From Candidatus Saccharimonadota bacterium (GTDB taxonomy: Bacteria > Patescibacteriota > Saccharimonadia > Saccharimonadales > Saccharimonadaceae): a stretch of 47,934 nt of DNA. Below the pieces are notes generated by a model. That model had not been told where the DNA came from and did not search any database. It was given only the letters and a program-made list of their open reading frames with translations. The stretch spans positions 1 through 47,934 of the forward strand of contig DAICYC010000004.1 of NCBI GenBank assembly GCA_027311865.1. Direction: 5' to 3'. A program made the translations under genes and the position numbers. This document shows positions 1 to 47,934 of the stretch, piece after piece (position 1 is the first letter of the stretch; each line of letters opens with the position of its first letter).

Positions 1-457
1 CGTGGAGTAGGCGACCCTCTTCGGAGAGGCAGTCATCCTCGACCAAGTGTGCCCACTTGTTCGGATCGACTCCCTCGACCCAGTTCGAGGCTATGATAGC
101 CAAGAACTGAGCGTTAGCGGCTGTCTCTGCGAGAAGGAAATCTCGCTGAGCATCACCCAAGACGCCGTCGGTGGCCGTGGCGGCCATGTAGCGATCAAAA
201 AAATCGCCGATGACCCGATCCGACGTGCGATTCGGATCCTTCTGGACATACTCGGGCGAGCACGTCTCAGCTGTCGATCCGTCCTCCTCAGGCAGGTCTG
301 CGTCCGCACTCGCAGGTGCGGAGGGCAAGCCCGTCGTCATGGCGACGACTTCGTCGCGGTCCACCTGAGGCCAGTCGACCGTCAGGACCGCAAGGGGCAG
401 TAGCAGTACAGAGAGGACCATGATGATCCCCCCTTTGATAAGCAGGGGGTATCTCAT
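1..457 (-). CDS. hypothetical secreted/membrane protein, 3' end truncated by window edge (MRYPLLIKGGIIMVLSVLLLPLAVLTVDWPQVDRDEV...)
   Basis: Open minus frame from ATG at 457 to position 1, absent from the ORF track because its stop lies outside the window. N-terminal hydrophobic segment; start overlaps the upstream gene's stop (TGATG), with GGAGGG upstream. Confidence 0.7.
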   Translation of the reverse strand, partial: MRYPLLIKGGIIMVLSVLLLPLAVLTVDWPQVDRDEVVAMTTGLPSAPASADADLPEEDGSTAETCSPEYVQKDPNRTSDRVIGDFFDRYMAATATDGVLGDAQRDFLLAETAANAQFLAIIASNWVEGVDPNKWAHLVEDDCLSEEGRLLH

Positions 458-804
458 CAGTCCCTCCTAGTGTTGAACAGCTTGTGGTGAATCCACAGAG
501 AAATGCCGACAATGGTGGCAATGATGCCGCCTATCGACAGTAGGTAGTAGATGGCAAATGCGAGGTCGCCCTCGCCGAACGCCATCACCCAGAGTCGATG
601 CATCCTCGGTACGAGGATGGCGACGACGATCATGCCGACGATTGCCCCGGCGAGGACGAACCAGGTCGGAGAGATCTCTTTCGAGTCTTCCGCCGGCTCC
701 TCTTTCGCGACAGTGATGGTCTGGTCGACCACCGTTGGAGCTTCTTCGTCGGCGCTTTCAGGCAGCATGTCTGCGGCCAGTCGAGCCTGGCTCTCCGGGA
801 GCAT
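457..804 (-). CDS. hypothetical membrane protein with two predicted TM segments (small, holin-like size)
   Basis: 115 aa ORF; hydrophobic stretches WFVLAGAIVGMIVVAILV and LAFAIYYLLSIGGIIATIVGISLWI; GC-rich third positions; overlaps the next gene at TGATG. Confidence 0.65.
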   Translation of the reverse strand: MLPESQARLAADMLPESADEEAPTVVDQTITVAKEEPAEDSKEISPTWFVLAGAIVGMIVVAILVPRMHRLWVMAFGEGDLAFAIYYLLSIGGIIATIVGISLWIHHKLFNTRRD

Positions 805-816
805 GGTGAGTGCTCG

Positions 817-951
817 CTAGAGGGCGACGGATCGCTCGAGGCCATCTTCTGCCATGGCGTTCTTGAACGCCATTCGGACGGCCTTGCGGCCTTCTGGATC
901 AACGTTGGCCTTTTTGAGGGCCTCGGTGATCTCTGTGGTTGTGATGGTCAT
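817..951 (-). CDS. hypothetical small protein, 44 aa (MTITTTEITEALKKANVDPEGRKAVRMAFKNAMAEDGLERSVAL)
   Basis: ATG at 951 preceded by GGAGAAGGAGAGGTACC (strong SD); first gene of a minus-strand three-gene cluster. Confidence 0.6.
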   Translation of the reverse strand: MTITTTEITEALKKANVDPEGRKAVRMAFKNAMAEDGLERSVAL

Positions 952-1023
952 GGTACCTCTCCTTCTCCCCGTAGGGATGGTGTCTGTAGACGGTTGTCCA
1001 CAGCGCTGCATCCCAAGGGGTTA

Positions 1024-1068
1024 GGGAGCAGCCCACCAGCCTAATTAGTAGGCGAGAGGGCTACTCCC
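1024..1068 (-). promoter_or_regulatory. stem-loop in the 5' leader of the minus-strand small-gene operon
   Basis: GGGAGTAGCCC ... GGGCTGCTCCC read on the minus strand (G-U closed; an A/C mismatch on the plus strand), with nested GCCT/AGGC stem. Confidence 0.5.
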
Positions 1069-1207
1069 AGCAGGAGAAAATAACTCAATTTACTTTCAGT
1101 GTAGTCAAAAATGTTAACACATTCAGGACATGCACTGTAATGATCTGATTTGTTAACGTCCTCCTCACTCCGATGGGCCTCACACCACACCTGTGAATGA
1201 TGTTATT

Positions 1208-1236
1208 AATGTATCACATAATGCTTAAAAAGTCAA
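1208..1236 (-). promoter_or_regulatory. sigma70-type promoter for the minus-strand operon
   Basis: TTGACT-17-TACATT with TG one base upstream of the -10 (extended -10). Confidence 0.5.
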
Positions 1237-1295
1237 TTGTTATTACATATATATACAATAAACACAAGCAGATTGATAAAATTGGCTCGAAACAC

Positions 1296-1324
1296 TAGTC
1301 AAAGAGGTGACATTTTGCTATAAT
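1296..1324 (+). promoter_or_regulatory. tRNA-Glu promoter
   Basis: TGCTATAAT extended -10 at 1316-1324, about 40 bp upstream of tRNA-Glu; weak -35. Confidence 0.55.
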
Positions 1325-1365
1325 TTGGCAGAGTTAATCGAGGCTGTGAGCCCGTTAACACCTTC

Positions 1366-1440
1366 GGCCTCATCGTCTAACGGTTAGGACACCAGGTTTT
1401 CATCCTGGCAATCGGAGTTCGATTCTCCGTGAGGTCACCA
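1366..1440 (+). tRNA. tRNA-Glu(TTC)
   Basis: GGCCTCA...TGAGGTCACCA acceptor, anticodon loop TTTTCAT, T-arm GAGTTCGATTCTC, encoded CCA. Confidence 0.95.
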
Positions 1441-1446
1441 CGTATT

Positions 1447-1472
1447 AACCCAATCCTAGCGATTGGGTTTTT
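1447..1472 (+). terminator. Rho-independent terminator after tRNA-Glu
   Basis: AACCCAATC-ctagc-GATTGGGTTTTT. Confidence 0.85.
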
Positions 1473-1520
1473 GCGTTGAGATTCGTGATAAAATTGGATT
1501 AAACAGCAATAGGGGGCGGG

Positions 1521-2747
1521 GTGAGCTTTAGGAAATTATCGATTCGTGACGTACCGATTGACCGCAAGGTGATATTGGTCCGGACCGACTACAACGTACC
1601 TCTGAATAGTGATGGTACGATTCGAGACGACTTTCGGATTAAGGCTAGCCTGCCGACTCTGCGATTTGCTTTGAAGCGAGGGTGTACGGTGGTGATTATC
1701 AGCCACCTAGGTCGTCCTAAGGGTCATCAGCCTGAACTGTCGCTGGCGCCAGTTGCCGAGAGGCTTGGAGATTTGCTGAGCGTCAATGTAACTTTCGTTG
1801 ATGATTGTCGTGGCGACCGTGTTAAATCAGCTGTTCGCAAATCACGTCCTGGCGAGGTTTTACTACTAGAAAACCTGCGTTTTCACGAGGGTGAAGAGGC
1901 CAATAGCCTTGATTTTGCTAAATCGATTGTCGAAGCAACCGGTGCTCGCTATTTAGTACAAGATGGTTTTGGCGCCGTTCATCGAGCGCACGCTTCAACC
2001 TCGGCCATTACAAACTATGTTCCAAGTGTGGCTGGTTTGTTGGTGAAAAAAGAGTATTTACACTTGACCAAGGCTATCGAAAAACCTAAGCGACCGCTTG
2101 TCGCTGTCATCGGTGGAGCAAAAGTAGCCGATAAAATCGGTATCCTGGAACGATTTATCGATCAGGCGGATTCGATTATCGTTGGCGGTGCATTAGCCAA
2201 CACTATCTTGGCTGCTCAGGGTGTTGACGTGGGTGCCAGTCGAATTGAAGAGAATCAGGCCGACACAGTAAATTCGATACTCGAAGCCGTTCGAGCTAAA
2301 GTTGGCCCCAATTCGGTCGACAAATTTCTGGTCTTGCCGCACGATTTGGCTGTGGCTAAATCGATAAACGAAACCGCCAAGCGGCGAGTTGTGAGACTAG
2401 GTGAGATTGAAACCGATGATTTAGCTCTCGACATCGGTGACGAAACCATTACTGATATGATTCAAACAATCAAGCGAGCCGGGACGGTAGTCTGGAACGG
2501 CACGCTGGGTTATGCCGAAATCGAGGCCTTTGCCCACAGTTCGGCGCGTCTGGCGCTGGCGCTGGCAAGTCAAGAATCAACCATCTCGGTTATTGGCGGC
2601 GGTGATACGGCCGACTTCGTGATGAAGTGGAGTAATAACGACCGATCGCTATTTAGCCATGTTTCAACAGGTGGTGGGGCGAGTTTGGAGCTACTTTCTG
2701 GCAAGACTTTACCCGGGATAGAGAGTTTGCTCAATGCTCCAAAATAA
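1521..2747 (+). CDS. pgk: phosphoglycerate kinase
   Basis: VRTDYNVPL, SHLGRPKG, LLLENLRFHEGE, VIGGAKVADKIG motifs; GTG start with purine-rich SD. Confidence 0.97.
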   Translation: MSFRKLSIRDVPIDRKVILVRTDYNVPLNSDGTIRDDFRIKASLPTLRFALKRGCTVVIISHLGRPKGHQPELSLAPVAERLGDLLSVNVTFVDDCRGDRVKSAVRKSRPGEVLLLENLRFHEGEEANSLDFAKSIVEATGARYLVQDGFGAVHRAHASTSAITNYVPSVAGLLVKKEYLHLTKAIEKPKRPLVAVIGGAKVADKIGILERFIDQADSIIVGGALANTILAAQGVDVGASRIEENQADTVNSILEAVRAKVGPNSVDKFLVLPHDLAVAKSINETAKRRVVRLGEIETDDLALDIGDETITDMIQTIKRAGTVVWNGTLGYAEIEAFAHSSARLALALASQESTISVIGGGDTADFVMKWSNNDRSLFSHVSTGGGASLELLSGKTLPGIESLLNAPK

Positions 2748-2783
2748 GCTACACTTATCAACAACAAGCATAATCGGTATTAT

Positions 2784-3554
2784 ATGACCAGAGACAAAAA
2801 ACTTATCATTGGTAACTGGAAGATGAACCTGGGTGTTCAGGAGTCCAGTTTGTATGTTCACAAATTAGCTGAAAAAGTTCAAATTCATCGTAATGTTGAA
2901 GTCGTTTTGGCGCCGACGATGTTAACTCTCCAGACTCTGAGCCTTCAAGTGAATTTTCGTCAATTCAAACTGGCAGCTCAAAATTTTTATTGGCGCGACA
3001 GTGGAGCTTTTACTGGTGAAGTGTCAGCGACACAGCTACGGGGCATTGTCCAGTATGGAATCATTGGTCATTCCGAGCGTCGCCATGTTTTTCATGAAAC
3101 CGACAAGGATACTCGCGCCAAAGTACAGGCGGCAATTCGTAACGGGATTCGTCCAGTGCTTTGTATCGGCGAAACTGCTAATGAGCGAGCCATTGGTGAA
3201 ACCGACGATATTCTCTACGACCAGTTAATTGGTGGTTTAGCTAATGTCACGAGTGAGGAGCTCAACGAGGTAGTGATTGCGTATGAGCCAGTCTGGGCTA
3301 TCGGTAATGGTCATAGTGCCTCTCCGCTTGATGTCAAGACGGCTGTTCGGGCGATTCGTCATAATCTCAAGCATTTGTATGGCGCGAAGGCATCGGAAGC
3401 AGTTCAAATTCTCTATGGCGGTAGTGTAACCGAGCATAATGCGGCCGATTACTTGGAATTGAGTGATGTCGATGGCTTCTTGTTGGGCGGATCGAGTCTA
3501 GATGCTAAGGTATTTTCAGAAATTGTTGAAAAAGCTCACAAGAGCAAAAATTAG
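2784..3554 (+). CDS. tpiA: triosephosphate isomerase
   Basis: GNWKMN, YGIIGHSERR, AYEPVWAIGNG, ILYGGSV motifs. Confidence 0.97.
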   Translation: MTRDKKLIIGNWKMNLGVQESSLYVHKLAEKVQIHRNVEVVLAPTMLTLQTLSLQVNFRQFKLAAQNFYWRDSGAFTGEVSATQLRGIVQYGIIGHSERRHVFHETDKDTRAKVQAAIRNGIRPVLCIGETANERAIGETDDILYDQLIGGLANVTSEELNEVVIAYEPVWAIGNGHSASPLDVKTAVRAIRHNLKHLYGAKASEAVQILYGGSVTEHNAADYLELSDVDGFLLGGSSLDAKVFSEIVEKAHKSKN

Positions 3555-3563
3555 GGGGGTTTT

Positions 3564-4577
3564 ATGCAGGATATTGATTTTGATGAACTAGATCGAGCGG
3601 TGAGTTCGGCTCTCGGACAGCCGGGTCCTAGCGACGATCGTTCATCAAGTCCGGTGCCGACGGCTGAACCTCGGATATCGGGGACTTCAACTCCAATCCA
3701 GAGGCCGTCTAGCAGCACGTCGCCAGCCGCCCGCCGAAGTTCCGGCCGGTTTATGGATGTTGTCCATCCTTCATCCGACATGAGATCGACTGCTACGCCG
3801 ACGGTGCGGTCGACAGCTCCGTCGCCGTCCAATCCAGCTTCGGAACCAGAGCTAAAGTTTGAAACTAGCGACGCAAGTGGCGCAATCGAGACTCTCGACA
3901 CAACCGCTCCGCTTGAGACGCCGTTTATTAGTGACGCCAAAGTTGAAAAACGTCCGTTAGGCGCCTTTTCACAAACCGGTGAATCGTCGCCTAAAGTTGA
4001 TCTGGCAGCCGCTCTGGCCGATGAAAATGATGACTCAGACTCGTCGGTCGCCAACTTTGGCTTTACTGAAATGAGCACGTCTGAAAAGAGCCCAGAACCT
4101 TCGGTAGGCAACCAGGAAGTGTCCGATCTAGAGATCTCGGAGGAGGCGTTGATTGGGTCGACTGAGACGGCCGACACAACACCGTCATCCGAGACGCCAG
4201 TTGCCGATGAGGTAGCGTCTGTAGAATCAAACGATCAGCAGCCTAGCGCCGATACGACTGTAGCGCCTGTTGAGATTACAACTCCAGCTGAATCAACAGT
4301 CGCCGAGGCGCAGTCGGAGGATGTCGAGAAGTCTACTCCGCCACTCATGCCTATAGCTAATGCTTCGATTCCCCAGCAATATCGTGAAAAGTCCGAGGAT
4401 CATCAAGCTGGTGGCACCATCTACGATACGGAGAATTACCACCAGCCAATTTCGCCAGCGCCGAAAAAGACTCACAAGAAAATTCTTAGCCTTATTCTGT
4501 GGCTGGTTGGGTTGGTTGTGCTAGGAGTCGGACTCGGAACATTGTTCTATTACGTGATTTTACCAGCGCTTTCGTAA
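3564..4577 (+). CDS. hypothetical acidic Ser/Thr/Pro-rich protein with a C-terminal TM anchor
   Basis: 337 aa; low-complexity acidic body and C-terminal ILSLILWLVGLVVLGVGLGTLFYYVIL. Confidence 0.7.
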   Translation: MQDIDFDELDRAVSSALGQPGPSDDRSSSPVPTAEPRISGTSTPIQRPSSSTSPAARRSSGRFMDVVHPSSDMRSTATPTVRSTAPSPSNPASEPELKFETSDASGAIETLDTTAPLETPFISDAKVEKRPLGAFSQTGESSPKVDLAAALADENDDSDSSVANFGFTEMSTSEKSPEPSVGNQEVSDLEISEEALIGSTETADTTPSSETPVADEVASVESNDQQPSADTTVAPVEITTPAESTVAEAQSEDVEKSTPPLMPIANASIPQQYREKSEDHQAGGTIYDTENYHQPISPAPKKTHKKILSLILWLVGLVVLGVGLGTLFYYVILPALS

Positions 4578-4610
4578 AGTCTTGTTAAAAATCGGCTATA
4601 ATAAGAGGTA

Positions 4611-6734
4611 ATGAATATTCTAGAGGGTTTAAATCCCGCTCAAGCTGAAGCGGTGACTACTACAACTGGTCCGGTATTAATACTAGCCGGAGCTGGTAGT
4701 GGCAAGACCAAGACCCTAACCCATCGCATCGCGAATCTCATCGCCAACGAAGGCGTTTGGCCAAATCGAATTCTAGCGGTGACTTTCACGAATAAGGCCG
4801 CTCGAGAGATGCGTCATCGACTAGCCTCGCTAGTTGAAGCTGATGCGAGTCATCGGGACTTTATGCCTTGGATGGGTACATTTCATGGCATTTGTGTGCG
4901 CTTATTGAGAATTGACGGCCACACTATCGGTGTTGGTCGCAATTTTGTTATCTACGATGAGGATGATCGTCAGGCTCTGGTTAAGCAAGCCATGAAGCAG
5001 CTATCGATCAGTGACCGTGATATCAAGCCGTCGCAAATTAGTTCGGCTATTTCTAATGCTAAGAATAAGCTCCAGACTCCAGACGACCTGAAAGGCGAGG
5101 CCCGATATCCTTTTCAGCAGCATTTAGCGACTATTTATGATCGATATGAGTCGATGCGCCGTGATGCTGGCGCGCTTGATTTCGACGACTTATTGCTTGA
5201 AGCCGTTCGGATGCTTCAATCCAGTCCCGAATTAGCCAAGAAGTGGCGCGATCATTTTGAGCACATTCTGATTGATGAGTATCAAGACACTAACGCGGCG
5301 CAGTATCAACTGGTCAAGATTTTAGTCAACCAGTCCAAGAATATCTGCGTTGTCGGCGATGACTGGCAGTCAATATACAGTTGGCGGGGGGCTGACTTTA
5401 CGAACATATTGAATTTCGAGCGAGACTTCCCGGGGTGTCATGTCGTCAAGTTGGAGCAGAATTATCGAAGCACCGGTAATATCTTGGAGGCGGCTCACAA
5501 CGTTATTCAGAAAAATGACCAGCGGAGCGATAAGAAGCTATGGACGTCAGCTGGTGACGGATCGCCGGTAACTGTTCATGGAATTTATGACGAGAATGAA
5601 GAAGCCCGCCTTGTGGCTGAACGTATATCAAGTCAAGTCGCAATCGGAGCTCGAAAATACGATGATTTCGCAGTTTTGTACCGCACCAATGCTCAAAGTT
5701 ACACGCTCGAGCGTTTATTCTTGCAATTACATATACCGTATCAACTGGTTGGTGGTGTTCGCTTCTATGACCGTAAAGAAATTAAAGATATAATCGCTTA
5801 CCTCCGATTGATTTATCAGCCCAACGACCGGATGAGTTTTTCGAGAATTGCCAATGTTCCGACCCGTGGCATCGGCGCGACAAGTATGGAGAAGTTCTTC
5901 GATTGGCAGTCTAATCAGGGCCTAGATATTATTACTGCCTTGGAGCAGATAGCAATGGCTGGCATCATATCCGGCAAGGCTCGTCAATCGATGGGCTCTC
6001 TAGCTGCTATCTTGAGGCGACTCCAGTCAATGGCCGAAACGGAAGCTCCGGCCAACATTATCGAAGCCATAATTAACGACACGGGCTATCGTCACTATAT
6101 CGACGATGGAACACCGCAGGCTGACGAGCGGGCGGAAAATCTCGGTTCATTGATCAACGAGGCTCAGGCCTATGCGTCGCTCGATGACTTCCTTGAAGAG
6201 GTGGCGTTAATGTCGTCGGCCGACACGACATCAGACGGACAGAAGGTTACCTTGATGACGCTTCACGCCGCCAAAGGTTTGGAGTTTCCGGTGGTTTTTA
6301 TTGTCGGCATGGAAGAGGGTATTATTCCACATTCTCGAGTCTTTGACTCACCAGCCGAATTGGAGGAGGAGCGACGACTTTGTTATGTCGGGATGACGCG
6401 AGCTCGCGAGGAGCTTCATCTGAGCTACACCCATAGTCGAATGCAGTTTGGTCAGAGAAGCTACAATCCAACATCGCGTTTTATTAGTGATATGGGTGAA
6501 GGCGTTGTCAGCACTGGACCGACGCATCTCGGCGGCTTTGCGCCCCAGAATCTACCAGACGATGAACTGTTTTATAGCGATGAGCCTGGCTTCGATATCG
6601 GTGATCAAGTGCGATCGTCGATGTTCGGCGACGGCGAGATAGTCGATATTGATGGTCTGGCGGTGACGGTCAGATTTAGCTCCGGTCAATCGAAAAAGCT
6701 TAATACGCAATTTGCTCATCTACAGAAGCTGTAA
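4611..6734 (+). CDS. UvrD/PcrA-family ATP-dependent DNA helicase
   Basis: LNPAQAEAV, GAGSGKTKTLTHRI, DEYQDTNAAQY, VGDDWQSIYSWRGA, EQNYRS, TLMTLHAAKGLEF, YVGMTRAREEL. Confidence 0.97.
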   Translation: MNILEGLNPAQAEAVTTTTGPVLILAGAGSGKTKTLTHRIANLIANEGVWPNRILAVTFTNKAAREMRHRLASLVEADASHRDFMPWMGTFHGICVRLLRIDGHTIGVGRNFVIYDEDDRQALVKQAMKQLSISDRDIKPSQISSAISNAKNKLQTPDDLKGEARYPFQQHLATIYDRYESMRRDAGALDFDDLLLEAVRMLQSSPELAKKWRDHFEHILIDEYQDTNAAQYQLVKILVNQSKNICVVGDDWQSIYSWRGADFTNILNFERDFPGCHVVKLEQNYRSTGNILEAAHNVIQKNDQRSDKKLWTSAGDGSPVTVHGIYDENEEARLVAERISSQVAIGARKYDDFAVLYRTNAQSYTLERLFLQLHIPYQLVGGVRFYDRKEIKDIIAYLRLIYQPNDRMSFSRIANVPTRGIGATSMEKFFDWQSNQGLDIITALEQIAMAGIISGKARQSMGSLAAILRRLQSMAETEAPANIIEAIINDTGYRHYIDDGTPQADERAENLGSLINEAQAYASLDDFLEEVALMSSADTTSDGQKVTLMTLHAAKGLEFPVVFIVGMEEGIIPHSRVFDSPAELEEERRLCYVGMTRAREELHLSYTHSRMQFGQRSYNPTSRFISDMGEGVVSTGPTHLGGFAPQNLPDDELFYSDEPGFDIGDQVRSSMFGDGEIVDIDGLAVTVRFSSGQSKKLNTQFAHLQKL

Positions 6735-6772
6735 TTGGTTAACCGAGCGACTTTTGTTATAATGAAACATGA

Positions 6773-7975
6773 ATGATGGTAGTCAACTATCGAGACAGCT
6801 TTTGGCGTCGTGTTATCTTGAGCTCGTTCGTATTCATCGGACTAGCGGTTCTTTTATTCGTATCTGGCAACTCAGTCAAGGCTCAAGAAGAAGCATCAGG
6901 TCGATTAGTCACAATTTACGACAGGGGTAATCAGCAGGTTTTGCTAACTGAAGCTGCTACGATAGCCGACGCCCTCACGGAAGCCGGTGTTGAGCTAGAC
7001 CGACGTGATGTTGTCGAACCTCGGCTGGACGAAAAGCTAGTCGCCAATGAATATAAGGTGAATATTTACCGTGCCCGACCAGTCACGATTATCGACGGTG
7101 CTATCCGTCAGAAGGTTATGACTCCATACCAAACAGCAGTCCGCATTGCCGAAGACGCTGAGATCAAACTTTATCCAGAGGATGACGCCACGGTCGCCCA
7201 GTCAACCGATCTATTAACGAATGGTGCTGGCCTGGAGCTGGTGGTTGATCGGGCCACAGCATTTGATTTAACGCTGTTCGGTAAACGTGCTACAGCCCGT
7301 ACTCAGGCAACAACGGTAGGCGAGATGCTCGATGAAAAAGATGTTCAGCTCGGTGAAAATGATCGTGTCGTACCGTCGCTCGAGACGACAATTACTCCCG
7401 ATATTAAAGTTCAAGTCTGGCGCGAAGGCAAGCAGACTGTCTCAGTCGAAGAAGAAGTCGATTTTCCAGTTGAAACAATCAAGGATGCCGACCGCCCACT
7501 GGGTTATCGTGAGGTTAGGACACCTGGAGTTAAAGGGCTTCGCAACGTAACTTATGAAATTACTGTCAAAGATGGCGTCGAATCAGATCGGGTTGAAATT
7601 GCCAGTCTCGAGACCAAAGCCCCGGTCAAGCAAGTTGAAGTTATTGGCGCTAAGTTGCCAACCCCAACTAATCCTTCAGAAAATCAAGTTCTCGGCAAGG
7701 CTATGATGCTCCAGGCTGGATATGGTGAAGACCAATGGCCTTGTTTATACAATTTGTGGATGCGTGAATCTGGTTGGCGAGTTAACGCCGGTAATCCGAC
7801 TTCGGGTGCGTATGGCATTCCTCAGTCATTGCCAGCCTCCAAAATGGCCAGCCACGGGGCTGACTATATGACGAGCGCCAGAACGCAAATCTCTTGGGGA
7901 CTGAGTTATATAAAGGGGCGCTACGGCTCGCCTTGTGGTGCCTGGAACCACTTCTTGTCGAATAACTGGTATTAG
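6773..7975 (+). CDS. DUF348/G5-domain protein with C-terminal resuscitation-promoting-factor/SLT-like lytic domain
   Basis: N-terminal TM, DUF348-like repeats (VTIYDRGNQQVLLTEAATIADALTEAG), G5-like segment, C-terminal W-C-LYNLWMRESGW...AYGIPQSLPASKMASHG...WGLSYIKGRYGSPCGAW. Confidence 0.85.
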   Translation: MMVVNYRDSFWRRVILSSFVFIGLAVLLFVSGNSVKAQEEASGRLVTIYDRGNQQVLLTEAATIADALTEAGVELDRRDVVEPRLDEKLVANEYKVNIYRARPVTIIDGAIRQKVMTPYQTAVRIAEDAEIKLYPEDDATVAQSTDLLTNGAGLELVVDRATAFDLTLFGKRATARTQATTVGEMLDEKDVQLGENDRVVPSLETTITPDIKVQVWREGKQTVSVEEEVDFPVETIKDADRPLGYREVRTPGVKGLRNVTYEITVKDGVESDRVEIASLETKAPVKQVEVIGAKLPTPTNPSENQVLGKAMMLQAGYGEDQWPCLYNLWMRESGWRVNAGNPTSGAYGIPQSLPASKMASHGADYMTSARTQISWGLSYIKGRYGSPCGAWNHFLSNNWY

Positions 7976-7977
7976 AA

Positions 7978-8763
7978 ATGGCCGCTACACCAAAAAAATC
8001 CCTCGGGCAGCATTGGCTTACTGATCGATTGGTTCTGGCTGAGATTGCTGATACAGCTAAACTGGATGCTAGTGATACGGTCCTCGAAATTGGACCGGGA
8101 CTGGGCACGTTGACTAGCGAATTGCTTCGTCGGGCTAATCGTGTCGTTGCGGTTGAAATTGACGCGTCTCTAGCGGCCAAGCTTCCTGGACAATTTCCGG
8201 GGAAGGATTTAGAGGTGATCAACGGTGACTTTATGGACTATGACCTAGGAAAGTTGCCCAAGAACTATGTCGTAGTAGCCAATGTTCCGTATTACATTAC
8301 ATCACGGATTACCCAGCGACTATTGACGGCTGCTAATCGGCCTAAACGCATCGTTATGTTAATCCAAAAAGAAGTTGCCGAACGAATGGCGGCGCCGAGC
8401 GGTGAAATGAGTCTGTTGTCACTCAGTGCTCAATTATTCGCAAAAGTTAGCCTGGGTCAGACGGTCTCGGCCGAGTACTTTACGCCGCCACCCAAAGTTG
8501 ACAGTCAGGTTGTAGTGCTCGATTTGTTCGCCGAACGTCCATATGACCAGGCTACCGAGCGAGAGTTTTTTCGTCTAGCGAAAGCCGGTTTTTCGGCTCG
8601 TCGCAAGAAGCTACGCAGCAGCTTGGCCGGCGGTTTGGGTCTGTCGAAGGATGACACTGAGCGTCTGTTACTTGGTTCTGGTATAGACCCCAATCTTCGC
8701 GCTGAAGCTTTATCGGTTGAACAATGGCAGGCCTTATTTGCAAACTTTCGAGGCCAGAACTAG
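7978..8763 (+). CDS. rsmA: 16S rRNA (adenine1518-N6/adenine1519-N6)-dimethyltransferase
   Basis: KKSLGQHWLTD, VLEIGPGLGTLT, VVANVPYYITS motifs. Confidence 0.95.
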   Translation: MAATPKKSLGQHWLTDRLVLAEIADTAKLDASDTVLEIGPGLGTLTSELLRRANRVVAVEIDASLAAKLPGQFPGKDLEVINGDFMDYDLGKLPKNYVVVANVPYYITSRITQRLLTAANRPKRIVMLIQKEVAERMAAPSGEMSLLSLSAQLFAKVSLGQTVSAEYFTPPPKVDSQVVVLDLFAERPYDQATEREFFRLAKAGFSARRKKLRSSLAGGLGLSKDDTERLLLGSGIDPNLRAEALSVEQWQALFANFRGQN

Positions 8764-8805
8764 GTCCGGTGTCGATTCCACTACATATCTGTTAAAATAG
8801 AGCCA

Positions 8806-10293
8806 ATGGATAAAAAACTTTATATCACGACGGCGATTCCGTATGTCAATAGCACGCCTCATATCGGCAATGCTATGGACTATCTGTTAGCTGATATCTG
8901 GGCGCGCTATCAGCAGCAGCAGGGTTACGAGGTGCGATTTCAAGCTGGCGCTGACGAACACGGCAACAAAATTGCCGCCAAAGCGGCTGAAAATGGCTTA
9001 TCGCCTCAGGAATATACCGACCAGCAAGTGGTTGGCTTTCGTAAACTAATCGAGGCAGTCGGTGCCGGTGTGACTGACTTTGTTCGCACTACTGATCCAC
9101 GCCACGTGGCAGCCGTTCAGTATATTTGGAAGAAGCTGCAGCCTTATATTTACAAAGGCTCGTATGAAGGCTGGTACTGTGTCGGTTGTGAAGCATTTTA
9201 TACCGACAAAGAGGTTCAAGAAAATGCTGGTGTTTGTCCGGATCATCAAAAACCATTTGAGCGAGTCAAAGAAGAGAATTACTATCTAAAAACTAGTGCC
9301 TTTACCGATAAAATTCGCGACGCCATTGAATCAGGCGAGATGACTATCGTGCCCGACAATCGTCGAACTGAATTTCTCGAGTTAATCAAAGACGGACTAC
9401 AGGATGTCAGTATTTCGCGTCCGCGACGGAGTTTAAGTTGGGGAGTGCCCGTCCCGGATGACCCGGACCAAGTTATTTATGTCTGGATTGATGCTCTAGC
9501 AAATTACATCACTGTATTGGGGTATCCTGATATTGATGGCTGGCAACTGTATTGGCCGGCCGACGTCCAGGTCGTGGGCAAAGATATCGTCCGCTTTCAC
9601 GCCGGCTATTGGCCGGCTATGTTGCTCGGGCTAGGTTTGAAGTTACCGAAGAAATTATTAGTCCACGGACACGTTATGGTTGGTGGTGCTAAGATGAGCA
9701 AATCTGTGGGTAATGTTGTTGACCCGCTAGAAGTTATCGATAATTACGGTGTCGATGCTTTTCGTTATTATTTTTCACGTCACGTACCGACGCTCGATGA
9801 TGGTGATTTCACCTGGGAGCGCTTCGAGATGACATACAACAATGAACTCGGCAACGACTTGGGTAACTTGATGCAACGAGTGGCCGCGATGATTGTCAAA
9901 TATCAGGCTGGTGTCATTGGTCAGTCAGAACAGGCTGAACATGATATGTCGCTTTATCACGATGCCATGGATAATTTTGAGTTTAACAAGGCCATGGATG
10001 AAGTCTGGAGCATGGTTCGCAGCTTGAACCAATATATTGATAACGTTAAGCCTTGGCAGATTGCTAAGGGTCTCGGCAGCGATCCAGAGGCTGAACCGCA
10101 TCTGTCGGATGTTTTGGCCCATTGTGCAGGCGCACTTCTCCAGATCGGTGATTTGTTGGTGCCATTCATGCCTCATACGGCGGCCTCAATCCATGCCATG
10201 TTTGAAGACGGCGTTGTTCATCCACCAGCCGGTATGATGTATCCAAAAATTTATCAGCATACGGCTGATCCTCGTAACGCTTCCAACCAATGA
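8806..10293 (+). CDS. metG: methionyl-tRNA synthetase (short form)
   Basis: TTAIPYVNSTPHIGNA (HIGH), KMSKSVGN (KMSKS); 495 aa without an obvious C-terminal extension. Confidence 0.96.
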   Translation: MDKKLYITTAIPYVNSTPHIGNAMDYLLADIWARYQQQQGYEVRFQAGADEHGNKIAAKAAENGLSPQEYTDQQVVGFRKLIEAVGAGVTDFVRTTDPRHVAAVQYIWKKLQPYIYKGSYEGWYCVGCEAFYTDKEVQENAGVCPDHQKPFERVKEENYYLKTSAFTDKIRDAIESGEMTIVPDNRRTEFLELIKDGLQDVSISRPRRSLSWGVPVPDDPDQVIYVWIDALANYITVLGYPDIDGWQLYWPADVQVVGKDIVRFHAGYWPAMLLGLGLKLPKKLLVHGHVMVGGAKMSKSVGNVVDPLEVIDNYGVDAFRYYFSRHVPTLDDGDFTWERFEMTYNNELGNDLGNLMQRVAAMIVKYQAGVIGQSEQAEHDMSLYHDAMDNFEFNKAMDEVWSMVRSLNQYIDNVKPWQIAKGLGSDPEAEPHLSDVLAHCAGALLQIGDLLVPFMPHTAASIHAMFEDGVVHPPAGMMYPKIYQHTADPRNASNQ

Positions 10294-11039
10294 TAGTTGA
10301 TACTCACTGCCACATTCACCAATCTGATTATCCCGTATCAGTCGACGCTGTTATCAGTCGCATGAAGCAGGCCGATGTCGGCTGGTATGTTGGTGTTGGC
10401 ACGGATCGGCAAAGTTCGACAGAGGCGATTGACTTTTGTAGGCGTCGGAACGATTGTTACTCTGCCGTAGGTGTTCACCCGCATGAAACTAGAAATGGCT
10501 ACCAGATTGACGATTTGGTGGATGCGAACTCGGTCATAGCAATTGGTGAAATTGGTCTCGATTACTTTTATGAGCATAGTCCTCGCGATGTTCAGCAAAA
10601 GGCGCTTATCGCACAGCTGAAGTTGGCAGTGAAACACGACTTGCCGGTCATATTTCATGTTCGTGACGCTTTTGATGATTTTTGGCCAATTTTTGATAGT
10701 TTTGACGGTCGACTTCGAGGTGTGCTCCATAGTTTCACCGATACCATCGAGAATCTGCAGCGTGGTCTCGAACGAGGTTTGTATATTGGTGTCAACGGAA
10801 TTTCAACTTTCGTGAAAGATCCGGCCGCTCAGTCGATGTATGATCAAATTCCACTCGATCGGCTAGTGTTTGAAACTGATGCCCCATTTTTGACACCAGC
10901 CCCTTTACGTGGTAAAGTAAACGAGCCTGCAAATGTGCGCTTGGTGGCGGAGTATCACGCTGCGCGTCGAAGTTTGAGCTTCGACGATATCGCCAAGTTA
11001 ACATCTGATAACGCGGCCAATTTATTTGGCCTCAACTAG
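10290..11039 (+). CDS. TatD-family hydrolase
   Basis: VDTHCHIH, VGVHPHE, IGEIGLDYFYEHSPRDVQQ, VFETDAPFLTP. Confidence 0.93.
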   Translation: MIVDTHCHIHQSDYPVSVDAVISRMKQADVGWYVGVGTDRQSSTEAIDFCRRRNDCYSAVGVHPHETRNGYQIDDLVDANSVIAIGEIGLDYFYEHSPRDVQQKALIAQLKLAVKHDLPVIFHVRDAFDDFWPIFDSFDGRLRGVLHSFTDTIENLQRGLERGLYIGVNGISTFVKDPAAQSMYDQIPLDRLVFETDAPFLTPAPLRGKVNEPANVRLVAEYHAARRSLSFDDIAKLTSDNAANLFGLN

Positions 11040-11047
11040 GACTTATT

Positions 11048-11587
11048 ATGACAGCCGATCAATTTCAAATTCCACAATATGAAGTGGCGCCTGAAAAGGC
11101 GCCGTTTTGGCGTCCTGAATCGCTGAATCCGACTGTCGAATTGGTTAGAGAGATTCGAACAGTCGAGCGAGACATCGAAAATTTACGAGCCACTGCTGAT
11201 AGCTCGATTCTGGACAAAGGTGATGGATTTCGTAATGTCATGTCCTATCTCAACCGTTTAATCGGCGTTGAGCCGATTGACAATCGACTCAGCAATCGGC
11301 TGATTGAAGCCGAGGCGAATATCGGTGGACAAATATTCGCCTCCCGGCCAGACGGGGTGATTGAACAGCGATTTTGGTATTTTGGCGATAGCGATTGGTT
11401 CTACGAGATGAAAACCCCTACGGCTGTTCAGCATATCCGCTACCAACTAGCCGAGGACGGTCACTTATTCAAATTAATTGATGGTCGACCGCAGCATTTA
11501 AATACCGATGAATTTGATAATTTTATTGACGCGACTAGAGTCTACCGACAAAAAATAAGCGACCAGCTCTACAGGCGCGCGAGCTAA
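11048..11587 (+). CDS. hypothetical protein
   Basis: 179 aa ORF between tatD-like and cysteine desulfurase genes with consistent codon usage. Confidence 0.65.
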   Translation: MTADQFQIPQYEVAPEKAPFWRPESLNPTVELVREIRTVERDIENLRATADSSILDKGDGFRNVMSYLNRLIGVEPIDNRLSNRLIEAEANIGGQIFASRPDGVIEQRFWYFGDSDWFYEMKTPTAVQHIRYQLAEDGHLFKLIDGRPQHLNTDEFDNFIDATRVYRQKISDQLYRRAS

Positions 11588-11609
11588 CCTTGCTGTTATA
11601 ATAAGTAGA

Positions 11610-12767
11610 GTGAATCGAGACATAATTTATTTGGATTACGCGGCCGCTACGCCGATGAGTCAGCGCGCCATTGACGCGATGCTGCCGTATTTTCGCGACA
11701 AGTTTTTTAACCCTTCGGCACCTTATCAACCCGCCGTTGAGATTCGACGCGATTATCAGTTAGCGAAATCGAGAATTGCTCAGGCAATTGGTGCCCGGGG
11801 CGATGAAATAATTATTACAGCCGGGGCGACGGAGTCGATTAATCTGGCCTTGAATTCTTTTGATGGCCATATCGTCACTACAGCCATCGAACATCACGCT
11901 GTACTATCGGTCGCTAAGGCTCGAAATCATACTCTCGTCCCGGTTGATAGTCGGGGTAGGGTGTCGGTCGAAGCCGTTGCTGCTGCGATTACCGATGAAA
12001 CCACCATCGTCAGTGTCGGCCTGGCAAATAGTGAAATCGGTACAATTCAACCTCTGCGTGAAATTGCTGAAATTGTCGGTCGCGAACGAGCCCGTCGACA
12101 ACAAGTCTCCAGCAAGACACCAATCTTCTTTCACACCGACGCCTCACAGGGTGCTGGACAGCTTGATTTGTCGGTGGCTCGATTGGGGGTCGATATGATG
12201 ACAGTTAATGCCTCCAAAGTCTATGGCCCAAAGCAGGTTGGCCTGTTGTGGACAGCACCGCCCGTCAAGCTTCGGCCAGTTATTGTTGGTGGCGGCCAAG
12301 AGCTTGGTTTGCGTAGTGGTACTGAAAATGTTGCCGGCGTAATGGGGTTCGAGGCGGCCTTAACTGAGGCCGTGTCACATCGCAAAAGTACGGTTGAAAA
12401 TTTAACCTTATTGCGTAATAAACTTGAGAGGCTGTTGATTGATGCCTTTCCGGACGCGATATTATCTGGACATCGACGTCATCGATTAGCGAGCCACCTA
12501 CATATTTCATTCGCTGGACTCGACGCCGAAAGGTTGGTGTTCGCTCTCGAGACAAGGGGTGTCTACGTTGCTACAGGCAGTGCCTGCGCGGCAAATAAGG
12601 GCACTCGATCACACGTCTTGACTGCGATAGGACTGAGTGACGCAGAAGCTGATGGCAGTTTGCGCTTGAGCCTCAGTGGTGATTTGGATGAACCGGCGAT
12701 TGATCGGGCGGCTGAAATAATTATCGATGAAGTGCGGCGAGAATATGAACGCCTGGAGACTTTGTGA
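11610..12767 (+). CDS. cysteine desulfurase (NifS/IscS-like)
   Basis: YLDYAAATP, TAGATESINLAL, HTDASQGAGQ, SASKVYGPKQVGLL-like site (NASKVYGP), RSGTENVAG, ATGSACAANKG. Confidence 0.95.
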   Translation: MNRDIIYLDYAAATPMSQRAIDAMLPYFRDKFFNPSAPYQPAVEIRRDYQLAKSRIAQAIGARGDEIIITAGATESINLALNSFDGHIVTTAIEHHAVLSVAKARNHTLVPVDSRGRVSVEAVAAAITDETTIVSVGLANSEIGTIQPLREIAEIVGRERARRQQVSSKTPIFFHTDASQGAGQLDLSVARLGVDMMTVNASKVYGPKQVGLLWTAPPVKLRPVIVGGGQELGLRSGTENVAGVMGFEAALTEAVSHRKSTVENLTLLRNKLERLLIDAFPDAILSGHRRHRLASHLHISFAGLDAERLVFALETRGVYVATGSACAANKGTRSHVLTAIGLSDAEADGSLRLSLSGDLDEPAIDRAAEIIIDEVRREYERLETL

Positions 12768-13369
12768 TGCGGATTTTGATAACTTTGATGGTGGTCGCTG
12801 CTCTAGTAATTTTGGGAATAAGTATTTATCTCCAGCCTCATGATCTGACGACATGTCGTCAAGGTCCAACCTCGGGCAATTGTGGCCCAGTCGATGCCAT
12901 CGTGGTGGTAAGTGGCGGTGACACAGTGGCGCGGACTAAAACTGGCATAGAATTGTATAAAAAGGGCTGGTCGCAGACGTTAATATTTTCGGGGGCTGCC
13001 CTGGACAAGTCCGGCCCGAGTAACGCGGCGGCAATGCGCGAAATTGCGGTTGAGGCGGGAGTTTCACCGGAATATATATTGATTGACGAAAGCTCGGAAA
13101 CGACGATCGAAAATGCCGCAAATACCGGCGACATCGTCAAGGGCCGTGGTTACGAAAAGATAATATTGGTAACGTCGGGTTATCACCAGCGACGAGCCTT
13201 TTTAGAGTTTCAGAGACGGGCGCCGGATGTGCGAATCCTTAACTTTCCAACTAACGACCGCGACTGGTCTGGCTGGTGGTGGCTAACACCTCGCGGATGG
13301 TATCTAGCGAGTGGCGAGCTGGTCAAGATTGCCGTGACGAGTCTACAGGGTGGCTTTGAACGTGGCTAA
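12764..13369 (+). CDS. YdcF-like DUF218 ElyC/SanA-type membrane-anchored protein
   Basis: N-terminal TM; DAIVVVSGGDTVARTKTGIELYKKG, SSETTIENAANT, VTSGYHQRRA. Confidence 0.85.
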   Translation: MMRILITLMVVAALVILGISIYLQPHDLTTCRQGPTSGNCGPVDAIVVVSGGDTVARTKTGIELYKKGWSQTLIFSGAALDKSGPSNAAAMREIAVEAGVSPEYILIDESSETTIENAANTGDIVKGRGYEKIILVTSGYHQRRAFLEFQRRAPDVRILNFPTNDRDWSGWWWLTPRGWYLASGELVKIAVTSLQGGFERG

Positions 13370-14405
13370 GATCCATGTTGGAATGAGCGGGGGAGTCGAC
13401 TCGTCGCTGACGGCGGCTCTTTTGAAGGAACAGGGCCACGAGGTAGTGGGCGTTTACATGAAGAACTGGACGAGGGACTTACCAGGAATGCGTTGTCCGT
13501 GGGCTGATGATCTAGCCGACGCTAAACGGGTGGCCGTAAGATTAGGTATTGATTTCAAAGTGTACGATTTTGAAAATGAGTATCGACAAAAAGTCGTTGA
13601 CTATATGATTGACGAATATCGACGCGGCCGTACGCCAAATCCGGACATTATGTGTAATCAGGAAGTCAAATTCAAGTTATTCCTCGAAGCTGCTTTGGCG
13701 GACGGTGCCGAAATTATCGCTACTGGGCACTATGCTCGAACAGAGAATGGCCGACTCTTAATGGCGGTTGATGACAAGAAAGACCAGACTTATTTTTTGT
13801 ATCGTGTCACCAGTGATGCGCTGAGACAGACCGTCTTTCCGATCGGTGAATTTGATAAACAGACCGTCCGACAGATGGCGGCCGAGCGCGGTTTGATTAC
13901 AGCCGACAAGAAAGACAGTCAGGGAATTTGTTTCGTTGGTCAAATTGGCATGAGGGAATTTCTGTCCGAATATGTCGACACCAAACCAGGTCCGATCATC
14001 GATAAACTAACCAATCAACCAATCGGAACTCATGACGGCGCTATTTTCTACACGATTGGTCAGCGACACGGATTAGACCTGGGTGGAGGCTTGCCGTACT
14101 ATGTCGTTGGAAAAAACATGGACCGCAATGAGGTTTATGTCACAACTAACTTAAACGACGACCAGTTGTGGCGACCGCTGGTCGAGTTAGCTGATGTTCA
14201 TTGGATAAAAGGCGTAGCGCCAATCGATGGAACCTATCGGGTTAGAGCTCGACATCGAGGGGCTCTGTTGCCAGCGCGAGTTGTTAATAGTGATGGCACA
14301 GTCCGGTTGGAGTTTGAACAACCTGAGCGCGCTATTGCGGCTGGGCAGTCGGTCGTAATTTACGATGGCGACGAGTGCCTGGGTGGCGGAATTGTTCTGG
14401 CTTGA
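13350..14405 (+). CDS. mnmA: tRNA-specific 2-thiouridylase MnmA
   Basis: GMSGGVDSSLTAALL, MKNW, NPDIMCNQEVKF, ATGHYAR, KDQTYFLYR, DSQGICF, IGQRHGLDLGGG. In-frame GTG at 13362 is an alternative start. Confidence 0.96.
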   Translation: MALNVAKIHVGMSGGVDSSLTAALLKEQGHEVVGVYMKNWTRDLPGMRCPWADDLADAKRVAVRLGIDFKVYDFENEYRQKVVDYMIDEYRRGRTPNPDIMCNQEVKFKLFLEAALADGAEIIATGHYARTENGRLLMAVDDKKDQTYFLYRVTSDALRQTVFPIGEFDKQTVRQMAAERGLITADKKDSQGICFVGQIGMREFLSEYVDTKPGPIIDKLTNQPIGTHDGAIFYTIGQRHGLDLGGGLPYYVVGKNMDRNEVYVTTNLNDDQLWRPLVELADVHWIKGVAPIDGTYRVRARHRGALLPARVVNSDGTVRLEFEQPERAIAAGQSVVIYDGDECLGGGIVLA

Positions 14406-14439
14406 GTAAAGCGAGTTAAACGGGTATAACTATAAGCGT

Positions 14440-14868
14440 ATGCTTAATTACTCGAAACGGGCAGGCTTCACGATTGTCGAATTGGTCATTGCCATGGCAA
14501 TAATTGCGATTCTGGCTTCGATTGTACTAGTCTCGTACAACGGAACTACTCGACGGGCTCATGATACCGAGCGCATGGGGTCAGTCACACAAATCAAGCT
14601 AGCGCTGGAACGATTTCACGCTAGTAACGGTGAATATCCGGCGGTTTGTCCTGACGAATTTAATCACTGCGCGGCCGACAATCTAAGTGATTCGTTGACC
14701 CCCTTCCTAGCTGACCTGCCAGATGGCTTGTCGGAATACAATTATTTTGTTAATCCAAATCTCCGACAGGGTTATTATATTGAGGTTCCATTGCAGGCAT
14801 CGCCAACGTGTCGGACTGGTGTCAAGATGGAAGCGGCCTGGACGAGTTCAGTTCCACGCTGCGACTAG
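14440..14868 (+). CDS. type IV pilin-like protein (prepilin N-terminal methylation motif)
   Basis: AGFTIVELVIAMAIIAILASIVLVSYNG; short disulfide-capable C-terminus. Confidence 0.85.
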   Translation: MLNYSKRAGFTIVELVIAMAIIAILASIVLVSYNGTTRRAHDTERMGSVTQIKLALERFHASNGEYPAVCPDEFNHCAADNLSDSLTPFLADLPDGLSEYNYFVNPNLRQGYYIEVPLQASPTCRTGVKMEAAWTSSVPRCD

Positions 14869-14894
14869 CCTGTCATCTGTTATAATAGTGAGCG

Positions 14895-16784
14895 ATGAAC
14901 GCTCAACAAATCCGCAACGCATATTTAGAATTCTTTCGTGAACGAGATCACGCGGTTATTCCCCGCGCCAAATTAATACCTTATAACGACCCGACAACCC
15001 TATTTACTGGTAGTGGTATGCAGCCGCTGCTGCCGTACCTACTTGGTGAAGCCCACCCTCAGGGTGTTCGATTAGCTGACAGCCAGACTTGTTTACGGGC
15101 TCAGGATATCGATGATGTGGGCGACAATCGGCACACGACTTTTTTTGAGATGCTTGGTAACTGGAGCATGGGCGATTACTTCAAAGAACAACAGATTCGT
15201 TGGTTCTTTGAATTTCTAGTCGATGTTGTAGGCTTGAACCCAGAAAAGCTGTACGTCACCGCTTTTATTGGCGATGAAGATCACGGTATTCCACGCGATG
15301 AAGAGGCAGCCCTGATATGGCAAAAAATATTTACCGAACGGGGAATAGCGGCTGATATCGTCGAAATTGGCAGTCAAGCCGCGGGCGATGCTCGTGGTAT
15401 CAAACCAGGGGAGCGAATATTTTATTATGACGACGGTGAAAATTGGTGGTCGCGCGGCGGTGGGCTGGACAAGACTCCAGTTGGTGACCCTTGTGGTCCA
15501 GACAGTGAAGTTTTTTATGATTTTGGCGATCAGAATCATGATGCGTCATTCGGCTTGGCGCACCCGGCGAGTGACAGTGGTCGGTTTATGGAAATCGGTA
15601 ACCAGGTGTTTATGCAGTATCGACGCTTGGAAGACGGTAGTTTTGAGCCGCTTGAGAAGAAAAATGTCGATTTTGGTGGTGGTTTAGAGAGAATCGCTGC
15701 CGCTCGCATTGATAGTCCGGATGTATTCAAGATATCTTTGTTGTGGCCAATTATTGAGAAAATTGAAAAATTATCAGGCAAGACTTACGAGTCCAATAAG
15801 GCTAGCATGCGGGTGATTGCTGATCACCTCCGAGCGGCTACCTTTTTGGCGGTTGACGGTGTGTCGCCATCGAATAAAGAACAAGGCTACGTTATGCGTC
15901 GCCTGATTCGTCGAGCAATCCGTTTTGCTTTTGATCTGGGGATTGAACAGAATTTCCTGGCGGAGGTTGTCCCGTCAATTACGGCTCTATACGCTGATGA
16001 TTACCCAGAAGTAGCGGCGGCTGGCGAAGAAGTTGTGGCGATCATGATAAAAGAGGAGAAGGTCTTTCGTCAGACTCTGCGCAAAGGTTTGAGCGAATTA
16101 TTGAAGCGCCGCGATGGGGGGCTGACCGGTGCCGAAATCTTTACCCTCTACGACACCTACGGTTTCCCAGTCGAGTTATCGGTCGAAGAGGCTTATCGTC
16201 AAGATATTCAAGTTTCGACCGATTGGCGATCAGAATTCGACCAGCGAATGGCGGAGCAGAGAGTGCGCTCGCAAACTGCAGCCAAAGGCACTTTCAAGGG
16301 TGGTCTTGGCGGCCAAACTCTTCAGCACAAGAAATATCATACGGCGACTCATTTGATGTACGCGGCCTTGAGACAAGTGTTGGGTGAACACGTGGTTCAG
16401 CACGGATCAAATATCACCGAAGAGCGACTGCGATTTGATTTTTCCCATCCCGAAAAAATGACAGCTGACCAAATTAAGCGAGTCGAAGATATGGTCAATG
16501 AAGAGATCAAGAAAGATCTAGCAATCAGCTACGCCGAGTACCCTACCGATGTTGCTCGAGACGAAATGGGAGCCCTCGGACAGTTTGGTGACCGTTATGG
16601 TGAGACGGTCAAGGTTTATAAAATGATTGCGAACGGGGCTGATCAGCCGTTTAGCTTCGAAATTTGTGGCGGTCCCCATGTTGACCACACGATGGAACTG
16701 CTGGACGGTAATCAACAGTTTAAGATCATTAAAGAAGAATCATCTAGCGCCGGTATTCGCCGGATTAAAGCTATTATCGAATAA
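14895..16784 (+). CDS. alaS: alanyl-tRNA synthetase, short form lacking the C-terminal DHHA1/C-Ala region
   Basis: AQQIRNAYLEFFRERDHAVI, NWSMGDYFKE, HTATHLM, CGGPHVDHT; 629 aa ending shortly after the editing domain. Confidence 0.95.
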   Translation: MNAQQIRNAYLEFFRERDHAVIPRAKLIPYNDPTTLFTGSGMQPLLPYLLGEAHPQGVRLADSQTCLRAQDIDDVGDNRHTTFFEMLGNWSMGDYFKEQQIRWFFEFLVDVVGLNPEKLYVTAFIGDEDHGIPRDEEAALIWQKIFTERGIAADIVEIGSQAAGDARGIKPGERIFYYDDGENWWSRGGGLDKTPVGDPCGPDSEVFYDFGDQNHDASFGLAHPASDSGRFMEIGNQVFMQYRRLEDGSFEPLEKKNVDFGGGLERIAAARIDSPDVFKISLLWPIIEKIEKLSGKTYESNKASMRVIADHLRAATFLAVDGVSPSNKEQGYVMRRLIRRAIRFAFDLGIEQNFLAEVVPSITALYADDYPEVAAAGEEVVAIMIKEEKVFRQTLRKGLSELLKRRDGGLTGAEIFTLYDTYGFPVELSVEEAYRQDIQVSTDWRSEFDQRMAEQRVRSQTAAKGTFKGGLGGQTLQHKKYHTATHLMYAALRQVLGEHVVQHGSNITEERLRFDFSHPEKMTADQIKRVEDMVNEEIKKDLAISYAEYPTDVARDEMGALGQFGDRYGETVKVYKMIANGADQPFSFEICGGPHVDHTMELLDGNQQFKIIKEESSSAGIRRIKAIIE

Positions 16785-16794
16785 GATTGCCAGC

Positions 16795-17547
16795 TCAGCC
16801 CTTTCGCAAGACTTGTATGATCGACTCGAAATCGCGGAACTGTTCAACACTCAGGTTGTCAATCGATTGATCAATCTGACCCTCGTTGATGGAATGGATG
16901 AACAAGTGGCCGTTTCCAATATCGGATTCGGGTGCGTACTGTAGCCGGACACCATTTGTCGTTCCGTTGGGATTTTTCCGTGTATGAACGACGTCGAGTC
17001 TCTCGGCGACATCGTCACCATCTTCTTCGGTAGTGCTCTGTACTAGGAAGGATTGATTGTCGCCGTCATATTCATAAATTTCGTCGATACGACTACTCAT
17101 AGCGTTATGGGCAAGGGTAGCGAACATCTCTAGCCGACTGAGGTTGATTTCCTCATCATGACTCAGAAAACCGGCGATCATCTGCAGGGCGTCTTCGCCA
17201 GTTATGCGGCGACTAGATTCATTGATGTTCAGCTTAAGGCCAGCTACGTCGTTCAATATGACGGCATCGCCGTAGTCCTCCATGATTACCTGGCATTCGT
17301 CGAGACTAGCTACGCCATCGACGATTCGCGCTCGGAACGAAATAACAGCCTCGAGCTGCTTGATGTAGACAGGTGCACCCATGAAGTGTGGGGCACGAAA
17401 GTTATCCGACTCCAGTCGAGCGATCTCAAAAATATGAGTTTGGGCCTTGTCGGTAACTAAATCGCGGATGATGTCAAAGTTTCGTTCCATCCAGAGCAAC
17501 AAGTATTCGCGGGAAAGTTCGGGCGACCGATTGGCCAGGTTTTCCAT
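16795..17547 (-). CDS. hypothetical protein
   Basis: 250 aa ORF, own -10 (TATAAT, 9 nt before ATG), divergent from the FtsA-like gene. Confidence 0.75.
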   Translation of the reverse strand: MENLANRSPELSREYLLLWMERNFDIIRDLVTDKAQTHIFEIARLESDNFRAPHFMGAPVYIKQLEAVISFRARIVDGVASLDECQVIMEDYGDAVILNDVAGLKLNINESSRRITGEDALQMIAGFLSHDEEINLSRLEMFATLAHNAMSSRIDEIYEYDGDNQSFLVQSTTEEDGDDVAERLDVVHTRKNPNGTTNGVRLQYAPESDIGNGHLFIHSINEGQIDQSIDNLSVEQFRDFESIIQVLRKG

Positions 17548-17631
17548 AATGGGTTAATTATACAACATTTATCGTATTATAGCAAAGGTAATTATTGATG
17601 GTGCTGAAATGGTATATAATGGGAACTACTT

Positions 17632-18897
17632 ATGGTTTTAGAAAAACTCCGAAAAGCTCACAAAAAAACCCCAAGCGATGACTACATCGTCGCTCTCGAT
17701 ATTGGAACCGAATTTGTTAAGGCACTAATTGCCAAGCGAACCGATGAAAACCTTGAGATTGTCGGTGTTGGACGTACTCGCCAAGAAGTCAGTGATATGC
17801 ACTCCGGTGCCATCGCTGATATTGCCGGCGTGGTTCGCAATTGCGAAGAAGCCCTAGCCGACGCCGAAGAGCAGGCTGGTCTTCAGGCGAAGCAGGTGGT
17901 AATTGGCATTGCCGGCGAACTCGTTAAAGGCGTCACTGATACTATTCGGTATCGTCGACCGCAGCCTGATCGAGCATTAGATGCTAGTGAGATGGAATTT
18001 ATTATCGAAAAAGTTCAGGAGCGAGCTCAAATAAAAGCTCAGCGCCAGATTGCCCTCGAAACTGGTAACGAAGATGTTGAGGTAAAACTGGTCAACAGCG
18101 CTCTAGTCGGTATTCACATCGACGGCTACAAAATCAGTAACCCAATTGGTTTTCAAGGTCGTGATGTGGCGGTTCAAATTTATACAGCTTTTGCGCCGAT
18201 GGTTCATATTGGTGCGCTCGAGAAGGTCGCTGACGAACTATCACTCGAACTTTTGGCTGTCGCAGCTGAGCCGTTTGCAGTTAGCCGATCAGTTCTAGGC
18301 AACGACGCCAGCAGCAATTTCACGGCTATTTTGGCTGACGTTGGTGGCGGTACAACCGATATCGCAGTTGTTAACGATGGCGGCGTTGAAGGCACGCGTA
18401 TGTTCGGTATCGGCGGTCGTAGCTTTACTCAAACGATTGCTAACGATATGGATTTGTCGTATAAAGATGCCGAAAAATTGAAGGTTAATATTGGTCATTC
18501 ACAACTAAAGCCGTCAGTCGCCAAAGAAGTTGGCCAGGCAGTCGACAAGACCCTCGAAGTTTGGCTGGCAGGAGTTGAGTTAGCTCTGAGCGAATTTGAT
18601 TCAATTGATTACTTGCCGAATCGAATTTTGTTGTGCGGCGGTGGCGCCAGTTTGAACAAAATTGTTGAGGCGCTTGAGGGTGACGAATGGCGAAAATCGC
18701 TTCCCTTCACGAAGCGTCCAACCGTTCAGCATATTGACCCGTCGGAAGTACTGGGTGTCGTTGACACGACCGGTGACGTCAATGACCATACGTTTATCAC
18801 GGCCATGGGCTTACTCAGAGTCGGCTATGATACACTTATAGGCAGTGGAGACGGTGATTCCGTAAAAGAAAAACTTAATCGATTGTTAAGAATCTAG
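17632..18897 (+). CDS. FtsA/PilM-family actin-like ATPase
   Basis: IVALDIGTEFVKALIA, SHS2-like NPIGFQGRDVAVQIYTAFAPM, ILADVGGGTTDIAVVNDG, LLCGGGASL. Confidence 0.88.
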   Translation: MVLEKLRKAHKKTPSDDYIVALDIGTEFVKALIAKRTDENLEIVGVGRTRQEVSDMHSGAIADIAGVVRNCEEALADAEEQAGLQAKQVVIGIAGELVKGVTDTIRYRRPQPDRALDASEMEFIIEKVQERAQIKAQRQIALETGNEDVEVKLVNSALVGIHIDGYKISNPIGFQGRDVAVQIYTAFAPMVHIGALEKVADELSLELLAVAAEPFAVSRSVLGNDASSNFTAILADVGGGTTDIAVVNDGGVEGTRMFGIGGRSFTQTIANDMDLSYKDAEKLKVNIGHSQLKPSVAKEVGQAVDKTLEVWLAGVELALSEFDSIDYLPNRILLCGGGASLNKIVEALEGDEWRKSLPFTKRPTVQHIDPSEVLGVVDTTGDVNDHTFITAMGLLRVGYDTLIGSGDGDSVKEKLNRLLRI

Positions 18898-18898
18898 A

Positions 18899-20548
18899 AT
18901 GAATAAAGACGTAATCTATATTGATGTTGACGACGATGTAACGGCGATTATTGGCAAGATTAAAGCGGCTAATGAAAAGATTGTTGCCATCGTGCCGCCA
19001 AAGCGGTCGAGTGCTCTTCAGAGCGCGGTGAACTTGCGCTTGTTGGATCGAATGGCCAAATCTGATAAGAAGAAAATCGTCTTGATTACCAATAATGCAG
19101 CTCTGATTGCTCTGGCGGCCGCTATTCAGCTGCCGGTGGCTAAGAATCTTCAGTCAAAACCAGAGGTTGCCACGGCGCCGGACTCGGCAATTGACGAGAG
19201 CGACGACATTATTGACGGCTCAATGCTGCCAGTTGGCGATCACGCCTCGACGGTCCCAGTCCGTGACGGCACACGTCTATCAAAGAATGAGGCGATTGAT
19301 AGTGTGGCCGCCAAAGATGCGGCAGTTGCGCCGTTGGCCGCTGCTGTGATGACCGCTGACCCAAGAGGCAAGAAGTCCAAGAAGCCCGTCAAAGTACCCG
19401 ATTTTAATACTTTCCGCAAAAAGTTCGTCCTGATTGGCCTAGGTCTGGCAGCCTTTATAGCATTGTTGATATGGATGTTCGGCTTCGCTCCAGCTGCGAC
19501 GGTTATTATTACCGCAAGAACATCGCCAGCGCCAATTAGCACGGCGGTCGAGCTTTCGACAACGGCGATGACGAATCCCGGAGAAGGCGTCCTCAAGGCG
19601 CTGCTGAAGGACAACCAGGTCGACGAGAAGCTCGAATTTGAAGCTACGGGTACAGCCAAGGTTGGCGATAAGGCTACGGGAACGATGACCGTCAAGCGAA
19701 CATCAATCTCGAGAACGCCAATATCAATTCCGGCTGGTACGGTATTCACATCTAATGACATATCGTTTGTCAGTACACAGGCCGCTACTCTAGCTGGAAC
19801 CGATATCGGCGAGGGGTCTATCATTCAGGATTCGGAGACGATCCCAGTTCAGGCCGTTGATGTCGGTTCGGAATATAACGTCAGTGCCCGCTCATATCGG
19901 GCTTCTGTCGGTGGGTTTAGTTCTCAAGGTAGCGTCATGACAGGCGGATCGAGTCGTGAAGTAAAGGTCGTATCAGAGGCCGATGTTGAGCGTGCCCGCG
20001 GTGAACTAATCGGCCGGTCATCAGACGAAGCCAAACAGCAGCTGATTGAAGAGTTTGGTGAAACTGCCAAATCAATCGAGAGCAGTTTTAATATCCAAAG
20101 GGGTGATCAAGTAGTTATACCAGCTCTCGGTCAGGAAGCACCAGAGGGAAAAGCCACCCTGACGCTACCGACGACCTACTCAATGTACGGCGTCGCCAAA
20201 TCGGATTTCGAAAAGTACACAACAGCTATTCTAGAGGACCAAGCCCTGACCTCTAACCAGAAAATATATGACCAAGGGTTCGAAGATGCTCGTTTCAGTG
20301 ACTTCCGACGCGACAATGAAACAATGACGGCCACTTTGGCCACCAGCGGAAAAGTTGGTCCCAAGATTGACGAACTGGCCATGAAACAACAAGTCAAGGG
20401 ACAGCGTTACGGCGAGGTTAAGCAAACCCTCGAAGCAATTGAGGGGATCGGCGATGTCGACGTAAAATTCTCTTACTTCTGGGTCCGCACCGTACCTAAT
20501 AATATCGATAAAATTGACATCGAGTTTAAACTACAAGATGAGTCGTAA
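18899..20548 (+). CDS. membrane protein, annotated in relatives as baseplate J/gp47-like
   Basis: IVPPKRSSALQSAVNLRLLDRMA N-terminal domain, single central TM (FVLIGLGLAAFIALLIWMFG), large beta-rich extracytoplasmic part. Confidence 0.65.
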   Translation: MNKDVIYIDVDDDVTAIIGKIKAANEKIVAIVPPKRSSALQSAVNLRLLDRMAKSDKKKIVLITNNAALIALAAAIQLPVAKNLQSKPEVATAPDSAIDESDDIIDGSMLPVGDHASTVPVRDGTRLSKNEAIDSVAAKDAAVAPLAAAVMTADPRGKKSKKPVKVPDFNTFRKKFVLIGLGLAAFIALLIWMFGFAPAATVIITARTSPAPISTAVELSTTAMTNPGEGVLKALLKDNQVDEKLEFEATGTAKVGDKATGTMTVKRTSISRTPISIPAGTVFTSNDISFVSTQAATLAGTDIGEGSIIQDSETIPVQAVDVGSEYNVSARSYRASVGGFSSQGSVMTGGSSREVKVVSEADVERARGELIGRSSDEAKQQLIEEFGETAKSIESSFNIQRGDQVVIPALGQEAPEGKATLTLPTTYSMYGVAKSDFEKYTTAILEDQALTSNQKIYDQGFEDARFSDFRRDNETMTATLATSGKVGPKIDELAMKQQVKGQRYGEVKQTLEAIEGIGDVDVKFSYFWVRTVPNNIDKIDIEFKLQDES

Positions 20549-20942
20549 AGCCCTCATCAGTTTGGATGTGGGGGAGAAGCGAATCGGCGTCGCCATCGCT
20601 GATACTTCGGTGAGGATAGCCATTCCGTTCGACACTATTCTTGTTGACGGCTCAGAGATACATCGTATTGCAGAGATAGTTACGACAGAAGGCGCTGAGC
20701 AGATAGTTGTTGGTTATCCACGTAACCAAAACGGCGAGCCGACCCTACAAACGGCTTATGTCGAAAACTTTGCCAAACAGTTGGCTGATATTGCCGAAAT
20801 AGTCTGGCGAGACGAGTCATTAACTAGCGTTCAAGCCGAACAGCAACTTAAAGACCTGGGTTATCCCTATTCGAAAGCCGACATCGACGCCCGAGCCGCG
20901 GCTATAATCTTACAGGACTATCTGGAGGAAAACTATGGATAA
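20538..20942 (+). CDS. ruvX: Holliday junction resolvase-like YqgF/RuvX
   Basis: ALISLDVGEKRIGVAIAD, VVGYPRNQNG, RDESLTSVQAE, DIDARAAAIILQDYLEE; start at internal Met preferred over the track start 20514. Confidence 0.93.
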   Translation: MSRKALISLDVGEKRIGVAIADTSVRIAIPFDTILVDGSEIHRIAEIVTTEGAEQIVVGYPRNQNGEPTLQTAYVENFAKQLADIAEIVWRDESLTSVQAEQQLKDLGYPYSKADIDARAAAIILQDYLEENYG

Positions 20943-22113
20943 TATGCTACGACGACCCTCGCAACCGAATCGAGAACTTAACGAGACCCGGCCTCAGCCG
21001 ATTTCAATTGATCAACCAGTCAACCCTTATCCTAACCAGCCGGCGATTCAGACAGAGAACTTGGATAATTCATCGGCGAACCAAAAGCCTTCATCGCCTA
21101 AGCGACGATGGGGTCTGATGGTGGCCGGTTTTGTTCTGATACTGACGACAATGGTGATTGGTGCCGTCTACTGGTGGTATTCGACCCAGCTATCGGCAGT
21201 TGATTCGGCCGACGACAGTAAAAAAGTGGTTCGAATCGTTAGTGGTTCAACGCCGCCGCAAATTGGCAATCAGTTAGAAGAGGCAGGCTTGATAAAAGAC
21301 GGCGAGGCTTTCGATATCTATACACGCATCAAGGGTGTACAAGGTCGTCTCCAGGCTGGGACTTATCGCTTGTCGCCATCTGAATCAACGCCTGAAATAG
21401 TCGAACATCTGATTAATGGTCGAGTCGACACCTTCTCGATTACCTTCATACCTGGATTAACTCTGAAGCAGATTCGGGAAGTCATAAAAGACGCCGGCTA
21501 TACCGATGCCGAAATCGATAAAGCTATGACGTCTGACTATGACTCACCAATCTTTGACGGCAAGCCGGCCGGTCAAGATTTGGAAGGTTATATCTATCCA
21601 GAAACCTACCAAGTTAGTTCGAGTGCGACTGTTGAGCAAATTTTGAAACAGGCTTTTGCCGAATTCGAAAAAGTGATTAAAGCTAATGACCTAGCTGCAA
21701 AATATAAAGAGCAGGGGTTAACGCTCTATGAGGGCATTATCATGGCCTCGATCATTCAAAAAGAGGCCGTTGGAGGAGACGAAGCTCAGATTGCACAGGT
21801 CTTTCTCAAGCGTTACGCAGAAGGTATGGCTCTAGGTTCAGATCCAACCTATCAATACATTGCCGACAAGTTGGGTGTGGAGCGTGATTTGAATCTCGAT
21901 TCACCGTACAACACGCGACGCTTCACAGGTCTGCCACCGGGTCCAATCGCCAATTCGAGCGAAACCGTACTGGTGGCTGTCGCTGAACCGGCTGAAGGTG
22001 ATTATCTGTATTTCTTGAGCGGTGATGACGATGTTACTTATTTTTCACGAACCTTGGCCGAGCACGAGGCAAACATCCGCGACTACTGTAAAGTAAAGTG
22101 CTCATATCTCTAG
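20935..22113 (+). CDS. mltG: endolytic transglycosylase MltG (YceG-like)
   Basis: TM; FIPGLTLKQI, LEGYIYPETYQV, IIMASIIQKEA, GSDPTYQYI, SPYNTRRFTGLPPGPIANS. Confidence 0.94.
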   Translation: MDNMLRRPSQPNRELNETRPQPISIDQPVNPYPNQPAIQTENLDNSSANQKPSSPKRRWGLMVAGFVLILTTMVIGAVYWWYSTQLSAVDSADDSKKVVRIVSGSTPPQIGNQLEEAGLIKDGEAFDIYTRIKGVQGRLQAGTYRLSPSESTPEIVEHLINGRVDTFSITFIPGLTLKQIREVIKDAGYTDAEIDKAMTSDYDSPIFDGKPAGQDLEGYIYPETYQVSSSATVEQILKQAFAEFEKVIKANDLAAKYKEQGLTLYEGIIMASIIQKEAVGGDEAQIAQVFLKRYAEGMALGSDPTYQYIADKLGVERDLNLDSPYNTRRFTGLPPGPIANSSETVLVAVAEPAEGDYLYFLSGDDDVTYFSRTLAEHEANIRDYCKVKCSYL

Positions 22114-22152
22114 TTAACAGGGGTGATGCCGTTACAAAAGGGCTCTAATAAG

Positions 22153-22182
22153 TTGACATATGCTATAGCATCTTGATACAAT
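22153..22182 (+). promoter_or_regulatory. promoter for the LysM-CHAP hydrolase
   Basis: TTGACA-18-TACAAT with TG upstream of the -10; precedes a ~220-nt leader. Confidence 0.65.
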
Positions 22183-22538
22183 CATAAAAGCACATTTTGT
22201 GACTGTGACTACTGGTTACGAAACGCTTCTCTCGAGAAACGTGACGTTATCTGCGAGTGGGAGCACTAGACACAGATGGGCCTACCACAATTGTCGTACG
22301 GGTATCGAAATTATTAAACTAAAATCGGTCGAATCATACCCCTTTCTCTGCGAGAAGTAAGACTTAGTATGGTAGTCGCCTCTGTAGTAATACAGACGGC
22401 AGGAGAACGATAATTCGTAATCAGATCACTAGCGGTATTGTAACCCAAAGATCGGTTGCTGGAACCCAGCAACGCACCGCTCCTCGACGTCAATCAAAGA
22501 CTCGAGTTAAAACATCATCTATAGCTATCTACGCCAGT

Positions 22539-23591
22539 ATGTTTACGTTACTGGTAGTGATGATCGGAATCGGTTACCGCGCCCCTCAGGACGTCTCTCA
22601 GGTAGCCACAACGGCATCTGCGCTATCTGCCACCCAGCAGATTGACGAGGCCGAATCGGAAACAACTGTTAACGAAGTTGTTGCTTCGACTATTGCCGCG
22701 AATGTAGCCACTACAACGAATCTGTCGGTTGCGCCGTCGGTTAACAGCTTGGCAATCTCGGCTCAAATCGAGAGTCAATTGCCGACAACTGATGAGTCAA
22801 CCTCACGTCCAGCGATCGTTGAAGTCACCTCACCAAACCGTGAGATTGTTGAATATACCGTCGAACCAGGCGACACTGTCGCCAGTTTAGCGGACGAATT
22901 TGGCCTGTCTAAAGAAACCATTATGTGGGCGAATGATTTGACCAGCGAGAATCTGACAGCTGGCTCGACCCTAGATATATTGCCTCGTAACGGTGTTGTA
23001 TACACCGTCAAGTCTGGTGATACTATCGAAAGTATCGCTGACAAGTATTCAGGTGATGCGGCCGCAATTACTACTTACAATGACTTAGAGATTTCGGGAG
23101 TCACCGAGGGATTGAAGATTATCATTCCAGACGGACAGCTTCCTGAGACTGAACGTCCTGGATACGTGGCGCCGGTTGTTCGGACGACTGTTAGCAGTAC
23201 TACGACCACTACTAACCGCACATCGTCATACTCATCGTATTATCGATCTGGCTCATCAGGCAACCGATACGCTTTCGGTAACTGTACCTACTGGGTATAC
23301 GACCGTCGGGCTGAGATGGGTCGTCCGGTTGGAAGCTTCTGGGGTAACGCCAACACCTGGGATGACGCTGCTCGAGCTCAGGGCTACGTTGTTAACAACG
23401 TTCCAGCCGTCGGAGCCGTTCTGGTTGATAACGCCGGTTATTACGGTCACGTGGCTGTAGTTGAGAGCAAGTTAGCTGATGGATCAATCGTTATTAGTGA
23501 GATGAATAACTCCGTTTACGGTGGATTCAACATCGTCAACAGTCGAACGATTTCAGCCGGTCAAGCAGCGCTTTATAGCTACATTCACTAA
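22539..23591 (+). CDS. LysM-CHAP peptidoglycan hydrolase, membrane anchored; true start probably upstream (~22413)
   Basis: Two LysM domains ([56 protein letters not shown]) and C-terminal CHAP ([16 protein letters not shown]...[10 protein letters not shown]...GHVAVVE). Confidence 0.92.
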
Positions 23592-23609
23592 AAATAGTTA
23601 TCCACATTT

Positions 23610-23638
23610 AGCACCTCTGTCAATACAGGGGTGCTTTT
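23610..23638 (+). terminator. terminator after the LysM-CHAP gene
   Basis: AGCACCTCTGT-caat-ACAGGGGTGCTTTT, immediately followed by the obgE extended -10. Confidence 0.8.
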
Positions 23639-23653
23639 GGTATAATGGTCTAT

Positions 23654-24952
23654 ATGTTTGTTGATACCGCCAAAGTACTCGTGCAGGCTGGAAGAGGCGG
23701 TGATGGTGCCGTCAGTTTCCGCCATGAAATTTATGTTGATAAGGGTGGCCCTGATGGTGGTGACGGTGGCCGCGGCGGTGACGTGATTTTCGTCGCAACC
23801 GATAATCTCAATACCCTCCTAGATTTTCGCTATAAACCCGAATTAAAGGCCAAACCTGGTCAATCGGGAGCCAAGCGCAATCGGCATGGCAAGTCAGGCG
23901 AGACGCTCTTCGTCAAGGTGCCGGCAGGTACAGTGGTCAAACGGGATGGCGAGATAATCGCTGATTTAACCGAAGATGGTCAAGAAGTCGTTATCGCCAA
24001 AGGCGGTGACGGTGGATTTGGCAACGCTCATTTCAAGTCGTCAGTACGTCAAACCCCAAGGATCGCCGAAAAGGGTGAGCCTGGTGACGAATTTGAGGCT
24101 GAACTTGAACTCAAGCTTCTAGCTGATGTCGGTCTGGTCGGTTTTCCTAATGCTGGCAAGTCAACTTTTTTGAGTGTCGTGAGCAATGCTCGTCCGGAAA
24201 TTGCTGATTATGCGTTTACGACCCTGACGCCGAATCTGGGCGTGGCTGATATCGATGACGGTAGCATCCTGATAGCTGACATTCCTGGGTTAATAGAAGG
24301 TGCGAGTGAAGGTAAGGGGCTGGGCGATGCCTTTTTGCGTCACGTGGAGCGTACCGCTGTGCTGCTTCACTTAATCGACGCTTATTCCGACGATGCGGCT
24401 GAAGCTTATCGCACCATTAGGCAGGAGTTGGAAGCCTATAGCCCCGAGTTAATTGACCGGCCGGAGGTGATAGCGCTGACGAAAATCGAGGGGCTCGACG
24501 ACGAGATCATCAAGATGCAGCGAGACGCCCTCAAAGAAGTTGCGCCCGATCGAGATATATTTGCACTCTCGGCTATCGCCCACAAAGGTACGACGGAAGT
24601 TTTGCGCCGATTGCGCCAAATTGTTCAAGAGGTTCGAAGCAAGCCAGATGTGACTGCCGACGAAGATGACGGTGATATGACGGTGATTAGCTTGTCTAAC
24701 GAACAAATCAAGCAAGCTTGGGCGATTGAGGAAATATCGGCACTTGATTCTGGCCAACGACGATTTAGGGTATCGGGTCACAAGATCGAGAAATTTGCTC
24801 GACGAACCCGTTTTGATACTTTCGAGGGTGTTAATCGGCTGCGTGACATCATGAAAAAAATGGGCATTACGCATGCTTTGAACCGAGCTGGAGCGGAAGG
24901 CAGCAGCTTGATTCTAATCAATGACGATGAATTTACACTTGTCGAAACTTAG
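23654..24952 (+). CDS. obgE: GTPase ObgE
   Basis: MFVDTAKVLVQAGRGGDGAVSFRHE, GFPNAGKSTFLS, DIPGLIEGASEGKGLG; start at 23654 matches family N-terminus better than 23645. Confidence 0.95.
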   Translation: MFVDTAKVLVQAGRGGDGAVSFRHEIYVDKGGPDGGDGGRGGDVIFVATDNLNTLLDFRYKPELKAKPGQSGAKRNRHGKSGETLFVKVPAGTVVKRDGEIIADLTEDGQEVVIAKGGDGGFGNAHFKSSVRQTPRIAEKGEPGDEFEAELELKLLADVGLVGFPNAGKSTFLSVVSNARPEIADYAFTTLTPNLGVADIDDGSILIADIPGLIEGASEGKGLGDAFLRHVERTAVLLHLIDAYSDDAAEAYRTIRQELEAYSPELIDRPEVIALTKIEGLDDEIIKMQRDALKEVAPDRDIFALSAIAHKGTTEVLRRLRQIVQEVRSKPDVTADEDDGDMTVISLSNEQIKQAWAIEEISALDSGQRRFRVSGHKIEKFARRTRFDTFEGVNRLRDIMKKMGITHALNRAGAEGSSLILINDDEFTLVET

Positions 24953-24967
24953 TTTTATGAAATAGTA

Positions 24968-24996
24968 TTGACAAAAAAGCACTATTGTGCTATTAT
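24968..24996 (+). promoter_or_regulatory. strong sigma70-type promoter
   Basis: TTGACA-17 bp-TATTAT. Confidence 0.8.
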
Positions 24997-25002
24997 TCAT
25001 TT

Positions 25003-25390
25003 ATCATCGTTCACAACGTTGTGGTCGGTGGACCTTCACAATTCGGGATACCAGCAGGAGGCCTTATGCTGTAGCGTTGCCTTCCTGCCTGGGTGTTAGG
25101 CAGGTCGTCGGGGTGATAGTCATACCGTATCGAAAAATGAACGGTACTATGTCCGACGAAAATCAGTCGACAAACGATCGAGAAATCGAAAGGAGAGCAG
25201 CGAATGCTCTAGCTTTGCCCAGATGCCGGGAGAAGGCATCCAGTTACCCACCCGCCGGGTTCGGCGGATTTTACTGGGAATCGGGCGATCATGAGCTTAT
25301 GTCTGCACTGATGCGACTAGCCAACACGCCAAACCATCCCGTAGCCCCGTGCGGCAACCTACTTACTAGGTTGTCCGCACGGGGCATTTT
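25003..25390 (+). ncRNA. candidate structured non-coding RNA (about 390 nt) of unknown class
   Basis: Bounded by TTGACA-17-TATTAT and an 18-bp GC-rich hairpin; contains several perfect hairpins and a duplicated module. The only long ORF (frame of 24987..25403) stops after the terminal hairpin. Confidence 0.5.
25344..25385 (+). terminator. strong terminal hairpin
   Basis: GCCCCGTGCGGCAACCTA-cttac-TAGGTTG-t-CCGCACGGGGC followed by ATTTTCATTT. Confidence 0.7.
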
Positions 25391-25456
25391 CATTTGTCGT
25401 TAAATATTAACGATAACCTAATATCAAGGTGACGGAAGTAAGCTACAATAATACTA

Positions 25457-26872
25457 ATGACCGAATCATTTTTCTTTTACGATCTCGAAACATCTGGCCT
25501 CGATCCGAGGTGGGACCGAATCATGCAATTCGCGGGCCAGCGAACTGACTCGGACTTGAATCCGATTGGCGATCCATACAACATCCTAGTGAAGTTAAAC
25601 GATGATACCCTGCCGAGTCCTGATGCTCTGATGGTGACCGGTATCACGCCTCAAGAAACACAAGCTGACGGCTACACTGAGGCTGAATTTGCCAAACTCT
25701 TGATGTCGGAGATTTTTACGCCGGGAACGACTGTGGTCGGCTACAATAATGTTCGATTTGATGATGAGTTTATTCGACATTTGTTTTGGCGAAATTTCTA
25801 TGATCCGTACGAGTGGACCTGGCGTGATGGGCGGAGCCGTTGGGACTTGCTCGATGTCGTCAGAATGACGCGAGCCTTACGCCCAGAGGGCATCGAGTGG
25901 CCGCTGGTTGATGGCATAGCTATCAATAAACTTGAGAATATCGCAGCGGCTAACGGACTCAATCACACAAAAGCCCACGACGCTCTGAGTGATGTTGAGG
26001 CGCTGATTGACATTACACGCCTGATTCACAACAAGCAGCCCGCCCTGTTTGAGCATCTGCTGAAATTTCGGGATAAGAATCAGGTCAAACAACTGATTAA
26101 CCTCGATAACAAACAGCCATTTGTTTACGTAAATGGCCAATATGATTCCGCATACCATTCGGCAACGGTGGCTTTTCCGCTAACTTCTGGTCGAAACAAC
26201 AGTGTCGTAGTTTACGACTTACGCTATGACCCGACTCCACTGCTTAATTTGTCGATTGAACAACTGGAAAAGATCCGCTTTGCCAAACGGGACGAGAGAC
26301 AGTCGGAAGGCTTTATTAACTTGCCTGTTAAGCAACTTCAATACAACCGCGTGCCGGCGGTGGCTCCGCTTGGTGTATTAGAGCGCGGTGACGGTTGGCG
26401 GCGCTTAGGTTTGACGCCGGAACTAATTGATCGTCATCGGAAGGTGTTGTTGTCGTCTCCAGCTTTTGCTGAGAACGTCCGATCGGTATTTGAAAAAGAA
26501 CCCGATTTTGAGCCAGCGACTGAGCCGGAAGCCCAGCTGTATGATGGCTTCCTACCGCAGGGTGATGCTTTATCAATTTCAAAGGTTAGACAGGCCGACG
26601 TTAGCCAGTTGGCCGATCTACACCCAAATTTTATCGATGAAAGACTTGACGACCTTCTGCTACACTACAAGGCTCGTAATTACCCGCAATCGCTAGCTGA
26701 GGATGAGGTTGTAAGTTGGGAAAAGTGGCGATCAGATCGCATCAAGCGACAATTACCCGACTTTATTAGCCGACTTCAGTCATTAGCTCAAAGCGAAACT
26801 GCTGATGACAAACAATTCATCCTTCAAGAACTACAGTTGTGGGCCGAAAGTATTGTTCCAGTCGAGGATTAA
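25457..26872 (+). CDS. sbcB: exodeoxyribonuclease I
   Basis: FFFYDLETSGLDPRWDRIMQFAGQRTD, GYNNVRFDDEF, AHDALSDVEALIDI. Confidence 0.93.
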   Translation: MTESFFFYDLETSGLDPRWDRIMQFAGQRTDSDLNPIGDPYNILVKLNDDTLPSPDALMVTGITPQETQADGYTEAEFAKLLMSEIFTPGTTVVGYNNVRFDDEFIRHLFWRNFYDPYEWTWRDGRSRWDLLDVVRMTRALRPEGIEWPLVDGIAINKLENIAAANGLNHTKAHDALSDVEALIDITRLIHNKQPALFEHLLKFRDKNQVKQLINLDNKQPFVYVNGQYDSAYHSATVAFPLTSGRNNSVVVYDLRYDPTPLLNLSIEQLEKIRFAKRDERQSEGFINLPVKQLQYNRVPAVAPLGVLERGDGWRRLGLTPELIDRHRKVLLSSPAFAENVRSVFEKEPDFEPATEPEAQLYDGFLPQGDALSISKVRQADVSQLADLHPNFIDERLDDLLLHYKARNYPQSLAEDEVVSWEKWRSDRIKRQLPDFISRLQSLAQSETADDKQFILQELQLWAESIVPVED

Positions 26873-27129
26873 GCTCGAGCTAGTTTCTTGTCGGGAGTAT
26901 TGGGCATAGACAAGACACGGCGAATAATTGGTCGTGATGATAGGCGACCGATAATCACCCCTAGAGCTGCCGTACAGGCTAAATGCATAGCAGTTGCGCT
27001 GATACCGATATCAGTGCCAGGAATTCGACCAGCAATTAAGAAAAAAGCCACCGCTTCCATCACATCGAGGGAATCGACTATGAGAATGCCGGAGCCGAGT
27101 AGGCAAATAGTTGTAATACCTTTTTTCAT
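26869..27129 (-). CDS. hypothetical small membrane protein
   Basis: 86 aa hydrophobic ORF convergent with sbcB. Confidence 0.55.
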   Translation of the reverse strand: MKKGITTICLLGSGILIVDSLDVMEAVAFFLIAGRIPGTDIGISATAMHLACTAALGVIIGRLSSRPIIRRVLSMPNTPDKKLARA

Positions 27130-27263
27130 AATAATGTCAAGTTAGTGAAAGAATATTATCACCGTAGTCCGCCGAAGGCAAGCATGAGCGGAACTGCTTA
27201 CTATGAACTAGCTCACATAGGGGGGTGGAAAAAGTCGTCAGAAAAGCGTATAATTACACAGAT

Positions 27264-30089
27264 ATGTCAGAGGTGATTAAGGTAACTGGTGCTCGTGAGC
27301 ACAATCTAAAGAACGTTAACGTTGAAATCCCCCGGGATAAATTGGTTGTGCTAACTGGCTTGAGTGGATCGGGAAAATCTAGCCTCGCCTTTGATACAAT
27401 TTATGCCGAAGGTCAACGGCGTTACGTGGAAAGCCTTTCTAGCTACGCCCGTCAATTCTTGGGTTTGATGGAAAAACCGGACGTCGATCAGATCGAAGGA
27501 CTCAGCCCGGCCATTAGCATTGATCAAAAGTCGACCAGTCGAAATCCACGCAGTACGGTGGCTACAGTCACTGAAATTTACGATTATCTACGACTGTTGT
27601 TCGCTCGAATCGGTGTCCCGCACTGTCCAGTTTGTCATCAACCTGTTTCCCGTCGTACGCCGGAAGATATTGTTAATGAAATCATGAAGCTTCCAGAAGG
27701 TGGTCGCTTAATGCTGTTGGCGCCAATCGCCAAAGCCAAAAAGGGTGAGTTTGCTCATGTCCCAGAGCAATTTCGTCGTCTCGGCTTCGCTCGCGCTCGC
27801 GTTGATGGCGTCGTTTATTCACTCGACGAATTTCCCGAATTAGACAAGAAATACAAACATGACATTGAGATCGTTGTTGACCGTATCGTCATGGCCGATT
27901 CAATTCGTTCCCGGGTGGCTCAGTCGGTCGAACAATCGCTCGACTTGGCTGAGGGTGTCGTTGAGGTGCTCGATGTCGATGCTGATACCAGTCACTTGTA
28001 CAGCCAGCGATACGCTTGTCTCGATCATCCGAACGAAGAGATTCCTGAGCTGGAGCCACGCCTGTTTAGTTTCAATGCACCGCAGGGCGCCTGTCCAGTC
28101 TGTACCGGCCTAGGTAGTCGTCTAGAGATTGATCCAGAGTTGGTTTTTAATCCAAATCTAACTATCTCCGAGGGCGCGATCAGGCCATACAATCGAATGA
28201 ATAGCGACGCTTGGTATATGAAGCGGCTTCAGGCGGTTTCACAGCGTCACGGATTTAGTCTCAAGGTACCAGTCAAGGAATTATCAGACGAGGCGCTTCA
28301 GAAGGTTCTTTATGGCACTGGCGATGAGACTTATTCAGTTTCGCTGGGCGATGGACGATCATATGACGCCAAGTACGAAGGTGTTATTCCGAACCTGGAG
28401 CGTCGCTACAAGGAAACTGATAGTGACTTTATGCGCCGCGATATCGAACGATTTATGCGGGAGCGTGAATGTCACGCTTGTCATGGGGCGCGCTTAAAGC
28501 CTGTCGTCTTGGCAGTTACTGTCCACGACTTGAATATCATGGATATTGCCAATCTAGGCGTCGATGCGGCGTTGGATTTGTTTGTTAATCAACTCAAATT
28601 AACCGATGAAGAGCAGTTTATTGCCCAGCAAATCTTCAAAGAAATAACAGCTCGACTCGGTTTTATGAGTAACGTTGGTTTGAATTACCTAGAGTTATCC
28701 CGCGCCGCCAATACGCTGTCGGGTGGTGAGGCTCAGCGAATTCGACTTGCGACTCAAATCGGTTCTGGACTCCAGGGTGTGCTCTACGTTCTCGACGAGC
28801 CATCGATTGGTCTTCATCAACGTGATAACGACCGCCTGATTGATACGTTGAAACATCTGCGAGATCTCGGCAACACCGTCCTAGTTGTCGAACACGACGA
28901 AGACACGATCCGTCAAGCCGACTACCTGCTCGATATTGGCCCTGGTGCTGGTGTCAAAGGTGGTCACATCGTCGCCCAGGGCACCCCAGATCAAGTCAGT
29001 CGGATGCCGGATAGTATAACTGGTCGTTTTTTGTCAGGCGCGGAGTCAATTCCAGTGCCAAAGAAGCGTCGTTCACTCGAGAAAGATCGCCAGCTGGTGA
29101 TAAGAGGTGCTCGAGAGAATAATCTCAAAAATATCGATGTCGCAATTCCGCTAGGTGTACTGACGGTAGTCAGTGGGGTTAGTGGATCAGGTAAGTCTAC
29201 CTTGGTTAACGATATCTTAGCTAAAGAACTTTCGGCGCGACTTCATCGAGCTCACGACGTACCAGGCTCGCACGAGACAATCGAAGGCATCAATTTACTC
29301 GATAAAGTTATTGTGATTGATCAGTCGGCCATCGGTCGGACGCCTCGCTCCAACCCGGCGACCTATACGGGTGTCTTTACCCAGATTCGAGAGCTGTTTG
29401 CCAGCACCCCTGAAGCCAATATTCGCGGCTACAAAGCTGGCCGGTTCAGCTTCAACGTTAAGGGTGGTCGTTGTGAAAACTGTCAGGGTGATGGTGTTAT
29501 CAAGATTGAGATGCACTTCTTGCCGGATGTTTATGTGACTTGTGATGTTTGTAAAGGCAAGCGCTACAATCGCGAAGCTCTCGAGATTAAATACAAAGAC
29601 GCTACAATCAGCGATGTCTTGGAGATGACAATCGAGCAGGCGGCAAGTTTCTTCGAAAATATTCCGGCCATCGAACGAAAATTGTCGACGTTGGTTGATG
29701 TCGGCTTGGGCTATATCAAACTAGGCCAGCCAGCCACAACCTTTAGCGGCGGTGAAGCCCAGCGCATCAAGCTTGCCTCGGAATTGTCACGTCGATCGAC
29801 TGGTAAAACGTTGTACATCCTAGACGAACCAACTACCGGCCTCCATTCAGCCGATGTCAAGAAGTTGATGAACATTCTTCAGCAATTAGTCGAAGGTGGC
29901 AATAGCATGGTGATTATTGAGCATAATTTAGACGTTATCAAGTCAGCTGATTACATCATCGATATGGGTCCAGAGGGCGGCTTGGGCGGTGGAACAGTAA
30001 TTGCTACCGGCACGCCGGAGTCGGTCGCCAATTCACAAGAATCCTTTACCGGATCGTATCTCAAACCACTCCTAAAATCGTCTAAATAA
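27264..30089 (+). CDS. uvrA: excinuclease ABC subunit A
   Basis: [39 protein letters not shown], two ABC modules ([24 protein letters not shown]), zinc-finger CxxC motifs. Start 27264 preferred over track 27225, since the -10 TATAAT lies at 27249-27254. Confidence 0.97.
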
Positions 30090-30101
30090 GAGCTTATTTA
30101 G
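30082..30101. terminator. symmetric hairpin spanning the convergent uvrA and DedA stop codons
   Basis: CTAAATAA-gagc-TTATTTAG contains TAA of uvrA and TAA of the minus-strand gene. Confidence 0.4.
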
Positions 30102-30801
30102 AGCGTTTTGAGAATACTGAAGCCAATTCGCGTTTGGTGCCTTCCCAGAGAGCGACACGATTCTTCTTGTCCTTGAGAATGTGAATGGCTGGTGGCGCGA
30201 TTGAAGCCAGGATAATCAACGCAATAATCGGCAATAGAACTGTATCGATTTCGACACCCATCGATTCGAACAGTTGACCGAGCAAGTATCCGGCGTATGT
30301 GACCCCAGCTGTCCAGAGTAGCCCGCCGACCAAGTTGAAAGATAAGAATCGTCGGTATTCCATCTTGCCAACCCCAGCAACGATTGGCGCAAAGGTTCGG
30401 ATGATTGGAATAAACCGGGCGATGATAATCGTCTTGCCGCCGTGTTTATCGTAAAAATCTTGGGCTCGTCGAACGTGGGCCTGTTTGAAGATCCGGGCAT
30501 CGGGCTTTTTGAAAATGTGTGGGCCAGTTCGTCGACCGAAGGTGTAGCCGACACTATCGCCGAGCACGGCGGCCAGGAAGAGTAGAAAGACAAAGAGGTG
30601 GATATTGATGTCGAAGACTCCAGCATGAACTAGAACGCCTGCTGTAAACAGGAGGCTGTCACCCGGCAAGAAGAAGCCGATTAAGAGACCCGATTCGGCG
30701 AAAATGACGAACAGTACCGCTAGAATGCCGAGTCCAGTAATAAATCCCACTAAGTCAAATCCGGGCAAAGCGGCAAATTGCCCCAAAAAGTCGTATATCA
30801 T
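30094..30801 (-). CDS. DedA-family membrane protein
   Basis: FAESGLLIGFFLPGDSLLFTAG, DSVGYTFGRRTG, ARFIPIIRTFAPIVAGVGKMEYRRF; start at 30801 is 8 nt after extended -10 TGGTAAAAT. Confidence 0.93.
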   Translation of the reverse strand: MIYDFLGQFAALPGFDLVGFITGLGILAVLFVIFAESGLLIGFFLPGDSLLFTAGVLVHAGVFDINIHLFVFLLFLAAVLGDSVGYTFGRRTGPHIFKKPDARIFKQAHVRRAQDFYDKHGGKTIIIARFIPIIRTFAPIVAGVGKMEYRRFLSFNLVGGLLWTAGVTYAGYLLGQLFESMGVEIDTVLLPIIALIILASIAPPAIHILKDKKNRVALWEGTKRELASVFSKRSK

Positions 30802-30935
30802 ATGTTCATATTTTACCACGTGGCGTGTTGGATGTGTCTATCATTTCACATCCTACAGCTAACTCTCAGGTAGAGGGTGCTATACTTAGAGCACTAATAT
30901 TTCCGTAAAGGTATCCGCCGAGGAGGAGGAGAGAC

Positions 30936-31709
30936 ATGGGAGATAAACTAACGTTAAAACTTGAGGCGCGTGAGCTTCATGGTAAAAAGAATCGTGTATT
31001 ACGCAAGTCTGGTATTGTTCCAGCTATCGTCTATGGTCCAGCGACTGAACCAATCAGTGTTCAAGCGCCCTACAACGAGATTGAGCGAATTTGGCGATTA
31101 GCTGGCAAACATACACCGGTCCACTTGAATATTGGCAGCAAGAAGAAGATCGCCCTAATTAAAGATGTCGATGTCGAACCGGCCAAGGGACGCTTGCGCC
31201 ACGTTTCATTCCACGCCGTCAAGGCCAGTGATCCAGTCGTGGCTGAAGTGCCAATTCGCTTAGTTGGTGAAGGCGAGAGTCAAGCCGAACGAGCCGGACT
31301 GGTTGTTCTCCAGTCGCTCGATATCATTGAAGTTCGAGCCTTGCCGATGGATTTACCAGAGGCACTCGAGGTGTCGATTGTCGACCTCGCAGAAGCTGGT
31401 GAGAAATTGACTCTGGCTGACATCAAGCTGCCAGAGGGTGTTGAATTTGTTGATCACGCCACCGGACACGGTGAAGTCGAAGAGGACGCACCGAAGTTGA
31501 CTGATTTGGTTATCGCTTCGGTTTACGAACCGTCGGCTCTTCAGGCCGCCAATGAGGCCGCCGGTGGTGATGCTGAAGAAGCTTCCGCCGACGAGGTTGA
31601 GTCTGACAACGGCGGTGATACCGACCAGGATTCGCAGGCCGAAGAAACTCGCCCGGGTGGTAAGGACCAGGCTGAGCCAAAGCAATCGAACGTTGACGCT
31701 AACAAATAA
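30936..31709 (+). CDS. rplY: 50S ribosomal protein L25/CTC family with acidic C-terminal tail
   Basis: LKLEARELHGKKNRVLRKSGIVPAIVYG, PVHLNIG, HVSFHAV, SD GAGGAGGAGAG. Confidence 0.94.
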   Translation: MGDKLTLKLEARELHGKKNRVLRKSGIVPAIVYGPATEPISVQAPYNEIERIWRLAGKHTPVHLNIGSKKKIALIKDVDVEPAKGRLRHVSFHAVKASDPVVAEVPIRLVGEGESQAERAGLVVLQSLDIIEVRALPMDLPEALEVSIVDLAEAGEKLTLADIKLPEGVEFVDHATGHGEVEEDAPKLTDLVIASVYEPSALQAANEAAGGDAEEASADEVESDNGGDTDQDSQAEETRPGGKDQAEPKQSNVDANK

Positions 31710-31723
31710 TAGCTACCAAGATG

Positions 31724-31758
31724 AAATAACCTCCCCGGTTTACGGGGAGGTTATTTTT
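31724..31758. terminator. bidirectional terminator between rplY and the ABC transporter
   Basis: AAATAACCTCCCCG-gttta-CGGGGAGGTTATTTTT. Confidence 0.9.
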
Positions 31759-33508
31759 AATCTTCGATAAAGCCACCCGATTGGTGACGCCAGAGGCGGG
31801 AATACATGCCCCCGGCCTCAATTAAATCGGCGTGGGTACCGTCTTCGACGATTCGGCCATGATCCAGAACAATTATGCGGTCCAATTTGGCGATAGTCGA
31901 CAGTCGATGAGCGACGACAATACTTGTTCGCCCCGTCATCAGGTTGTCGAGTGAGGCTTGAATGAGTTTCTCGCTTTCGCTATCGAGAGCTGAAGTGGCC
32001 TCGTCCAGGACAAGTATGGGGGCGTCTTTCAAGATAGCTCGGGCTATGGCGATACGCTGTCGTTGACCGCCAGATAGCTTGACACCTCTTTCGCCCACGA
32101 CCGTGTCTAGTCCATCCGGTAGTTCCTTTATAAAATCGAGCGCGTTGGCGCGTTCGGCCGCCAATAGAATGTCGTCGTCGGAGGCTTCGCTTGATCCGTA
32201 GCCAATGTTTTCGCGCAGTGATCGGTGAAATAGAAGCGGCTCTTGAGGTACGTAAGCAATGCTTTCACGCAGGCTACGCTGTGTAACTTGGTCGATGGCC
32301 TGCTTGTCAATCTGAATCTCACCAGTCTGAACATCGGCAAAGCGAAGCAGGAGTTTGGTTAAGGTAGTCTTGCCGCTACCAGATGGCCCGACGAGACCAA
32401 CTTTTTGACCAGGTGTGATGTGCAGACTGAAATCCTCGAAAAGCAAGTCATCAGCTTCGTGACCGAAGTTGATGCGGTCGATATCGATGCGGCCGTGCTT
32501 GACAGATAATTTAGCGCTCGTCTTGTCGCGAACAACTGGTTCCTGACTGAGTATTTCAGTCATATCATGAGCATCACCGACGATTCGATTGTAGTTACGT
32601 AGGATATTGCTGACCTCCCACAGCTGGCGAGCGACCGTGAAGGTATAGGTAACGGCCAGATAAACGACGCTAATCGAAGCAAAGCCGTTGCTGGCCGCCC
32701 AAATCGCCGCTATCAAGGCGCCGATATTTATCGTCGCCAGAATACTAGAATAAACTGCCGTCACACCCAAGAAGCCACGCATCACGCTAAGGCTCTTTTG
32801 CTGCCAGAAGGCCGTTTTGGCATTCATTGTGTCAAGCTCGGCTGTCTCGCGGCCATATGACTTGATAGTCATAACGTTAGTAACAGTGTCCGCCACGTGA
32901 GCATTGGAAGCTGTACTGGCTTGGGCCTCCTGCTTGTTCCGTTCAGCCATAAATCGACTACCGAAAAAGGCGGCAATTGAAAATACAACCGACAGTCCGA
33001 GCAAGAATAAAGCATATTGCCATACCATGAAGCTAAGAATGATAGTGGCGGCCGAGATGGTGACGATTGTTGGTATGATTTGAAAGAAAATCATATCCCA
33101 AAATCGTTCGTAGGCACCAATCATTTTGGTGGTTTGCGACACTAGGGCGCCACCAAATCGGTCGGAGTGGAAGGAGAGACTCTGTTGAGTCAATTGCGTA
33201 AAGATGCGTTGGTAGAGATCGCGCTGTGCCGCTACCTGCATGGTCCAGATGAGATAAAGATTAATCCGCCAACCAATGATTTCCGACCAAATCTGCGTTA
33301 GGATGTAGGCAGTGATTAGTCCACCAGCGTTAGTCAGACTAATTGCGCCGGACTGCATGGAGTCGAGCACCTGGGCGATGATGAATGGTCCGACGAAGGC
33401 ACCCAAGACGGTCGACACGATAATACTGACAATGGCTAAAATGGTTCGCCAACGATATTTCATGGCAGTCTGAATGAATAATTTGATGATATCTTTTTGG
33501 CGGCTCAC
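31757..33508 (-). CDS. ABC transporter, fused permease/ATPase exporter
   Basis: Six-TM N-terminus; [51 protein letters not shown] start with AAGGAG. Confidence 0.95.
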   Translation of the reverse strand: MSRQKDIIKLFIQTAMKYRWRTILAIVSIIVSTVLGAFVGPFIIAQVLDSMQSGAISLTNAGGLITAYILTQIWSEIIGWRINLYLIWTMQVAAQRDLYQRIFTQLTQQSLSFHSDRFGGALVSQTTKMIGAYERFWDMIFFQIIPTIVTISAATIILSFMVWQYALFLLGLSVVFSIAAFFGSRFMAERNKQEAQASTASNAHVADTVTNVMTIKSYGRETAELDTMNAKTAFWQQKSLSVMRGFLGVTAVYSSILATINIGALIAAIWAASNGFASISVVYLAVTYTFTVARQLWEVSNILRNYNRIVGDAHDMTEILSQEPVVRDKTSAKLSVKHGRIDIDRINFGHEADDLLFEDFSLHITPGQKVGLVGPSGSGKTTLTKLLLRFADVQTGEIQIDKQAIDQVTQRSLRESIAYVPQEPLLFHRSLRENIGYGSSEASDDDILLAAERANALDFIKELPDGLDTVVGERGVKLSGGQRQRIAIARAILKDAPILVLDEATSALDSESEKLIQASLDNLMTGRTSIVVAHRLSTIAKLDRIIVLDHGRIVEDGTHADLIEAGGMYSRLWRHQSGGFIED

Positions 33509-33615
33509 AAAAACTCCTTATTGAATATTTTGACTCTGTTCGTGGGGCGATAGGACGCTTGTTGGTGCGACACAAAGAGAGGACCAGAGGTAGTATTTGT
33601 AGTATACTATATCTG

Positions 33616-34515
33616 ATGCAGAAGATTCTACTCTATTATAAATTTGCTCCAATTTCTGATCCGGAAGCCGTTAAGCTCTGGCAAAAGACTTTGACCGACA
33701 GCCTCAATTTGCGGGGCCGCATTATCGTATCCAGGCACGGTCTCAACGGAACGGTCGGTGGTGAGATGGATGATTTGAAGGCTTATATAAAGGCGACTAA
33801 GCAATATCCGGCATTCAAAGATACGGTCTTTAAGTGGAGTGATGGATCGCGAGAGGACTTTCCGCGCATGAGCGTCAAGGCTCGTCGCGAATTGGTGGGA
33901 TTCAAGAATAGTGATGATGAGTTTGAGGTGGACGAAAACGGCGTGATTGGCGGTGGCCAGCACCTAAAGCCCGCTGAGCTACAGGCTATGCTGGAGGAGT
34001 CGGGTGATGATGCGGTTTTCTTTGATGGTCGCAATGCTAACGAGGCCGCGATTGGACATTTCAAAGGGGCGGTTGTGCCAGATACGCGCACCTCACGTGA
34101 CTTTATCCGTGAACTAGAGAGCGACAAGTACGACGATATCAAAGACAAGAAGGTTGTGACTTATTGTACTGGCGGCATTCGTTGTGAGGTTATCTCGGCC
34201 ATGATGAAGAAACGCGGCTTTAAGGACGTTTATCAAATCGATGGCGGCATCGTCAAATATGGTGAAGCTTACGGTGACGATGGAGCCTGGGAGGGTCATC
34301 TGCGCGTCTTTGACGGACGAAAGACAATGGCCTTTTCCGATAAAGTCGAGACTATCAGTCATTGCCTTCATTGTCAGGCGCCAACTCATAATCTCGAAAA
34401 TTGCGCTGAAGTGTCCTGTAACGAGCTAGTAATAATTTGTCCAGATTGTGCTAGCGATGAGTCGAAACGTTTTCACACGACGGCTTGTCGGACCAAAGCC
34501 AGCGCGAAGGTTTAA
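33616..34515 (+). CDS. trhO: rhodanese-related tRNA uridine hydroxylase (YceA/TrhO)
   Basis: YYKFAPISDP, RIIVSRHGLNGTVGG, DEFEVDENGVIGGG, VVTYCTGGIRCE, C-terminal Cys-rich motif; 33616 start 7 nt after TATACT. Confidence 0.92.
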   Translation: MQKILLYYKFAPISDPEAVKLWQKTLTDSLNLRGRIIVSRHGLNGTVGGEMDDLKAYIKATKQYPAFKDTVFKWSDGSREDFPRMSVKARRELVGFKNSDDEFEVDENGVIGGGQHLKPAELQAMLEESGDDAVFFDGRNANEAAIGHFKGAVVPDTRTSRDFIRELESDKYDDIKDKKVVTYCTGGIRCEVISAMMKKRGFKDVYQIDGGIVKYGEAYGDDGAWEGHLRVFDGRKTMAFSDKVETISHCLHCQAPTHNLENCAEVSCNELVIICPDCASDESKRFHTTACRTKASAKV

Positions 34516-34516
34516 G

Positions 34517-36070
34517 ATGTCGGAATTAATCGATCGCAAGCTAAAGGATTTGCCGCGCAGTCCAGGTGTTTATTTTCATAAAGACAAGTCCGGACAGATC
34601 ATTTATGTCGGCAAGGCGGCGGTTTTGCGCCATCGGGTTCGACAATATTTTCAAAAATCTCGCGATATGGACATCAAGACGCGAGCCTTGGTCGATGAAA
34701 TTGCTGACGTCGATTGGGTTGAGACAGAGAGCGAGCTAGACGCCTTGTTTCTGGAATCGGAAATGGTCAAACGTTACATGCCACGGTTTAATATTCTGCT
34801 GCGGGATGACAAGTCGCAGACCTATATCCGGATTGACCTAAAGAGTCAGTGGCCGACCGTGACCTTTACGCGTAACCCGCTCGATGACGGTGCGTCGTAC
34901 TTTGGTCCTTATTACAGTGCCTTGGCTATAAAAAAGGGCTTGCGTTATCTGAGGCGGATTTTTCCATATTATACCAAGCCGCGTCGGGATGGTCAGCGGC
35001 CTGATCTCGATGCTCATATTGGCCTGAGCCCAGACCCTGACACGACATCGGCGCAGTACAAGACGAATCTTAAACAGTTAATCCGTTACATTAAAGGTGA
35101 TGGCAAGGGGATAGTCCGCGAACTCGAAAGCCAAATGAAGCAAGCGGCTCGAGCCCAGGACTTCGAGACGGCCGCGCAGATTCGCAATAAATTGCTCTGG
35201 CTGAAGTCGCTGTCGCAAAAAATTATGTTTGGCGATCGTGAATTTCTCGATATCAGTAAAGATAAAGCTTTGACCGATTTGAAATATCTGTTGTCGCTCG
35301 AACAAATACCGAAGCGAATTGAAGGTTTTGATATCAGTCATATGAGTGGCACTAATGTGGTCGCCAGTATGGTGGTTTTCAGCAACGGCGTAAGTGATCG
35401 AACTGAATATCGCAAATTCAAGACCCGTCAAGATCGCAATGATGACTATGCCAATATGTATGAAGTGGTTCATCGTCGGTTGTCGCCTAAGAACATTCAA
35501 GCCTGGGGCAAGCCGGATCTGATTATTGTCGATGGCGGCAAAGGGCAGCTTGAGGCAGCTCTTAAAGCTTCCGAGGAACAAAACTGTCAGCTGGCCATCA
35601 TCAGCATCGCCAAGCGTGACGAGGAAATTATCATTCATCCTCAACGGTCGAACGTTAGCGTCGGGCATCTGTTCGATGAATCGACTGTTAGTGGGTCGGA
35701 TCTATTCATTTCCAGAAGTGGCGGCTATATCATTTTGAACCTCCACCCCGGCCAGATGAACGCTTCGTCGCATTCCAAGAACCTTCGAGGTGGTGGCTTC
35801 TCAAAGTATGATCACGTCACTAAATTAATTCAGAGAATCAGGGACGAATCGCATCGATTTGCGGTTAGTTATCATACGGTACTCAAACGAGCCAATCAAT
35901 CGAAAAGTCAGCTCGACGATATTGCTGGGATTGGTCCGGCGACTCGTCGTCAGCTGATTAAAAAGTTTGGTAGTGTACGGGCATTAAAAGCCGCCTCACT
36001 GACAGAGATAACCGAAGTTGTTGGGCGGCATCGAGCGCAGTTGATTGTCAATGGGTTGGTTGACCGATGA
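34517..36070 (+). CDS. uvrC: excinuclease ABC subunit C
   Basis: LKDLPRSPGVYFHKDKSGQIIYVGKA, UVR motif, RIEGFDISHMSGT, LIIVDGGKGQL, HhH IAGIGPATRRQLIKKFGSV; start at 34517 rather than 34448. Confidence 0.95.
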   Translation: MSELIDRKLKDLPRSPGVYFHKDKSGQIIYVGKAAVLRHRVRQYFQKSRDMDIKTRALVDEIADVDWVETESELDALFLESEMVKRYMPRFNILLRDDKSQTYIRIDLKSQWPTVTFTRNPLDDGASYFGPYYSALAIKKGLRYLRRIFPYYTKPRRDGQRPDLDAHIGLSPDPDTTSAQYKTNLKQLIRYIKGDGKGIVRELESQMKQAARAQDFETAAQIRNKLLWLKSLSQKIMFGDREFLDISKDKALTDLKYLLSLEQIPKRIEGFDISHMSGTNVVASMVVFSNGVSDRTEYRKFKTRQDRNDDYANMYEVVHRRLSPKNIQAWGKPDLIIVDGGKGQLEAALKASEEQNCQLAIISIAKRDEEIIIHPQRSNVSVGHLFDESTVSGSDLFISRSGGYIILNLHPGQMNASSHSKNLRGGGFSKYDHVTKLIQRIRDESHRFAVSYHTVLKRANQSKSQLDDIAGIGPATRRQLIKKFGSVRALKAASLTEITEVVGRHRAQLIVNGLVDR

Positions 36071-36092
36071 CGCTTGTGCTATAGTGACGATA

Positions 36093-37586
36093 ATGAATCG
36101 TCGATTAGGTTTTACGGTTGTCGAAATGGTAGTCGTCATTGCGACTCTGGTGATAATCGCCGCGATAACGGTTGTCAGTTACGGTAGCTGGGAGACGCGC
36201 ATGATTGAGACTCAGCTGAAAAATGATCTCACTCAAGCCTCATCGGCCATGGAAGACGCCAGGACCAAAGACGGAACCTATCCAGGCGCTTTGCCGACCG
36301 GCTTTGCTACTAGTGATGGTGTGACTGTGACTGTCGTGCGGGCAACGGGCGATCATTTCTGTCTCGAGGCCGAGTCGGCTAATCAACCGGGCAATAAGTG
36401 GACCGCCGAAAATGACACCGATGCTAAAGCCGGTGGTTGTCCTTCACTTCGATTTACGGCGGTTGATGCTGGCAATGCTCACACCTGCGCTATCGCTGAC
36501 AGCAAAGCCTTTTGCTGGGGTTACGAGAACTATGGCCAAACTGGACGTGGCGTGACATCCACCGGTGGTAGCGGTTACGCTCGACCGGTGACGGCCACAC
36601 TGCTTGGCAGTAATGTTACCGATATTTCGGCTGGCGGTTCGTTTAGCTGTGCCGTAGGTTCAAATAAAGCCTATTGTTGGGGCTTGAACAGTGAAGGTAG
36701 ATTAGGCAACAATACAACGACTACCTCTAATGTTCCAGTTGCGGTGAGTCAAGCCGTGATGACAGGTGCGGTTGATAAGATTTCAGCTGGCAACAGCACC
36801 ACCTGTGCCCTATCGGGCGGCAGACCTTATTGTTGGGGTGAAAATTTCTATTCTGCATTAGGTTTGGGCCACAATACAACTCCGATTCTGGCGCCAACGG
36901 CGGTCGTCTTGTCGTCTATGAGTTTGCCTGTCAGTGCGATTAGTAATGGTCAGTATAGCAGTTGCGCCTTGTCTCTCGGTCGAGCGCATTGCTGGGGAGT
37001 ATATCTGAGATTTTCTGGTACAGGTACGTGGAGTGCGACTACGCCTACACGAGTGTATCCGACAGCGGTAGATAACTCAGAAATGAACGGCACGGTAAGT
37101 GCAATTGCAACAAATAGCGAGAGTAATAGCAGTGACAATACGACAAGCTGTGCGGCAAGTGGCGAAGAAGTGTACTGCTGGGGAAAGCTGGATAGCTTTC
37201 CTTATACATACAACACCCCTTCAGATCTCGATGTTTACTTCAAGCCTCGGCTTTTGCCGAAAGGTGAGATGTCGGGTAATATTTCTAAGATTACACTTGG
37301 CTCCACGTATGGCTGTGCTATTGCCGATGGTAAGGCTTACTGTTGGGGAAGCGGTCTGGGCCTCGGTACAGGCAGTACAGCCAGCAAGCAATTGCCTACA
37401 GCGGTAAATACTGATCTTATGAAGGGAAAGGTTACCGACATATCAGCTGGTACCTCACACACCTGCGCAATTGCCGATGGTGAGGCCTACTGCTGGGGTA
37501 CTGGGGCGAATTACCGATTAGGCGCGGGCGATACAACATCTAACGCAACGGTGCCAGTGAAGGTAGTTCCTCAGCCGGGCCTCTAA
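36093..37586 (+). CDS. type IV pilin-like N-terminus fused to RCC1-like seven-bladed propeller
   Basis: MNRRLGFTVVEMVVVIATLVIIAAITVVSYGSW prepilin motif, then seven C-X8-C-W-G blades; start at 36093, 7 nt after TATAGT. Confidence 0.9.
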   Translation: MNRRLGFTVVEMVVVIATLVIIAAITVVSYGSWETRMIETQLKNDLTQASSAMEDARTKDGTYPGALPTGFATSDGVTVTVVRATGDHFCLEAESANQPGNKWTAENDTDAKAGGCPSLRFTAVDAGNAHTCAIADSKAFCWGYENYGQTGRGVTSTGGSGYARPVTATLLGSNVTDISAGGSFSCAVGSNKAYCWGLNSEGRLGNNTTTTSNVPVAVSQAVMTGAVDKISAGNSTTCALSGGRPYCWGENFYSALGLGHNTTPILAPTAVVLSSMSLPVSAISNGQYSSCALSLGRAHCWGVYLRFSGTGTWSATTPTRVYPTAVDNSEMNGTVSAIATNSESNSSDNTTSCAASGEEVYCWGKLDSFPYTYNTPSDLDVYFKPRLLPKGEMSGNISKITLGSTYGCAIADGKAYCWGSGLGLGTGSTASKQLPTAVNTDLMKGKVTDISAGTSHTCAIADGEAYCWGTGANYRLGAGDTTSNATVPVKVVPQPGL

Positions 37587-37612
37587 TTGTGCTATACTTG
37601 TAACTACTGTTT

Positions 37613-38008
37613 ATGAAAGACCAGTTTCTTGTTTTTTTAATTCGTTGGGGGTTGAATGCCTTCGGATTGTGGCTGGCGGTCAAATTGCTTGGCACTGGCT
37701 ACGAGGACGAGATCGTCACGGCTGGTTTTTGGGGATTTATTTTGGCGGGTTTGATTTTTTCGCTGGTCAATAGCGTGTTCAAACCTCTGGCAATTGTCTT
37801 GTCACTACCAGCAATCCTCTTGACGCTCGGGCTATTCGTTTTGATAGTGAACGGATTCATGGTTTATGTTTCGCTGTTGCTAGCACCGGGAATATCAATG
37901 TCGTTAGTTAACTCGATTGTCGCCGGAATCATCCTCAGTCTGGTAAACTATATAGTAAGTGCTGTTGTCGAAATACATCGCAGTAAAACAGGAGTTTATA
38001 CATCATGA
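37613..38008 (+). CDS. phage holin family/4-TMS membrane protein
   Basis: 131 aa, four hydrophobic segments; LIFSLVNSVFKPLAIVLSLPAILLTLGLFVLIVNGFMVYVSLL pattern. Confidence 0.8.
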   Translation: MKDQFLVFLIRWGLNAFGLWLAVKLLGTGYEDEIVTAGFWGFILAGLIFSLVNSVFKPLAIVLSLPAILLTLGLFVLIVNGFMVYVSLLLAPGISMSLVNSIVAGIILSLVNYIVSAVVEIHRSKTGVYTS

Positions 38009-38238
38009 CCATCGATTCAATTCTACAGATTATTACCATCGGCTCGGCCATTTTAATGGTTATTGCCATCTTGCTCCAGCAGCGTGGTGCCACGCTCGGC
38101 GCTGGCTTTGGTAGCTCGGGTGAGCTCTATACCAGCCGACGCGGTGTCGACAAAAATCTTTTTGAAGTGACAATCATTTTTGCGGTTGTCTTTGTGCTGT
38201 CGATTCTCGTCAGCCTATTACTACCGACATTTAGCTAA
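38005..38238 (+). CDS. secG: preprotein translocase subunit SecG
   Basis: IAILLQQRGATLGAGFGSSGELYTSRRGVDKNLFEVTIIFAVVF. Confidence 0.9.
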   Translation: MTIDSILQIITIGSAILMVIAILLQQRGATLGAGFGSSGELYTSRRGVDKNLFEVTIIFAVVFVLSILVSLLLPTFS

Positions 38239-38251
38239 TAAGGAGTGAGGC

Positions 38252-40045
38252 GTGGCCCAGAAGCAACAATCGAAGTGGCGTTTTGCACCAAAGAAAAGTT
38301 TCAGCTCCAAGGCTCTCTCTCGACGAATGAAGAAAGTCGAGGGCGCAACCGTCAAGCATGCTCGACGGTTTGTGATTTCCCGTTGGAAAAATGTCCGTGA
38401 AGTTCGTCGGCACGTTGGCTTGTGGGCCTTGGCCGTCGGACTGCTGATTGGCGCCGCTGGCCTGCAGATTTTTTGGTATCAGCAGAGCTACCGGGTGATG
38501 GCTGGGGCCGAGAACGGCACCTATGTCGAGGGTGTGATGGGCCCGGTTAACACATTGAATCCGATCTTTGCTAGCACCAGCGCCGAAGAATCAGCCAGTT
38601 CACTAATATTCTCGAGATTATTACGTCATGATACATCGGGAAAGCTCAACTACGATTTAGCGGAATCGATGCGACTGAGCGAAGACAGTCGAACCTATAC
38701 CATCGATTTGCGTGATGATGCCAAGTGGCACGATGGGGTGTCGGTCCGAGCTCGTGACGTAGCTTTTACGGTTAATTTATTAAAAGACGCCTCCACTCGT
38801 TCGACGGTCAGTGGCTGGGGTGATATCGTTGTCAAAGCTGAGGATGAGAATACGGTCAGTTTTCGCTTACCGTCTGTCTATGCGGCCTTTCCACACGCTT
38901 TGAACTACCTGCCGATTTTACCAGAACATTTACTCCGTGATGTAGAGCCGGCCGAACTGCGCGAGCACCGATTTAGTCAGCAGCCAGTCGGCAGTGGGCC
39001 GTTTAGGTTCCGCTTCAAACAAGATTTGGACATCGATTCGGGTCGCAAGATTATTTACTTAGCCAGAAATGATTCATATTACAAGGGAAGGGCTAAACTC
39101 GACCGCTTCCAGCTACACGTCTACGATACAGCCGATGCGATCGTTCGAGGTTTGAATACCTCTGAGGTTAATGCGGCGACTGATTTAGCATTGTCTGATC
39201 TAGAGCGCATCAATACCAATCGTTATCAGGTGTCATCAGAGCCGATCAACAATGGTGTTTATGCTATTTTCAATACGACGAAAGGTGTATTGGAAGACGA
39301 GAAAATTCGTCGAGCTCTCCAGGTTGGAACGGACACCAGCTCAGTTCGAAGTTCAGTTGGTGACGATTTGGTGGCGCTTGACCTGCCATTCTTACGTGAT
39401 CAAGTCGATGCGGAGTTGCCAACAGCGCCCGAATATAATGTTAAACGAGCCGCTGAACTACTGGATGAAGCCGGCTGGAAAGTGGATGGTGGAGTCAGGA
39501 AGAAGGATGGTGAGCCACTGAAGTTGAACTTTGTCACCTCCAAAAATAGCGACCTCGAAAAAGCTCTCCGTTCGCTGACTGACCAGTGGCAAAAGCTCGG
39601 TATCGTGGTGACGACAAGTATCGTCGATCCATCCGATCCGTCGCAGAATGTTGTTCAGAATATTCTTCAACCAAGAAATTATGACGTGTTATTGTACCGC
39701 TTGGCGATTGGTGGTGACCCAGACGTCTATGCTTATTGGCATTCTAGCCAAGCCACGCGTGGGCTAAATTTCGCAACCTACAGCAACCAAGCGGCTGACG
39801 ACGCCTTGGCAAGCGCTCGAACAGTGACTGATAAAAAATTGCGCGATGCTAAATATGCGACTTTCGCCAAGCAGTGGATGAGTGATGCGCCAGCTATCGG
39901 TCTATTCCAGACGACGACCCAGTATGTTTACTCGCCAGCCGTCCATTCGACCGACGCCGACAAGACTTATGTCACCCCGACTGACCGCTACGCCGATGTA
40001 ATCTACTGGACGGTCGGTGATGCAATTGTTCATCGCACACCGTAA
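38252..40045 (+). CDS. family 5 ABC transporter extracellular substrate-binding protein (oligopeptide type)
   Basis: N-terminal TM anchor; LNPIFASTSAEESASSLIFSRLLRHD, WHDGVSVRARDVAFTVNLLKD, IRRALQVGTD, VVTTSIVDPSD. Confidence 0.92.
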   Translation: MAQKQQSKWRFAPKKSFSSKALSRRMKKVEGATVKHARRFVISRWKNVREVRRHVGLWALAVGLLIGAAGLQIFWYQQSYRVMAGAENGTYVEGVMGPVNTLNPIFASTSAEESASSLIFSRLLRHDTSGKLNYDLAESMRLSEDSRTYTIDLRDDAKWHDGVSVRARDVAFTVNLLKDASTRSTVSGWGDIVVKAEDENTVSFRLPSVYAAFPHALNYLPILPEHLLRDVEPAELREHRFSQQPVGSGPFRFRFKQDLDIDSGRKIIYLARNDSYYKGRAKLDRFQLHVYDTADAIVRGLNTSEVNAATDLALSDLERINTNRYQVSSEPINNGVYAIFNTTKGVLEDEKIRRALQVGTDTSSVRSSVGDDLVALDLPFLRDQVDAELPTAPEYNVKRAAELLDEAGWKVDGGVRKKDGEPLKLNFVTSKNSDLEKALRSLTDQWQKLGIVVTTSIVDPSDPSQNVVQNILQPRNYDVLLYRLAIGGDPDVYAYWHSSQATRGLNFATYSNQAADDALASARTVTDKKLRDAKYATFAKQWMSDAPAIGLFQTTTQYVYSPAVHSTDADKTYVTPTDRYADVIYWTVGDAIVHRTP

Positions 40046-40090
40046 GTTATTGCCTGTCGCGATTAACTACTGTATAATTGCCTCTTGTTA

Positions 40091-40167
40091 GGGCGCTTAG
40101 CTCAGTTGGCTAGAGCATCTCGTTTACACCGAGAGGGTCGGGGGTTCGAATCCCTCAGCGCCCACCA
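40091..40167 (+). tRNA. tRNA-Val(TAC)
   Basis: GGGCGCT/AGCGCCC acceptor, anticodon loop TTTACAC, GGTTCGAATCC T-arm, CCA; TGTATAAT-like promoter upstream. Confidence 0.95.
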
Positions 40168-40183
40168 CGTACCTTTGATTTAT

Positions 40184-40271
40184 GCGCGAGTGGCGGAATT
40201 GGTAGACGCGTCAGCTTGAGGGGCTGGTGAGTATTGCACTCGTGGAGGTTCAAGTCCTCTCTCGCGCACCA
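40184..40271 (+). tRNA. tRNA-Leu(GAG)
   Basis: GCGCGAG/CTCGCGC acceptor, anticodon loop TTGAGGG, long variable arm, GGTTCAAGTCC, CCA. Confidence 0.95.
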
Positions 40272-40283
40272 ATTCGCTTTAGG

Positions 40284-40303
40284 CTCCCGGTTGGGAGTTT
40301 TTT
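40284..40303 (+). terminator. terminator after tRNA-Leu
   Basis: CTCCC-ggtt-GGGAGTTTTTT. Confidence 0.85.
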
Positions 40304-40376
40304 GTTGGTTGCACTTGCCGGAATCATCGAAAAATGCTTTAATAAAGGTGAAGGAAGCCCGTAAGGGCGTATTTTT

Positions 40377-42200
40377 ATGACTGAACCAAACAAAATTCGC
40401 AACGTTGCCATCATCGCTCATGTCGACCACGGAAAAACTACCCTGGTTGACGGTCTACTCAAGCAGAGTAACACTTTTCAATCGCATCAAGCCGAGATGG
40501 AGCAATCGCTCATCATGGATAGTGGCGATCAAGAGCATGAACGAGGCATTACAATTACCGCTAAGCAAACTTCGGTCTATTACAACGACCACAAGATTAA
40601 CATCATTGACACGCCCGGTCACGCTGACTTTTCAGGTGAAGTTGAGCGAACTCTCAATATGGCCGATGGTGTTTTATTGGTTGTCGACGCCCAAGAAGGC
40701 CCTATGCCGCAGACGAAATTTGTTTTATCAAAAGCTTTGTCGCTTCATCTTAAGCCAGTCGTCGTCATCAATAAAATTGACAAGCCAGCTAGTCGCATCG
40801 CTGAAGTTGAAGATGAAATTGCGAATCTCTTTCTCGAATTAGCCGTTGATGACGCTCAGTTACACTACCCGGTTTACTACGCCATTGCCCGTGACGGAAA
40901 AGCCTGGCGTGAAATGCCGGTCGATCCCACCGAGTCGACAGACTTGTCAACAATTTTTGAAGCCATCCTGAATGACATTCCGGCACCGGATGTCGATGTT
41001 AACGGCTCTTTACAGATGTTGGTGACGTCACTCCAGTACGATTCGTTTATCGGCAAGTATGCTATCGGTCGTATATCACGCGGCCAAGCAAAGCGCGGTC
41101 AGTCGATCGTTCTAATGAAACGCGACGGCACGTCGGTATCAGCTCGTATTGAAAAACTATTTGGCTACCGGGGCTTGATTCGCGAAGAGGTCGACCAAGC
41201 GTCAGCCGGTGACATCGTGGCCATTTCGGGTGTCGCCGCCGCTCATATTGGTGAAACGATTGCCGACGCCGATAATCCCGAGCAGTTGCCAGTCTTGGAG
41301 GTGGAAGCACCAACTTTGCGCATGTATCTCGGACCGAATACCAGTCCGATGAAGGGTCGAGAGGGTGACTTTAGTACTGGCCGTCAGATTGGTGATCGAT
41401 TGAAGAAAGAACTCGAAACCAACGTGGCGCTGCGAGTTGAAGAATCGGGGATTGGGTTTGTGATTTCCGGCCGAGGTGAACTTCACCTGTCGGTCTTGAT
41501 TGAATCACTGCGACGTGAGGGATATGAATTCGAAGTTGGTCGTCCGCAGGTTGTGACGATTGAAGAAGATGGTATTACAAAAGAACCAGTCGAAGAATTG
41601 ACGATTGAAATCGCCAGTGAACATGTTGGCACAGTTAGCCAGGAGCTAGGTGTTCGACGAGCCGAGCTGATTCACCAAGACACCACCAGTAGTGGAGCAA
41701 CCCGCCAGACGTATCGGATTCCGACCCGCGGGATGATTGGCCTGCGCAATACCTTGCTGACGGCCACAAAGGGTACGGTCATTATGAATAGTCTACCTGA
41801 TGGCTATCAACCGTTGGGGGCTAAAATTCAAACTACCCGCAACGGTGCATTAATCGCTTTTGAAGCCGGCACGACAACACCTTATGCTCTTCAGAATGCC
41901 GAATCTCGAGGGACTTTGTTTATCGGTCCTGGTGTTGAAGTTTACGCCGGTATGGTCGTTGGTTTACACAACCGATCTGAGGATTTAGAGATCAACGTTT
42001 GTCGAGCCAAGCAACTGACAAATATGCGTTCCAAATCGTCTGATGGCGCGGTTCAGTTGACTCCGTATACTGAACTTAGTCTGGAGCAGTCGATTGATTT
42101 TATCGCAGATGACGAGCTTCTCGAAGTGACACCGAAAAACTTGCGCCTCAGGAAGCGTCATCTTGACGCCAATCAACGCAAACGTGCCGCCAAAGCTTAA
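40377..42200 (+). CDS. typA: ribosome-binding GTPase TypA/BipA
   Basis: [61 protein letters not shown]. Confidence 0.97.
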
Positions 42201-42245
42201 TTCGAGGTTGGTTCAAATACTGGTTGTGGCTATACTAGCTTATAG

Positions 42246-42428
42246 ATGGTTAGTATTCCCGATCCGGCCGATAAATTAAAACGCAGCCTCGCGCTATCGG
42301 CTGCTCGTCTAAAGCGTAGTCGTCGCAGTCCAGATGAGATGTTGGGCGATTTATTCGCCGACGTTCAGCGCCAGAAGATTTTTGCTGACGGTAAGACGTT
42401 TGTGGACCTAAAGCCCGTAGTCGATTAA
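42246..42428 (+). CDS. N-terminal fragment of trehalase, separated from the rest by a frameshift
   Basis: LGDLFADVQRQKIFADGKTFVDLKPVVD resembles the N-terminal conserved block of GH37 trehalases; stop at 42426-42428. Confidence 0.75.
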   Translation: MVSIPDPADKLKRSLALSAARLKRSRRSPDEMLGDLFADVQRQKIFADGKTFVDLKPVVD

Positions 42429-42478
42429 GCGCTATTCGACAGGAATATCGTCTGCTGCGAAACGACCCTGATTTTGAT

Positions 42479-43831
42479 TTGAAAGATTTTGTCCATCGAC
42501 ATTTTGACGATTTAGCCCAAGCGATGCCGGGGACAAATTCGGCACCACCGACTGTCAATTCGATTGCAGAATACATCGAGCAGATGTGGCGGAATCTGTC
42601 ACGGCATCATCCCCACGACGACGGATCGCTGATTGGCTTGCCGCATAAGTATATTGTGCCGGGCGGGAGGTTTGACGAGCAATTTTATTGGGATAGTTAT
42701 TTTATAATGCTCGGACTAGCCGCTGATGAAGACTGGGATACAGTACGCGGCATGATTGATAACATTGCTTATCAGATTAAAGTTTACGGTTTTGTGCCGA
42801 CTGCCAATCGCAGTTACTTCCTGTCACGATCACAACCGCCGGTGTTTGCACTAATGGTTCGGCTACTGGCCGGTCATGATGGCCCTAGGACTTTGACAAA
42901 GTATTTGCCAGAAATGTTGGCTGAATATCGTTTTTGGATGAAGGGCATGAGCCACTTATCGCAGACGGAGCATTTTGCTTATCGTCGAGTGGTCCAGATG
43001 CCGGACGGGTCGATGCTTAATCGATATTATGATAATAAGCAGACCGCCCGTCCGGAATCGCATCGCGAGGACAATGAAACGGTCGCCATGTCCAACGGAC
43101 GCGCCAGCGACAAATTGTTCCTACATCTCCGAGCGGCGGCCGAATCGGGTTGGGATTTTAGCTCGCGTTGGTTAAAAGACCCTCTCGATCTGAGTTCGAT
43201 CCACACAGCCGATATTGTTCCAGTTGATTTGAATGTCTTACTTTTAGTTCTCGAAGAGACCATTGCCGAAGCCCACAATCGACGCTGGCATCCTCTAGCA
43301 AAGCGACGTTATCGAAAATTGGCCCTCAGTCGAAAACGAGCGATTAATCATTATCTCTGGAGTTCAAAAGAGAACTGGTTTATGGATTATAACTTCCATG
43401 ATGATGAGTTGACCGGTGTGATGTCACTGGCCGGTATCTTGCCATTGTATGCTGGAGTGGTCCGACGGCCACGGGCCCAGAAAGCAATTCGGCGGCTAGA
43501 AACTGATTTTCTCAAAGCTGGTGGCTTGGTAACGACACTCCAGGTGACCGGGCAGCAATGGGATGCGCCGAACGGTTGGGCGCCACTTCACTGGTTCGCC
43601 AGTCAAGCACTACGTCGTTATGGCGAAGATGAGTTGGCCAACAAAGTTGAGGATCGATGGTTGCGGACGGTTGAAGCAGTCTATGAGCAAACTGGTGCTT
43701 TAGTTGAAAAGTATAACGTCGTCGATGGACCAATTGCGGGCGGGGGAGGTGAATACTCGGTTCAAGAAGGTTTCGGCTGGACAAATGGTGTTTATCAAGC
43801 GCTAAAGCGACGGTTTAAAACATCTATATAA
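42479..43831 (+). CDS. trehalase (GH37), main part; frame is open upstream from about 42425
   Basis: PGGRFDEQFYWDSYF and QQWDAPNGWAPLHW trehalase signatures; NRSYFLSRSQPP. Confidence 0.92.
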   Translation: MKDFVHRHFDDLAQAMPGTNSAPPTVNSIAEYIEQMWRNLSRHHPHDDGSLIGLPHKYIVPGGRFDEQFYWDSYFIMLGLAADEDWDTVRGMIDNIAYQIKVYGFVPTANRSYFLSRSQPPVFALMVRLLAGHDGPRTLTKYLPEMLAEYRFWMKGMSHLSQTEHFAYRRVVQMPDGSMLNRYYDNKQTARPESHREDNETVAMSNGRASDKLFLHLRAAAESGWDFSSRWLKDPLDLSSIHTADIVPVDLNVLLLVLEETIAEAHNRRWHPLAKRRYRKLALSRKRAINHYLWSSKENWFMDYNFHDDELTGVMSLAGILPLYAGVVRRPRAQKAIRRLETDFLKAGGLVTTLQVTGQQWDAPNGWAPLHWFASQALRRYGEDELANKVEDRWLRTVEAVYEQTGALVEKYNVVDGPIAGGGGEYSVQEGFGWTNGVYQALKRRFKTSI

Positions 43832-44400
43832 GCCGGGTCGGTCGGTAAGATATTATCAATTGGTGGTAATGATAGCTGACGCAGTCGGACCGATTCGCCT
43901 GGATCGGCGTGATGATAGTGCGTAAAATCGTTGACAGTACCATATTCAACTGTACTGAAATCAGGCAGAGCGCTGAATACCAACGTGCTGTCATTCAGCA
44001 CCAAGGGGTCATCATCAAGGGCATTACGGCATAGTCCACAGGGGTGTAAAGTTAGCATTTCGCGACCGCTCTGCTGGTCGAGCTGAGTGTCACCAACGAT
44101 AGTGACGAGACTGACGGCGTCGATTTTTTCAGCATGAGCTGCTTGGAGGGCTAATTCTTCAGCATGAATGTTGATATGGCTGTCAGCGGCGGGTTTGATG
44201 TTATAGCCAGTAAAAAGGGACAGTTCTCTGCTGAGGAAAGTCAGACCGACGATGGCGGCGCCAACCTTAAAGTTGCGGTAGGACCTTGCTTGTTCACGAG
44301 CCAGTCTAGCTTCCTGAAGGGCGCTGACGACGTTACCAGTGGACTGGCTTTGATAAAATTGATGCCGCTCATGAGGTTGTGGAGAGTTCAACACAGCCAT
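43795..44400 (-). CDS. cytidine deaminase-like zinc-dependent deaminase
   Basis: HAEELAL and PCGLCRNAL motifs; overlaps the trehalase 3' end convergently. Confidence 0.85.
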   Translation of the reverse strand: MAVLNSPQPHERHQFYQSQSTGNVVSALQEARLAREQARSYRNFKVGAAIVGLTFLSRELSLFTGYNIKPAADSHINIHAEELALQAAHAEKIDAVSLVTIVGDTQLDQQSGREMLTLHPCGLCRNALDDDPLVLNDSTLVFSALPDFSTVEYGTVNDFTHYHHADPGESVRLRQLSLPPIDNILPTDPAYIDVLNRRFSA

Positions 44401-44441
44401 TATCTAACAAGAAAAATCCAGATTAAGCAAGCTTAGACGGA

Positions 44442-45614
44442 TTAGAAGATTCGCTCATTGGCGATATCGTCAGGTAGAAAGCCCTTTTGGTGTTTAAAAT
44501 CGGCTTGCCACTGATAATCTTTGCTGTAGCCGAGCTCTTTCATGAGCTGGGTCGGCGCATTACGAATATGGAGCGGAACCGGCAGATCGCTGGTCCGCTT
44601 AGCTAAATCGAGTGCCCGATTCATAGCTTCGGTGGATTGTCGCGATTTTTCGCTCTTTGCTAGAGCTGCGGCGACATGAAAGAGAATGTAGCTCGATTCG
44701 GGCATACCGATGCGTTCGACGGCTTGAAAAGCATTGAGAGCCAGACCGAGAGCGCCGTTGCCAGCCAGACCGATGTCTTCCGAGGCAAAGATGACCATTC
44801 GCCGGGCAATGAATTTCGGATCTTCGCCAGCGTCAATCATCCGGGCCAGATAGTACAAACTGGCATCAACGTCACTGCCGCGAAGACTCTTTATGAAAGC
44901 GCTGATGACATTGTAGTGCATGTCGCCCTTTTTGTCGTAACCGGGTAGGCGTTTTTGAGCCGCCGTTTTTACGGTGTCGACAGTGACTTTTTTCGATAGA
45001 CTGAGGGCCAGTTCGAGATTACCTAGTGCTACGCGGGCGTCGCCGCCGGAGAGTTCGGCGATGTACTTGATGGAGGCTTGATCGATGCGCTTGGTGGCAT
45101 TTTCTGCCGCCACGGCTCGTTTAAGGATGGTTACAATATCGTCACGGCTATGTGGTTGAAGAACCAGCACCCGCGTGCGACTGAGTAGCGGGGTGATAAT
45201 CTCAAAACTTGGATTTTCGGTGGTGGCGCCGATGAGGGTGATTAAGCCTGACTCGACATGGGGTAAAAAGGCGTCCTGTTGGGCTTTGTTGAAGCGGTGA
45301 ATTTCGTCGACAAACAGGATCGTCCGGAGTTGTAGATTCCAGTTCTGGCGAGCGTGTTCAACGATGCGCTCAACATCTTTTTTGCCGCTCGTAACGGCTG
45401 AGATCTCGATAAATTCGGCCTTAACCTCGTTGGCGATGATACGAGCCAGAGTAGTTTTGCCGCTACCGGGCGGTCCCCATAGAATCAAGCTGACCGGTTC
45501 GCCGCCTTTAACAATTTGGCGCAAAATCTCTTTGTCGCCCAACAAGTGAAGCTGGCCAATAACTTCATCGAGAGTTTGTGGTCGCATTCGTTCGGCAAGC
45601 GGGATTTTCGGCAT
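44442..45614 (-). CDS. rarA: replication-associated recombination protein RarA/MgsA AAA ATPase
   Basis: [68 protein letters not shown]. Confidence 0.95.
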
Positions 45615-45675
45615 ATTCCTATTATACGCTGGATTGACTAGTGGTATGATATAGACAGTTAAAGAGGGGAGAGAA

Positions 45676-46425
45676 ATGGAATTTATATTATTAGCGGTCT
45701 TGATTTTTGTGCTGAGTGGCCTGCGAGTGGTTAATCAGTACGAGCGGGGTGTAGTTCTGACGTTGGGAAAGTTCACTGGTATTCGCCAGCCAGGCTTGAG
45801 ATTGGTTATTCCAATTTTTCAAAAGTTAACGCGCGTTGATGTACGGTCGACACCAATCGATGTTCCCAAGCAGGAGATTATCACCAAAGATAACGTGACC
45901 GCCAATGTTGATGCTATTGTCTATTTTCGCGTTCTCGATGCCCAGAAGGCGGTTCTCGAGACTGTCAACTATATGTACGCCACTAGTCAGTTCGCGCAGG
46001 CAGCGCTACGTGATGTAACCGGTAACTTTGAGCTCGACGAGTTGCTATCGAAACGTGAAGACATCAGCATGCGCATCAAAGAAATCGTTGATGCTCAGAC
46101 CGACCAGTGGGGCATCGACGTCGAAAACGTTAAGATTCAGAACATTGAGTTGCCGTCGGATATGAAGCGAGCCATGGCTAAACAAGCCGAAGCTGAACGT
46201 GAGCGTCGCAGTAATATCATCAATGCCGAAGGTGAATTAGCGGCGGCCGAGAAGTTGGCGCAGGCTGCCGGCATCATCGCTTCAACACCGGGTGCCCTGA
46301 ATCTTCGAACTCTCAATACGATTGAGCGAATCAGTACCGAGCCGAGCCAAAAAACCACAATGCTCTTTCCGATCGAGCTAGTGGACGCCATGCGCGATAT
46401 CGGTACCGGCCTGAAGCACAAGTAA
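45676..46425 (+). CDS. SPFH/stomatin-like (slipin) protein
   Basis: VNQYERGVVLTLGKFTGIRQPGLRLVIPIFQ, RSTPIDVPKQEIITKDNVTANVDAIVYFRV. Confidence 0.93.
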   Translation: MEFILLAVLIFVLSGLRVVNQYERGVVLTLGKFTGIRQPGLRLVIPIFQKLTRVDVRSTPIDVPKQEIITKDNVTANVDAIVYFRVLDAQKAVLETVNYMYATSQFAQAALRDVTGNFELDELLSKREDISMRIKEIVDAQTDQWGIDVENVKIQNIELPSDMKRAMAKQAEAERERRSNIINAEGELAAAEKLAQAAGIIASTPGALNLRTLNTIERISTEPSQKTTMLFPIELVDAMRDIGTGLKHK

Positions 46426-46440
46426 CGGCTTGCCAGAACC

Positions 46441-46470
46441 GTCGACCTCTAGTAAAATACAGAGGTCGAC
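46441..46470 (+). promoter_or_regulatory. perfect 10-bp inverted repeat flanking a -10-like box upstream of tRNA-Phe
   Basis: GTCGACCTCT-AGTAAAATAC-AGAGGTCGAC; TAAAAT at 46453-46458. Confidence 0.5.
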
Positions 46471-46475
46471 CGCGC

Positions 46476-46551
46476 GGCTCTTTAGCTCAGTTGGTAGAGC
46501 AGAGGCCTGAAGAGCCTTGTGTCCCCAGTTCGAGTCTGGGAGGAGCCACCA
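46476..46551 (+). tRNA. tRNA-Phe(GAA)
   Basis: GGCTCTT/AGGAGCC acceptor, anticodon loop CTGAAGA, AGTTCGAGTCT, CCA. Confidence 0.94.
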
Positions 46552-46560
46552 AAATGACCC

Positions 46561-46598
46561 ATGCGGATGTAGATCAGCGGTCAAATCATGAGAGCGCT
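46561..46598 (+). pseudogene. degenerate copy of the 5' half of tRNA-Gly
   Basis: ATGCGGATGTAGATCAGCGGTC[AAATCATG]AGAGCGCT versus ATGCGGGTGTAGCTCAGCTGTTAGAGCGCT: 18/22 plus 8/8 identical around an 8-nt insertion. Confidence 0.5.
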
Positions 46599-46618
46599 GA
46601 AGCGCAACAATCATATAT

Positions 46619-46692
46619 GCGGGTGTAGCTCAGCTGTTAGAGCGCTTCCTTGCCAAGGAAGAGGTCCAGGGTTAGAGTCCCTGTACCCGCAC
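46619..46692 (+). tRNA. tRNA-Gly(GCC) with atypical D- and T-loops
   Basis: GCGGGTG/TACCCGC acceptor, anticodon loop TTGCCAA, T-loop TTAGAGT, D-loop AGCTGTTA, CCA. Confidence 0.9.
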
Positions 46693-46733
46693 CACGAAAT
46701 AACTCGGTCCTTGTGGTCGAGTTTTTTCGTGGT
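46691..46733 (+). terminator. terminator after tRNA-Gly; left arm begins in the tRNA CCA end
   Basis: ACCACGAAATAACTCG-gtccttgtggt-CGAGTTTTTTCGTGGT. Confidence 0.75.
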
Positions 46734-46767
46734 GTCTGCTAATCTCGATACTGATATTATGATTCCT

Positions 46768-47061
46768 ATGAATAGAGCTCATCAGACTTATGCCAGTGGA
46801 CAGGTCATGCGTAGCCAGACCGGTACCGTTTTAACGTATTATTTCAACGATGGAATGATTAAGGCGCAAGGCGATTACATTGATGGTCGAATGCAAGGAA
46901 GATGGATTTTTAACAAGAAGTCTGGCTTTTTGTGGCAAGTCGGATATTTTGACGAAGACGGCAAGCAGCATGGCGATTGGACAGTCTACAAGCCAGACGG
47001 AACGATTCAGGATCATAAATATTTTGTCCACGGCAAGCGAAGTTGCAGGCAGCGCACCTAG
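46768..47061 (+). CDS. MORN-variant (YwqK-like) repeat protein
   Basis: YYFNDGMIKAQGDYIDGRMQGRWIFN, GYFDEDGKQHGDWTVYKPDGTIQ; start 7 nt after TGATATTAT. Confidence 0.7.
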   Translation: MNRAHQTYASGQVMRSQTGTVLTYYFNDGMIKAQGDYIDGRMQGRWIFNKKSGFLWQVGYFDEDGKQHGDWTVYKPDGTIQDHKYFVHGKRSCRQRT

Positions 47062-47068
47062 TGTCATA

Positions 47069-47097
47069 TTGACAAATAATCATAAATAATATATAAT
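47069..47097 (+). promoter_or_regulatory. perfect consensus sigma70 promoter
   Basis: TTGACA-17 bp-TATAAT. Confidence 0.85.
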
Positions 47098-47132
47098 ATA
47101 AAAGTACGCCCACTCGTCACAAAGGAGTTTAA

Positions 47133-47402
47133 GTGAAGCGTAACCTCAAGGCACTTCAGCACGAGAAGCGCAAGCAGTTGAAAATCGATCAAGTCGGCCG
47201 CGCCCACTACAGCGCTGTCCGCATGCACCGAGTGGAGCCGTTCCACGAGAACGCCAAGCTCCTCTACACTCGCCCGACACGTCGCCGTGTCAACAGCTTG
47301 CTCAAGCAGGCCACGATGTTCGACGACGTCGAGGACATTGACATCTTCGACGAGCGCGAAGCGGTGGGTCCGATTGCCTACCTGCACATGAACTTCTGCT
47401 AG
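47133..47402 (+). CDS. hypothetical small protein, 89 aa, basic N-terminus/acidic C-terminal half
   Basis: GTG start with AAAGGAG SD, C-ending codon bias, consensus promoter, terminator after stop. Confidence 0.75.
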   Translation: MKRNLKALQHEKRKQLKIDQVGRAHYSAVRMHRVEPFHENAKLLYTRPTRRRVNSLLKQATMFDDVEDIDIFDEREAVGPIAYLHMNFC

Positions 47403-47409
47403 CCTTGTC

Positions 47410-47443
47410 GCCCCGACTTACATAGTCGGGGCGCTTAACTTTT
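47410..47443 (+). terminator. terminator after the 89-aa gene
   Basis: GCCCCGAC-ttacata-GTCGGGGC followed by a short T-rich tract. Confidence 0.75.
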
Positions 47444-47490
47444 ACGTGCGAGACGTGATAAGCTAAGCCTATTGTTAAGCGGGGTGAGTG

Positions 47491-47934
47491 ATGACAAAGA
47501 CTAAATTTTCAACGAAACAAAGAAGCAAACTTAGTTGGCGACACGGTCTCGGTATCATTGGATTGGTGGTCGCTGCGATTCTGCTTACTATGTTTATTGG
47601 TTACATCCAGAGTCAACAATTCATGAACCGGCAAGCCGCCGAAGCTGAATTTCGCGACATCATGAGAGGGGTCAGCTACAACGACAGTCGACCGCTCTCT
47701 TATGACAAGGCTAGTGACAGCTATCTGATCCCGGAGTTGAGGCTATCGATTCCGAGTGATCCGTCATTACACAAGGCTCAATATGTTTATTATGAACTCG
47801 ATGACGGTGAGGCTAGTGTTTACTTGAGAGGCGATAGTTCACTTGATCGTGACCGCTTGATTGGGATTGGCGAAACGGAACCGGGGGTAGCTTGTTATCA
47901 TGATTTCGTGCTAACGACTATACCTGAAGATGAT
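47491..47934 (+). CDS. hypothetical membrane-anchored protein, 3' end beyond the window
   Basis: MTKTKFSTKQRSKLSWRHGLGIIGLVVAAILLTMFIGYIQSQQF... open to the window end; single N-terminal TM; not in the ORF track because it has no stop. Confidence 0.75.
   Translation, partial: MTKTKFSTKQRSKLSWRHGLGIIGLVVAAILLTMFIGYIQSQQFMNRQAAEAEFRDIMRGVSYNDSRPLSYDKASDSYLIPELRLSIPSDPSLHKAQYVYYELDDGEASVYLRGDSSLDRDRLIGIGETEPGVACYHDFVLTTIPEDD

Follow-up and report, generated by a model that had tools for sequence, protein, structure and literature searches.

The obgE-sbcB locus and the element of the window

In the window (the whole stretch of 47,934 nucleotides that was analysed), the genes lie in the order lysM-obgE-[element]-sbcB-uvrA, with the element between obgE and sbcB and on the same strand, where it starts with a sigma-70 promoter of its own. 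Direct reading of this promoter (24968-24996, plus strand, as all the features described here) gives TTGACA at 24968-24973, a 17-nt spacer and TATTAT at 24991-24996 with a TG preceding the -10 box (extended -10), amounting to 11 matches to the 12 consensus positions, and transcription is expected to start near 25003. It is the sole promoter-like site on either strand between 24900 and 25480, and nearly all relatives carry a counterpart, TTGAC(A/T)-N17-TATAAT, at the same position. A first-pass annotation had claimed here this promoter, three hairpins and a terminal stem, and our reading of the sequence confirms all of them at the coordinates given below. The long ORF that it described in the 24987 frame as overlapping the promoter does start inside it, and without a Shine-Dalgarno (SD) sequence; as a coding gene, this 138-codon ORF is unsupported.

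The 393-nt RNA of the window has a predicted folding energy of -164.5 kcal/mol (z -6.7), which none of 100 dinucleotide shuffles equalled. At its start there is a 5' hairpin (25005-25030) formed by CATCG...CGGTG plus an inner stem, a hallmark of the family with a counterpart in the relatives and with pair probabilities of 0.97-0.98 for its outer stem. It is followed by the conserved block ACCTTCACAATTCGGGATAC (25032-25051), which aligns to the family consensus GTACATTnACAAnTTGG and corresponds to the 5' arm of the family's end-closing helix P1. The core is predicted to be held by a long-range helix between 25093-25119 and 25303-25327, with pair probabilities of 0.8-1.0 in the full-length ensemble that come from the energy model only. 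The three hairpins did not fare equally in this fold. Hairpin 1 (CCTGCCT/AGGCAGG with a GGG loop, 25084-25104) has a probability of 0, since its arms are engaged elsewhere, with the first SD (25080-25086 with 25056-25061) and in the long-range helix, in such a way that it is mutually exclusive with both the sequestration of that SD and the core helix. By contrast, hairpins 2 (GATGCC-GGGAGAA-GGCATC, 25222-25240) and 3 (CCGCC-GGGTTC-GGCGG, 25252-25267) are retained, and together with the terminal stem they show probabilities of 0.5-1.0.

The long terminal hairpin (25344-25385), another family hallmark, consists of 11 + 7 bp with one bulged U and a pair probability of about 1; its counterpart in the relatives sits just before the P1 3' arm. 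It may double as the terminator, and ATTTTCATTTG comes next. The putative P1 3' arm, GCATTTTCATTTGT (25384-25397), could form 11 pairs out of 14 with 25038-25051, G-U pairs among them. This putative P1, ACAATTCGGGATAC with GCATTTTCATTTGT, is at the same position as in the relatives, but its pairing is weak and, for this member taken singly, does not exceed chance, as 8 of 35 foreign partners pair equally well.

The only well-supported cistrons of the window element are two Met-Leu minigenes (AUG-CUN-UAG) with near-perfect ribosome binding sites, and there is no long cistron. Minigene 1 (25056-25074) has AGGAGG at 25056-25061, a spacing of 4 and AUG CUG UAG at 25066-25074, and both its SD and its AUG are paired in the predicted full-length fold. 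Minigene 2 (25190-25212), just upstream of hairpin 2, has AAGGAG at 25190-25195, a spacing of 8 and AUG CUC UAG at 25204-25212, with a predicted ribosome site that is largely exposed. Two starts with a 6-mer SD were found in only 0.9% of the shuffles (P = 0.009).

A family of units in Saccharibacteria

Nearly all the named sbcB relatives belong to Candidatus Saccharibacteria, including Candidatus Microsaccharimonas sossegonensis (L203), and the obgE-sbcB synteny is conserved among them. Together with the gene order and the lysM-TM7 RNA at 22280-22405, these relatives assign the window to Saccharibacteria, in accordance with the first-pass annotation. Of 17 genomes of the genus, 15 have a unit in the obgE-sbcB gap, as do at least 20 further genomes spread over many other genera of the family; some loci carry a tandem pair (L021, L147, L144 and L196), and one genome (G008) has no unit and a gap of 53 nt. 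The layout begins with TTGAC(A/T)-N17-TATAAT, the 5' hairpin, the conserved block (A)CATTRACAAGTTGGATA, a long hairpin and a branched core, after which come the long terminal hairpin, a stretch complementary to the conserved block and, last, the terminator. Outside these hallmarks, the sequence is hypervariable and cannot be aligned between species. The window element lies in the family position with its own promoter, has the 5' hairpin followed by an (A)CATTRACAAGTTGGATA-like block, and contains at least one mini-cistron with a strong SD (actually two); as judged from its sequence, it is a divergent member of the family.

Pattern searches with the P1 block in 121 genomes yielded promoter-bearing matches upstream of sbcB, and the remainder resemble chance matches in coding DNA. 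Further units within the genome were sought by a promoter-anchored scan. The window's own genome has a second end-paired unit (contig C2, 5156-5755; L050), which includes a 60-aa ORF preceded by an SD and with a third-base G/C of 0.73; its neighbours, as read from translated ORFs, are the genes for a UvrD-type helicase and a tRNA-dihydrouridine synthase.

Other contents of the gap were also observed. At L024 (genome G014), there is a remnant of 103 nt in which the 3' half of the 5' hairpin is fused directly to the P1 3' arm and the terminator, an arrangement that looks like the result of an interior deletion. At L028, L031, L032, L143, L157 and L178, the gap holds ordinary-looking protein ORFs instead, so the site tolerates varied inserts.

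The first-pass annotation had pointed to the obgE-sbcB gaps of related Saccharibacteria as the place to test stem covariation, and P1 does covary strongly across the family. In place of a noisy search for long-range stems over wide regions, arm-swap and permutation tests were used. The mean pairing of P1 arms with their own partners was 25.1, compared to 13.3 ± 0.74 for permuted partners, and none of 20,000 permutations over all 36 elements was as high. In the aligned arms, with the 3' arm chosen as the best-pairing window and with 5 of the 36 elements (L014, L018, L022, L181 and L144) omitted because their arms fall outside the 14-nt register, 91% of the cells are paired and two-sided changes occur at 13 of the 14 pairs. 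The covariation score was 0.891, whereas shuffles reached 0.230 and slid partners no more than 0.138. In addition, each of the 32 elements tested had a more stable fold than its shuffles (mean z -7.8). These data support that the structure is under selection in the family and, as P1 covaries and the 5' block is conserved, that selection acts on the RNA.

The elements L025, L026 and L027 have several perfect hairpins whose loops are C-only or C-rich (TCCCCC), versus the loops starting with GGG in the window member, and loop-loop contacts are possible.

Known families were searched for the window element. Among the 4227 families of Rfam, there was no match above the gathering threshold and E-value mode gave chance matches only, in line with the earlier claim that the RNA belongs to no known class; RNase P and tmRNA were discarded as its identity, both being found elsewhere in the genome (contig C3). 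In 101 genomes, no DNA homologue of the window element was detected past the promoter. The element peptides gave nothing significant in Pfam and PHROGs, with no database homologue for any of them, and no earlier description of the family was found in the open-licence literature searched. The family is, thus, undescribed in Rfam, Pfam, PHROGs and those papers.

Ribosome sites, mini-peptides and codon usage

In 33 elements, 43 starts with a strong SD were counted, compared to 8.7 ± 3.2 (maximum 20) in 200 dinucleotide shuffles, an enrichment of about five-fold that supports that ribosome sites are under selection in the family; four members (L022 and L025-L027) are without a convincing strong-SD cistron. 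The encoded peptides fall into three classes, and their types recur in several genera. Peptides of class a have 6-8 aa and end in GFT or similar (MVRSGFT, MEIWSGFT, MDWPSGFT, (M)HYSGFT, VHTSGFT, (M)LHPEAGFT, VYTSGFI and MWSAGFV), and those with SGFT show synonymous codon variation, with serine encoded as TCN or AGT. Class b groups basic peptides of 5-7 aa, mostly UAG-terminated and of the ...RRHx* type (MMKWRHS, MMRKRYI, MKKRHM, VMRRHC, MHRRCM and MRRHM). Class c corresponds to ORFs of 28-55 aa, usually with a UGA stop, which are present in about half of the members. The peptides of the relatives are basic, Ser/Thr/Gly/Pro-rich or of only 2-8 aa, and they are neither hydrophobic nor membrane-spanning.

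The longer ORFs show a strong codon bias. About 93% of the third bases of the 28-55-aa ORFs are G/C, versus about 45% in the adjacent genes. In 15 of 16 long ORFs, third-base G/C ranges from 0.79 to 1.00, compared to about 0.55 at positions 1-2 and about 0.53 in the rest of the element, whereas values of 0.32-0.59 were found for the genes flanking the elements and of 0.41-0.62 for the ribosomal protein genes of the window genome. The 650 pooled codons have C268, G100, T29 and A12 at four-fold third bases, with 22 TTC and no TTT, and include no Trp codon. As this extreme G/C is restricted to third positions, RNA structure by itself is not a sufficient explanation of the bias. In the closest pair of elements (L166/L169), two 3-nt indels leave the frame of the 43-aa ORFs intact; 31 codons are identical, 2 differ synonymously and 9 nonsynonymously, and third-base G/C is 0.95 in both.

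Short ORFs with high third-base G/C were also seen elsewhere in the genome. A stand-alone cassette in the window (47069-47402) combines a strong promoter (TTGACA-N17-TATAAT) with an ORF of 89 codons that starts at 47133; third-base G/C of this ORF is 0.82, versus a genome mean of 0.51, and it has no PHROGs match. Two other regions of the window's genome, G000 (contig C11 around 80.9-83.7 kb and contig C9 at 7148-7589) contain short ORFs with values of 0.71-0.82, each behind a strong promoter; they belong to no known family and one is a putative lipoprotein.

Possible nature of the units and comparison with known systems

Because P1 covaries, strong-SD starts are enriched and tiny cistrons recur, we favour, with moderate confidence, the explanation that the family consists of end-paired, structured mini-mRNAs. 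The element would be a self-contained transcription unit, kept almost always between obgE and sbcB by family-level relatives, in which a strong sigma-70 promoter would produce a self-folding RNA of 0.35-0.9 kb, closed at its ends in most members by a P1 of 12-20 bp whose arms lie immediately inside the 5' hairpin and immediately ahead of the terminator. Within this folded and exceptionally stable, end-protected messenger, one to four tiny cistrons, equipped with strong SD sites, would load ribosomes, giving very short and fast-diverging peptides (2-55 aa). We infer from the sequence features that the RNA is produced, that it is stable and that it undergoes translation. The window copy would be reduced to its two Met-Leu-stop minigenes, with one ribosome site folded away and the other exposed; since this copy combines a weak P1 with the lack of a long cistron, and Met-Leu is all that its minigenes encode, it is the relatives that support the mRNA reading. 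In this way, an anonymous intergenic gap becomes a family with an architecture supported by covariation. If translated, it would represent a novel type of messenger in bacteria, zipped at its ends and polycistronic for peptides of 2-55 aa, which diverges fast at one fixed position in the genomes of obligate bacterial parasites.

A true non-coding structured RNA (a scaffold, sponge or regulator) could account for the very strong folding, the end closure and the own promoter, with GGAG motifs and short ORFs as by-products of purine-rich loops, and the window member without a long cistron and the members without a clear strong-SD cistron would fit such an RNA. We consider this rather unlikely, as it does not predict the excess of SD starts over dinucleotide shuffles, the synonymous variation of the SGFT peptides, including the TCN/AGT serine, or a G/C bias specific to third positions. 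Consequently, from the proposal of a structured RNA of unknown class, the own promoter, the strong structure and a covariation across Saccharibacteria are upheld, but a plainly non-coding nature is not supported, given these family data, the biased 28-55-aa ORFs and the two minigenes of the window. The end pairing, the SD sequestration and the short ORFs bring to mind hok-type mRNAs, which are small folded messengers with paired 5' and 3' ends, ribosome sites partly folded away and a short ORF, and from there a type I toxin-antitoxin-like unit in which an antisense RNA would control an end-paired toxin mRNA. This was tested and is unlikely, to the point that we give it hardly any weight: the minus strand has no promoter-like site between 24900 and 25480, the peptides are not hydrophobic or membrane-spanning, the window encodes Met-Leu only and, in contrast to hok/sok, the units have several mini-cistrons and are hypervariable at one chromosomal locus.

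The codon bias could also be attributed to the origin or the destination of the cassettes. G/C3-rich usage of this kind is typical of high-GC actinobacteria, and lambda bar minigenes tie up tRNA through peptidyl-tRNA drop-off. The units could, therefore, be host-directed cassettes, reaching an actinobacterial host as RNA or DNA, with mini-ORFs that match its codon usage and Met-Leu minigenes that, by analogy with bar, would tie up its tRNA. The contrast between the pooled third bases and the flanking and ribosomal protein genes (near 0.5) speaks in favour, as does the retention of the bias in the diverging copies L166/L169. However, a transfer route is not known, no secretion signal was found, and acquired DNA or the avoidance of AU-rich RNase sites are conceivable as other causes of the bias, so we regard this explanation as unlikely. 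Actinobacteria are known hosts of Saccharibacteria (PMC10746230). The corresponding idea of an interspecies effector mRNA, i.e., locus-bound, fast-evolving end-sealed mRNAs or cassettes with mini-ORFs codon-adapted to these hosts and translated in them, is put forward as a doubtful one; the third-position bias provides a testable handle on how Saccharibacteria act on their hosts. Alternatively, the gap could contain ordinary horizontally acquired cargo (moron-like, from phage or host DNA) with strong promoters, incidental structure and no RNA-level function, for which the protein genes at L028, L031, L032, L143, L157 and L178 and the further short, G/C3-rich ORFs that have promoters of their own elsewhere in the genome could be adduced. 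This is very improbable, and for the family it is strongly disfavoured by the covariation, since P1 and the conserved 5' block show selection on the RNA; moreover, phage and plasmid collections contained no match to the window element, nor to two element peptides, each of which was compared with one of the collections. A decaying relic is possible only for the window copy.

The preferred mini-mRNA reading can be compared with other known systems. Lambda bar-type minigenes and the axe-txe minigene (PMC8708949) have a strong SD followed by an ORF of two to seven codons, as the window has with two codons, but the minigenes described here lie, in repeated form, inside a large end-paired structured RNA that occurs as a family in Saccharibacteria. 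ROOL, GOLLD, OLE and other large structured bacterial RNAs are likewise of several hundred nt, heavily structured and transcribed as their own units, whereas the element has no Rfam match, is enriched in ribosome binding sites and shows almost no conserved sequence past the 5' block. The lysM-TM7 RNA (RF03005) is also a Saccharibacteria-specific structured RNA in the same gene cluster, but it is a cis-regulatory leader upstream of the lysM gene, and the element is unrelated to it in sequence and position. In the window, this leader was located at 22280-22405, upstream of a LysM/CHAP-like gene, and it adjoins obgE in many relatives too.
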